A stretch of DNA of 37,312 bases from IMG/VR virus record IMGVR_UViG_3300034166_001101, positions 1 through 37,312 of that record, one strand, 5' to 3'. The position numbers were made by a program, and so were the translations under genes. Origin of the DNA: a virus. Below the pieces are notes generated by a model that saw only the letters and a list, made by a program, of their open reading frames with translations, was not told where the DNA came from and did not search any database. This document shows positions 1-37,312 of this stretch, in pieces. How positions within the stretch are numbered: position 1 is the stretch's first letter; each line of letters starts with the position of its first letter.

Positions 1-1
1 A

Positions 2-208
2 GAGAGTTTTGAAGAAGTTATTTGCAAGTATGCAAAGGACAGAGGCTATGATGGTGTTATCTGTGGTCATATACATGATCCAAAAATAACAACTAAAAAT
101 GAAACTCTTTACATAAATTGCGGTTGCTGGACAGAGAAAGAAAATTGTTCTTTTGTTTATGAAGATGAAAATGGAGAATTAAAACTTGGAAGAAAAGAAA
201 AGATTTGA
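2..208 (+). CDS. metallophosphoesterase, C-terminal fragment (gene cut by window edge)
   Basis: An open frame enters from the left edge and ends at TGA 206-208, giving the last 68 residues. It contains GYDGVICGHIHDP followed about ten residues later by INCGCW. The GHxH motif near the end of a chain, followed by a short beta strand with an asparagine, is typical of calcineurin-like phosphoesterases of the LpxH / UDP-2,3-diacylglucosamine hydrolase type, where the histidines bind the metal pair. The N-terminal metal ligands are outside the window, so substrate and activity cannot be judged. The next small gene starts inside its 3' end. Confidence 0.7.
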   Translation, partial: ESFEEVICKYAKDRGYDGVICGHIHDPKITTKNETLYINCGCWTEKENCSFVYEDENGELKLGRKEKI

Positions 209-338
209 TCATTGGTATGATCCAATCATACTGTTTTTTTATTTGAGCATATTTGCTTCCATAGTAATTTACTCAGTAATAGTTGGAACCATATACAGTT
301 TTTTTGTAAAAGAGGAAAAAACTGGTTGTAAAAATTGA
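186..338 (+). CDS. small predicted membrane protein (TTG start)
   Basis: A 50-codon frame starts at TTG 186, nine bases after GGAG (173-176), and overlaps the end of the phosphoesterase. The product begins with a charged stretch (LEEKKRFDHWYDP), runs through about 25 hydrophobic residues (IILFFYLSIFASIVIYSVIVG) and ends with KEEKTGCKN, the pattern of a single-pass membrane protein. The SD, the overlap and the hydrophobic core favour a real gene; the unusual start and short length count against it. No family was recognised. Its stop codon overlaps the -35 box of the promoter for the next gene. Confidence 0.4.
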   Translation: MEEKKRFDHWYDPIILFFYLSIFASIVIYSVIVGTIYSFFVKEEKTGCKN

Positions 339-362
339 CATTAAATTGATAGGAGGTATAAT
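335..362 (+). promoter_or_regulatory. sigma70-type promoter, TTGACA-16-TATAAT
   Basis: TTGACA lies at 335-340 and TATAAT at 357-362 with a 16-base spacer. The SD AGGAGG (351-356) sits inside the spacer. Transcription would start near 369, which is the second in-frame ATG of the following gene, so this promoter would give a leaderless message. Confidence 0.7.
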
Positions 363-665
363 ATGCGTATGGAAAATAAAACTTTTTATGGAATGCCCAT
401 TGAGCGTTACAACTGCCTCATGGAAGGAACAGGTCCATGCATTCGTCTTTCTGAAGACGAAATGAAAGAAGGATGGCATTTCTGTAGTGAGTGGGATGAT
501 CTTCTCATTCATCCTGACTCTGATGAATTTCATTTTTGTTCATGTTCTCACATGAATAAGTTTAAAACTCCTGAACGAAAGCAAGCATATCAAGAGAGGT
601 GGAACAAGCCAAATGAAATTCTTGATAGACTTTCTGATTTAGATGAAGAATTGGGGTTACACTAA
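363..665 (+). CDS. conserved-looking phage protein, unknown function
   Basis: The product is 100 residues, soluble and acidic, with a central cysteine- and aromatic-rich part (EGWHFCSEWDDLLIH, then EFHFCSC, residues about 37-60) that could bind a metal or form a small core. ATG 363 has an excellent SD (AGGAGG, six bases away). A second in-frame ATG at 369 lies exactly six bases after the TATAAT of the overlapping promoter, so the protein may start at M3 when made from that promoter and at M1 when translated from read-through RNA. The next gene starts on the last base of its stop codon. The function is not recognised. Confidence 0.8.
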   Translation: MRMENKTFYGMPIERYNCLMEGTGPCIRLSEDEMKEGWHFCSEWDDLLIHPDSDEFHFCSCSHMNKFKTPERKQAYQERWNKPNEILDRLSDLDEELGLH

Positions 666-910
666 TGACATTACCATATGAAGAATACCATAGTTTAGTT
701 GCTACAAAAAACTTTCTTTATGATCTTTTGAATCCTGCTCACACTCCTAAAGTTCCATCAGAAGTGAGGGAACGAGCAGAAAGAGTGTTGAAACATTTTC
801 CAATGCAACACAGACTTAATGAAATTTATAAAGATCATGTTCAATCCAATCAGTCAATTCTTAAAGAATATGAAAATGGTGGAGGGTGGTGGAAAGGAAA
901 AGATGAATAA
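665..910 (+). CDS. BPSL0761-like small protein
   Basis: The product is 81 residues. The opening MTLPYEEYHSLVATKNFL, the middle VPSEVRERAERVLKHFP and the spacing between them resemble the BPSL0761 family of small bacterial and phage proteins, in which a Pro-Tyr-Glu start is followed by a helix and a 'vR..A...L.hyP' motif. No biochemical role is established for that family that I can name. The C-terminal tail (YENGGGWWKGKDE) is glycine/tryptophan-rich. The gene overlaps its neighbours at both ends and belongs to the 363-1988 operon. Confidence 0.7.
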   Translation: MTLPYEEYHSLVATKNFLYDLLNPAHTPKVPSEVRERAERVLKHFPMQHRLNEIYKDHVQSNQSILKEYENGGGWWKGKDE

Positions 911-1052
911 CGAAAGAAAATATTTTACCTATTACGATGCTCTATTTGCATCCGCAATTTTATGTTTTACATTTTTTATGCAGTTGGTAATATTTGAAAG
1001 ATTGGAAAATAGAGTAAAGGAACTGGAAAAGAAAGTTTTAGTAAATGAGTAA
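903..1052 (+). CDS. small membrane protein with C-terminal coiled coil
   Basis: The product is 49 residues. After MNNERKYFTYYDA comes one hydrophobic segment (LFASAILCFTFFMQLVIF, about residues 14-31), then a charged heptad-like helix (ERLENRVKELEKKVLVNE). I chose ATG 903, preceded by GGAAAGGAAAAG, over an earlier in-frame ATG deep inside the upstream gene, because the short form makes a complete membrane-plus-coil protein. It overlaps the upstream stop by eight bases and the next start by eight. Possible roles include a small inner-membrane or lysis-related protein, but nothing specific shows that. Confidence 0.6.
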   Translation: MNNERKYFTYYDALFASAILCFTFFMQLVIFERLENRVKELEKKVLVNE

Positions 1053-1440
1053 GCCATTTGGTTATTCCTATTATTTGGATATGTATAATTGTCGTGTTGG
1101 TGCAGCAGATGATCTAGAATTACATTATCGCTTCCTTGAGCGAGTTGTTGATAAGATCGGTATGACCCGCATGAGTCAGCCTATTGTCATTCACGGCCCT
1201 ACAAAAGATGGAAAAGAACTTTATCCCGATAAACTTGGTGTCAGTGCTTGGGTTCCTCTGATTGAAAGTGGTATTCAAATACATTCAATCGAACCAAGCC
1301 ATTTCATTACTCTTGATGTATACTCCTGCAATAAATTTGACAAGATGATTGTTCTTGATTATGCAAGAGAATGCTTTGGCTTTGATCACTATGAAGAACA
1401 CTTCTTTGTTCGTGGTATGGGGTATGGAAATATTGGATGA
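1045..1440 (+). CDS. speD: S-adenosylmethionine decarboxylase (SpeD/SpeH class)
   Basis: The 131-residue protein matches the short prokaryotic pyruvoyl-dependent AdoMet decarboxylases, which make the aminopropyl donor for spermidine. G6-Y-S-Y-Y-L-D-M-Y-N-C16 fits the N-terminal strand. E74-S75 fits the self-cleavage site, where Ser75 would become the pyruvoyl group. His80 and Cys95 sit +5 and +20 from that serine, the same spacing as Ser63/His68/Cys83 of the Thermotoga enzyme. The length is normal. It lies in the + operon, overlapping the preceding gene by eight bases and the methyltransferase by four (ATGA). No partner ornithine/arginine decarboxylase or spermidine synthase gene is seen in the window. 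Confidence 0.85.
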   Translation: MSKPFGYSYYLDMYNCRVGAADDLELHYRFLERVVDKIGMTRMSQPIVIHGPTKDGKELYPDKLGVSAWVPLIESGIQIHSIEPSHFITLDVYSCNKFDKMIVLDYARECFGFDHYEEHFFVRGMGYGNIG

Positions 1441-1988
1441 ATATGGAAACCCGCAACCTTATTGATCACTATAAATATTGGACAGATGACGCGATCAGAG
1501 CTGATCTTGAGACTAAGCGCCATAACTTTTCTGTTATCTGCTGCAACATTGGTAACGATTTTAATATTGCAACCATTATACGGAATGCTAATGCGTTTCT
1601 GGCGAAAGAAGTAGCAATCTATGGGAATAAGAAATACGATAGGCGAGGGACTGTCGGTACTCATCACTACACAAACTTCCGTCATGTCAAAAGCATTGAC
1701 AATCTCGGCTCCTACATTGAAGAAATTGTTTCCCAGTATGAAGGCAAGGTTAAACTATTGGGAATTGATAATGTTTGTGAAGCAAAAGATATAAATGCAT
1801 TTGACTTTGACCCAAATGTGCATTATATTATGATCTTTGGGCAGGAGCAAATTGGTGTTCCAAAAGACGTTCTAGATATGTGTGATGAGATTCTTTTTAT
1901 AAAAATGTATGGAAGTGTTAGGTCTATAAATGTGGGAACGGCATCAGGAATTCTTATGTATGCTTATTGCTCACAAATTGTTCCTTGA
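1437..1988 (+). CDS. SpoU/TrmH-family RNA 2'-O-methyltransferase
   Basis: The 183-residue protein carries the three SPOUT motifs: motif 1 NIATIIRNANAF (43-54) with the catalytic Arg, motif 2 IMIFGQEQIGVP (131-142) and motif 3 IKMYGSVRSINVGTASGI (155-172), which together form the knotted SAM-binding fold. These enzymes methylate ribose 2'-OH in tRNA or rRNA as dimers. The substrate cannot be read from sequence. The absence of a long N-terminal RNA-binding domain suggests a tRNA-type enzyme. It overlaps the AdoMet decarboxylase by ATGA, so two genes that use AdoMet are translationally coupled. Its 3' end overlaps the convergent endonuclease gene by 25 bases. Confidence 0.88.
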   Translation: MNMETRNLIDHYKYWTDDAIRADLETKRHNFSVICCNIGNDFNIATIIRNANAFLAKEVAIYGNKKYDRRGTVGTHHYTNFRHVKSIDNLGSYIEEIVSQYEGKVKLLGIDNVCEAKDINAFDFDPNVHYIMIFGQEQIGVPKDVLDMCDEILFIKMYGSVRSINVGTASGILMYAYCSQIVP

Positions 1989-2746
1989 CTTTCTCTAAGT
2001 CTTCTTAATTTTTGTGCTTCCTTCATTTTAATTTTAGTTTTTTCTGACAATTTTGTTCCCGTTCTTTGTTTATTGTGTGCAATAATTTTATTTAATTCTT
2101 CTTCTGAATAAATTCTTTTTTTGGCAGCTTCAGATAATTTTTTCTTTGTTGCTTCAGATCTAGGTCCTATTTTTTTTCCCTTAAAAATTAAAGATAATTT
2201 TTTCTTTGTTTCCTCGGAAAGAGGTTTTCCTTTTCTACCCTTAAGACTTTTTGAAATATTTTGTTTATGAGTTTCTGTTAATTTTTTTCCTTTAAAAGAT
2301 TTAGAAATTTTTAATTTTGTTTCTTCAGAGACTTTACGATTAAGATTTGCTAAACGAATTTTTTCTATAATTTCTTTTGGTCTAGGACCTCTCATTTTTC
2401 CCTTTTTGGCCAATGATTGTTTTTTCTTTGTGGTTTCTGATGTTATCGGTGGAGCATCACCACCCAAAGTCAAATTATAACCACCATTATCCCAATCTAT
2501 AAAAGTTTGGTATTCCCATATAAAAATTGGTTCCATTACCCTTAATGTAAAATTTTTATCATTTGAAGAAAATAATTCTTCTATAACAAATTCATTTTGA
2601 CCATATTTTTTTATGGCATTAGATAAAGGTGTGTTTAAAATTTTTGTATTATGACAATGTTGTTTCCAGCGTTTTACAATACTTCTAGAAGTATATCCGA
2701 CATATTTTGGTTTGTCTTTTAATTTGATTAAATAAATATAGTGCAT
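1964..2746 (-). CDS. GIY-YIG homing-type endonuclease with NUMOD3-like repeats
   Basis: The protein is 260 residues. The N-terminus MHYIYLIKLKDKPKYVGYTSRS is a GIY-YIG nuclease start (here YIY...YVG). It is followed by about 90 residues of the nuclease core including EYQTFIDWDNGGYNLTLGG. The rest (about 105-245) is a series of lysine-rich repeats of the form SEETKKKLSLIFKGKK, the NUMOD3 DNA-binding modules of SegA/I-TevI-type enzymes. I start it at ATG 2746, which has AAAGG ten bases upstream, because an upstream in-frame start would lie in the leader hairpin. It is a free-standing mobile gene placed convergent to the methyltransferase and expressed from a T4-consensus late promoter. Confidence 0.9.
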   Translation of the reverse strand: MHYIYLIKLKDKPKYVGYTSRSIVKRWKQHCHNTKILNTPLSNAIKKYGQNEFVIEELFSSNDKNFTLRVMEPIFIWEYQTFIDWDNGGYNLTLGGDAPPITSETTKKKQSLAKKGKMRGPRPKEIIEKIRLANLNRKVSEETKLKISKSFKGKKLTETHKQNISKSLKGRKGKPLSEETKKKLSLIFKGKKIGPRSEATKKKLSEAAKKRIYSEEELNKIIAHNKQRTGTKLSEKTKIKMKEAQKLRRLRESQGTICEQ

Positions 2747-2769
2747 GGAAACATACCTTTCTGTGCAAG

Positions 2770-2798
2770 TTTGGTAGAAGCCACGAACTTCTACCAAA
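2770..2798 (-). promoter_or_regulatory. leader hairpin of the GIY-YIG gene
   Basis: A perfect 11-bp stem (TTTGGTAGAAG / CTTCTACCAAA, loop of seven) lies between the late promoter and the GIY-YIG start, ending 23 bases before the ATG. On the plus strand the hairpin is followed by CACCTTTTT, so it could alternatively stop plus-strand transcripts. Confidence 0.55.
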
Positions 2799-2809
2799 CA
2801 CCTTTTTAA

Positions 2810-2817
2810 TATTTATA
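2810..2817 (-). promoter_or_regulatory. late promoter TATAAATA
   Basis: This is an exact match to the T4 late promoter consensus on the minus strand. Initiation about seven bases downstream would start the GIY-YIG leader just before its hairpin. It lies two bases from the -35 box of the divergent tRNA-Gln promoter. Confidence 0.6.
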
Positions 2818-2818
2818 T

Positions 2819-2846
2819 TTGCTTTTTGGTGATAAAGCGATATAAT
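2819..2846 (+). promoter_or_regulatory. sigma70-type promoter, TTGCTT-16-TATAAT
   Basis: TTGCTT (2819-2824) and TATAAT (2841-2846) are separated by 16 bases. Transcription would begin around 2853-2855, at or just before the first base of tRNA-Gln, so the tRNA and the co-chaperonin form one transcription unit. Confidence 0.65.
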
Positions 2847-2854
2847 ATAAACAC

Positions 2855-2925
2855 TCCCTTGTGAGGTAACGGCAGCCTATTAGACTTTGATTCTAAGTGT
2901 AAACGTTCGAATCGTTTCAAGGGAA
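2855..2925 (+). tRNA. tRNA-Gln (anticodon TTG)
   Basis: The acceptor TCCCTTG/CAAGGGA is a perfect 7-bp stem beginning with U1-A72, the weak first pair typical of tRNA-Gln. The anticodon arm is TTAGA-CTTTGAT-TCTAA with anticodon TTG. The T arm is AAACG-TTCGAAT-CGTTT. The D loop contains GG. CCA is not encoded. The 3' end is two bases from the next ATG, and the acceptor 3' strand carries AAGGGA, which can also act as the SD of that gene. Confidence 0.93.
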
Positions 2926-2927
2926 CT

Positions 2928-3194
2928 ATGAAAGATAAACAAATGAAACCAGTCGGCAAATGGATGCTCGCAAAGTCTTTGATTGGCGGTCAAAAGACCA
3001 CCTCTGCAGGAATCATATACAACGAGAAGTCATCCTCAAAGATCATTCCTGCAAAGGTAGAAGCAGTCGGTAATAAATTGACCGAAGACATTCAGGTCGG
3101 TGATGTAATCTGGTGGGATGTCAGCAAGATCAAAGATGGTTACGCTGGTAACCATGTTGTTCATCAAGATTGGGTTTCATTCGTGGAAAGATAA
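2928..3194 (+). CDS. GroES / gp31-like co-chaperonin
   Basis: The product is 88 residues with the order of a Cpn10 subunit: MKPVGKWMLAKSL (strand), a polar mobile-loop region GGQKTTSAGIIY that would contact GroEL, then AKVEAVGNKL and VGDVIWWDVSKI, ending in a strand VHQDWVSFVER. T4 gp31 replaces host GroES to fold the capsid protein, and many T4-like phages carry GroES-type proteins. The match is by pattern and length, since the sequence is divergent. Translation either uses AAGGGA within the tRNA acceptor stem, or, after tRNA processing, starts on an almost leaderless end (CT-ATG). Confidence 0.75.
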   Translation: MKDKQMKPVGKWMLAKSLIGGQKTTSAGIIYNEKSSSKIIPAKVEAVGNKLTEDIQVGDVIWWDVSKIKDGYAGNHVVHQDWVSFVER

Positions 3195-3195
3195 T

Positions 3196-3516
3196 ATGGC
3201 AAAGAAAAAAATTAAAAAAATCGTCACAAAAACCATTCCTTGGAAGACCACCCCATTCTTCATTGACATGGATGAAAAGCAATTCCAAGAGAGAATTAGT
3301 TTCATGCCTGTCAAGATTCTTCTGAACGAGTATGCAAATGCTTGCGAAGAGATTGGCAAGATCATTGCCAAGTTTCCAGACAAGTACTATGACAAGAAAG
3401 AATATCTTGACATCTCAGCCCGTGCATACGATATCAAGATGCAAGTGATGAAGAGATTCCATGATCTTGAAGATCATGTTGAAATTATGGATTATTATCG
3501 TCACTCAGATTGCTAA
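3196..3516 (+). CDS. unknown phage protein
   Basis: A 106-residue product starts at ATG 3196, one base after the co-chaperonin stop, with GGAAAG upstream. The N-terminus is very basic (MAKKKIKKIVTKTIPWK). The remainder is predicted mostly helical, with two charged helices (EKQFQERISFMPVKILLNEYANACEEIG and YLDISARAYDIKMQVMKRFHDLEDHVE given here only in part). No domain was recognised. It is the last gene of the tRNA-Gln unit and is followed by terminator hairpins. Confidence 0.75.
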   Translation: MAKKKIKKIVTKTIPWKTTPFFIDMDEKQFQERISFMPVKILLNEYANACEEIGKIIAKFPDKYYDKKEYLDISARAYDIKMQVMKRFHDLEDHVEIMDYYRHSDC

Positions 3517-3546
3517 AAGAAACAACCCCGCACTTCACGGGGTTGT
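3517..3546 (-). terminator. intrinsic terminator for the 3574-11828 minus-strand block
   Basis: A perfect 9-bp stem ACAACCCCG (3522-3530) / CGGGGTTGT (3538-3546) has a 7-base loop. Reading the minus strand it is followed by TTCTTTTAG. It lies between convergent genes and best fits termination of the leftward structural transcript. Confidence 0.65.
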
Positions 3547-3555
3547 CGGCCTAAG

Positions 3556-3590
3556 AATACTCTTCCTAGGGTATTAGTCTTTCTTTTTCT
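3556..3590 (+). terminator. possible rightward terminator
   Basis: The stem AATACTC (3556-3562) / GGGTATT (3569-3575), with one wobble pair, is followed on the plus strand by AGTCTTTCTTTTTC. It would stop the tRNA-Gln/co-chaperonin transcript. It overlaps the end of the convergent gene, so the T-rich stretch may simply be coding. Confidence 0.35.
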
Positions 3591-3903
3591 TCTTGGACAA
3601 CTTACGAAGGGTGAGTGCAAGTCTGGCTCTCTTGCCAGTCTTGCCACTCTTTTGTGCAGCCTTCTCAAGTTTGGATACAGGAATATTCTTCCCTTCCTTG
3701 GCCTTGAGAGTCTTGCGGAGTGACCCTTCCTTCTCAATGGCTGCTTGAATCCACTTCTTCTTCTCAAGAAGAACTTCTTCGTTTAAATCAAAATCTTCAT
3801 CTTCAAAGAGATTGTCGATGATATCATAGGCGATTTCAAGTTCCTCTGTGAGGGCTTGAACGGTGTAGACGAGTTCGTTGAGATGTTTGATATATGGGTC
3901 CAT
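3574..3903 (-). CDS. phage protein with basic C-terminal domain
   Basis: The product is 109 residues. An acidic helical N-terminal half (about 1-48) precedes KKWIQAAIEKEGSLRKTLK, then GKNIPVSKLEKAAQKSGK and TGKRARLALTLRKL. The 'KW..AAI...GSLRK.L....G..IP..KL..A....GK.GKRARLALTL' pattern is, from memory, a recurring module in proteins of large phages, often attached to virion proteins; its function is unknown to me. The tail is lysine-rich (KKKKKD). A CTAAATA element lies 16 bases upstream of the ATG, with AAGG between. Confidence 0.75.
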   Translation of the reverse strand: MDPYIKHLNELVYTVQALTEELEIAYDIIDNLFEDEDFDLNEEVLLEKKKWIQAAIEKEGSLRKTLKAKEGKNIPVSKLEKAAQKSGKTGKRARLALTLRKLSKKKKKD

Positions 3904-3919
3904 TGTTTGCCTTGTACTT

Positions 3920-3926
3920 TATTTAG
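3920..3926 (-). promoter_or_regulatory. late-type promoter motif CTAAATA
   Basis: The CTAAATA copy lies 16 bases before ATG 3903, followed by AAGTACAAGGCAAACA, which leaves room for a short leader with an AAGG ribosome site. Confidence 0.5.
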
Positions 3927-4654
3927 TCCCCGGTTCGTCTTGATGGAGATCCCGGAGCACCGTATCCCATTGACTCTGGAGAAATATTAGCACGCACTTT
4001 TGCCATATGTTCTTTATATTCCGGAGAAGTCGCAATCTTGATGTAGTTACCAATTGCTTCTGCATCAGCCCCCATTTTGATTAATTCATCAGCGTTATCA
4101 AATTTTCCTTGACTAAATGCAGACCAAATTTTTCCAAATTTATATCTATTTGGATTATCTGTATCGTGTAACATTTGTCCATGTCTTCCAATGACAGACA
4201 TATGTTTTTCAAGTTCTTGATGTAAATTGGCAGACTGTTCATTCAACTTAGTGCGAGGAAACCCACCAAATACCAAATTTTCAGAAAGTTGAACTCGGGT
4301 TCCTTGATCTTTGAATGACTTTTTGTTCATAGAGTTCATCTCGTCTAGTTTGTTTAAAACTTTTTCAACCAAATCTGACTTTTCAATCTTGCTTGCCAAG
4401 GAGCGAATGCTTGGGCTGTTATTATTTACATTCCCACCGATTCTGTCAAGGGCTTCTTCAATCTTTTCTCCCTTGGCCTTCTTGATGGCACGATCTCTTG
4501 AACCTAGGTATTCGTCTTCTGAAGACTCTACCTTTCCGTCTTTGTCATAATCCTTGTCAGCCATCTTTTTCTTCTTGTGGTGCTTCATTTCCTTTTCAAG
4601 AAGGTCGATGCGTTGAAGTAGTTGTTCGATTAGATCTCTGTTTAAGTCGCTCAT
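3923..4654 (-). CDS. EF-hand-containing phage protein, probable virion component
   Basis: The product is 243 residues. Residues 1-30 form a charged helix ending in KKKK. Residues 35-46 (DYDKDGKVESSE) are a canonical EF-hand calcium loop with D35, D37, D39, G40, E43 and E46. Then come EYLGSRDRAIKKAKG, a long helical middle and a C-terminal part with SAFSQGKFDNADELIKMG and a Pro/Gly-rich tail. An EF-hand followed by 'EYLGSRDRAIKKA' is, from memory, common in proteins of marine T4-like phages. It is read from a late motif five bases before the ATG. Candidate LxE/IxE head-protease sites (LIE, LLE) lie near the N-terminus. Confidence 0.75.
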   Translation of the reverse strand: MSDLNRDLIEQLLQRIDLLEKEMKHHKKKKMADKDYDKDGKVESSEDEYLGSRDRAIKKAKGEKIEEALDRIGGNVNNNSPSIRSLASKIEKSDLVEKVLNKLDEMNSMNKKSFKDQGTRVQLSENLVFGGFPRTKLNEQSANLHQELEKHMSVIGRHGQMLHDTDNPNRYKFGKIWSAFSQGKFDNADELIKMGADAEAIGNYIKIATSPEYKEHMAKVRANISPESMGYGAPGSPSRRTGD

Positions 4655-4659
4655 AATAT

Positions 4660-4667
4660 TATTTATT
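4660..4667 (-). promoter_or_regulatory. late-type promoter motif AATAAATA
   Basis: AATAAATA ends five bases (ATATT) before ATG 4654 and overlaps the stop codon of the upstream gene. There is no Shine-Dalgarno sequence between motif and start. Confidence 0.5.
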
Positions 4668-5517
4668 AATTTTTAAGGCTTAGATTTTCATCTTGTGTGC
4701 TGAGAATGTAATCATTCACTTTATCCAAATATCCACGATTGCGAAGTTCCTTGAATACTAAATTTTCAACTGAAAATTCGCCTGCCTTCTTTAGACCAGC
4801 AGACCTCATTGTACGGAACTTTTCTTTCAATTTTGTGAAAGATTCATCGCTTGCTTTTGAGGAAATCATACCTTCAATTTTATGAATAAGTTCATTGACT
4901 TTCAATGAAATTTCAGGATCTTCCAAATTTACTTCTTCTTGCTTGGGTTCCTTGAGCCATTCGTTCTGTGTGAGGCTGTAGGAGCCTTGGTTGGCTGGAA
5001 CTTGCTCAGAGATGTCTTGGGCATAGATTTCAACATCGTGACTGTAGATCTTTATATCGTGTGAATGTGCCCAAAGTTGCTTCTTGTCTTTTAGGTATTC
5101 ATCAAGTATTTCTGGGCAGTCTGCAATCTTTGATTTGTCTACGAGAATATGGAGATCTATGTCAGAATACGGTGTATAATTGAAGTTGGCATTTCCCCCA
5201 ACAACCAATACATCCTCTATGGCTTCTGCTGGAATCTTCGCAAACTTTGCCCACACATCGGCTATTTGAAGAAGTTTGTTTCTGACTTCTTCCTTTAGTT
5301 TATTGTTTTCCCAAAGATTTGGATTCAGTTGGTCGTGGTATTGTAGAGTGAGTTGAGAAGTTTCTTCAAGAAACTCTTTCAGTGACTTTCTCTTCTTTTG
5401 AGAGATATGAATGGCAGTCAATTGCTTCTCTGCTTGTTGTTTGGTTTCATGAGTTCCAAGGACTTTTTCTCCTTCGGAATCCATTACAATGAACTTATTA
5501 CCTCTTTTGACGATCAT
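4666..5517 (-). CDS. nucleotidyltransferase-fold phage protein
   Basis: The product is 283 residues. Residues 1-36 (IVKRGNKFIVMDSEGEKVLG, then THETKQQAEKQLTAI) form a short module that recurs at the front of phage structural proteins. Residues 105-126 contain VVGGNANFNYTPYSDIDLHILV, the signature of the minimal nucleotidyltransferase fold: the GG turn at 107-108 and S118-D119-I-D121 as metal ligands. The C-terminal half is helical and charged. It could transfer a nucleotide to a protein or RNA, or be an inactive structural relative. Its place in the late block, with ATAAATA five bases before the ATG, suggests packaging in the virion. Confidence 0.75.
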   Translation of the reverse strand: MIVKRGNKFIVMDSEGEKVLGTHETKQQAEKQLTAIHISQKKRKSLKEFLEETSQLTLQYHDQLNPNLWENNKLKEEVRNKLLQIADVWAKFAKIPAEAIEDVLVVGGNANFNYTPYSDIDLHILVDKSKIADCPEILDEYLKDKKQLWAHSHDIKIYSHDVEIYAQDISEQVPANQGSYSLTQNEWLKEPKQEEVNLEDPEISLKVNELIHKIEGMISSKASDESFTKLKEKFRTMRSAGLKKAGEFSVENLVFKELRNRGYLDKVNDYILSTQDENLSLKN

Positions 5518-5522
5518 GAAGA

Positions 5523-5529
5523 TATTTAT
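5523..5529 (-). promoter_or_regulatory. late-type promoter motif ATAAATA
   Basis: ATAAATA ends five bases (TCTTC) before ATG 5517. No ribosome-binding sequence fits between, which predicts a leaderless message. Confidence 0.5.
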
Positions 5530-5542
5530 TCATTACCATTAA

Positions 5543-6037
5543 TTAAAATTCAGAAAACATTTTACACATTTTTGGCTCATTAGTCATATTTGGTATAATT
5601 GTTTTTGAACCACCCTTTGGGGGAGATGTTGCTGTACTTCTATAAGCAACAACTTCGTAAGTATAAGTAAGTCCTTTTGTGATTCCAGTATCAATGTATC
5701 CGCGCTCGTCACCACCCAAGACAGTCAAGCCAGTCAAAGGACTGTTTCCTCTGAAAAGTTGGAATCCTTCTGGATCTTGTGTAATTCCCCAATTCAAAAC
5801 AAATGCATCTTCGCCAAATTGATTGACATCAAATGATGCTATTTCCAAAGGAGTTGACCTTAATATTGGGCCTACTAAATTTGAAAATCCAAAACTATTG
5901 AAAGAACGGATTATAAACCCAAAAGAAAATCCAGATGTCAGTCCTCCAAATACATAGGAGGTTGTTCCTGTTCCAATATTTGCGGAAACTGTTGCCCCGA
6001 AAGTGTATGTATTTCCGTCAAAGTATATGGATGACAT
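5543..6037 (-). CDS. fibronectin-type-III-like tail/adhesin protein, short
   Basis: The product is 164 residues, almost all beta. The start (FDGNTYTFGATVS...SNLVGPI) resembles the N-terminal module of the two large proteins upstream (DGNTFTLGATLPG... and NGITLTRGLTLPG...), so all three probably share an attachment module. A second Fn3-like unit spans about 66-140 (FVLNWGITQDPEGFQLFRG, YIDTGITKGLTYTYEVVAY). It lies 13 bases downstream of the 864-residue paralogue and looks like a small tail or fibre accessory protein. No enzymatic residues are evident. Confidence 0.75.
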   Translation of the reverse strand: MSSIYFDGNTYTFGATVSANIGTGTTSYVFGGLTSGFSFGFIIRSFNSFGFSNLVGPILRSTPLEIASFDVNQFGEDAFVLNWGITQDPEGFQLFRGNSPLTGLTVLGGDERGYIDTGITKGLTYTYEVVAYRSTATSPPKGGSKTIIPNMTNEPKMCKMFSEF

Positions 6038-6050
6038 TTTTATTTCTTAA

Positions 6051-8645
6051 TCAGGGAGAACTAGTTATAGAAATACCTGCTAAAGTTGGCCCAGTAGTTG
6101 AAACCCAAGTTCCTACAATGTTGTTGTTTGCAACAGACAAAGTTTGACCATTGACGAATGTGGTATTTCCGGGATTGGTGGTGATTCTCCACCACCATGT
6201 GATTCCATTGGGTCCGGGAGCACCAGAGGCAACATAAGGAGCAAGCCAACTTATTCTGCTTACATCAGCAGTTGTTAAGGTGAATCCTCCAGTTTTTTCA
6301 TGAACTTCACCAACAGTATCATCTAACAATTGCATTTCTTTTATGAAACCAGTTGCTCCTTGATTATTATAAAACTTTAGTAAATATTTAGTACTATTTC
6401 CATCAGGAACAACACTTCTGTCTGTAAATGAAAATGCATTGAAATACAAAAGTGTTTTGGTTCCTGTAAGCATCAAATGGCGTACCATTTCATAGTAATA
6501 TGCAGAATTTCCACCAGCAACTGTAAATGTAACTCCATCATGAGGGTTGTACCCAACCACAGTATCAGAAAAACCAATGTTTGGGCGTTCAGCGGTAGTT
6601 CCATAATTATTGCTACTCCACTTGACATTTCCAATCCAAGGAGTAATTGGAAGATTTGGCGTTGCTCTTTTTGAACTTCTGACCATTTGCAATCCCATGG
6701 CAAAACTAGTCCACGCATTTCTGGGTGGTCTAGTGTCTCCTTCTACTAATCTCCACTGTGGGGAGCCAGGTAAACCTCCCGGAGTGCTTGGTTCTGGAGC
6801 AAAATAAATATAAGATGGATTTGAACCACAGATTCCCCATAAACCTCCAGCAATACCACCCAAAATACCATACAATTGTGGTGCCGCAGCATTTCCAAAA
6901 TTATATTTCCAATACTGTGGGTGACCATTTGTATCAGGAGGACCATCAATGGGTCCACCATCGGTTATGTATGACCATTCATATTCGGATAATGTAGCAT
7001 TAGGATATTTGATTAAAGTTTGTTCGTATACATCATTTAAAGCCCGCAGTTCATGAGCACGGTATATACCATTCCAAACGACATAATCATATCCAGCATA
7101 TATATTACCGGAATCACGGGTAACGTTCGCTATCGTAGCCCCCTCTGAAGCCATCCAATCATACCATGATGTTAATCCTTTATAAGATTGATAATATCTT
7201 GGATCAGTTACAATCGTAGCAGTTAAACCATCTGGAAAAGTAGCAAATGAATCATAACCACCAAACATTTCTGCATTGTTGACCAAATAATCAAATGTGG
7301 CTCCCGTTGCAGAGAATACATCCAAAATGGAATTCCACAAAGCTTTTGCATAAGAAACACCAGCATTAGGCCAAATTCCGGGGAATAGAGTACTGGTTTC
7401 TATTGTATCGTAATAATTAATATTATATGTGTATGTTATTCCAGAATCAAGATTTAAAACATCAGCATAATTAAAAAATAATCCAGAAGTATAAAAATAA
7501 ACCGGAAGGATAGCTCTTTTTCCTGGTGGAAGTTGCTTTAATAAATTTGCAATTCTTGCAATCTCTGTGTTTTGGGCTATTCCTTCAGCAAATCCTAATT
7601 GATTTCCTTCAAAACTTTGCATATCTGCGGTTGGACGCATACTTGGAACCATGTAAGTCAACCCATATGAATCACCAAAGGAAAGAAGTTTAGAATCATC
7701 AGCACACAAACCCTCCCAGTTTGCTATAAATTTGGTTGATTTAAATTGTGTTGCAATAGATCCAACTTCCAATTGCGGTCCACCAAAATAAGCAGTTCCT
7801 CCGGTGATCTCTACAGCAACAACAGCGAAAGCAGAAAATATTCCCCAAGTTTGTCCGGGGTTTGTTACGAATTGCGCTGCAAATCTTTGCCATCCACTTG
7901 TTCCAGTTGGATAAGTAGCATAACGAATGCTAGTTTCAGAATAAGATTCATTCAAAGCAAAATTACCTTGATCCACAGGTTCTATTTGACGAATATAAGT
8001 TGTCAATCCAGGTGCATGACCTATTCTAAATAGCAGATATTCAAATGTATGACCACTTATGTTGTGATAAAATGAATATGTATAAGTTGTTCCCGGTTGT
8101 AGGTTGTCAATCTTTCGACTAATTGTAATTAAATTTCCTCCGGGACTATTTGGAATAACTAATGACGAAACACTTATTTCTTCGTCTGGTGGGGCCAATT
8201 CAACGCTTTGATTATTAAAAGGTGGAAAAGCACTTCCACTCTGAAAGTTCCAAATAGGTCTGGTCAATTTATTACTCAAAGGAAACAAATTTACAGCATC
8301 TGTAGAAATTATTTGTTTTGGAATGGTTGTATCTGCCGTAAATCCATATTCCGCTTCGCTAAAGACACTAAATATAGGATTATATGGAAACGCAAATGGT
8401 ACTATATTAATAGAACTTCTCAGTTCGGGTTGTATGTATACAACAATTGGTCCCGCCCAACCAGAATAACCGGATAAATCATTAAAAGCAATCACAGAAA
8501 AATAATAACTAATACCAGGATTTATTCCAGTAATATTTGTAATAACTTCACCAGTAGTAATTGTACCCGGAAGAGTAGCACCTAAAGTAAATGTATTTCC
8601 ATCAATATCAATTTGATCAGATAATATGGGATTTAGATTAGGCAT
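6051..8645 (-). CDS. large tail fibre/tailspike-like protein, possible glycosidase (paralogue A)
   Basis: The product is 864 residues in blocks. Residues 1-75 are an Fn3-like module. About 150-310 is a carbohydrate-binding-type beta sandwich (LQPGTTYTYSFYHNIS..., GWQRFAAQFV, then YFGGPQLEVGSIATQF). About 330-790 is a large domain with TIM-barrel-like features, including LPPGKRAILPVYFY, FDYLVNNAEMFGG, YDYVVWNGIY and LLYFNAFSF. The C-terminal 65 residues (from TADVSRISWLAPY) are nearly identical to the next protein. The N-N-x-E sequence lies where a clan-A glycosidase would carry its acid, so a polysaccharide depolymerase is possible. It is read from CATAAATA 13 bases upstream. Confidence 0.8.
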   Translation of the reverse strand: MPNLNPILSDQIDIDGNTFTLGATLPGTITTGEVITNITGINPGISYYFSVIAFNDLSGYSGWAGPIVVYIQPELRSSINIVPFAFPYNPIFSVFSEAEYGFTADTTIPKQIISTDAVNLFPLSNKLTRPIWNFQSGSAFPPFNNQSVELAPPDEEISVSSLVIPNSPGGNLITISRKIDNLQPGTTYTYSFYHNISGHTFEYLLFRIGHAPGLTTYIRQIEPVDQGNFALNESYSETSIRYATYPTGTSGWQRFAAQFVTNPGQTWGIFSAFAVVAVEITGGTAYFGGPQLEVGSIATQFKSTKFIANWEGLCADDSKLLSFGDSYGLTYMVPSMRPTADMQSFEGNQLGFAEGIAQNTEIARIANLLKQLPPGKRAILPVYFYTSGLFFNYADVLNLDSGITYTYNINYYDTIETSTLFPGIWPNAGVSYAKALWNSILDVFSATGATFDYLVNNAEMFGGYDSFATFPDGLTATIVTDPRYYQSYKGLTSWYDWMASEGATIANVTRDSGNIYAGYDYVVWNGIYRAHELRALNDVYEQTLIKYPNATLSEYEWSYITDGGPIDGPPDTNGHPQYWKYNFGNAAAPQLYGILGGIAGGLWGICGSNPSYIYFAPEPSTPGGLPGSPQWRLVEGDTRPPRNAWTSFAMGLQMVRSSKRATPNLPITPWIGNVKWSSNNYGTTAERPNIGFSDTVVGYNPHDGVTFTVAGGNSAYYYEMVRHLMLTGTKTLLYFNAFSFTDRSVVPDGNSTKYLLKFYNNQGATGFIKEMQLLDDTVGEVHEKTGGFTLTTADVSRISWLAPYVASGAPGPNGITWWWRITTNPGNTTFVNGQTLSVANNNIVGTWVSTTGPTLAGISITSSP

Positions 8646-8658
8646 TTTATTACTTTAA

Positions 8659-8665
8659 TATTTAT
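8659..8665 (-). promoter_or_regulatory. late-type promoter motif ATAAATA
   Basis: The motif (within CATAAATA) ends 13 bases before ATG 8645, in the gap between the two large paralogues, so each could be transcribed separately. Confidence 0.45.
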
Positions 8666-8667
8666 GA

Positions 8668-11112
8668 TTATTGAATTTGTATTTGTATTCCTGCCAAAGT
8701 AGGTCCTGTCGTAGAAACCCAAGTTCCGACAATATTATTGTTTGCAACGGACAAAGTTTGACCATTCACAAAAGTAGTGTTTCCGGGATTTGTTGTGATT
8801 CTCCACCACCATGTGATTCCATTTGGACCCGGAGCACCAGAGGCGACATACGGAGCAAGCCAACTGATTCGGCTGGCATCAGCAGTTGTGAGTGTAAAGC
8901 CCCCAATTTTGTTATTAATTTCTTTCAAGGTTTCGTTGAATAGGTAAATATCATCAACATACGTGGTTAAACCTCTGGCCCAATAATTTCTATCGTTTAT
9001 TGGTACTCCGTTTTCAACTTTGTTGAAAGACGCAGGATTAAAATAACCTATTGATTGAACACCATGCAAACAAACATGTTTTACTAATTCATAATAATAA
9101 GCGGAATTCCCATCTCCCCCCAACGTATAACCATATACATCATAATATCCAGCCTTTGCATCAACCAAACCTATTGTTGGTCCTACTCTTGAATCATTAT
9201 AAACCGGAATTCCAGCATCTTTGACTGAAGTTATCCAAGGAGTGATGGGAATATTTGGACCACCTCTTTTAGCACTTCTTAAGGTTTGCATTGCCTGAAT
9301 AAAACTTGTCCAAGGACCCTTCGCCAACGTTGCTCCTACGGCACCCGAAACTGCTAATATTAGAAAGGTTGGATCATTTGGATTTACAACAACATTGCCC
9401 GGAGAAACAGTATTGTCAATTTGATTTATTTCACCGTATAACAATGGGGATGCTGCATTACCAACAATGGAAGTTGGCCAATGCGGATGGCCATTCACAT
9501 CGGGAGCACCATAAGTTGGTCCACCATCAGAAACATAATAATTATAATTTGATACAATTGATTTTGGATATCTTTGGAGAGTTGGATTTCCAAACATTTC
9601 ATTGTTTACCAAAGTTTGATACAATAAAGTTATATTATTCCAAACAACATAGGCGACTTTATCATTTGACTGATATGAGGCGGGGCCCAAAATATTTTGG
9701 ACTGTCACACCATATACATTCATCAAATCATTCCAAGAAGAAAGTCCTCTCCAAGAATTATAGTATCTCATGTCATTTACATAAGATGTGGTGGCTCCCT
9801 CAATTGCTGTAATACTAAAATTGGTTGGGAATCCTGATTCATTGTCACCAAAAACATAATCCAAAGTAATGCCTGTGGAACCAAAAATATTTAATAATTC
9901 ATTATAAAATTGAGAACCAGCAGAAAGTCCAAAATCACTCCAAGGACTTGGATAATAATTGGGTTCATTTATGTTTGGGAAAGGAAAAGTATTTCCCCAA
10001 TAATTTCTTGATGGTGCCCCGGCAACAGATACTCTATCACCCACCAAACTATACCAATCTTCTCTATTCATTATAGTTGGTTGAAATGCTCTTTTTCCAA
10101 TTGGTAATGATTGAAATTGTCCTAGAACTCTTTGAAGTTGATCTGTTCTTGTCCATCCCGCCAATTGATCAATGTTAGATGCATTGAAACTAACAAAAGG
10201 CCAAACATAAGTAATTCCATTATTAGGGCCATAATTCAACCAAGCATCTTGATTGTAAGTATATGTTGCCATGGTAGCACCATAACTTCCACCTCGCAAT
10301 TCAGTATAGCCAAAACTTCTAGAATATTCTGTTGCGGTTGAACCTTCTTCTAATTGAACACCCCAAATATAAAAAGTTGCACCAACATCTTGTGGTTCAC
10401 TATTATTTCTACTTAATGCGTATAAATCTATAGCGGTTTGATACGGTCCTGTTGTATAAGTTATTGCATATCTTTGCCAACCACTTCCAGTATATGTTAT
10501 CGCTGGTTCAATATTGTCTATTGGAGTAGTTCCGGTAACATTTCTAAATCTAAAACTTCCACCAGTGGATCCTAGAGTAATGTTTCTATAATAAGAAAAA
10601 GTATATGTTGTTCCCGGTTTTAAGTCAAATTGTTCTTGCCTCAATGCTGAATAAACTAAGCCAGGAGTACCACCGGGTGAGTAAAATAAAGTTGCTGTTT
10701 GTGTATCATCTGGAGCTGTATTGTCAGTTGAAACAACAGATAAATTTTGTAAAGCCCAACCATTAGAAGAATCAAAATCTTGACTATATGCTATTAAATT
10801 TTTGTTATTATCAGATTTTATCCATGAATTTCCAGACCATACCCAAGGAAATGGCCAATTCCAACTAAATGCATTAATAGCAGGTCTAATTTCTGGTTGT
10901 GTAAACACAACAATTGGACCAGCCCAACCAGAATAACCAGAGATATCGCTAAAAGCAACTACAGCAAAATAATATGTAGTTCCAACTTTTAATCCAGAAA
11001 TATTAGAATTTAAAATACCAGTTGTGGGGGTTCCGGGAAGAGTAAGACCCCGTGTTAATGTTATACCATTAATGTTTATTTTATCTGAGGGATCGGGATT
11101 TAAAGTAGGCAT
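8668..11112 (-). CDS. large tail fibre/tailspike-like protein, possible glycosidase (paralogue B)
   Basis: The product is 814 residues with the same architecture as its downstream neighbour: an N-terminal Fn3-like module ending SGYSGWAGPIVVFTQPE; a carbohydrate-binding-type domain (LKPGTTYTFSYYRNI, SGWQRYAITYT, WGVQLEEGSTATEYSR); a large central domain with LPIGKRAFQP, LDYVFGDNESGF, VAYVVWNNI, YYVSDGGPTYGAPDVNGHP and TPWITSVKDAG; and the shared C-terminus from TADASRISWLAPY. The central domain has diverged strongly from paralogue A, while the ends remain close, as expected for receptor-binding proteins under diversifying pressure. The conserved D/N-N-x-E is again a candidate catalytic site. 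It sits five bases downstream of the next gene. Confidence 0.8.
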   Translation of the reverse strand: MPTLNPDPSDKININGITLTRGLTLPGTPTTGILNSNISGLKVGTTYYFAVVAFSDISGYSGWAGPIVVFTQPEIRPAINAFSWNWPFPWVWSGNSWIKSDNNKNLIAYSQDFDSSNGWALQNLSVVSTDNTAPDDTQTATLFYSPGGTPGLVYSALRQEQFDLKPGTTYTFSYYRNITLGSTGGSFRFRNVTGTTPIDNIEPAITYTGSGWQRYAITYTTGPYQTAIDLYALSRNNSEPQDVGATFYIWGVQLEEGSTATEYSRSFGYTELRGGSYGATMATYTYNQDAWLNYGPNNGITYVWPFVSFNASNIDQLAGWTRTDQLQRVLGQFQSLPIGKRAFQPTIMNREDWYSLVGDRVSVAGAPSRNYWGNTFPFPNINEPNYYPSPWSDFGLSAGSQFYNELLNIFGSTGITLDYVFGDNESGFPTNFSITAIEGATTSYVNDMRYYNSWRGLSSWNDLMNVYGVTVQNILGPASYQSNDKVAYVVWNNITLLYQTLVNNEMFGNPTLQRYPKSIVSNYNYYVSDGGPTYGAPDVNGHPHWPTSIVGNAASPLLYGEINQIDNTVSPGNVVVNPNDPTFLILAVSGAVGATLAKGPWTSFIQAMQTLRSAKRGGPNIPITPWITSVKDAGIPVYNDSRVGPTIGLVDAKAGYYDVYGYTLGGDGNSAYYYELVKHVCLHGVQSIGYFNPASFNKVENGVPINDRNYWARGLTTYVDDIYLFNETLKEINNKIGGFTLTTADASRISWLAPYVASGAPGPNGITWWWRITTNPGNTTFVNGQTLSVANNNIVGTWVSTTGPTLAGIQIQIQ

Positions 11113-11117
11113 TTTAA

Positions 11118-11828
11118 TTAAGTTCTATAATAAATTTTGAATTCAGTTTCATTGATAGAATTATCATTCCATGCTAAGGTTACGCCATTGATTCCTGTAT
11201 CAATCAAAGTCAAACCAGAAGGGGTTGCTGGTACAGGAACAGTTTCCTCAGCATAATAAATTTTGAATTCTGTTTCTGTAGTGGAATTATCCTGCCAAGA
11301 TAGAGTTACATCATCTATTCCAATGTTTGTTGCAGTCAATCCGGTGGGTGCCTCTGGTGGTCCCGGAATAACCGAAGGAAGGGCAATTGCCCCACCATCC
11401 GTATCTGATTCCGATGTAAATGACCCAACTTCCTCAAGTTGTGCCATCTCCATGAATGCCGTGGCTTGCTCAATGGAAATTGCATGTCCGTGTTGATTTA
11501 CGAACATGTTCAATTCTTGATTGAAGGCATACACCAAACCATTGTAATTAAACTGTTGTGGTAGCGAACCAACACTTTGCTTGGCTTCCAAAAGAACCTT
11601 ATTTTGATTTTTTGATAGAGTATTGTAATCAAAAATTTTGGCAATTGCTTTGGTCAAGGAATCATTCTTTGAATTTCTCGGATTATTCAAAGATTCGACA
11701 AAATATGAGAACTTTTCCTTTCTTTTCTTCTCGGTATATTGAGAACTATAAAAATACACAGGTGTTCGATCATCGGACTTTACGGGTCTGTTAAAGTTGT
11801 CGATGAATGATTGATTGGGGTGTTTCAT
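11118..11828 (-). CDS. tail-associated protein with two short Fn3 repeats
   Basis: The product is 236 residues. The N-terminal 130 residues are charged and helical (YTEKKRKEKFSYFVESL..., then FNQELNMFVNQHGHAISIEQATAFMEMAQLEE). After a Gly/Ser/Pro linker come two tandem copies of a half fibronectin module, GLTATNIGIDDVTLSWQDN...ETEFKIYY and GLTLIDTGINGVTLAWNDN...ETEFKIYY, ending at the C-terminus. The repeats are cut to the first strands of an Fn3 domain, so they may complete a fold with the Fn3 module of the next protein. A CTAAATA copy lies 34 bases upstream of the ATG. Confidence 0.75.
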   Translation of the reverse strand: MKHPNQSFIDNFNRPVKSDDRTPVYFYSSQYTEKKRKEKFSYFVESLNNPRNSKNDSLTKAIAKIFDYNTLSKNQNKVLLEAKQSVGSLPQQFNYNGLVYAFNQELNMFVNQHGHAISIEQATAFMEMAQLEEVGSFTSESDTDGGAIALPSVIPGPPEAPTGLTATNIGIDDVTLSWQDNSTTETEFKIYYAEETVPVPATPSGLTLIDTGINGVTLAWNDNSINETEFKIYYRT

Positions 11829-11835
11829 GGATTGC

Positions 11836-11863
11836 TTGACCGAGGAAAACGACAGGCTATACT
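11836..11863 (+). promoter_or_regulatory. sigma70-type promoter, TTGACC-16-TATACT
   Basis: TTGACC (11836-11841) and TATACT (11858-11863) have a 16-base spacer. The predicted start is at about 11870, just before ATG 11872. The -10 box overlaps by one base a leftward CTAAATA late motif. Confidence 0.65.
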
Positions 11864-11869
11864 ATTTAG
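11863..11869 (-). promoter_or_regulatory. late-type promoter motif CTAAATA
   Basis: A CTAAATA copy on the minus strand lies upstream of the 11118-11828 gene and presumably drives the leftward tail block. It is fused back to back with the rightward sigma70 -10 box. Confidence 0.5.
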
Positions 11870-11871
11870 GT

Positions 11872-12066
11872 ATGACCAACAGAGAATTGGAAGAGTTGAT
11901 TTATGAGTATGGAGAGACACTGAAGCATATCGGTAGGTGTGAAACCGATGGCAAGACAGGCATGAAAGAGTATAATAAGTTGATTTCCCAGAAGGAAAAG
12001 ATTGTCGAAAAGTTTGACAAATATTTCAAGAATGACTCAAAACTCAAGAAGGCATTGAATCTTTAA
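11872..12066 (+). CDS. small helical unknown protein, probably leaderless
   Basis: The product is 64 residues and charged (MTNRELEELIYEYGETL..., IVEKFDKYFKNDSKLKKALNL), a helical hairpin or coiled coil. I start it at ATG 11872 because a good promoter places the transcript start one or two bases before it. An alternative start is ATG 11827, preceded by GGGGTG, which would add MDCLTEENDRLYYLG and overlap the divergent gene by two bases. The stop overlaps the convergent gene by four bases. No family was recognised. Confidence 0.65.
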   Translation: MTNRELEELIYEYGETLKHIGRCETDGKTGMKEYNKLISQKEKIVEKFDKYFKNDSKLKKALNL

Positions 12067-12257
12067 ATGGTGTCACCAAAAGTGGCTTTGATAATCTTTT
12101 CAACCTGGTCTGGAGAATATTTACGCAACTTTTCCATGAGTTGCTTTCTCATTTCCCTGTTCCATTGGTTCAAACCAACTTTACTGACATTCGTACCAAG
12201 TCCGGGAGTAACGGCTTGTTGAACGTTGTAGACATTTCCTTCACTTAGTTTGCTCAT
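12063..12257 (-). CDS. small unknown protein read from a late promoter
   Basis: The product is 64 residues: a polar N-terminus MSKLSEGNVYNVQQAVTPG followed by a basic helix (QWNREMRKQLMEKLRKYSP, DQVEKIIKATFGDTI). An in-frame ATG 51 bases upstream exists, but it lies inside the divergent tRNA-Gly. The CTAAATA motif ends five bases before ATG 12257, matching the leaderless late pattern. It is likely a small virion or assembly protein. No family was recognised. Confidence 0.65.
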   Translation of the reverse strand: MSKLSEGNVYNVQQAVTPGLGTNVSKVGLNQWNREMRKQLMEKLRKYSPDQVEKIIKATFGDTI

Positions 12258-12262
12258 GTAAA

Positions 12263-12269
12263 TATTTAG
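12263..12269 (-). promoter_or_regulatory. late-type promoter motif CTAAATA
   Basis: CTAAATA, five bases (TTTAC), then ATG 12257. It lies two bases from the 5' end of the divergent tRNA-Gly. Confidence 0.55.
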
Positions 12270-12271
12270 TA

Positions 12272-12342
12272 GCGTATATGATGTAACGGTAGCATGCCAG
12301 ATTTCCATTCTGGCCGTCTGGGTTCAAATCCCTGTATACGCA
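12272..12342 (+). tRNA. tRNA-Gly (anticodon TCC)
   Basis: The acceptor GCGTATA/TATACGC is perfect. The D stem ATGT/GCAT has GG in the loop. The anticodon arm is CCAGA-TTTCCAT-TCTGG, giving anticodon TCC. The T arm is CTGGG-TTCAAAT-CCCTG (wobble allowed). The discriminator is A. CCA is not encoded. A protein start codon follows three bases after the 3' end. Confidence 0.93.
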
Positions 12343-12345
12343 TTT

Positions 12346-12648
12346 ATGCCAAGAATTAGAAAAACATCAACACAGCCCAAGCGTAAGCCCAAGAAGCCTA
12401 TAAAGATTGAAAAACCAGTATATCCGGAGTATATTGAAACTTTTATCCAGGAAGTTGAGTCCAAGACTCCCTTTACGGTAAAAGTAGATCAATATACGAA
12501 AGATAAAGCATATCACATTGGGGTCAATCAAAAAATTGGCAGAGTTTTCCGGTGTGTTTGGATGGTAGGTTTTGTCATGGGACCTGAACATCTGCAGTCA
12601 TTTTGGACATCTTTGCCCATGCAAGATGTGACGGATAAACGAGTCTAA
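12346..12648 (+). CDS. unknown basic-N-terminus protein downstream of tRNA-Gly
   Basis: The product is 100 residues. The first 25 are strongly basic (MPRIRKTSTQPKRKPKKPIKI). The rest looks like a small mixed alpha/beta domain (FIQEVESKTPFTVKVDQYTKDKAYHIG..., FRCVWMVGFVMGPEHLQSFW). There is no SD: the ATG is three bases after the tRNA 3' end, so tRNA processing would leave the message with only TTT before the start codon. No family was recognised. Confidence 0.7.
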   Translation: MPRIRKTSTQPKRKPKKPIKIEKPVYPEYIETFIQEVESKTPFTVKVDQYTKDKAYHIGVNQKIGRVFRCVWMVGFVMGPEHLQSFWTSLPMQDVTDKRV

Positions 12649-12651
12649 ATA
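12645..12651 (+). promoter_or_regulatory. late-type promoter motif CTAAATA, plus strand
   Basis: CTAAATA, then eight bases (TTTGTAAC), then ATG 12660. It overlaps the stop codon of the preceding gene. It is one of only two late-type motifs noticed on the plus strand. Confidence 0.5.
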
Positions 12652-12659
12652 TTTGTAAC

Positions 12660-12914
12660 ATGTACGACAAATACTCACAAGCAACACCAATTACACAAAG
12701 TTCTGCTAAATTGGCTACCCACAAAGGACTATTGATTGTTCCTGTTGGTGGGTCAACTCCGGTTTTAAATGCTTGGGCATATAATGATTCTGGAGCAACA
12801 TTCAATCTAGGTTTAACATTTGCACCAGCATCAGCACAGGGCACTCAAATTTTTCCAATGAGTGTTTATGCAGTGACTTCAATTTCTGGTTGCTGTGCAT
12901 ATAGACTTAATTGA
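12660..12914 (+). CDS. small hydrophobic beta-rich protein, probable late/virion
   Basis: The product is 84 residues, rich in small and hydrophobic residues (LATHKGLLIVPVGGSTPVL, NLGLTFAPASAQGTQIFPM) and ending ISGCCAYRLN. The composition suggests a compact beta fold of the kind used for decoration or spike proteins, but this is inference. The CTAAATA element eight bases upstream groups it with late genes although it is on the plus strand. No SD is present. Confidence 0.6.
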   Translation: MYDKYSQATPITQSSAKLATHKGLLIVPVGGSTPVLNAWAYNDSGATFNLGLTFAPASAQGTQIFPMSVYAVTSISGCCAYRLN

Positions 12915-12917
12915 TTT

Positions 12918-13124
12918 ATGTCCCGAGAACTCCGGTGTCTTGTGACCAATAAACTACTAGAACCCGGAGAGTGGTATTGGTATTCATGGGAACTTGAAGC
13001 GCCCATTTCCGCACCGGGAATGGCTGAAATAGAAAATCGTCGCCATCATAGGGGCGACGATTTTGCTAAACTACTTTGGGAAGAATGGGAATGGACCCGA
13101 GAAATCGGTAATCCCGACGCTTAA
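12918..13124 (+). CDS. unknown Trp-rich protein containing an intragenic terminator-like hairpin
   Basis: The product is 68 residues with many tryptophans (EPGEWYWYSWELEAP, LLWEEWEWTREIG) and an early C-x-V-T-N-K segment. The gene starts three bases after the preceding stop, without a clear SD. A perfect 12-bp hairpin followed by TTTT lies inside the coding sequence and encodes ENRRHHRGDDF. The stop overlaps the convergent gene's stop. The frame stays open through the hairpin, with a plausible C-terminus, so I keep it as a full gene. Confidence 0.55.
   Translation: MSRELRCLVTNKLLEPGEWYWYSWELEAPISAPGMAEIENRRHHRGDDFAKLLWEEWEWTREIGNPDA
13033..13064. terminator. bidirectional intrinsic terminator-like hairpin inside a gene
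   Basis: AAAATCGTCGCC (13033-13044) and GGCGACGATTTT (13053-13064) form a perfect 12-bp stem with an 8-base loop. The A/T ends give a U-tract in either direction. It lies within the 12918-13124 gene, where a convergent pair leaves no intergenic space. Confidence 0.6.
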
Positions 13125-13801
13125 TCTTTCAAGAATCTATTGATCTTATCATTAACTGATTCCATGGGCATGTGCATACGATGACCCTCTGGAGTAATTA
13201 CTTCTTCAAATCTTTCAGGGGCTTCTTCTTCGCGTTCTGCCTTTTTTGATGCCTTATAATCTTCAATTCTCTTTTTGACTGCAGACTTTACGCTCTTTGG
13301 CAACATACCCTTTTTTCTAGCTTCTTCTGCGGTTTCTCTTCCTGCTTGCACTGCTCCAGCAAAATCTGCTGCCTTTTGTGTTAGATGGCCATGTCGTGCT
13401 TGATTGTGGGCACGAACTGCTGCTTCTGCTTCTGCAGCACTCTTATACATTGGTTCGGGGTGCTGAGTAGTTACTGGAGTTGCAGGAACATTAAAGGTTG
13501 GAAGTTTACCAGAATCAGGATCAGCGATGTCTGGAATGTGATCGGCATCTTCATCTTCTCCTGCCTCTGCTGCGACATAATCAGCGTCACCACCAGCAGC
13601 CAATTCTCTGGCACTCAATGCTTTTCTTTCACCTCTTGACCGAATTTCAGCATCAATTTGAGCCTTTGCAGCAAGATCCATACCAGCTTCCATTTTCCCT
13701 CTCTTTGCCTCTGTAATCATCTCTACACCTTTGGCTTGAGATTCCATGGCGGCTTGCTTGAGGGAATGAATCCAACTATAATAACCTTTATTGTTCTTCA
13801 T
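13121..13801 (-). CDS. Ala/Glu-rich putative virion protein
   Basis: The product is 226 residues, helical, rich in Ala, Glu and Lys, with an acidic linker (EAGEDEDADHIPD) and several repeats of the AEAEAAVRAHNQ kind. The C-terminus is MESVNDKINRFLKD, a type of ending I associate with structural proteins of marine T4-like phages. I start at ATG 13801 rather than an in-frame ATG at 13822, because the CTAAATA motif ends five bases before 13801 and the longer start would lie upstream of the predicted transcript. Confidence 0.7.
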   Translation of the reverse strand: MKNNKGYYSWIHSLKQAAMESQAKGVEMITEAKRGKMEAGMDLAAKAQIDAEIRSRGERKALSARELAAGGDADYVAAEAGEDEDADHIPDIADPDSGKLPTFNVPATPVTTQHPEPMYKSAAEAEAAVRAHNQARHGHLTQKAADFAGAVQAGRETAEEARKKGMLPKSVKSAVKKRIEDYKASKKAEREEEAPERFEEVITPEGHRMHMPMESVNDKINRFLKD

Positions 13802-13806
13802 AAAAT

Positions 13807-13813
13807 TATTTAG
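13807..13813 (-). promoter_or_regulatory. late-type promoter motif CTAAATA
   Basis: CTAAATA, ATTTT, then ATG 13801. It is two bases from the -35 box of the divergent sigma70 promoter. Confidence 0.55.
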
Positions 13814-13815
13814 AT

Positions 13816-13843
13816 TTGACATTCGTTGACCGTGATATATAAT
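13816..13843 (+). promoter_or_regulatory. consensus sigma70 promoter, TTGACA-16-TATAAT
   Basis: TTGACA is at 13816-13821 and TATAAT at 13838-13843. Six bases separate TATAAT from ATG 13850, so the predicted transcript start is the start codon itself. Confidence 0.75.
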
Positions 13844-13849
13844 ATTGTT

Positions 13850-13987
13850 ATGAGTTCAGGAAAAGGGGATTCTTATCGGCCAGTAAACTACAAAATTTAC
13901 TGTGAAAATTGGGAGAAAATTTTTGGATGTCAGACGAACAAACGATCAAAAAGCTCAAAGAAAAAGTCCAAGAACTCCAAAAAGTAA
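13850..13987 (+). CDS. small conserved-type phage protein (leaderless)
   Basis: The product is 45 residues. MSSGKGDSYRPVNYKIYCENW followed by EKIFG matches a short protein type seen, from memory, in many phages (start S-x-G-K-G-D, then RPVN and an ENWDKIFG-like segment). The C-terminal 20 residues are Lys/Ser-rich (KRSKSSKKKSKNSKK), in the part that overlaps the next gene in another frame. There is no SD. The start codon is six bases after a consensus TATAAT. Function unknown. Confidence 0.7.
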   Translation: MSSGKGDSYRPVNYKIYCENWEKIFGCQTNKRSKSSKKKSKNSKK

Positions 13988-14073
13988 ATCGTGAAATAAC
14001 TGTTGCTGCTGGAAAATTAGCAGCAGAAAACATGGATTTAAAGAAAAAACTTGACAAGAAGAAGAGAAAGTGA
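13927..14073 (+). CDS. short coiled-coil protein overlapping its neighbour
   Basis: The product is 48 residues: MSDEQTIKKLKEKVQELQKV, then NREITVAAGKLAAENMDLKKK and a basic tail. It has a regular heptad pattern and is almost certainly a coiled coil. It starts 61 bases before the end of the previous gene in a different frame, with GGAG about 11 bases upstream. The stop codon overlaps the -10 region of the next promoter. The helical regularity supports a real product, but it could be a chance frame in A-rich DNA. Confidence 0.5.
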   Translation: MSDEQTIKKLKEKVQELQKVNREITVAAGKLAAENMDLKKKLDKKKRK

Positions 14074-14079
14074 TATACT
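14051..14079 (+). promoter_or_regulatory. consensus sigma70 promoter, TTGACA-17-TATACT
   Basis: TTGACA (14051-14056) and TATACT (14074-14079) have a 17-base spacer. Six bases (ATAACT) then lead to ATG 14086, so a leaderless start is predicted. The promoter lies within the 3' end of the coiled-coil gene. Confidence 0.75.
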
Positions 14080-14085
14080 ATAACT

Positions 14086-14259
14086 ATGCCTAATTCAAAG
14101 CAACGCATTACTAATCGTAAGCACAAGAGAAGCCATGAACTTCGTAAGCGTAAGAGGGCTACTAGCCTGATGAACGCCAAGGTTGGAACACTCCGAGAGC
14201 TTGACCGGATTGGCCAACTTCCTAAGTCTGTCAAGCAAGAGAGATTGCCGAATGGCTAA
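14086..14259 (+). CDS. small very basic protein, probably nucleic-acid binding (leaderless)
   Basis: The product is 57 residues and strongly positive: MPNSKQRITNRKHKRSHELR, then KRKRATSLMNAKVGTLREL, ending QERLPNG. The composition suggests RNA or DNA binding. The start codon lies six bases after a near-perfect promoter and no SD exists. It overlaps the following gene by eight bases. No family was recognised. Confidence 0.65.
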   Translation: MPNSKQRITNRKHKRSHELRKRKRATSLMNAKVGTLRELDRIGQLPKSVKQERLPNG

Positions 14260-14548
14260 TTCCACACAGATGTCCATTGAGGACATTCGCAAGAAGTTTG
14301 ATAAGATTGATTGTTTCTTCACCTATTATGATGGTGAGAAGGCCACCTTTGATTTCTATGGCTCTGACATGAATGGCTATGAAGTCAGGATTTCCTTGGG
14401 TGGTTGTCCTGCTTGGATCAAGAATTTTTCTTTTGGTTCAAAGGATGGCCTAAATATCAGTGATGCACTGACTCGTCATGTGCGTTATCTTTCCGTGACT
14501 GACAATCATGGAAAAGTTCTTTACGAGCAGTTCTTTGATGTCGCCTGA
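14252..14548 (+). CDS. unknown phage protein
   Basis: The product is 98 residues. It starts at ATG 14252, inside the end of the previous gene, with GAGAG about eight bases upstream. A helical start (MSIEDIRKKFDKIDCFFTYY) leads into a beta-rich domain (EKATFDFYGSDMNGYEVRIS, LTRHVRYLSVTDNHGKVLYE). It is soluble and of moderate charge. It belongs to the 14086-15201 operon. No function can be assigned. Confidence 0.75.
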   Translation: MANSTQMSIEDIRKKFDKIDCFFTYYDGEKATFDFYGSDMNGYEVRISLGGCPAWIKNFSFGSKDGLNISDALTRHVRYLSVTDNHGKVLYEQFFDVA

Positions 14549-14557
14549 AAGGAAACT

Positions 14558-14977
14558 ATGAATAACTCAGACCATAACGATTTTGACCAATGGCAAAATG
14601 GAGATAATGACTCCAACAACCCAAACAATTATCCTCCATTCAACTACTGGAAACTTCCAAACAATTCCAAGTATTTTGAATCATTCCAAAAGATGTGGGA
14701 GAACATGTACAAAGGCGATGGAATGGATGATTTGGCAAATTACTTGAATATAAATGAATTGTTGAAAGAACAAGCAAGACAACAGAACATTAAGAAGCCG
14801 AATCGCAAGAACAACAGAAAGTCTACAGTGGTTAATTTTACACAAGATGAATACATGAAGTTGATTGAAATTCGTGGCTATCTTGCAATTACTGAACAGT
14901 ACGCACACGTGAAAGCATTAGATAAAGTCTTGAATCAGATTCAAATGATTCCATTTCCTCCAAATCAAAAGGATTAA
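14558..14977 (+). CDS. unknown Asn-rich phage protein
   Basis: The product is 139 residues. The first 40 are extremely rich in Asn, Asp and Pro (FDQWQNGDNDSNNPNNYPPF) and likely disordered. The middle is helical and basic (KKPNRKNNRKSTVVNFTQD), and the end is helical (YMKLIEIRGYLAITEQYAHV). A good SD (AAGGA) precedes the ATG. Its neighbours are unknown early-type genes. No domain was recognised. Confidence 0.75.
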   Translation: MNNSDHNDFDQWQNGDNDSNNPNNYPPFNYWKLPNNSKYFESFQKMWENMYKGDGMDDLANYLNINELLKEQARQQNIKKPNRKNNRKSTVVNFTQDEYMKLIEIRGYLAITEQYAHVKALDKVLNQIQMIPFPPNQKD

Positions 14978-14979
14978 AA

Positions 14980-15201
14980 ATGAGTTCATATAAGCCCGGT
15001 GAAGGTTATGATAAAGGTTTTGGTTGTCGTATGAATGGTGGTGAACTTCCAAATCAAGCAGTCTTTTCAATTGATCCTTATTGGAAGGAGTACAAGACTG
15101 GCTGGGAAGATGCCGATACGAAGATCATCAACGAGGCCAGAGAAAGAAATTCTTGCACAAAGCCAAAGTGCTGCAAGAAGAAAAACTTTATTCAGGACTG
15201 A
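14980..15201 (+). CDS. small Cys-tailed unknown protein
   Basis: The product is 73 residues. GYDKGFGCRMNGGELPNQAVF is followed by SIDPYWKEYKTGWEDAD and a tail CTKPKCCKKKNFIQD, whose three close cysteines could bind a metal. The gene starts two bases after the previous stop. Its TGA abuts the TGA of the convergent gene inside a 14-bp palindrome. Confidence 0.65.
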   Translation: MSSYKPGEGYDKGFGCRMNGGELPNQAVFSIDPYWKEYKTGWEDADTKIINEARERNSCTKPKCCKKKNFIQD

Positions 15202-15208
15202 TCAGTCC
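15195..15208. repeat. 14-bp palindrome at convergent stop codons
   Basis: GGACTGATCAGTCC contains both stop codons: TGA of the rightward gene (15199-15201) and TGA of the leftward gene (15202-15204). It has no loop and no T-tract, so a normal intrinsic terminator is unlikely. Confidence 0.6.
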
Positions 15209-15915
15209 ATAAAATTTTTGGCAGGATAGTTTATCCAGTGAAGTTCATTTTCTCCGTTCAACGGATTTAATGACTTCACTGCTATCTTTCCAGACTTGTT
15301 TCTTCTCTGAAACCGCTGCAAATAAGTCTTGTTTTCGCTATCTGGAACATCTTTCCAAGATTTGGCTGCTTTTAATTGAATAAATTCTTCAGGACATACT
15401 TCAAAAACTTCGCAGTTGTCAAAATATTTTGGCATCTTTCTTCTTTGAAGAGGCATACCAAGTTTGGGATCAAACCCAGAGATTCCGCCTTGATTGATGT
15501 TTCCACCTTCGGCAGGAACACCCAATGCCCCAGCCCCTCCACCTGTTGCCATGTCTTCAAGAAGTTCCAAATAACTCACTTCACCGTTTGAATTTTGTGT
15601 TATGATTCCTTCCACCAAGCAGTGAAATTGTTCTTGTGTGATTTCAAACTTTTCAACTTCTTCAGAGAACATTTGAAGAGTTGACATATAGTTGCCAAGT
15701 CTTGCCCTAGTCATTCCATATGGTAATTGGTCAAAGATTTTCTTTAATTTGATGACAAGATATTCAAAGGGATCAATGCTGCTTTCTGGCTTAAGGACAT
15801 TTCCCTGTGCATCAATGATGCCTGCGGAATAAGCAGTCAAAGCAGTGTAAGGACCGCTGAGGGCGTCAGCCAACTTGTAGAAATAAAAGGTAGGAACCAG
15901 ATTTCCGGGATGCAT
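15202..15915 (-). CDS. conserved-type phage structural protein, unknown role
   Basis: The product is 237 residues. MHPGNLVPTFYFYKLADALSG, then GIIDAQGNVLKPESSIDPFEY and KIFDQLPYGMTRARL form a well-ordered domain that I associate with a conserved late protein of T4-like marine phages. The middle has a Gly-rich linker (MATGGGAGALGVPAEGGN). The C-terminus is basic (LQRFQRRNKSGKIAVK). Its late motif ends six bases before the ATG and there is no SD. The specific role (head, neck or baseplate) cannot be told. Confidence 0.7.
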   Translation of the reverse strand: MHPGNLVPTFYFYKLADALSGPYTALTAYSAGIIDAQGNVLKPESSIDPFEYLVIKLKKIFDQLPYGMTRARLGNYMSTLQMFSEEVEKFEITQEQFHCLVEGIITQNSNGEVSYLELLEDMATGGGAGALGVPAEGGNINQGGISGFDPKLGMPLQRRKMPKYFDNCEVFEVCPEEFIQLKAAKSWKDVPDSENKTYLQRFQRRNKSGKIAVKSLNPLNGENELHWINYPAKNFMD

Positions 15916-15921
15916 CTAAAA

Positions 15922-15928
15922 TATTTAG
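15922..15928 (-). promoter_or_regulatory. late-type promoter motif CTAAATA
   Basis: CTAAATA, TTTTAG, then ATG 15915. It overlaps the stop codon of the upstream gene. Confidence 0.55.
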
Positions 15929-16323
15929 TTTTCTGTTTGAGAGAGTTTTCTGTCAACTCTGGGATCTGTGTTCAAATCTGTATATCTGACTTCCGGTGAA
16001 TTTTTGATGTCAAATTCCAAAAATACAGTGAAAGATTTGAGATATGAATGAAGTCTGGGTTCTAACTTGAAAAATAAAATTCGGGAACAATTTTGGTCCC
16101 CGAATACATTTCTTAAAATTATTAGGTGGTTTATTATTAAGCGTTCACGGATTGACTTTAAGGTCTTGTGTTTGTGAATCTTTTGCAATAATCTCTTTAT
16201 GTACTTGACTCTTTTTAAGTCATCAACGAACTCATTCTTGCCAGAACACTCTGGATTAAAATAATATCTCTGACAGAATTCAACAAAATTTTCTTCTGTC
16301 AGAGAGTTTATTTTTTCTTGCAT
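15925..16323 (-). CDS. conserved-type phage protein, unknown role
   Basis: The product is 132 residues from ATG 16323, eight bases after the previous stop. I prefer this start over an in-frame one 75 bases upstream because the extra residues would overlap the neighbouring gene and the protein then begins naturally (MQEKINSLTEENFVEFCQRY). It is helical, with FNPECSGKNEFVDDLKRVKYI, ERLIINHLIILRNVFG and RILFFKLEPRLHSYLKSF. I recall this pattern (PEC...EF..DLKR.KY.KRLL, ERL..NHLI...NVFG) from T4-like phages as a small protein of unknown function. Confidence 0.75.
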   Translation of the reverse strand: MQEKINSLTEENFVEFCQRYYFNPECSGKNEFVDDLKRVKYIKRLLQKIHKHKTLKSIRERLIINHLIILRNVFGDQNCSRILFFKLEPRLHSYLKSFTVFLEFDIKNSPEVRYTDLNTDPRVDRKLSQTEN

Positions 16324-16330
16324 CAATGAG

Positions 16331-16885
16331 TTAGTGTTGGCATCCACAGTCAGAATCCGCCATGTCACTGTTGTACGAAGAAGAAGCGGCTGGAACAATC
16401 ATCATTCCGACTTTACGGAGACCGTTGGGCATCTTTTGGACGGATACTACGAGGTTCAATGAGTGACCAAGTTTTTCCTTGATCCCATCACCTTGCTTGA
16501 ATCCTGTCTTGTTGATGTCATCGTATGGATTTTGTCCATAGACACCGAGTTGTGGGCTTCCGTATTGGACCAGTTCATATACATTTTCACCGTCGTTTAC
16601 TCGTCCACTGCAAGAGAAATCAAGGCCAAAGTGATTTAACTTTTGTTTTACAATCCCTGTAAGACCATCCGGGTCGATGTAATCTCTGTTTGAGAATGTA
16701 TGAAGCAATGCATTGATTGCATCAATAGAACGAGGAAGTTTTAGATTGAAAGTTCCCTTGTCTGTAAGAGCTGAAACTTTTCCTGCTCCTTGGGGATCTC
16801 CAATATAGAGACCGCCACCCTCTGTGTGTTCAGGTGCATTTTCGACCAATGTGTTGATTTTTGAAAGTAATTGTTTAAATTTCAT
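16331..16885 (-). CDS. phage protein, possible internal head or virion protein
   Basis: The product is 184 residues. The basic amphipathic start MKFKQLLSKINTLVENAPEH contains LVE, a possible cleavage site for a T4-type head protease (LxE/IxE). The body is beta-rich (GGGLYIGDPQGAGKVSALTD, NVYELVQYGSPQLGVYGQ), with VGMMIVPAASSSYNSD near the end and a terminal CGCQH. CTAAATA lies 11 bases before the ATG with GAAGAGAAG between, so this one may have a ribosome site. The role is inferred only from context. Confidence 0.7.
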   Translation of the reverse strand: MKFKQLLSKINTLVENAPEHTEGGGLYIGDPQGAGKVSALTDKGTFNLKLPRSIDAINALLHTFSNRDYIDPDGLTGIVKQKLNHFGLDFSCSGRVNDGENVYELVQYGSPQLGVYGQNPYDDINKTGFKQGDGIKEKLGHSLNLVVSVQKMPNGLRKVGMMIVPAASSSYNSDMADSDCGCQH

Positions 16886-16896
16886 GGCTTCTCTTC

Positions 16897-16903
16897 TATT
16901 TAG
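16897..16903 (-). promoter_or_regulatory. late-type promoter motif CTAAATA
   Basis: CTAAATA, then eleven bases including GAAGAG, then ATG 16885. A short leader with a weak SD is possible. Confidence 0.5.
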
Positions 16904-16904
16904 A

Positions 16905-18056
16905 TTAATTTTTACTGTTTCTATTCTTTATCAACCCAAACAGATCTGGATTGTAAATTTTGTTTTTCATGTTGTGCAAAGCGTACTCAGCAATGTCTTC
17001 TGTCAATTTTTTCCACTTTCCACCCTTGCTCTTATAGCACTTTGCAGCCCAAGCATTGGCGTATGCGCTAGGATAGACATCAAATTTTTGTTTTGCTTGT
17101 GCAATACATGATGACCATTTCTTTGGATTCTTTGGCTTATTCTTGGCTTCTTCAAGAACTTCCGATTCCTTCAACATGGATGAAACGGATTGGGAACTCC
17201 AAGTCTTGCAGGCCCAATAACGAGCCTTCCAGCGAGGACCGGGATTGGCGCAATTATGGCGAGCACGGAAGTTCTTTCTCCGTGCAGGATCATCTCTCTT
17301 GATTTCCATGTTGGGATCACCAAAGTTTACCTTAACTACATTTCCTTTGTCGTTCTTTACATAAACTTTGTACTTTTTGACATCACCACGCATTATCTTA
17401 TTCAGTTTGACTTTCTTCTTTTCTTCTTCATGGAGTTCAAGCATCTCGTCAAATTCATTGTATTCTTGTCCTTCGGTAACATCAACAAAACCCATGGTTG
17501 TGTCAGGAGTGAAAGATTCAGTTAGTTCACAACCATATTCATCACTGAAAGTGACTGCATACTTTCCATCTTCTGTGATTTCAATCATGTCTACATTCAA
17601 GAAGTCACCATTTTCATTGATGACCAAATCAAATGGAAGAAGTTCCTGCGCTTCGATGGGAGCAAATTGGAGAGGAATTACATGGTTTGAATTTTCAACC
17701 AAGAAGTAATCAAAGCATTCCTTTACTTCAGTTACACCAGTTTTGACGAAGATTGGCTTCTTTCCACTCTTGCCTTCGCCCTTCTTTCCTCTTCCTGCCT
17801 TGTGTTGGGCTACACGCTTTCTGCGTACAAAACTCCCAATCTTTTTCTTTCCAAGTTTCTCGGCCTTTTGGCGGCTGAGGCAGGCAGCATAGGCTTCACC
17901 TTCCTTGGCATCACCACACTTGCCTACTCGTTCTCCCTTAGTATTGTAACGATCCCAACCCGGACCCCCGCCAGCGGATTCCCGGTTGAACCATTTACCG
18001 AGGCCAGAATCAGAGTAAACTTTTTCAGTTATTAACTTTATTTTCTTGGAGATCAT
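16905..18056 (-). CDS. mosaic basic protein combining three phage/large-virus modules
   Basis: The product is 383 residues. About residues 20-95 (LGKWFNRESAGGGPGWDRYN, KCGDAKEGEAYAACLSRQKA, GSFVRRKRVAQHKAG) resemble the DUF6321-type module. About 240-300 (VVKVNFGDPNMEIKRDDPAR, FRARHNCANPGPRWKARYW) is a motif often joined to head-maturation proteins of phages. About 315-355 (NPKKWSSCIAQAKQKFDVYP, SAYANAWAAKCYKSKGGKWK) is DUF5872-like. Functions of these modules are not known to me; all are basic and Trp/Cys-containing. The start is at ATG 18056, overlapping the upstream TGA by four bases, so the gene is translationally coupled to the 782-residue protein. Confidence 0.75.
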   Translation of the reverse strand: MISKKIKLITEKVYSDSGLGKWFNRESAGGGPGWDRYNTKGERVGKCGDAKEGEAYAACLSRQKAEKLGKKKIGSFVRRKRVAQHKAGRGKKGEGKSGKKPIFVKTGVTEVKECFDYFLVENSNHVIPLQFAPIEAQELLPFDLVINENGDFLNVDMIEITEDGKYAVTFSDEYGCELTESFTPDTTMGFVDVTEGQEYNEFDEMLELHEEEKKKVKLNKIMRGDVKKYKVYVKNDKGNVVKVNFGDPNMEIKRDDPARRKNFRARHNCANPGPRWKARYWACKTWSSQSVSSMLKESEVLEEAKNKPKNPKKWSSCIAQAKQKFDVYPSAYANAWAAKCYKSKGGKWKKLTEDIAEYALHNMKNKIYNPDLFGLIKNRNSKN

Positions 18057-20401
18057 TCCCAACTACCTTTTTTCTGTGTTTCGCCTTTTTTGTGTCCGTT
18101 GTCAGAACGATTAGCAGACTTATCACGAACACGTAAATTATTTATGCCTTTGGAACCACCCCGTCGAAGAGGCTTCTTGTGGTCGATATCCTTGCCATCA
18201 CCACGCTTGGCTCTTCCTTTCTTGATCATAAGTTCACGGGCAGCAGTTCTTGCTGCCCTTTGTTTTCTTTGCTTGGGCTTTCCGTGGTAATTTTTGTATT
18301 CCTTCTCGTAGTCTCTTTCGGCTTCCTCAAGTTGAAGAATGAATGCTTCAAGAATTGATGGATCTTCTTGAATTTTTTCCATTATTGCATTGTAGATTTC
18401 TTTAAGGGGAACCACATCTTCATATGACTCAAGAAGTATGGCAGGATTGTCCTCAAACAAAGCCTGCTCTGAGTCTGTTATTAACTCAATGTTTCTGAAT
18501 GCCTTGAGCACAAAATTATTGGTCAAGGCTTCGATCAAGCAGTCGTTGATCAACAAGGCAGATTCCTGCATCATTTGGTTTGCAATTCTGTCATGTGTAA
18601 TGACGGGAATCTTTATTGTCTTTTTGCCAATCGTTACATAGTTGTATTCAACCGAATTCAGGTCTTTTGGTGAGAAACCTGGAAGAAGACTTGCATTCAT
18701 CAGAAAGTCATTGTTGTCCACGATGTCCCTGACGATGAATTCGATTGGGTTGATTGTCTTTGCATCAATCAAGATGTCTTTCAGAGATTTCTTTTTTTCC
18801 TTGGCCTCAACAATGGTTCTATATTTCTTCATTGTCTCGGCGGATCTTGATCGAAGCGATCCAATGTTTGCAGAGTTTATTACATCCTTGGCTTTCTTGA
18901 TGTCAATATCTGCCTGCTGTGAAATCGTGTTGAAATAATCATCGGTGAGCGGAAAGACACCGTTGATGGTGACCAAATGGTTTGGGGCCACTTCGGGTGG
19001 AACCAGACCGTCGCCTCTTAAATTTGCTTTGAGAATTGTGGAAACAACGGCAGCACGAAGCGGTGACTTGCTGCTTGACTTACTTCCGCTGAACATTCCC
19101 TTTGTTCTTTCAAGCCATGTGTTTTTATAATTTTGCATAGAGGCCAAAGGATTTAGATTTCCTTCGGCGTCCAAAATTGGTCCAATGTCTTGGCCTTGGG
19201 AATTCTTCAACTTTATCTTCTGCAGTTCAGAAACCAAAGATTCATCGGCCATGATTGTTCCGAGCAATTCATCTGGAATCAATGATGTCGCAAAGCCTGC
19301 AGTTTCCTGTGATGCACTCTGCATCATTTCTGCAAGTTTGGGATCTGCTTGCATCATTTGAGGATTACTCAAAGTCTGCATCAAAGCAGAAGCAATGAGT
19401 CCCTTGAAAGACTTGTTTCCCTGATCAAACTGAGTTGTGGAAAGAGCCATTTCACCACCAGCAGAAACCTTGAACTTGTAGTTTCCACATTGCATGTCAA
19501 CGGCACCTTCTGAGTTGACCGGAGTTCCACCAGTCTCAATTGTTGAGACTAGATTTTGAATGCATTCGTCACCAATCTGTGAAAGAATCTTTCTTGCGGT
19601 GTTGAAGGCATTACGGGTAAATTCAGTGGCAGTTGGGGCCAGTGAATTATATGTCTGCATCTCCTGCTCAGATGCACCAGCCTTGATTTTTGCCAAGAAC
19701 ATCAATGCATTCAGTACTTGTTGATTGTATGGAAGATTTGATACAGGACTGATTGCAAACTTGACTGTCAGTGCTTCATAACTGAGATTGTCGAAATCTG
19801 TGTTTGCTGGTGGTCTTCTTGTGGCCTTGAAGTATTCTTGCCGAACATCCAATGGCATCTGAGCAAGTTGGTTTCCATCCATTTGAGACATTGCCTTGAA
19901 AATGTCTTCCTTGGACATGCGTTTTGCTTTTGTCTTGCTTTCTTTCTTTTCTTCCCGAGATTCTTCTTTTTTGGTTTCTCCACCCTCTTTGCGTTCTGTT
20001 TTCTTTTCTTCTTTTTTATCTGAAGGCTTCTTGCCTTTCACATCACCAAAAAGAAGTTTGGAGGCTCGGGTTTGTTCAAATTTTGGATCATTGGAAATTT
20101 GCTGTGCTTCTTCCATTGAAAGCGCATCTTTTCCTACTTTTTCATGAGTATCTGGATTGAAAGAATCCTTGAAGATGAGTTGCAATCGTCCATCACGGGT
20201 CTTGACTGCAATTATTTCCTTTACCAATTCCTGCTTTGATTTTCTGTCGCGGGGAATTTGACGAGAACGCTCTGCGCGCTTTCTTGCAGCGTCTTTTGCC
20301 TTTAGATCCCCTGAGCCTGTTTTTCTAGACTCTTTCCGGAGACTTTCACCAATTTTTGCAGTTGCTTCTTGTAAATGTTGTAAAAAGTATGGGAATTTCA
20401 T
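18053..20401 (-). CDS. large putative virion protein with C-terminal HNH-like domain
   Basis: The product is 782 residues. MKFPYFLQHLQEATAKIGE contains LQE and IGE, candidate head-protease sites. Residues about 20-170 are extremely basic/acidic low complexity (KKEEKKTERKEGGETKKEES). The centre is helical (LSYEALTVKFAISPVSNLPY, MFLAKIKAGASEQEM) and of unknown fold. The end (about 690-782) is an HNH-type module: ERDYEKEYKNYHGKPKQRKQ, then GDGKDIDHKKPLRRGG and INNLRVRDKSANRSDN. An ending of this kind is, from memory, recurrent on phage structural proteins. The late motif ends seven bases before the ATG, with no SD. Confidence 0.75.
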   Translation of the reverse strand: MKFPYFLQHLQEATAKIGESLRKESRKTGSGDLKAKDAARKRAERSRQIPRDRKSKQELVKEIIAVKTRDGRLQLIFKDSFNPDTHEKVGKDALSMEEAQQISNDPKFEQTRASKLLFGDVKGKKPSDKKEEKKTERKEGGETKKEESREEKKESKTKAKRMSKEDIFKAMSQMDGNQLAQMPLDVRQEYFKATRRPPANTDFDNLSYEALTVKFAISPVSNLPYNQQVLNALMFLAKIKAGASEQEMQTYNSLAPTATEFTRNAFNTARKILSQIGDECIQNLVSTIETGGTPVNSEGAVDMQCGNYKFKVSAGGEMALSTTQFDQGNKSFKGLIASALMQTLSNPQMMQADPKLAEMMQSASQETAGFATSLIPDELLGTIMADESLVSELQKIKLKNSQGQDIGPILDAEGNLNPLASMQNYKNTWLERTKGMFSGSKSSSKSPLRAAVVSTILKANLRGDGLVPPEVAPNHLVTINGVFPLTDDYFNTISQQADIDIKKAKDVINSANIGSLRSRSAETMKKYRTIVEAKEKKKSLKDILIDAKTINPIEFIVRDIVDNNDFLMNASLLPGFSPKDLNSVEYNYVTIGKKTIKIPVITHDRIANQMMQESALLINDCLIEALTNNFVLKAFRNIELITDSEQALFEDNPAILLESYEDVVPLKEIYNAIMEKIQEDPSILEAFILQLEEAERDYEKEYKNYHGKPKQRKQRAARTAARELMIKKGRAKRGDGKDIDHKKPLRRGGSKGINNLRVRDKSANRSDNGHKKGETQKKGSWE

Positions 20402-20408
20402 CTTAAAT

Positions 20409-20415
20409 TATTTAG
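20409..20415 (-). promoter_or_regulatory. late-type promoter motif CTAAATA
   Basis: CTAAATA, ATTTAAG, then ATG 20401. It overlaps the stop codon of the 20412-21008 gene. Confidence 0.55.
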
Positions 20416-21008
20416 CCTTCTGTAGATTCGCCGGGAACCTCAAAAGGATTGTATAATTTTAGATGTTTATAAGTCTTTGCCTTCCCTATGACCAATTTTC
20501 TTAAATTGGCATAATCTAGATTATTCTCTTTGGCAAATTGCGAAATATTTGAAACTTGAATATGTTGATTAGTTCTTATGTCCACAAAAGTTGCAGACAT
20601 GGTTATTTGAATCTTTTTCTTCTTTGGTTTCTTTATCTTTTTCTTCGCACCTTCTTGTTTCTGAACGGGGCGAAGTTCTACCGCTGTCCAACCTTTGTAT
20701 GTCTTTCTCTTTCCATTCATCAATTCACAAATTTTAACACAAGACATGCCATGTTTTTCTCCGAACTCTGTCATGCTTGTGAAGAAGACTTTTTCCCCTG
20801 TATCTACTCTTTTGAGCCAATATCCATTCTGTTGTTCTATTGGACTCTTCCAAATCCAATACTTTCCTTCTTGCAAAAAGAAGCCTCCGTGCTGTTGAAC
20901 AAACAAGGCTCGCAATTTTGCGGCCTTGGAGTTATCATTCATCTGCATCCAAAGTTTTGTTCCCTTGGTGTTTACTTGATCTTCAATTGTCTTCTGCTCT
21001 TGGAACAT
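20412..21008 (-). CDS. double NUMOD-like HTH protein without nuclease domain
   Basis: The product is 198 residues. Two similar segments, FGEKHGMSCVKICELMNGKR-KTYKGW (about 83-108) and FAKENNLDYANLRKLVIGKA-KTYKHLKL (about 157-184), look like the NUMOD1-type helix-turn-helix module that guides homing endonucleases to DNA, each ending in the same KTYK. A basic KKKIKKPKKKK linker lies between. No HNH, GIY-YIG or LAGLIDADG core is present. The SD AGGAGG is six bases from ATG 21008 (a second ATG lies directly upstream at 21011). It overlaps the exonuclease gene by 26 bases. It may be a remnant of a mobile gene or a domesticated DNA-binding protein. Confidence 0.65.
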   Translation of the reverse strand: MFQEQKTIEDQVNTKGTKLWMQMNDNSKAAKLRALFVQQHGGFFLQEGKYWIWKSPIEQQNGYWLKRVDTGEKVFFTSMTEFGEKHGMSCVKICELMNGKRKTYKGWTAVELRPVQKQEGAKKKIKKPKKKKIQITMSATFVDIRTNQHIQVSNISQFAKENNLDYANLRKLVIGKAKTYKHLKLYNPFEVPGESTEG

Positions 21009-21666
21009 CATTAACCTCCTTATATCGCTTTATTAAATTAGACAAGTGCCTAACATATTTAAGGGGCTGGCCAGTGAAGACTTGGCGAAGACCATCTTCA
21101 CATGCAATCAAAATTGCAAAATTATCTATTCTTATTCCAGTTCTTTCTTGGAACATCAGTGCATAAGCAGTTGCTTGGGCAAAATAATTGTCGATGTCTG
21201 ATTCTCGCTTTTCTTTAGTGCTGGCTTTAAAGTCTATGATAGAAAGTTTGCCATCATATTCAGCGATGCAATCTACACGACCAGCCAATCCTATTGTCTT
21301 TGAGAATAAGGGAGTTTCCAGAGCAATTATATTGTCTATTTTGTCTATTTCTGGTCTGATCAATGAAAACAATGACTTCTGCATGGAATGGATATTTTCA
21401 TAATCTAATGTTTCATTATTCAAATAATTTTCAAGTAACTTATGAAACTTTGTTCCCCGTGAAGTAACTCTCTTGCTTTCTTCTGGATTCTTTGCTCTCC
21501 ATTCACTGAAGAACTTTTGTTTTTCCCAACCAACAACTGTAGTCACACTTGGAAATATTCCAGCGGGAGTTTTATAGAATCTTGATCCGTTGTGAGTTAC
21601 TTCTTCAAGTTTCCAAGAAATATCGATAGGTTTATGTGTAAATGTTTTTATATTCACTAGATACAA
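20983..21666 (-). CDS. PD-(D/E)XK family exonuclease
   Basis: The product is 227 residues. SRGTKFHKLLENYL (about 87-100) is the RG..xH...E motif, and GLAGRVDCIAEYDGKLSIID-FKAST (about 148-172) is the core GRxD...D-x-K, where the Asp and Lys of IIDFKAS are catalytic. AYALMFQERTG fits the QxxxY-like helix. This is the exonuclease type found in marine phages and related to RecB/MGME1 folds, probably used in recombination or host DNA degradation. The start is uncertain: TTG 21666, or GTG nine bases downstream. Both follow a TTGCAT-16-TATAAT promoter and neither has an SD. Confidence 0.85.
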   Translation of the reverse strand: MYLVNIKTFTHKPIDISWKLEEVTHNGSRFYKTPAGIFPSVTTVVGWEKQKFFSEWRAKNPEESKRVTSRGTKFHKLLENYLNNETLDYENIHSMQKSLFSLIRPEIDKIDNIIALETPLFSKTIGLAGRVDCIAEYDGKLSIIDFKASTKEKRESDIDNYFAQATAYALMFQERTGIRIDNFAILIACEDGLRQVFTGQPLKYVRHLSNLIKRYKEVNDVPRAEDN

Positions 21667-21675
21667 CTTTATGTA

Positions 21676-21703
21676 ATTATAACACGACTTTGGGTTTATG
21701 CAA
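21676..21703 (-). promoter_or_regulatory. sigma70-type promoter, TTGCAT-16-TATAAT, minus strand
   Basis: TATAAT occupies 21676-21681 and TTGCAT 21698-21703 (minus strand), with 16 bases between. Nine bases follow before TTG 21666. The -35 box overlaps the stop codon of the upstream late gene, separating an early unit from a late one. Confidence 0.6.
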
Positions 21704-22721
21704 TACCCAAATATGTAGCATACTTACCAAGGGCATTTTTTACCAAACCAATATTAAGTTTGATAGATTTGCCAGTCTCACCAACTTCTTCGGAGTCACG
21801 GTCATCACCGCCAAAACCTAATGGGAAAGGTGGTTTTGGTGGTGTTTCTGGTTTTGGAGTAGTCTTTTGAGGTGGGGCTTTGGGTGGTGCTTTTGGTGGT
21901 ACTCTTTGTGGTGCGGGCTTAGGCTGTGGTTTGGGAGCAGGCTTAGGTGCAGGCGCTGGTTCTGGAGTAGGCTTGGGTTGTGGTTTAGGCGCAGGGGCGG
22001 GTGTGGGTGCTGGTTCAGGAGCAGGCGCAGGCTTAGGTGCAGGAGCGGGTTCTGGAGCAGGCTTAGGTTTTGGCTTGGGAGCAGGAGCGGGTGCAGGAGC
22101 AGGAGCGGGTGCAGGCGCTGGTTCAGGGGCAGGCTTAGGTTGTGGTTTGGGCGCTGGTGCTGGAGCGGGTCTAGGTGCAGGAGCAGGAGCGGGTTCTGGA
22201 GCAGGCTTAGGTTGTGGTTTAGGTGCTGGTGCTGGAGCAGGTGTTGGAGAAGGAGCAGGAGCAGGAGCGGGTGCTGGAGTGGGCTTTGGTTTTGGTGGCG
22301 TTGATGGAGAAGGCTTTGGTTTTGGTGGCGCAGGTGGAGCAACAACACCACCCTGAATTTGTGCCATTGTTTGTTCTGCTCTTGTGGCTGCTTCACTAGC
22401 AGCCTTAATAGCATCATCACCAACTAAATTTAATTCTTTTTGCACGGCAGCAATTAAATCTTTGCCTTTCAGTCCATTTTCTGCAAATTTTGCTGCTGTT
22501 GTTTCAATTTGCTTTAGGGCTTGCTTTGACAAAACTTCCCCAACGGCTGCTTTGGCTCCTTGTTTTGCTGTTTGACCTAAAGCCACACGCAAGCCCCCAC
22601 GAATAAGAGCCGTAACAGATTCTAGAAATAAACCAAATGAATAGTTGTTGGCTAATTGCTCGCCATCATTTAATCGATTATAGCGTTCTTCTAAAATTTG
22701 TTGTATGAGTTTATTTTTCAT
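21696..22721 (-). CDS. Pro/Ala-repeat protein, putative virion component
   Basis: The product is 341 residues. An amphipathic N-terminus ([20 protein letters not shown], containing ILE) is followed by a hydrophobic/glycine segment ([20 protein letters not shown]) and helices ([20 protein letters not shown]). Residues about 125-300 are a near-pure repeat of [15 protein letters not shown] type, likely an extended rod. The C-terminal 35 residues form a small domain ([20 protein letters not shown]). ATG 22721 is taken instead of a TTG 12 bases upstream. It is the third of three consecutive low-complexity genes and could be an internal or ejected protein. Confidence 0.75.
21875..22340. repeat. imperfect short tandem repeats coding for Pro-Ala/Pro-Lys
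   Basis: This GC-richer stretch is made of repeating GGTGCAGGAGCGGGT- and GGCTTAGGTTGTGGT-like units (plus strand), encoding the Pro/Ala/Lys rod on the minus strand. Units vary by single bases and are arranged in larger blocks, so slippage and recombination between phages are likely. Confidence 0.75.
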
Positions 22722-22742
22722 ACTTTTAAACAATCCATTACA

Positions 22743-24347
22743 TCAATACTTAGGTCCAGTAAATCTGGCTTTTGTTGCTGATCCTGTTTCTCGGATTCTT
22801 TGTGCTTCTTTTTCCATTGCTGCTTTAGAGGCTTCGGCTGCTTTGTAAGAAGGATATGCTAGTGCTCCATAAATTGCTGCTGGAATTGCTGCTGCAGCAC
22901 CACCAGCCACGGCTGCACCCAATCCTAGACCACGGGCAAGTCCTAGACCAGTTGCCAAGGCACCTTCGCCTGCTGCCCAACCAACAGTTGGCGCAACAAC
23001 TCCCTTGACAGTCTCGTTTTCTACTCCAAGGGCTTCAAGACCCTTTTCTACTGCCATTTCTCCACCTAGTGCTGCACCAATTGAACCAACTCCACGAAGA
23101 GTACCTTTGGTGATGCGACCAATCTTTGAAGACACTTGAGAACCTTTGCTAACAACTTTACCTTCCTTGGTGCTCATATCTCCTTGTTTGACTGTTGGTT
23201 CAGCGGGAGCTTGTTGCAATGCTGGAGCAACTGCCTTTGCCTTTGCATCTGCAACGGCCTTTGCAGCCTCTGCTCTTGCTCTCAAAAGATCTCTTCCAAC
23301 GGCTGCACGATCTGCGACGGTTCCTTTGCCCTTTGCTACTTGCTTTCCACCGATTGTGGTTTCAGCCGGAAGTGGTTTTTCTGGAATTGCTCCAGTCATC
23401 GGTGTTCCAGCAGCACGCTCAAGACCGGGCTTGCTGAATGGTTTCTTGGGACCGACTGAAGTTTGTGGAACACCAAACTTTTCTCTTGCTTTCATTTCCC
23501 ATTCGGGAGGATTCATAGTCCATTCCGCTTGTGCGGGAAGATCAAAAAGATAAGTTCCTTTTTGCATGCTTCCGGGAACACGAACCTTTTCCCCAACCTT
23601 TGGCTTGGGTGCTTCCGGAGCCTTGGTTGGTTGCGGAGCCTTTGGTGCTGGGGCTTTTGTTGGTTCTGCTGGTGCTGCTGGACCACCGCGTTGTCTTGCA
23701 AATCTTTCAGCAACTTTATTTCCCAAATACAATCCTGCACCAATTGCACCGACTGCAAGTTTGGGATCCATGCTCCAAGTTTCTTCTTTTCCAGTTTCAG
23801 CGGCTGCTGTTTCTGCTTTCTTTGGTGAGACACTACCAGCACCGGGACCACCGACTACGGGTTGTGGGGCAGGTTGTGGTCTTTGTCTTCCCGTATCAAG
23901 CGGACCCTTTGGCTCAGGAAGAGCAATTTTTTCACTCTTTGGTTGGACCATTGGTTGCTTGGGAACACTGCCACTGGGTGCTTCTGTTCCGGGAACCTTG
24001 CGAATGCCAGAACCTTCACCAGGACCAACGGGAACGGTTCTTACACCAGTTTCTGTTTTGGTTTCTGCTTTGGGTTGCTTTCTACGACCCAATTCGGCTT
24101 GAATGTCTTTCCATTCCTGTGATTGTTCTTCATCAGTGACTTTTTGAAACAGACCACCCTTTTTGATGCTTCTTGCACGGTTTTCCAACTCAAGATCACT
24201 CCAAGCAGCCTGAGACTTATCACCTGCTCTAAAGGCTGTTGCTGGGGGTGTGGCTTCGTTAAGTAAAGACAATTGCTCTTCCAAATATTTTACTTTTGCG
24301 GCTAATGTTTCGGCTCTGTTTCTGTAAAGATTTGTTAGATGGTCCAT
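22743..24347 (-). CDS. Pro/Ala-rich protein with C-terminal Gly/Ala hydrophobic region
   Basis: The product is 534 residues from ATG 24347, one base after the upstream stop, with AGGA at good spacing. The start is a helix with heptads (YRNRAETLAAKVKYLEEQLS). The middle is disordered Pro/Ala/Lys-rich sequence. A short glycine-rich hydrophobic segment (LAVGAIGAGLYLG) sits near 220. The C-terminal 120 residues are unusually rich in Gly/Ala (GVGSIGAALGGEMAVEKG, LGLARGLGLGAAVAGGAAAA) and could insert in a membrane. This fits a tape-like or ejection-type protein, but homology is not visible. Confidence 0.7.
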   Translation of the reverse strand: MDHLTNLYRNRAETLAAKVKYLEEQLSLLNEATPPATAFRAGDKSQAAWSDLELENRARSIKKGGLFQKVTDEEQSQEWKDIQAELGRRKQPKAETKTETGVRTVPVGPGEGSGIRKVPGTEAPSGSVPKQPMVQPKSEKIALPEPKGPLDTGRQRPQPAPQPVVGGPGAGSVSPKKAETAAAETGKEETWSMDPKLAVGAIGAGLYLGNKVAERFARQRGGPAAPAEPTKAPAPKAPQPTKAPEAPKPKVGEKVRVPGSMQKGTYLFDLPAQAEWTMNPPEWEMKAREKFGVPQTSVGPKKPFSKPGLERAAGTPMTGAIPEKPLPAETTIGGKQVAKGKGTVADRAAVGRDLLRARAEAAKAVADAKAKAVAPALQQAPAEPTVKQGDMSTKEGKVVSKGSQVSSKIGRITKGTLRGVGSIGAALGGEMAVEKGLEALGVENETVKGVVAPTVGWAAGEGALATGLGLARGLGLGAAVAGGAAAAIPAAIYGALAYPSYKAAEASKAAMEKEAQRIRETGSATKARFTGPKY

Positions 24348-24348
24348 A

Positions 24349-25365
24349 TTAGATCCTGTAAGTTTTTGGTGCGTTTGCTTCTCTTGCACGAATTTCATCT
24401 GCTGCTTTGGCCAAAGAAGCAACTACGGCTGCATTTTCTTTTTTCTTGGCTTCCCGTTCTGCATCAGTGCGGAAACGAAGTTCAGTTTCTTTTTGTGCCA
24501 TTCGTTCAATCTTTTCTTCGCTCCAATCACCACTGCCTTCAGCGGCTTTCTGTTGACGCAAACGACTTGCAGCCATTGATCCAGCCTGATATGCTGTGGT
24601 GGGTCTTCCAAACTGAGTTCTGGCAAGATTTTCTTCGGCTTCTCCGCGTCTTTCGGTATTTCTTCTTTTCCAGTAAGCCTTTCTTGCTTCCAAATATTTT
24701 TCTTTGTCAGACAAAGGCTTTGCTGGACTTGTTGGGGTAGTCGGTGTTGTGGGAGTTGCTGAAGGAGTTGTGGACGAAGGCATTGGAACACCACCAATAT
24801 CTTGGGCCTTGCTTCTCATGGCGGCGAGTTCTTGATCTTTTGGGGATAATTGTGGAACGCCACCAACTTCTTCGGCTTTCTTTCTCATTTCATCAGCCTC
24901 TGAAGTTGCTGTGCTCAAAGTTTGTCCCAACTTGAATCCACCATACATGGCACCAGCACCCATTGCAGCACCACCGACAGCGGGAATAACATAATCACCA
25001 AACTTTTTTGCTGGTGCTTGTGGGCGAACATTTTTGAGACCGGAACGAATCATTCTTCCAAGACTACCCAAAGCAGCCTCATCTAGTTTTTGAAATGAAG
25101 AACGATCTTGGTTTTTTGTATAACCAACAGAAGAGGGTATGAAGCCATTTTCAACAGATTGAACATGGTTGATGGCTTGCTTTGCAGCATCAACAGCACC
25201 AGATTCCATGTTGAAGGAAGATTGTTGGTAAATTTTATTTTGCTCAACAATAGATTTTACGGCATCTTTAAGACTTTGGGGTTTCTCGTTTTGCATGGGT
25301 TCATGTTTTTTTGACATGAAATCCTTGACTTCCCAATAGAATTGTCTATCTTTGTTATTATCCAT
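24349..25365 (-). CDS. low-complexity protein with Gly/Ala hydrophobic segment, putative virion component
   Basis: The product is 338 residues. The first 110 are polar and helical. A hydrophobic stretch (YVIPAVGGAAMGAGAMYGGF, about 127-146) follows. Then come two copies of a motif EVGGVPQLSPKDQELAAMR / DIGGVPMPSSTTPSA, a Thr/Pro run (TPTTPTTPTSP) and a long charged helix (YLEARKAYWKRRNTERRGEA..., AEREAKKKENAAVVASLAKA). It is the first gene of the three-gene set, read from CTAAATA ten bases before the ATG. An SD is not evident. Confidence 0.7.
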   Translation of the reverse strand: MDNNKDRQFYWEVKDFMSKKHEPMQNEKPQSLKDAVKSIVEQNKIYQQSSFNMESGAVDAAKQAINHVQSVENGFIPSSVGYTKNQDRSSFQKLDEAALGSLGRMIRSGLKNVRPQAPAKKFGDYVIPAVGGAAMGAGAMYGGFKLGQTLSTATSEADEMRKKAEEVGGVPQLSPKDQELAAMRSKAQDIGGVPMPSSTTPSATPTTPTTPTSPAKPLSDKEKYLEARKAYWKRRNTERRGEAEENLARTQFGRPTTAYQAGSMAASRLRQQKAAEGSGDWSEEKIERMAQKETELRFRTDAEREAKKKENAAVVASLAKAADEIRAREANAPKTYRI

Positions 25366-25375
25366 GGCTGTAAAA

Positions 25376-25382
25376 TATTTAG
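25376..25382 (-). promoter_or_regulatory. late-type promoter motif CTAAATA
   Basis: CTAAATA, then ten bases (TTTTACAGCC), then ATG 25365. It would drive the leftward three-gene low-complexity set. Confidence 0.55.
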
Positions 25383-25388
25383 ATTTTC

Positions 25389-25395
25389 ATAAATA
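25389..25395 (+). promoter_or_regulatory. possible late-type motif ATAAATA, plus strand
   Basis: ATAAATA (in CATAAATAC) lies ten bases before ATG 25406, with AAAAGG between. It is divergent from the leftward CTAAATA six bases away. Confidence 0.4.
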
Positions 25396-25405
25396 CTTAA
25401 AAGGT

Positions 25406-25903
25406 ATGACTAAGCAGGTTCTCTTGCTCAACCAAGACAATACACCGCTGAATATCATTACCGTTGGAAAAGCCTTTAAGTTAATGTCCAAAGACAAGGT
25501 TTGGATCGATGAAACTTCTCCTGAATATTATGAAGTGGTATCTGTCAGCAAAATTGTCAAGATTCCCAAAATTTTGATTCTCAAGTATTATGTCAAACTT
25601 CCTTTCAAAAAGGTAGTTGCAAATAGAAAGAACATCTTCCGCAGAGACAGTTATGTCTGTCAATACTGTGGAATTGATCTTTGTGAAAAGACAGCAACCG
25701 TTGACCATGTGGTTCCAAGATCAAAGGGTGGTGGTTCAACTTGGGTCAATATGGTAACTTCATGCAAGGATTGCAATACAACAAAGGGAAACAGAACTCC
25801 CAAGGAAGCAAAGATGCAGTTGAAGAACAAGCCAAAAGAACCTTCTTATGGATTCCTCTTTGACCACATGCTAATTACTTTTAGGAACAAAAACAATGCC
25901 TAA
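25406..25903 (+). CDS. HNH endonuclease
   Basis: The product is 165 residues from ATG 25406, which has AAAAGG upstream. An N-terminal strand region (QVLLLNQDNTPLNIITVGKAF) typical of the stand-alone HNH family is followed by CQYCG (first zinc pair), ATVDHVVPRSKGGGSTWVN (the H of HNH with the DH pair and the N) and CKDCNTTKGNRTP (second zinc pair). These enzymes cut DNA with a beta-beta-alpha-metal site. In phages the family includes free-standing mobile nucleases and packaging-associated nickases; nothing in the sequence separates these. It overlaps the zinc-ribbon gene by eight bases. Confidence 0.88.
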   Translation: MTKQVLLLNQDNTPLNIITVGKAFKLMSKDKVWIDETSPEYYEVVSVSKIVKIPKILILKYYVKLPFKKVVANRKNIFRRDSYVCQYCGIDLCEKTATVDHVVPRSKGGGSTWVNMVTSCKDCNTTKGNRTPKEAKMQLKNKPKEPSYGFLFDHMLITFRNKNNA

Positions 25904-26201
25904 TTATTCATTCGAATGTGGTGCGTGTAAACATGAATTTGAAGTTTTTCTTAAGATGAGCGAGAATGACCAACCCACCAAGGAAAAATGTCCAAAGTGT
26001 GGGAAAAAGAAGGTTGCCAAAAATTGGGGTGCTCAAAGAAACTCTATTGCCTTTGACGCAACTCTGACTCCCACCAAAATTTGTGGGAGTGCATGGAACG
26101 AGGTCATTTCAAGAATCAAGGGATCTGGCCAAGTTCCAAAGAGATTCCATGACAGGCTGGACAATGCTGGCAAGGGGTCTGCTGTCCGCTACGTCCGTTA
26201 A
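25896..26201 (+). CDS. FmdB-type zinc-ribbon protein
   Basis: The product is 101 residues. MPNYSFECGACKHEFEVFLK starts an FmdB-like regulatory zinc ribbon, with Cys8, Cys11, Cys32 and Cys35 as the two CxxC zinc knuckles. The C-terminal half is polar (TPTKICGSAWNEVISRIKGS, GQVPKRFHDRLDNAGKGSA) and unassigned. It overlaps the HNH gene at its start and the convergent resolvase by four bases at its end. Zinc ribbons of this type usually bind nucleic acid or proteins; the partner is unknown. Confidence 0.85.
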   Translation: MPNYSFECGACKHEFEVFLKMSENDQPTKEKCPKCGKKKVAKNWGAQRNSIAFDATLTPTKICGSAWNEVISRIKGSGQVPKRFHDRLDNAGKGSAVRYVR

Positions 26202-26737
26202 TTTTTGGCTGCTAACAAAGATTTTAAAATATAATAACTGTCAACTATGTCCGTCACGGGATTGGACAAAGTTTTCTGTTCAAAAGTTATTAAAAGGTCC
26301 GTATTGGTCTCTTTGGAGAAGGCTTCGTACATTGCCTGTTTATCGGCGTTACCTTTCCCTGTGGCGAGTTTCTTTGCCTTGGACGGCTCTATGACCGTCA
26401 CGGGAACCCCGGCCTTATAGAGCTTATGCTTGAATATTCCCATGTTTTCGGCAAGGTTAAAAACTTTGCCTTTTGAGCCATAAGAATACCCCTCCACGGC
26501 TATTTCTGAAGCCCCAACACACAAATTTATGGCCCAATCGGATATGCTGTCAAACCGATCCACATCGGCCACATAGTCCTGAAAACTTTCACCATTGATA
26601 TTTGGCAAAATTTTATCTGCAAATTTTTTAGTGTTTGTGAGATAATAGAAAAAACAGTTTGAAAATTTAAAATCTTTGCGCTCGTCAAATAGACATAAGC
26701 ACGGGCAAGTTATAGAATAATCAACACCTACAAGCAT
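26198..26737 (-). CDS. RuvC-like Holliday junction resolvase
   Basis: The product is 179 residues from the second in-frame ATG. MLVGVDYSITCPCLCLFDE has the first catalytic Asp of the RNase-H fold. IAVEGYSYGSKGKVFNLAEN carries the Glu. SKAKKLATGKGNADKQAMYE is the conserved lysine-rich loop, and PVTDIVDSYYILKSLLA gives the last acidic pair. This matches RuvC/A22-like resolvases, which would clear branched replication DNA before packaging, the task of endonuclease VII in T4. An upstream ATG at 26746 would add three residues. That start lies in a hairpin overlapping a TATAAATA promoter (see 26747-26760). Confidence 0.85.
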   Translation of the reverse strand: MLVGVDYSITCPCLCLFDERKDFKFSNCFFYYLTNTKKFADKILPNINGESFQDYVADVDRFDSISDWAINLCVGASEIAVEGYSYGSKGKVFNLAENMGIFKHKLYKAGVPVTVIEPSKAKKLATGKGNADKQAMYEAFSKETNTDLLITFEQKTLSNPVTDIVDSYYILKSLLAAKN

Positions 26738-26746
26738 ATAGAACAT

Positions 26747-26760
26747 AGGTATTTATACCT
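26747..26760 (-). promoter_or_regulatory. hairpin with embedded late promoter at the resolvase start
   Basis: AGGTA-TAAA-TACCT forms a small stem that pairs the AAGG ribosome site. TATAAATA (26750-26757) is inside it. Transcripts from upstream would fold the hairpin. Late transcripts starting about seven bases downstream would lack it and begin next to ATG 26737. Confidence 0.55.
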
Positions 26761-26764
26761 TGCT

Positions 26765-26842
26765 CAAAGGATGTGGACCTAAATTTTCTGTTGGGTGGTA
26801 CTTCGAAGACTCAAGAGAAAATGCGGTATCCAACATCCTTTG
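26765..26842 (-). ncRNA. long imperfect stem-loop RNA or structured leader, unknown
   Basis: The arms CAAAGGATG/CATCCTTTG (9 bp), TGG/CCA, ACC/GGT, ATTTTCT/AGAAAAT (7 bp) and TTG/CAA pair in order with small bulges, covering 78 bases. A TATAAATA promoter just upstream on the minus strand (26850-26857) would begin a transcript at the base of this stem. The product could be a stable small RNA or the 5' leader of the resolvase gene. It contains no convincing reading frame. Confidence 0.5.
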
Positions 26843-26849
26843 GCAAAAA

Positions 26850-26857
26850 TATTTATA
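26850..26857 (-). promoter_or_regulatory. late promoter TATAAATA upstream of the stem-loop
   Basis: An exact T4 late consensus on the minus strand, placed so that transcription would start near 26843, at the foot of the 78-base stem-loop. Confidence 0.55.
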
Positions 26858-26875
26858 TGCAAATTTTATTATACC

Positions 26876-26913
26876 AATAAAAATCCCGGTTTTTCAGTCG
26901 CGGGAAAACCGGG
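26876..26913 (-). terminator. intrinsic terminator of the tmRNA gene
   Basis: On the minus strand CCCGGTTTT (26913-26905) pairs with AAAACCGGG (26893-26885) in a 9-bp stem, followed by ATTTTTATT. It is the strongest terminator in this part of the window. Confidence 0.8.
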
Positions 26914-26926
26914 AAACCCCACTGCT

Positions 26927-26965
26927 TTAAGCAGCCATCCGCAATGGTGCGGCTTTTATATTTGC
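26927..26965 (-). other. tmRNA tag reading frame, ANIKAAPLRMAA-stop
   Basis: GCA AAT ATA AAA ... GCT GCT TAA gives a 12-residue tag starting with the resume Ala codon and ending MAA. It has the Ala-Ala end recognised by ClpXP-type proteases in known tags. TAA lies in the hairpin CTGCT-TAA-AGCAG. Confidence 0.85.
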
Positions 26966-26979
26966 AACTGTTTATTTAC

Positions 26980-27003
26980 GACACTTGTTACCCGTGTCGG
27001 GTA
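26980..27003 (-). other. tmRNA pseudoknot PK1
   Basis: TACCC/GGGTA and GACAC/GTGTC interlock (order TACCC-GACAC-GGGTA-ACAA-GTGTC) as a classic H-type pseudoknot ending 14 bases before the resume codon, close to the known spacing for PK1. Confidence 0.85.
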
Positions 27004-27205
27004 TCTACTTCTTCAATACTCTGCACTGATCGATGCCTGTCGGACCCGTGAATGGATCCGGGGAGATTCGAACTCCCGTGTCATATGCATTTCTATCCGA
27101 GATCAACAATACCAAAAGCGCGACGAGGGGCCTGCACCCATGCTCAACCACTGCTTGCAAGTCAATGGTCCTAGTCAGCATCACACACTGAACCGCGCAT
27201 AAAAT

Positions 27206-27212
27206 TATTTAG
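27206..27212 (-). promoter_or_regulatory. late-type promoter motif CTAAATA for the tmRNA
   Basis: CTAAATA starts at the base next to the 3' end of tRNA-Tyr and is followed by ATTTTATGCGCGG. The start expected about seven bases downstream is the 5' edge of the GCGCG stem of the tmRNA acceptor piece. Confidence 0.6.
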
Positions 27213-27294
27213 TGCGAGCAGAGAGATTCGAACTCCCGTAGGCGCTGCCAGCACATTTACAGTGTGCCCTCGTTGACCACTTGAGTATACTCGC
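27213..27294 (-). tRNA. tRNA-Tyr (anticodon GTA), class II
   Basis: The acceptor GCGAGTA/TGCTCGC has one wobble pair. The anticodon arm is GCACA-CTGTAAA-TGTGC with anticodon GTA. A long variable arm (around TGGCAGCGCCTA) is typical of bacterial tRNA-Tyr. The T arm is GGGAG-TTCGAAT-CTCTC. The discriminator is A. CCA is not encoded. Confidence 0.93.
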
Positions 27295-27297
27295 AAA

Positions 27298-27371
27298 CTC
27301 CTCGGGTTGGGATCGAACCAACGACATTCAACTTAACAGGTTGACGCTACTTCCAGCTGAGCTACCGAGGA
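27298..27371 (-). tRNA. tRNA-Asn (anticodon GTT)
   Basis: The acceptor TCCTCGG/CCGAGGA is perfect, with discriminator G. The anticodon arm is TCAAC-CTGTTAA-GTTGA, giving anticodon GTT. The T arm is GTTGG-TTCGATC-CCAAC. The D stem has three pairs and one mismatch. It lies seven bases after nrdJ and three bases before tRNA-Tyr, so it is probably cut from the nrdJ transcript. Confidence 0.93.
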
Positions 27372-27378
27372 TTACATA

Positions 27379-29268
27379 TCAAACTATCTGACAACCTCCT
27401 GCAGAACAAGCAAATTCCTTTGCTGCCTCTGTGTTGTCCTGTGATTCATACTTTGAAAGTTCCTTAAAGTTCACTTTAATCTTGGGATGTTCATTGTATG
27501 CTGCTGCGTCAATCTGCTCAAACGGAGCCTGAGCATATGTGTGATTGTCGCCACCGGGCAAGAAAGAAATGCCAGTTGCAACATCAAAGTTCTCCCACAA
27601 CCATTGACCAACTTCAAGGAACTCACTGTCACGGTAGTTCACGGTTACAGATGGCTTGTGTTGGCAATAATGTTCTTGGTATGTCTTCCAAAGATCCAAG
27701 TGATCAAGTGCACGGAGATCTTCAGTAGTTACTGTGCCACGTGGAGCCTTCATTGCAAATGTAAAGACCGCAGTATTGTTTGGATTGATTACATCATCCT
27801 CACAAGGAACTCCTTGATCTTTCATGAGTTGATAGATTGGATCCTTCTTGTCAATACGAACTCTGCGATAATAATAATCTGCGTATCTTGGGTGAAGACC
27901 TGATGCAGAATCTACCAAGCAAGAAGTAGTTCCCTCTGGCTTGACGCAAGTGATGGACTTGCTTGGATTTATTCCCAACTTCTCTGCCCATTGTAGATTG
28001 GTTGCTGTTGCATGATCACGAAGACTTTCAAGCAAACGAATGAGTTTTGGCTTTCCTTCAAGACCACTGGTTAACTTGTTGTCATAGATACCAGTCATGC
28101 TGACACCAAGAAGTCTTTCATCCTCACAGTTCTTCTTCCATTCTGGACGAAGATATGGAAATTTAGTAAATGTAGATTGAACAGTACCAATGATCGTGGC
28201 CATTTCAATTTTTTTCTTCAAAGTTGCTGCTGTGTCATCGGGACGAACAACAACAGTTGAAAGATTGCAGAACTCAAATGGCTTCAGAATGATCTCCGAG
28301 CATGGATTGGTTCCGTACTCGCAATCAAGATCACGGCCCCATTTGGCTGCTTGCTCTTGGAGAGCCTTGCGATTGATCATTCCTCGCTCACCACTATGGC
28401 TGTTGTATAGAGAAGTCCACTCCTCAAGGAATTGACCCATGGGTGGGCGACCACGATACACAGCGGAGTTGTTTGCATAGGAACGGAAGCCTGCTTGCTC
28501 CCACCATGCACCACTCTTGCATAGAGCCATCTCACGATCAGAAAGATCGCTGAGTGAAATCATGGCAGAACGACGAACACCACCTACAATAACAGCGTTT
28601 GCAATGGCACAGCAAATATCGTGACACTCCAAAGCAGTAAGTCTTCTTCCTTGTGCTGCATAAAATACCTTTACTATTAACTTAAAGAGATTATCAAGAG
28701 GAGCAGGGCCACTAGCGCGACCGCCAAAAGTCTTAAGTCTAGCTCCAGCGGGTCTGATCCCGGACAAATCCCATTTAACGTGACGACCCGAATACAGATG
28801 TCGTAGAACTTCTTTGAGAGCGTTTCCCCAACCTTCTTTAGAGTCTTCAACTTTGACAACAACATTAAAATCCTTTTCTATCTTATTAGCGACATTTGGT
28901 AGTTTGTCAGTGTATTGTCGCTCAACACTGTAGCCAACACCTGTTCCATTCATGAGAATGACAAACAACTCGGCAAACGAATCAATTGAGTCGATTGGCA
29001 AGTAAGAACAATTGTACAGACAAGTGTTGTCATGATCAAGCGCAGGGCCAGCAGTCATCAGACTTCTCATTGAAGGAAGAACTTCAAGATTTAAAATTGC
29101 TTTCTTGATGTCTGGACGCTCTGCTAGAGCGGGAACCTTGTCCGTGAAATAATTCCACCATCTATCGACACATTCATCCCAAGTTTCTCTACGATTTTCT
29201 GATGGAAGCCATCGTGAATAGCGCGAGATGAAAATGAACGATTGGAATGGTGATAAAATTTCTGGCAT
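27379..29268 (-). CDS. nrdJ: adenosylcobalamin-dependent ribonucleoside-triphosphate reductase (class II)
   Basis: The product is 629 residues. NPCSEI (321-326) holds the radical Cys323 and Glu325, and Cys334 is exactly 11 residues on, the same spacing as Cys408/Glu410/Cys419 of the Lactobacillus enzyme. Other family blocks are LPSMRSLMTAGPAL, NGTGVGYSVERQY, HVKWDLSGIRPAGARLKTFG and SITCVKPEGTTSCLVDSASG. The C-terminal CSAGGC is the swinging redox pair. It makes dNTPs for phage replication without oxygen dependence but needs B12 from the host. It is shorter than the 739-residue bacterial enzyme. A CTAAATA copy lies 26 bases before the ATG, with AAAGG close to the start. Confidence 0.93.
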   Translation of the reverse strand: MPEILSPFQSFIFISRYSRWLPSENRRETWDECVDRWWNYFTDKVPALAERPDIKKAILNLEVLPSMRSLMTAGPALDHDNTCLYNCSYLPIDSIDSFAELFVILMNGTGVGYSVERQYTDKLPNVANKIEKDFNVVVKVEDSKEGWGNALKEVLRHLYSGRHVKWDLSGIRPAGARLKTFGGRASGPAPLDNLFKLIVKVFYAAQGRRLTALECHDICCAIANAVIVGGVRRSAMISLSDLSDREMALCKSGAWWEQAGFRSYANNSAVYRGRPPMGQFLEEWTSLYNSHSGERGMINRKALQEQAAKWGRDLDCEYGTNPCSEIILKPFEFCNLSTVVVRPDDTAATLKKKIEMATIIGTVQSTFTKFPYLRPEWKKNCEDERLLGVSMTGIYDNKLTSGLEGKPKLIRLLESLRDHATATNLQWAEKLGINPSKSITCVKPEGTTSCLVDSASGLHPRYADYYYRRVRIDKKDPIYQLMKDQGVPCEDDVINPNNTAVFTFAMKAPRGTVTTEDLRALDHLDLWKTYQEHYCQHKPSVTVNYRDSEFLEVGQWLWENFDVATGISFLPGGDNHTYAQAPFEQIDAAAYNEHPKIKVNFKELSKYESQDNTEAAKEFACSAGGCQIV

Positions 29269-29293
29269 ACTTGGCCTTTCTATATTGGTGTCT

Positions 29294-30019
29294 TTATTTA
29301 GTTGTTAGAGTTTGCCACGACACGGGGAAAAGTGGAGCAATTATTTTGTCAATTGCTTTTGCATATTCTTGAATTTCCCATTGTGCATGAGCATCGATTC
29401 TTAGATTATAAATACGGGCAAAAGCGTACAGTGAACCTGTCCAAACAAATTCCGTATATGTGCCCTGCGGCAATATGGAACGGGCTTGTTCGGGTGCAAC
29501 TCCATCTGCAAGAAGATCATTGTAAAGTTTCAAGCATTCATTTGCAACAGATTCATATTCCTGTCGCATACGAATACAGAGATCCATATCTTCAATTCGT
29601 CCACTGCTTCCCTGCTTTGCACCATCAGTTGGTGCAGAACGCCAAAGAGGAACATAGACTTCAGGATCGAATGTGACATATCTTCGACTGACTTCATTCA
29701 TGGTCAGACCAATCTGATGCTTACCGAGTTGTGCACGAACAAAGATTGGACACTTTACTCGCACAGAAATAGTGGCATGGCAAAATGGAGTGAAATGATT
29801 ATGCTTTGCGAGATACTTGATGAGTTTTCCATCTCGCTCAGAGAGAGATTGGGATGGAACATGACTGTCAGCATACTCCCAAGAACTCTCCTTGTTGAAG
29901 GAGACTCTTGCAGCATTGACAATGCTAAGATCCGAACCCATCCAATCAATCAACTGAACATGCCCGTGATCAAGAACCTTTATATCAGTCGGACGCACGC
30001 TTTGTGTCATCTGTGTCAT
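29294..30019 (-). CDS. thyX: flavin-dependent thymidylate synthase ThyX
   Basis: The product is 241 residues. The signature appears in the phage-type variant LGKHQIGLTMNEVSRRYV (KHQ in place of RHR, with N-E-x-S-x-R intact). HNHFTPFCHATISVRVKCPIF precedes it, and INxR-like LRIDAHAQWEIQEYA is near the end. It converts dUMP to dTMP using FAD, NADPH and methylene-tetrahydrofolate. I start at ATG 30019 because AAGAGG lies six bases upstream. Several other in-frame ATGs surround it. The start overlaps the end of the small acidic gene by 35 bases. It is adjacent to nrdJ in a nucleotide-supply unit. Confidence 0.92.
   Translation of the reverse strand: MTQMTQSVRPTDIKVLDHGHVQLIDWMGSDLSIVNAARVSFNKESSWEYADSHVPSQSLSERDGKLIKYLAKHNHFTPFCHATISVRVKCPIFVRAQLGKHQIGLTMNEVSRRYVTFDPEVYVPLWRSAPTDGAKQGSSGRIEDMDLCIRMRQEYESVANECLKLYNDLLADGVAPEQARSILPQGTYTEFVWTGSLYAFARIYNLRIDAHAQWEIQEYAKAIDKIIAPLFPVSWQTLTTK
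29295..29301 (-). promoter_or_regulatory. CTAAATA motif upstream of nrdJ (uncertain promoter)
   Basis: The motif overlaps the thyX stop codon (AACTAAATAAAG) and lies 26 bases before ATG 29268. nrdJ is expected to be early, so this copy may be chance or a second, late promoter. Confidence 0.3.
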
Positions 30020-30218
30020 CTTCATCCTCTTCATTATCAACAAGTTCAACACTCACACCGGGAATCTTGGTAAAGTCAGCAGCATATTCCCGAGCCTTGG
30101 CCCAAAGTTTGGGATCCATCTCTTTTACATATTCGCCAAATCTCTGAACAAAGGTCAGATAGGCTTCGCTTGCCTTGATAATTTCTTCTTCGGTCATGTC
30201 GTCGTTATCGTCTTTCAT
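29985..30218 (-). CDS. small acidic unknown protein
   Basis: The product is 77 residues: MKDDNDDMTEEEIIKASEAY, helices FVQRFGEYVKEMDPKLWAKA, and a highly acidic end (VDNEEDEDDTDDTKRASD). AAGG lies five bases before the ATG, which directly follows the primase stop. It is a helical protein with a disordered acidic tail. A DNA-mimic or protein-partner role is possible but not supported by homology. The acidic tail is encoded by the region that also holds the thyX start. Confidence 0.75.
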   Translation of the reverse strand: MKDDNDDMTEEEIIKASEAYLTFVQRFGEYVKEMDPKLWAKAREYAADFTKIPGVSVELVDNEEDEDDTDDTKRASD

Positions 30219-31205
30219 TTAAACCTTCTTCCAGTAAGTATACTTCATTTTTGCGACAAGTCCAGAATATACGCTGTTGATTATCAGCTTCATGGTAGTG
30301 TTCACGCCATAGGCCAATACCATGTCATTTATGTCCTTCTTGTCTATTTCTGATGGCCAGATTACTACATTTCGTCCAGCCTCTATGTACTTTCCTATCA
30401 AAGCAACAATTTCTAAATTTCTGGGTTCATTGTCAAAGATGAACACGACCTTTGACTTCTTCAATTTATCAGGCATTTCGGATAACCAACCAGCGCCCTG
30501 CATTGCGACTCCATTTGGAATGAACATTGAGTCGATTGGGCCTTCAGTGACATACACGGTGTCCCGTGGCTCTATCTTATCTAGGTTGTACCACAGGCGT
30601 TCTTCGCCTTCACGTTTCAGAGTGATATAACGAATCGCTTGGCCAGTTGGGTCAAGAGAGCGGCCTTGAACTCCGATAAGCTCCCCAGAATCATTATAGA
30701 ATGGTATGATGAGTCTGTCTTCCTTGGTCCCATCCCGATCAAAGGATCGCATGACTTTTGCAAAGTCAGTGCAATAATAAAAGTTGCAATACTTTTCCTT
30801 GGGGATTTCACGGGACTTAACATATTTTATCGCCTTGTGGTCAGCATTGAGTAAGTCAAGCCTTGTTCCGAGATCAGTAAACACTGGTTGGCGGGCAACT
30901 TCCTGTTTCGGTTCAACTTCTCTCGGATGCGCATCTTTAAATTTTTCAAATGCATATTCTTTTGCGAGCGTTGGGCTAATAGTTTCAAGTACAGAATATA
31001 CATTACAAGAAAAACCGCAATTGTGGCATTTGTAAACATAATGGCCTTTGTGCTCAAAGAAGTATCCCCTTGTCTTGGACTTATTCTTCTGTGAGTCGCC
31101 ACACTTGAAACACCTGCATGTGGCTAGCGTATCTTTCTTCCACTTGAACTTCTCAAGTGAACCAGATACCAAATTGACAAACTTCTTATCAATATATAGC
31201 GTCAT
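30219..31205 (-). CDS. T4 gp61-like DNA primase
   Basis: The product is 328 residues. The N-terminal zinc finger has CFKC (Cys32/35) and CHNC (Cys60/63). A TOPRIM domain follows with VYVTEGPIDSMFIPNG (Glu221) and VVFIFDNEPRN (Asp258 region). DRLIIPFYNDSGELIGVQGR is the block before TOPRIM. This is the DnaG/gp61 type that lays RNA primers for lagging-strand synthesis and works with the helicase encoded immediately upstream, with which it overlaps by four bases (ATGA). Confidence 0.93.
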   Translation of the reverse strand: MTLYIDKKFVNLVSGSLEKFKWKKDTLATCRCFKCGDSQKNKSKTRGYFFEHKGHYVYKCHNCGFSCNVYSVLETISPTLAKEYAFEKFKDAHPREVEPKQEVARQPVFTDLGTRLDLLNADHKAIKYVKSREIPKEKYCNFYYCTDFAKVMRSFDRDGTKEDRLIIPFYNDSGELIGVQGRSLDPTGQAIRYITLKREGEERLWYNLDKIEPRDTVYVTEGPIDSMFIPNGVAMQGAGWLSEMPDKLKKSKVVFIFDNEPRNLEIVALIGKYIEAGRNVVIWPSEIDKKDINDMVLAYGVNTTMKLIINSVYSGLVAKMKYTYWKKV

Positions 31206-32617
31206 TTGGCTTCTTCAAAAGTCCAGTTGATGGCCTTGTTTTTCTTCTTTCCAAATTTTGGATTGAAACCTTGTCCATCTGCACCTGAACCAAAACCTTC
31301 TTCGTCGGTTTGATTTGAATTCACCAAATTTGAATTTGTATTGTCTACATCATAGAACTTCATTTTTGACTTGTTGACACCAACCAAGAACTTTCTATTC
31401 TTAGTTGTGTCGTTTCCACGATTCTTCAACTGTTTGACTACAAGTTGGCCTGCCTCTGCTAATTCCTCATTCTCAATCAGGGCAAAGAAAAAATCTGCTG
31501 TCTGTGGAAGACCAAAACTTTCTGACGTATCTGTCATCTCCATGTCGCTGCTCTTGGCACCTTCACGATTGACCTGTGTTGCAGTCCATAACGGAATATT
31601 GAATTGCTTGGCCATGCCACGAAGTTCTTCTGCAATACCCTTGACATAGGTATAACTGTTCATTCCATTTCCAAGTTTGAACCTGGCGCATGAACAGATA
31701 TTCAAATAATCAACAAATATTACATCAGGCGTGAACTTCTTCTTGATCTTCAACTCCTCAATAAGATTGCGGAAATGAGTTACGTTGGCTGCAGCAGTTG
31801 GATACTCCTTGATGATGAGTTTTCCCTTGCATGTCTTTTTAAGATTTTCAACCTTTGCTTCGTACTGATCTTGAGCCATCTGCTCAAGAATGTGCATGTC
31901 GCTGTCCAACAGGTTGGCATCGATGCGCTTTGCAATCTCTTCTTCTGCCATCTCCAAAGTAATGTATAGCACATTTAGATTCTGAGATAGGCATGCTGCT
32001 GCATGATGGCACAAGAAAGCACTCTTTCCTACGCCGGATGCTGCCATGACTACATTAAGCGTCTTCTTGCGAGTTCCGCCACGGGTGATCTTGTTGAACA
32101 TCTCAAGATCAAATGGCACCTTCTCTTCTACTCTGTGGTAATACTCGTATCGCTCATCAACATCTTCCAAAAAGTCATGGCCAACTCTAGTATCAAAAGA
32201 AACAGAAAGAGCCTTTGACATGATATCAGGAATAGCATTCTGAGTCTTTTCCTTGTCTTTGCCTTCAATAATTCCAATGGATGCCATGATGCCATTGTAG
32301 ATTGCCTTTTCCTTGCAAAACTTTTCTGTTTGTTCAACTAGCCAAACTGTATCAGACTTTTCACCTTCTTTGTACATCTCATCCGTGATCGATGTACATT
32401 TCTTGAATTCAACTTCACTCAGAGACTTTTCATCTCCCAGTGAAATCAGAACAGCATCCTTTGTTGGTATGTTGTTGTACTTGAGAATGAACTTACCAAC
32501 AATCCCGAAGATTATCTTCTCCGACTTGTCGTGAAAATATTCCTCTTGGAGGAATGGGACAACTTTGCGAGCATAGTCCTCATTGAGGACCAAGTTCTTT
32601 AGAATTACTGATTCCAT
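31202..32617 (-). CDS. DnaB/T4 gp41-like replicative helicase
   Basis: The product is 471 residues. The N-terminal helical domain (1-170) is followed by the RecA-like motor: Walker A AASGVGKS (192-199), Walker B VIFVDYL (299-305), ATQVNREGAKSSDMEMTDT (motif H3-like) and VKQLKNRGNDTTKNRKFLVG (arginine-finger region). A hexameric 5'-3' helicase is expected to move on the lagging strand with the primase. The start ATG lies six bases after a TATAAT and has no SD, so this core replication gene also looks leaderless. Confidence 0.95.
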   Translation of the reverse strand: MESVILKNLVLNEDYARKVVPFLQEEYFHDKSEKIIFGIVGKFILKYNNIPTKDAVLISLGDEKSLSEVEFKKCTSITDEMYKEGEKSDTVWLVEQTEKFCKEKAIYNGIMASIGIIEGKDKEKTQNAIPDIMSKALSVSFDTRVGHDFLEDVDERYEYYHRVEEKVPFDLEMFNKITRGGTRKKTLNVVMAASGVGKSAFLCHHAAACLSQNLNVLYITLEMAEEEIAKRIDANLLDSDMHILEQMAQDQYEAKVENLKKTCKGKLIIKEYPTAAANVTHFRNLIEELKIKKKFTPDVIFVDYLNICSCARFKLGNGMNSYTYVKGIAEELRGMAKQFNIPLWTATQVNREGAKSSDMEMTDTSESFGLPQTADFFFALIENEELAEAGQLVVKQLKNRGNDTTKNRKFLVGVNKSKMKFYDVDNTNSNLVNSNQTDEEGFGSGADGQGFNPKFGKKKNKAINWTFEEAK

Positions 32618-32623
32618 GTTTTA

Positions 32624-32651
32624 ATTATACTCTTGGTAGAAGAAATGTCCA
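32624..32651 (-). promoter_or_regulatory. sigma70-type promoter, TGGACA-16-TATAAT, minus strand
   Basis: TATAAT (32624-32629) and TGGACA (32646-32651) on the minus strand have a 16-base spacer. TATAAT is followed by TAAAAC and ATG 32617. Confidence 0.65.
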
Positions 32652-32654
32652 CCA

Positions 32655-32963
32655 TTAATCTTGGTGAACATCATCCTCAAGGTCAACGGGTTCCTGTTCG
32701 ATTCCCTCTTCGACAATCTGTGTAAAAATGTTACCAACTGCATTTGTAAAATCTTCTTGTTGTTGATCAAATTTATCGGGAGCCTTCAATACATCGATTT
32801 CCATGGTGACACTTATTTCTTCGTTTGCTGTTTCTTTTAATGAAATTTTTCCATACCGATATACGATGTCCTTGTACTTTCCGTCCAATATTTGAATGGG
32901 ACAATTTGCCCCAACATCAGTTGATACTTCAGGAACATACTTGAACTTAGGTGCTTTGTCCAT
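32655..32963 (-). CDS. unknown acidic protein between uvsX and helicase
   Basis: The product is 102 residues: KFKYVPEVSTDVGANCPIQI, then YKDIVYRYGKISLKETANEE and ISVTMEIDVLKAPDKFDQQQ, a beta-rich start with a helical, acidic end (IVEEGIEQEPVDLEDDVHQD). AAAAGGA lies about nine bases before the ATG. It overlaps the uvsX stop by 17 bases. Its position in the replication cluster suggests a small replication or recombination accessory factor, but no family was recognised. Confidence 0.75.
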   Translation of the reverse strand: MDKAPKFKYVPEVSTDVGANCPIQILDGKYKDIVYRYGKISLKETANEEISVTMEIDVLKAPDKFDQQQEDFTNAVGNIFTQIVEEGIEQEPVDLEDDVHQD

Positions 32964-33969
32964 ACTTGAAATCCTTTTGAATCTCTGCGTCCAATTTATC
33001 TAGGATATCTTTGGTGTAGTATTTCTCAGGATCATCATCGATGTTTTTTTCAAACACCTTGCTTCCATCTGGAAGTTCAATGCGTGTGGATACTTTCTTG
33101 AAGATGCCATACTTTATGGCAAGATCAGTAAGACCATAATATCTGCTGAGACCTGAAGTGTAATTCAAACGAGTTTCCACATGCATGTTCTCTTTGACGA
33201 ATCTGTTCTTGTAATTTGTGCACTTGATGAAGATTCCTACAATACCTTCATCAGTCTTGTCCTTGCTTTTGGACAGAGTGAGAATGTTGCTTGCTGCATA
33301 TTTTAATCCAACACCACCACCAAGTTCCTTTGTCGGCACATAAGCCGCGATAGATTGGTACGTGTGGTTAGTCATGAGCATGGGAATCTTGGCTTTACCA
33401 AGTTTGAGAGTCAACACACGGAATGTTGCCTTGGTCTGTTGTGCCTTAGTCATGTCGCGGACATTCTTGCCTTCCGCAGAGTCATTCATTTCTTTTTCTG
33501 TGGACAACATACCAAGAGAATCCAGAACTAACAGAACGGGTTTACGCTCTTCTTCGGGTTGTTCAAGAATATCATTCACAATTTTCAAAGATTGTGTCTT
33601 GAATTCCTCAATGGTGGCAACCGGAACAACAGCTACTCTTTCCGTATCAATCCCACGCTGTTTGAACATATCAGAAGTAATTGCTTGTTCAGTGTCGAAA
33701 TAAACAACTACTCCATCCTTGTTATCTCGTAAGAACTGAGAAGCAATTCCAATGGCATAGAATGTCTTGCCTGTTGCTGGATCGCCAGCCAAGCAGGAAA
33801 TCTTGTTGTTTGGAAGTCCACCATACAAAGACCCCGACAAGAGGGCATTTAGAACATAAGATCCGGTGTCAATGAATCCAGTGACATCAGATCCCTCCAA
33901 TCCCTCTTCAACAATCTTTGCGTCTGGGTTATTTATTTTTCCGATTAGACTTTTTAGATACTTTGACAT
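32947..33969 (-). CDS. uvsX: UvsX-like RecA-family recombinase
   Basis: The product is 340 residues. Walker A GDPATGKT (62-69), the E/Q turn VVVYFDTEQAI (88-97) and Walker B VLLVLDS (145-151) identify a RecA-fold ATPase. MLMTNHTYQSIAAYVPTKEL gives the conserved sensor region (TNH instead of RecA TNQ), and GGVGLKYAASNILTL is the following block. The length is close to T4 UvsX (about 390) though shorter. It should form filaments for recombination-dependent replication and repair. AAGGAAA precedes the ATG. The start overlaps the previous gene by 41 bases. Confidence 0.92.
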   Translation of the reverse strand: MSKYLKSLIGKINNPDAKIVEEGLEGSDVTGFIDTGSYVLNALLSGSLYGGLPNNKISCLAGDPATGKTFYAIGIASQFLRDNKDGVVVYFDTEQAITSDMFKQRGIDTERVAVVPVATIEEFKTQSLKIVNDILEQPEEERKPVLLVLDSLGMLSTEKEMNDSAEGKNVRDMTKAQQTKATFRVLTLKLGKAKIPMLMTNHTYQSIAAYVPTKELGGGVGLKYAASNILTLSKSKDKTDEGIVGIFIKCTNYKNRFVKENMHVETRLNYTSGLSRYYGLTDLAIKYGIFKKVSTRIELPDGSKVFEKNIDDDPEKYYTKDILDKLDAEIQKDFKYGQST

Positions 33970-34225
33970 TATTTTCCTTTACATACAAAATACAACCAGC
34001 GACACCTTCAGGAGTGTCATGAATAATCTTGATGGATTCGATGATCACATCATCTTCAACATCAAGTAGTCTGTCACCAACGATAAAGCATGGCCCACCC
34101 TCAAAATCGAATAGACCATCGCCAAAGCGAGAATACAAAGACCTACCTTCGACTTTGTAAGATCCGTCTTCAAGAAGTGTGATAATTCTTTCATCACCAT
34201 ATCTAGATTTAACTTTTTTTACCAT
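33929..34225 (-). CDS. unknown small beta-rich protein
   Basis: The product is 98 residues: MVKKVKSRYGDERIITLLED, YKVEGRSLYSRFGDGLFDFE, CFIVGDRLLDVEDDVIIESI and a basic tail KVSKKSNRKNK. The alternating pattern suggests a small beta barrel, possibly SH3-like. It starts three bases after the preceding stop. It lies between polymerase and uvsX, in the middle of the replication operon, but its role is unknown. Confidence 0.75.
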   Translation of the reverse strand: MVKKVKSRYGDERIITLLEDGSYKVEGRSLYSRFGDGLFDFEGGPCFIVGDRLLDVEDDVIIESIKIIHDTPEGVAGCILYVKENNVKVSKKSNRKNK

Positions 34226-34228
34226 ATC

Positions 34229-34504
34229 TTAACATTCCTCCATCATGGCACGCATGGTTTCTAGTTCTTTCTTGAGTTCTTCCAACTCCTCAGTCAACTC
34301 AGCAATTTTTGTATCTTTATCCTTTAGAGAGTCCTTTATTGCTTGAGGAATCACAGGAGTTGAGTGTGTAGGCACAGCAAAAGGATTGTCGCTGAGATAA
34401 TACTCTTTTTTAATTTTTGGTGTTTGATATTTTTTATAGATTTTATCCATTGCTTTTCTATATTTTACATCATACGAAGAAAGATTCAAGTGAGACTTGT
34501 GCAT
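34229..34504 (-). CDS. small coiled-coil unknown protein
   Basis: The product is 91 residues. The N-terminal half (KYRKAMDKIYKKYQTPKIKK) is basic. The C-terminal half (DSLKDKDTKIAELTEELEEL, KKELETMRAMMEEC) is a strong coiled coil. ATG 34504 overlaps the polymerase end by 35 bases. A later in-frame ATG at 34450 lies outside the overlap and is a fair alternative. No family was recognised. Confidence 0.65.
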   Translation of the reverse strand: MHKSHLNLSSYDVKYRKAMDKIYKKYQTPKIKKEYYLSDNPFAVPTHSTPVIPQAIKDSLKDKDTKIAELTEELEELKKELETMRAMMEEC

Positions 34505-36974
34505 TTAGTTTCCAATTTATTGCCTGTAAGATGTTATCTAATGGTTCTCCAAAAGTTTTCTCAAATTGTTTCTTGCGATCTATGTACTTCTCAAGATTAA
34601 ATTCCTTGGGAGGACTGTTGATGAAACCCATCACAGCATCTTTGCCTGCCATTCCATATGGATTTGGAACTTTGACAAAGACAAACTTTATCTTGTCGTT
34701 TTCCTTGATTGCTGCATACTGCTTGTCAATTCCAATCTTCTTGCTGTAACTATTGTGAAGCAATGCTGCCTTGGTTGCAATTGGAGTTCCAGTCTGATAA
34801 ATCTTTGTATTGTCAGCATACTTGTTGATTCCCTTGACTCCCCGAGGAGCTGCGACATCAGATATAGGAAGCACCATAAATTCATCATAGAATTCATTCA
34901 CATATTGTCGCAGCTCCTCTGGGGTTTTTGTCAAGATGATCTTAATGCAGTCTTTTAGTTTCTTTCTAACGATTGCTGGTGTGCTGCTTCGTGCAGTTTC
35001 CAGACCCATGATCTTCAGTTTGGGTTCTTCAAAGCGAATGCCTTCAAGATCTTGCACAAGCAAGGCATAACGCTTCTTGGCAATAAACATGCCAGCGGAA
35101 GCAATGGCTTCACGCTTGAAGAAGATCTTGTTCTCAGAACAATTCAATGTCTTTGTAAGAAGATCCATTTCCTTCTTTAGTTCCGGTTGAATCTTCTGCT
35201 CACAGATCTTGTCAACAAAATCTGTAATGTCAGTAATTTTGGTCTTTTGCTGAATTTGTGTAATGATATCATCAATATTCAGATAGACTGAATCTGTATC
35301 AACGGCAATAACATAATCCTTGTCATTGTCCTTTGTCAGATGGCGAATGTAACCATTCATGCAGTTTTCTGCTGTCCGAATGATTACCTGACCCGTAACA
35401 GTAACGGCAGTTGCCAATTCAGGTGACGAATAGATGAATGCTGGATTTCCCAAGCAACCGTAAAGACTGTTTGCCAAAATCTTCTTGACCGATTGACGAA
35501 TCTTTAGTGCTGCAATTCGTGGAAGAAGATTAACATCCTTGGAATGCTCGTACTCCTTCTCCAACTCCAACATCTTGTTCTTGGCTTCCTTTCTCTGATT
35601 GAATGTGCGCTCAATCAGAATAGGAATGAATCCACGAATGTTATTCGTGAACATAGATCCGTTGCAGGCCAAACAAGCATTTTGATCTGATGCTTCTTCA
35701 ACCAAAGAAGGAATTTGTTTTTTCTTGCTTCTCAAGAAATCATCTGCACTTAGAGATGCATCTTTCTTGATGCAAGTCTCGGGAGAAATATTCCATCCCA
35801 TTATGATGCTTGGATACAGGCTTGTAGCATCGAAGCTGACTACATTTTTGTACAAACCTGGTGCAACATCCTTTACATATGCACCGACAAACTGGTCATC
35901 TTTGGCATACGAAGTTTGTATTGGTGGGATGATATCCTTGCGAAGAAGATAATCACAGCAGATCGTTCCCCAGATTCTTGTGGCAAAGAATACAACATCA
36001 AACGGAATCTTGGCTTCATATGCAATCGAAACAGCCAAGTCAATCAGTCTAAGTTTGTTGTCTAGTTTTTCAACGAGTTCAACATCTTGAATGTTGTATT
36101 CTGCAAATCTCTGGAAGTCCTTGGTGTAAAACTCACGCAATGAGCCATACTCCGCGTAATCCAGTTTCTGTTCATCCAACTCTGCCTTGGCAATAAAGTT
36201 TAGGGCATAACTCTCTTGGCTTGTTCCAGAGAACTTCTTGTAGAGATCCATGTAGTCAAGCGTGGTATATCCCGGAAACTCAAACAATCTGTAATCAGTT
36301 CCACCAATGTTTGTCTCACGCTCTTTCATGAGATTGAAAGGAAGCCAAGACTGAATCTCCTTGTCATCGAAGAACAACCGAGCCCTGCCAATGATGTAAG
36401 GAATATCAAAGAGTTTGACATTCCACCCTGTAAGTACATCAATGTCTTCCTTTCGAAGCAATTCAAAGAACTTTTGAATAAGTTCCTTCTCGGAAGAAAC
36501 TAGAATAAGTTTGCAGTTGGGAATGGAGACTTGCTTCTCAGTAATAGCATAGTTGACACCGGATATTCTAACACCGATGATATTGATCTTCTCATTTGGA
36601 TTGCGAAGATCTGGGAATCCTCCCTCCGTCTCTGTCTCAATATCAAAGTAGGCTATCTTGATTTGGGAAAGATCGTATACCACCTCACTCTCGTAAGTCT
36701 CCAAGAGATATTGAGTGACGAAATCAGTATTTCCGTAAATTGGCGAATCATTCAAGTCCTCATATTGCTTCAAGAACTCCCTGCAGTCATAGAGGGTGTC
36801 AAAGACCATTCTCTTGACACCAATGCCATTGAGAGTCTTGTACTTGGTTTCCTTGTCAGATTTGATGAACAAAGATGGCTTAAAGTAAACGGAGTCGGTA
36901 AACCGAACTCCGTTCTTATAGCCCCTTACAAGAATCTTGTTGCCTTTGATTGCGCAGGCAGTATAAAATTTCAT
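34470..36974 (-). CDS. family B DNA polymerase (T4 gp43-like)
   Basis: The product is 834 residues. The 3'-5' exonuclease motifs are YFDIETE (Asp111, Glu113), GWNVKLFDIPYI and YNIQDVELV. The polymerase motifs are A, DATSLYPSII; B, KKILANSLYGCLGNPAF; and C, VDTDSVY. All metal-binding aspartates are present, so both activities should be intact. The spacing and the 'SLYPSII' form fit the phage/eukaryotic B family. It is slightly shorter than T4 gp43 (898). Its ATG overlaps the upstream stop (ATGA). Confidence 0.96.
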   Translation of the reverse strand: MKFYTACAIKGNKILVRGYKNGVRFTDSVYFKPSLFIKSDKETKYKTLNGIGVKRMVFDTLYDCREFLKQYEDLNDSPIYGNTDFVTQYLLETYESEVVYDLSQIKIAYFDIETETEGGFPDLRNPNEKINIIGVRISGVNYAITEKQVSIPNCKLILVSSEKELIQKFFELLRKEDIDVLTGWNVKLFDIPYIIGRARLFFDDKEIQSWLPFNLMKERETNIGGTDYRLFEFPGYTTLDYMDLYKKFSGTSQESYALNFIAKAELDEQKLDYAEYGSLREFYTKDFQRFAEYNIQDVELVEKLDNKLRLIDLAVSIAYEAKIPFDVVFFATRIWGTICCDYLLRKDIIPPIQTSYAKDDQFVGAYVKDVAPGLYKNVVSFDATSLYPSIIMGWNISPETCIKKDASLSADDFLRSKKKQIPSLVEEASDQNACLACNGSMFTNNIRGFIPILIERTFNQRKEAKNKMLELEKEYEHSKDVNLLPRIAALKIRQSVKKILANSLYGCLGNPAFIYSSPELATAVTVTGQVIIRTAENCMNGYIRHLTKDNDKDYVIAVDTDSVYLNIDDIITQIQQKTKITDITDFVDKICEQKIQPELKKEMDLLTKTLNCSENKIFFKREAIASAGMFIAKKRYALLVQDLEGIRFEEPKLKIMGLETARSSTPAIVRKKLKDCIKIILTKTPEELRQYVNEFYDEFMVLPISDVAAPRGVKGINKYADNTKIYQTGTPIATKAALLHNSYSKKIGIDKQYAAIKENDKIKFVFVKVPNPYGMAGKDAVMGFINSPPKEFNLEKYIDRKKQFEKTFGEPLDNILQAINWKLNAQVSLESFFV

Positions 36975-37294
36975 TGTGGTTTGTTGTTCTCTTTTTCCTG
37001 TATCAATGCGTAGAGCAGTACAAAATAATTGATGTTGTCCTGAATAGCATCATATACTGATTCATTCTTAACACTCAATTCGCCTCTTGTCAAGAAAGAG
37101 GAAATACGAGACATCTTATCTAGGATACGACAACAAAGCCCATTTTCCGCCGTACCAAATCCCATAAGTTCTGGACGTTTAAAATTAACCAAAGCATCAT
37201 TTTGATTTGCATAGTCTTTGGACTTTTGCTTCATAATGACCAAGGCTTCAGAAGTTAATTTTTCATGTAATTTAAAGAGATCATCTGGTTTCAT
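36971..37294 (-). CDS. Nmad1/DUF1599-like nucleotide-associated protein
   Basis: The product is 107 residues from ATG 37294. An in-frame TTG nine bases earlier and an open frame to the window edge leave the true start uncertain. IMKQKSKDYANQNDALVNFK, GTAENGLCCRILDKMSRIS and SVYDAIQDNINYFVLLYAL match the all-alpha pattern of the 'nucleotide modification associated domain 1' / DUF1599 group, which is related to MazG-like pyrophosphatases. A role in the nucleotide pool or modified-base metabolism is plausible, fitting its place just before the polymerase with a 4-base overlap. Confidence 0.75.
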   Translation of the reverse strand: MKPDDLFKLHEKLTSEALVIMKQKSKDYANQNDALVNFKRPELMGFGTAENGLCCRILDKMSRISSFLTRGELSVKNESVYDAIQDNINYFVLLYALIQEKENNKPQ

Positions 37295-37312
37295 AGATCC
37301 CAAGGATAGACT

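Follow-up and report, generated by a model that had tools for sequence, protein, structure and literature searches.

Phage depolymerases of the CBA120 TSP4 and Klebsiella K2-2 TSP type combine an enzyme-like part with a sandwich domain, and their catalytic parts are beta-helices. In TIM-barrel glycosidases of clan GH-A the catalytic Glu follows the fourth barrel strand; in GH42 a catalytic Glu is found after strand 4 and a Glu after strand 7. Beta-sandwiches completed by a second chain occur in donor-strand complementation of pili and in laboratory fragment complementation of the fibronectin Fn3 domain. For T4-like fibres, e.g. fibritin, module swapping between conserved parts has been described (PMC3797505); compared with that account, what changes hands at the locus analyzed here is a core of glycosidase type, with the C-terminus left in place. 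Modular enzyme-bearing phage fibres are already known; the barrel family reported and the split-domain joint proposed below would be new forms of this kind.

The window, meaning the whole stretch of DNA that was analyzed, comprised 37,312 nucleotides of an IMG/VR record. It was assigned to a T4-like phage, as its DNA polymerase shares 41.5% identity with the Synechococcus phage S-H9-1 enzyme along the full length and it has T4-type replication genes (DnaB-type helicase, RecA-type protein, Thy1 and ribonucleotide reductase). A second IMG/VR contig was 100% identical across the shared 17 kb, which makes misassembly of the window an improbable source of the fibre genes. Other features were recorded along the same stretch. 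A tmRNA gene (26836-27143, minus strand), called permuted by both ARAGORN and Rfam RF04321 (52.7 bits, cut-off 47), encodes the tag ANIKAAPLRMAA and adjoins tRNA-Tyr and tRNA-Asn genes; the permuted form is noteworthy in a phage. A GIY-YIG homing-endonuclease-like gene with NUMOD3 motifs (1964-2797, minus strand) lies beside a tRNA-Gln gene, and a 345-aa protein (21696-22733, minus strand) contains a long Pro-Ala-Pro-Lys repeat tract.

The fibre genes sit between a gene whose product starts MKHPNQSF, referred to below as the anchor, and a nucleotidyltransferase-like gene. Two barrel genes were found in the window, three at the G001 locus and three at G008; at G001 the same anchor and nucleotidyltransferase genes frame the locus, where short adapters and Fn3 proteins are also encoded. 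Anchor, Fn3, CBM, barrel and C-terminal module follow one another in this order repeatedly, with gene boundaries at varying points. In the window, both reading frames were recovered at exactly the positions given in an earlier note on this DNA: P0002, an 814-aa fibre protein (8668..11112, minus strand), comes first in coding-strand order and is followed by P0001, an 864-aa fibre protein (6051..8645, minus strand). Each consists of a half Fn3, a CBM-like sandwich, a predicted barrel and a C-terminal sandwich.

Overall, P0001 and P0002 were 42% identical, with the likeness concentrated at the two ends (62% over the N-terminal 80 residues, 17-47% between, and 98% for P0001 residues 801-860). The conserved C-terminal modules, delimited by identity, codon comparison and tree grouping, correspond to P0002 residues 737-812 (8677..8904, minus strand) and P0001 residues 786-861 (6063..6290, minus strand). 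Across the 73 codons from GGFTL, 41 were identical, 31 carried silent changes and 1 a replacement (DNA identity 84.5%), which bears out the earlier description of near-identical C-termini with mostly silent DNA changes. Silent change in this stretch (31/73 codons) exceeded that of the flanking genes when the window was compared with G001 (52/284 and 36/238 codons); the shared C-terminus is therefore no recent copy, and selection holds its protein sequence. The central divergence noted before is real, but it extends past the approximately 450 residues proposed, to roughly residues 81-735. The GGP...PDxNGHP block is present in both proteins as described, but it is no family feature, and the related G001a reads GNP...AGNP.

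To place the cores, P0002 was compared in 60-residue blocks with P0001 and with a relative from another contig, L035. Residues 261-740 of P0002 were 47-77% identical to L035 and 18-46% to P0001, whereas residues 741-800 were 98% identical to P0001 and 42% to L035; in a sliding comparison the identity flips at about residue 740. Maximum-likelihood trees of the core and of the C-terminus (18 members) gave different groupings. The core of P0002 grouped with those of other uncultured phages (L035, L041, L024 and L026; support 100/100), and for the C-terminus the partners were P0001 and G001a (support 96/97). By AU test on the core, a P0001+P0002 clade was rejected (p 1e-45), as was P0001+P0002+G001a (p 7e-5), and on the short C-terminal set a grouping of P0002 with L035, L041, L024 and L026 was rejected (p 0.009), all groups except P0001+P0002 having been picked after the tree was known. 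Because core and C-terminus group differently, the P0002 gene is a mosaic.

A simple in-genome duplication followed by divergence, in which selection or gene conversion kept the ends alike and no core was imported, would suit the adjacency of the two genes, their common domain order and the strong purifying selection on the C-terminal ends. It is at odds with the closeness of the P0002 core to L035 over residues 261-740 and with the conflict between the two trees, and we regard it as highly improbable. As read from the sequences, the P0002 core comes from a different lineage, and cores have been exchanged between conserved ends as opposed to diverging after a local duplication. The two genes were called paralogues with diverged cores in the earlier note; the conserved ends and different cores stand, and simple divergence does not. 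In a separate relative, L024, a second and more C-terminal swap was considered (its last ~35 residues are 88-100% identical to L040/L047 and 20-24% to L026); the usual grouping was not rejected in a whole-module AU test (p 0.54), and that swap is suggestive only.

The fold of the P0002 core (about residues 299-735; 8908..10218, minus strand) was predicted from 20 sequences (AF2 model m11c6403d2a27; mean pLDDT 82.6, pTM 0.87). In the model, alternating helices and strands form a TIM-type barrel, a beta-sandwich makes up the C-terminal end, and there is no right-handed beta-helix; P0002 would thus differ from the beta-helix depolymerases in carrying a predicted barrel instead. The conserved C-terminal module is predicted to lie within this post-barrel sandwich (strands in model residues 497-555, block pLDDT 86-96); it may in addition have the trimerisation or receptor role suggested before. 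In VIA-align comparisons the first 12 rows were all GH42 or other beta-galactosidases, the best being 6lvw (Z 14.9, rmsd 4.3, 370 residues aligned), and the GH42 and clan GH-A structures (6lvw, 4uoz, 8ibt) shared the predicted arrangement of barrel then beta-sandwich, the GH42-type layout, with Z of 13.0-14.9 in the first 11 rows and up to 381 residues aligned. Lower rows included GH35 (~Z 11.4), a putative alpha-galactosidase (11.3), GH5 (~11.1), PgaB (10.7) and Cwp19 (10.1). Unlike these GH42 enzymes, to which identity was 6-9%, the predicted barrel is carried by a phage fibre, next to CBM-type and Fn3 parts.

Foldseek alone gave no match to the P0002 core below E 0.001 in the PDB, the best being an alpha-galactosidase at 1.3e-3, and among viral structures (BFVD) the best row was a chlorella virus protein (E 7.5e-4), with none of the next below 0.04. 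Sequence searches of Pfam, PHROGs and the PDB with alignments A3 and A8 (20 members) returned no credible match to the core and no Pfam glycosidase, and the GH42 profile PF02449 had no match in the window at E<=10; membership in a known glycosidase family by sequence was ruled out on these grounds. The P0001 barrel core (about residues 312-785; 6291..7712, minus strand) aligns with that of P0002. The full-length P0001 model was weak (pLDDT 56.5), and though it still aligned with barrel glycosidases (best BlMan5B, Z 10.8), it was set aside as a sole basis for the fold.

The structure-search check proposed for the core thus returned a predicted barrel with GH42 nearest. The suggestion of a TIM-barrel glycosidase holds for the fold, as the P0002 model supports a glycosidase-type barrel nearest GH42, then GH35, alpha-galactosidase and GH5; activity stays a prediction of that model. 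Four residues were invariant in all 20 cores of alignment A8, one of them a partial sequence: D101, W133, G137 and E167 in the numbering of the P0002-core model, which are residues 359, 391, 395 and 425 of P0002. An acidic motif common to both proteins had been given before as D/N-N-x-E; such a motif is present but is better written [D/N]-x-E, reading D423-N424-E425 in P0002 (9838..9846, minus strand) and N457-A458-E459 in P0001 (7269..7277, minus strand), each a candidate catalytic site from conservation in the aligned relatives. Its first position is D in 17/20 cores and N in the other three (P0001, G001a and L049); the Glu is present in all 20. In the model the invariant Glu lies three residues beyond strand 161-164, on what is predicted to be the active-site end of a barrel of this fold. 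By our own count that strand is the third of the barrel, and GH-A enzymes use the fourth, so GH-A catalysis is not claimed.

From the predicted fold and the invariant acidic residues, we infer that the barrel may hydrolyze its target. Alternatively, the proteins may be carbohydrate-binding fibres whose barrel lost or never had enzyme activity and serves recognition only. The replacement of D by N at the D-x-E in 3/20 cores (P0001, G001a, L049) would accord with this, as would the lack of a sequence match to any active glycosidase family; against it stand the Glu and D101, both kept in 20/20, and further conserved positions (W, Y, N and K), several of which fall in loops or just past strands. 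We consider an inactive barrel rather unlikely. The label depolymerase is plausible for P0001 and P0002 on the modelled fold, and would denote a type other than the beta-helix tailspike.

Ahead of the barrel in P0002 lies a CBM-like beta-sandwich (about residues 107-258; 10339..10794, minus strand). This region matched PF02018 at 15.7 bits, below the curated cut-off of 25.9, and phrog_1330, a tail protein, at E 1.3e-7, and it was 36% identical to a virion structural protein of phage S-TIM54. The corresponding sandwich of P0001 (residues 117-295; 7761..8297, minus strand) was delimited by VIA-align of the P0001 model, with a Pa193 tail fibre at Z 9.3, CBA120 TSP4 at Z 8.7 and a CBM4-2 at Z 8.3. 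The likeness to CBM4/9 and CBM16 is thus one of predicted fold (Z about 8), PF02018 being weak and under its curated cut-off, and carbohydrate binding by the sandwich is putative; the likeness to CBA120 TSP4 extends to the pairing of a sandwich with an enzyme-like part. C-terminal extensions of two longer relatives matched cyanophage tail proteins and E. coli side-tail-fibre proteins. Together, the phrog_1330, S-TIM54 and C-terminal-extension matches and the fibre-type sandwiches point to a place in the virion for P0001 and P0002 as tail-fibre proteins.

Scans of viral contigs yielded further full or near-full members of the family, all from uncultured contigs. In 50,697 phage records searched for cultured relatives, neither the DNA nor the barrel core had a counterpart, the matches being confined to the CBM region (S-TIM54, 36%) and the C-terminal extensions of longer relatives; neither the 236-aa anchor nor the 282-aa adapter of G001 had a match in those records. 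A scan of genome_contigs for cellular relatives with A3 gave 31 pattern matches and no relative. Giant proteins of 1500-2500 aa adjoin fibre genes at four loci (L024:3-4613, L026:1567-7467, L040:1849-7761 and L058:2-7534) and match the barrel model's C-terminal part weakly and more than once, and L048:2001-9080 had a clearer single match; these proteins likely represent a wider, more distant branch of the barrel family. At L040 and L047 (~7740-7761), which are from one metagenome, a barrel is seemingly divided between overlapping ORFs: the upstream ORF of 1970 or 2007 aa ends in an apparent first barrel strand and a 470-aa ORF has the remainder; the division may be genuine or may stem from a frameshift or an assembly error. 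Apparent frameshifts, probably assembly errors, divide the G002 fibre gene (L002/L005 8001-10476) into several ORFs.

The N-terminal Fn3 modules of P0001 and P0002, described before as close to each other, are so (62% over 80 residues), but in each protein the sequence covers just the C-terminal half of an Fn3 domain. Residues 1-75 of P0002 (10888..11112, minus strand) aligned to positions 43-75/84 of the Pfam fn3 profile, and residues 1-75 of P0001 (8421..8645, minus strand) to 42-72/84; these matches were below the curated cut-off, and a complete seven-strand Fn3 (PF00041) was absent from the N-terminus of either protein. The upstream partner, the 236-aa MKHPNQSF protein (11118..11828, minus strand), covers the complementary positions 2-41/84. 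Using a local Fn3 model of 91 positions, built from intact domains of these loci, the halves were placed at 49-91 in P0002 and 47-87 in P0001, and the 236-aa protein was found to end in two first halves, at residues 158-197 (11238..11357, minus strand; model 1-40) and 200-234 (11127..11231, minus strand; model 1-35), the second ending 2 residues before the stop. In the window this protein with two N-halves is followed by two full fibres. Proteins of 474 and 278 aa elsewhere also carry two N-halves with only one fibre directly after, so a match between the number of N-halves and of fibres is no general rule. A 164-aa protein (5543..6037, minus strand) has, by the local model, one half and one full Fn3 and no barrel.

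ORFs of >=150 aa in all loci, near-duplicate contigs included, contained 25 intact domains, 16 N-halves and 17 C-halves by the local model. As distinct ORFs, 16 began with a C-half and 11 ended with an N-half; a C-half match inside an unrelated 728-aa ORF (L051:579-2765) was left out of the count of 16. The break fell at the same loop in 11/11 N-half ORFs (model position 34-38/91), at most 4 residues from the stop. In 9 of the 11 the next ORF opened with a C-half by the local model. At a tenth junction (278 to 895 aa, L029) the 895-aa protein was not scored as a C-half by the model, though it resembles one by eye, and after the eleventh N-half ORF (294 aa, L049) comes an anchor-type protein with no C-half. 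Gaps at ten junctions examined were -1 to 5 bases in nine and 24 in one, with frames of +1 (six junctions), +2 (three) and 0 (one). The varied frames and short gaps favor coupled but separate translation.

A single chain made by programmed frameshifting or stop bypass, with the Fn3 not truly split, could account for the 6/10 junctions that share a 1-base gap and a +1 frame. Such a chain is hard to reconcile with the differing frames, with the further in-frame stops at the frame-0 junction, or with the own ATG of every downstream ORF, several with a purine-rich stretch upstream; it was judged improbable. Another reading is that the half-Fn3 folds as a small domain in its own right, such as a homotrimeric cap, and that its fit to the upstream half records only a history of gene fission. 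The surplus of C-half over N-half ORFs (16 vs only 11) favors this, and C-half proteins of 164, 301, 1093 and 261 aa follow genes without an N-half. The constant position of the break in 11/11 N-half ORFs and the coupling of genes -1 to 5 bases apart at 9/10 junctions count against it, as do L035 and L043, in which anchor and CBM lie on one chain, need no joint and had no Fn3 match. An independent half-domain is a serious possibility, a little short of an even chance.

Joining of anchor and fibre chains by completion of a shared Fn3 domain is possible rather than probable. On sequence evidence, the completion proposed here would concern a naturally divided Fn3 whose halves are encoded by neighbouring phage genes, in distinction to the pilus and fibronectin cases. 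The fibre would supply strands C' to G, and the C-terminus of the preceding anchor probably strands A to C. At most loci the Fn3 would be cut in the C-C' loop, and at three others (L024, L026 and L041) the break is in the CBM, apparently after its first strand; there NLISFSQD or NLIAFSQD and a short tail close the upstream ORF, and the remainder of the CBM opens the barrel ORF. The anchor would offer at least one half-domain, and any fibre with the matching half might plug in. A search of openly available journal papers, by title and abstract opening, found no description of split Fn3 domains in phage fibres.

The reading we consider probable is that these are fibres whose barrel, of glycosidase type, is swapped while the conserved ends stay in place. 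P0001 and P0002 would be alternative or co-mounted tail fibres of an uncultured T4-like phage, whose CBM-type sandwich, TIM barrel and C-terminal sandwich most likely bind and cut host surface polysaccharide. The family would be exchanged at one variable locus; the trees show that cores arrive by recombination between conserved ends, and each exchange could alter the target bound or cut while the virion-fitting parts are kept, with a presumed use in host range. More tentatively, the same loci may be read as modular fibres built from separately translated chains that clip together via split beta-sandwiches, a natural plug-and-socket for glycosidase-bearing host-recognition proteins. If the split-domain joint is real, it would be a means by which virion parts are coupled between molecules in nature, and a possible protein coupling tool. 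If the barrel and exchange reading is right, it would add to phage fibres a barrel family that is new in sequence, falls outside all family libraries tried and is organized for exchange, and would show how uncultured phages might retool host recognition.

Follow-up and report, generated by a model that had tools for sequence, protein, structure and literature searches.

The tmRNA–resolvase locus

The window covers positions 1–37,312 of IMG/VR virus record IMGVR_UViG_3300034166_001101. On its minus strand, a permuted tmRNA is followed by a terminator-like stem, a predicted late promoter (P1), a long hairpin, a second promoter box (P2) and a gene for a ruvC-like resolvase, in that order:

26927–27113, minus: permuted tmRNA (Rfam RF04321)
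26882–26914, minus: terminator-like stem and T-run at the end of the upstream tmRNA unit, CCCGGTTTT...AAAACCGGGATTTTTATT
26850–26857, minus: P1, box TATAAATA of the T4 late type, the predicted promoter of the hairpin RNA (from sequence)
26763–26844, minus: structured RNA of 82 nt, a rod of four stacked helices (covariance-model matches, covariation, folds)
26799–26806, minus: apical loop of the rod, UCGAAGUA (alignment and consensus)
26750–26757, minus: P2, second predicted late promoter box TATAAATA, just past the hairpin (from sequence)
26198–26746, minus: ruvC-like Holliday junction resolvase (PHROG 159, E 1.4e-28)

The initial annotation described a 78-base stem-loop between the tmRNA terminator and the resolvase hairpin, preceded by its own late promoter. 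The stretch 26765–26857 does fold into such a structure, with helices of 9+3+3+7+... and an energy of −32.8 kcal/mol (z −5.3; 0 of 200 shuffles were as stable), and the minus strand, which faces the promoter, folds at −29.2 kcal/mol (z −5.1). The placement between the terminator-like stem and the ruvC-like ORF is also correct, and the late box stops 8 nt short of the base of the 26842–26765 stem, as described. The size is revised, the conserved element being 82 nt long rather than 78 and starting five bases past the late box. The rod has a bulge on its 5' side, internal loops and an apical loop, and the functional strand is the minus strand, on which a covariance model (R2) scores 61.3 bits versus 19.5 on the plus strand.

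The two-piece (permuted) tmRNA, which ARAGORN places at 26836–27143 with the tag peptide ANIKAAPLRMAA, adjoins tRNA-Tyr and tRNA-Asn genes (27212–27371) in this uncultured T4-like phage. The ARAGORN range overlaps the hairpin by 9 nt, but the RF04321 model stops at 26927, and the hairpin is therefore placed outside the tmRNA; in many relatives, it adjoins other genes instead. The terminator-like stem, at −13.8 kcal/mol, does not stand out above shuffled sequences. The resolvase ORF is likely to start at its second ATG (26737), the first being out of frame or missing in the relatives L012, L064 and L070.

The T4 late genes are transcribed from an 8-bp TATA box whose distance to the start site is roughly one helical turn (PMC2988020). 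The box TATAAATA occurs five times in the window, where 1.2 copies are expected. Among the 730 ORF starts of the retrieved loci, many of them from related contigs so that the counts are not independent, TAAATA clusters 3–12 nt ahead of the ATG, where single positions have as many as 57 cases compared to 0.5 expected. The hairpin model starts 5–6 nt past TAAATA in all 29 non-coding members of a 37-sequence alignment, which agrees, at the level of sequence, with the earlier reading of P1 as the hairpin's own late promoter, and the 5' end of the RNA is probably at the foot of the stem. A further TAAATA-like box follows 7–8 nt past the hairpin in the same 29 copies, in some relatives deviating to TAGATA or TAAGTA, and most relatives with the RNA missing or displaced still have a TAAATA box before ruvC. 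Numerous ORFs of these phages begin 3–10 nt past TAAATA, suggesting that late mRNAs may be leaderless or nearly so. P2 is contained within a small palindrome, AGGTATAAATACCT (26737–26765), which gives a minus-strand fold of z −3.6 and is not kept in many relatives. The hairpin is followed by AAGG or GAGG in many copies; no T-run follows it, and the hairpin is without a terminator.

A structured RNA family upstream of ruvC

A search with the resolvase yielded 80 related loci from IMG/VR, and in many of them the 160 nt upstream of ruvC proved to be organised as in the window. A first covariance model (R1), built from 14 sequences, matched the window at 26844–26763 on the minus strand with 40.5 bits. 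By covariance model, the RNA was found in 68 of the 80 ruvC loci; five were cut by contig ends and seven lacked it, so that 68 of the 75 loci with enough upstream sequence carry the RNA. A DNA pattern from the loop region, which does not depend on ruvC, retrieved 85 stretches, on contigs that overlap the first set, and the RNA was present in 59 of the 79 loci scanned. In 55 of these 59 copies, ruvC lies downstream on the same strand, and contig ends truncate the remaining four. Additional divergent forms, among them L220, L224 and L229, were retrieved with a second DNA pattern. Bacterial genome contigs gave no hairpin when scanned with the pattern, and a resolvase scan of them gave one weak, unrelated match.

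The RNA is a single-copy element, always located between nrdJ and ruvC. Scans of 20 contigs, which reach 137 kb in length, found exactly one model match in each of 17; the L023 contig was missed by the first model in this whole-contig scan and gave one match with a second model (R2). In the majority of loci, 17 nt separate the end of the hairpin from the first ATG. In some, other genes occupying as much as 2.5 kb separate the hairpin from ruvC, and gene insertions are seen both before and after the RNA. The slot between RNA and ruvC is a hot spot for gene exchange and can hold large genes, encoding 244 and 391 aa or 744 aa (L085, L099, L109, L132 and L146), that have no Pfam match.

The pairing is strongly supported by covariation, the check proposed in the initial annotation. 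In the 37-sequence alignment, which was fitted to a covariance model that itself favours the structure, 95.5% of cells are standard pairs versus 78.4% in shuffled alignments and 53% or less in slid controls. Both sides have changed in 23 of the 26 base pairs, and the covariation score is 0.543 compared to 0.214 for shuffled alignments and 0.08–0.15 for slid structures. A MAFFT alignment of 14 sequences already has double changes in 13 of the 26 pairs. Compensatory changes are thus abundant, far beyond chance, and the hairpin is therefore a selected RNA structure; a lack of such changes was one part of the outcome that the initial annotation had named as refuting it. Cells with G-U (53) outnumber those with A-C (11), indicating that the strand under selection is the one that P1 would transcribe. 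Among the aligned relatives, the apical loop reads UC(G/U)AAG(U/C/A)A, with UC, AAG and the final A nearly invariant, and the letters of the loop and internal loops are conserved above many stem positions. No conserved ORF was found in the non-coding copies. These data support well the assignment of the element to a new family of structured phage RNAs.

Another long hairpin, GAGGAGCTGCGACA...TGTCGCAGCTCCTC (34842–34925, z −6.8), lies within the T4-type DNA polymerase ORF of the window (34470–36974, minus). A strong hairpin is found there in most of the relatives inspected, L290 being without one, and a 25-sequence consensus has little covariation.

Copies within a protease gene

In 18 of the ruvC loci, the RNA lies about 600 nt further upstream of ruvC, within an ORF of the trypsin family (PF00089, E 4e-10). 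The product of this ORF appears to have a lipoprotein-like signal peptide, and the RNA falls just past it. The ORF itself lies directly after TAAATATTTTTGCCATG, and the hairpin is more than 100 nt from the 5' end in this class. The loop region corresponds to the protease codons FLLDSSKY.

The RNA region of the protease gene is unusually constrained. Synonymous identity is 0.93 over codons 36–66 versus 0.72 past codon 70 (permutation p < 5e-5), and the choice of codons is atypical: lysine is AAG in 24/24 cases in the RNA region versus 70/229, proline CCC in 20/22 versus 20/226, and arginine CGC in 22/22 versus 13/114. The signal-peptide codons are equally constrained at synonymous sites (0.93). 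The structured part may be longer in the protease-gene form; alternatively, the 5' part of the gene may have been homogenised by recent exchange. Small hairpins also appear to be present in the signal-peptide region (L182, 2973–3080, and relatives), one with a compensatory change from CAAGC..GCUUG to CAUGC..GCAUG.

On a tree of ruvC, loci with the RNA in an ORF, with a non-coding RNA and without the RNA are interspersed, with nine changes by parsimony. The slot is thus swapped repeatedly while the RNA is usually kept. The chances appear evenly balanced that this is one RNA gene in two forms, either standing alone as a late small RNA or embedded in the gene for a secreted trypsin-like lipoprotein, with the two forms repeatedly exchanged. 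If so, the same nucleotides would serve as a selected RNA and, in some of the phages, also encode protein, and the in-ORF copies would be a natural case of superimposed RNA and protein constraints.

Function and relation to known systems

The element is a conserved non-coding RNA structure with, judging by sequence, a promoter of its own, one of two features expected of a phage-encoded, trans-acting small RNA; the other would be a discrete transcript that acts away from its gene. We favour, tentatively and at somewhat less than even chances, a discrete, stable late small RNA over a leader of the ruvC operon, because the hairpin has its own late promoter, tolerates insertions on both sides, survives in an unrelated ORF and keeps a fixed loop, and because ruvC has a separate promoter. 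We infer that this RNA is transcribed and processed, acts in trans and has a protein partner. A phage RNA gene of about 80–90 nt on the minus strand would be transcribed from P1 (26857–26850), with the first base of the lower stem as its predicted start. The 5' end would thus be held in a duplex, and the long rod would display the fixed apical loop UCGAAGUA and the fixed internal-loop bases. A discrete 3' end would require processing, since no terminator follows the hairpin, and the RNA may be released from the P1 transcript by cleavage within the AU-rich linker that precedes ruvC. It would bind a phage or host protein through the loop region, ruvC would be served by P2, and where a relative has the protease gene, the RNA would come from inside the mRNA of that gene. 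Two points count against a small RNA: wherever the sequence extends far enough, ruvC follows the hairpin on the same strand, as it would follow a cis leader, and the RNA is missing from seven related ruvC loci. The RNA is a well-defined candidate, for which a 5' end and a promoter can be predicted and the loop is conserved.

A cis-acting leader, which the initial annotation named as a possibility beside a small RNA, is possible, with perhaps a third of the weight. The hairpin would then be the 5' end of the late operon mRNA of ruvC and would adjust the stability, elongation or translation of this mRNA, perhaps by way of a loop-reading protein; a phage protein that controls its own synthesis in this manner would resemble T4 regulation. 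The constant presence of ruvC downstream, the 17-nt spacing to the first ATG in most loci, the AAGG or GAGG after many copies and the absence of a terminator all agree with this, as does a hairpin that starts at the predicted +1, like stabilising 5' hairpins, and several T4 genes are controlled by hairpins in their mRNAs (PMC3014915). However, P2 would yield a leader-free mRNA a few bases further on, seven relatives have ruvC without the leader, other genes of up to 2.5 kb can separate the two and, in 18 loci, the hairpin is within a translated ORF. A simple 5' stem that stabilises the mRNA without a specific partner would fit the coincidence of the stem start with the predicted +1 in all non-coding copies, but it is unlikely given the conservation of the loop and internal-loop letters above many stem positions and the position of the hairpin in the protease class, more than 100 nt in from the 5' end.

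The remaining explanations carry less weight still. An element acting as DNA, such as a cruciform or folded single strand that serves as a recombination or resolvase site, would explain the gene exchange around the hairpin and the interspersed coding and non-coding forms on the ruvC tree, and a role in DNA would be indifferent to translation. It is improbable, since the excess of G-U over A-C and the strand scores (61 versus 19.5 bits) point to an RNA from one strand and a late promoter is always found upstream. That the hairpin is the relic of a lost protease gene, its similarity left over from coding sequence, would account for the shared slot and the match of the loop region to FLLDSSKY, but this is the least credible of the readings and is already contradicted by the non-coding copies, which covary strongly and have no conserved frame.

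Several more specific functions were considered and rejected. The antisense regulator suggested in the initial annotation is not borne out, as the loop complement, TACTTCGA, is present in the window solely at the hairpin itself. The hairpin is not a terminator, since it has no T-run. A kissing dimer through UCGA is ruled out by the UCUAAG variants, which break the palindrome, and mimicry of a tRNA T-loop by the base before UCGAA, which is not U in many copies. For antitermination like that of HK022 put, there would be little to antiterminate in the window because ruvC alone precedes convergent genes.

Rfam 15 has no gathering-score match to the hairpin in the window and nothing credible at a relaxed threshold for four forms of the element, and identity with a glutamine riboswitch or a tmRNA has no Rfam support. 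A blastn search with the element of the relative L035 against named phages found nothing, nor did a scan of Mosig, Cr30, pf16, S-WAM2, Melnitz and S-RSM4 with R2 give anything significant, the best E value being 0.1 (Cr30). As far as these searches reach, the family is new, although its kind, a structured phage RNA, is already known.

By its helicase, the nearest named phage is Melnitz, at 53.5%. The Melnitz-like phages are T4-like phages of streamlined aquatic bacteria that likewise have structured RNAs, including a riboswitch and a tmRNA (PMC9004378). The window likewise has a tmRNA, a permuted one that adjoins the hairpin, but the hairpin model gave no significant match in Melnitz itself. 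RNAC and RNAD of T4 are likewise small RNAs from a T4-type genome, of unknown role and near tRNAs (PMC3014915). The hairpin RNA, for its part, is predicted to be late and was not found in the named phages searched.

The PeSL cassettes of T4-type phages (Arbiol 2010, Comeau 2014, cited in PMC4503421) similarly combine a promoter and a stem-loop at a site of gene exchange. As characterised in PMC4503421, PeSLs are composites of an early (sigma-70) promoter and a terminator stem-loop, whereas the conserved promoter here is of the late type and the covarying stem has no T-run, and the hairpin is not counted among them. The mRNA hairpins of T4 e, soc, 49 and I-TevI are, like the present one, tied to the late promoter TATAAATA in a T4-type phage (PMC3014915). 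In those genes, the late promoter is sited in the region of the stem's 5' strand, and a ribosome binding site is concealed by the stem (PMC3014915). In contrast, P1 ends 5–6 nt before the hairpin and P2 follows it, and both promoter and ruvC start codon are outside the stem, which sets the hairpin apart from the promoter-in-hairpin translation switch of e, soc and 49.
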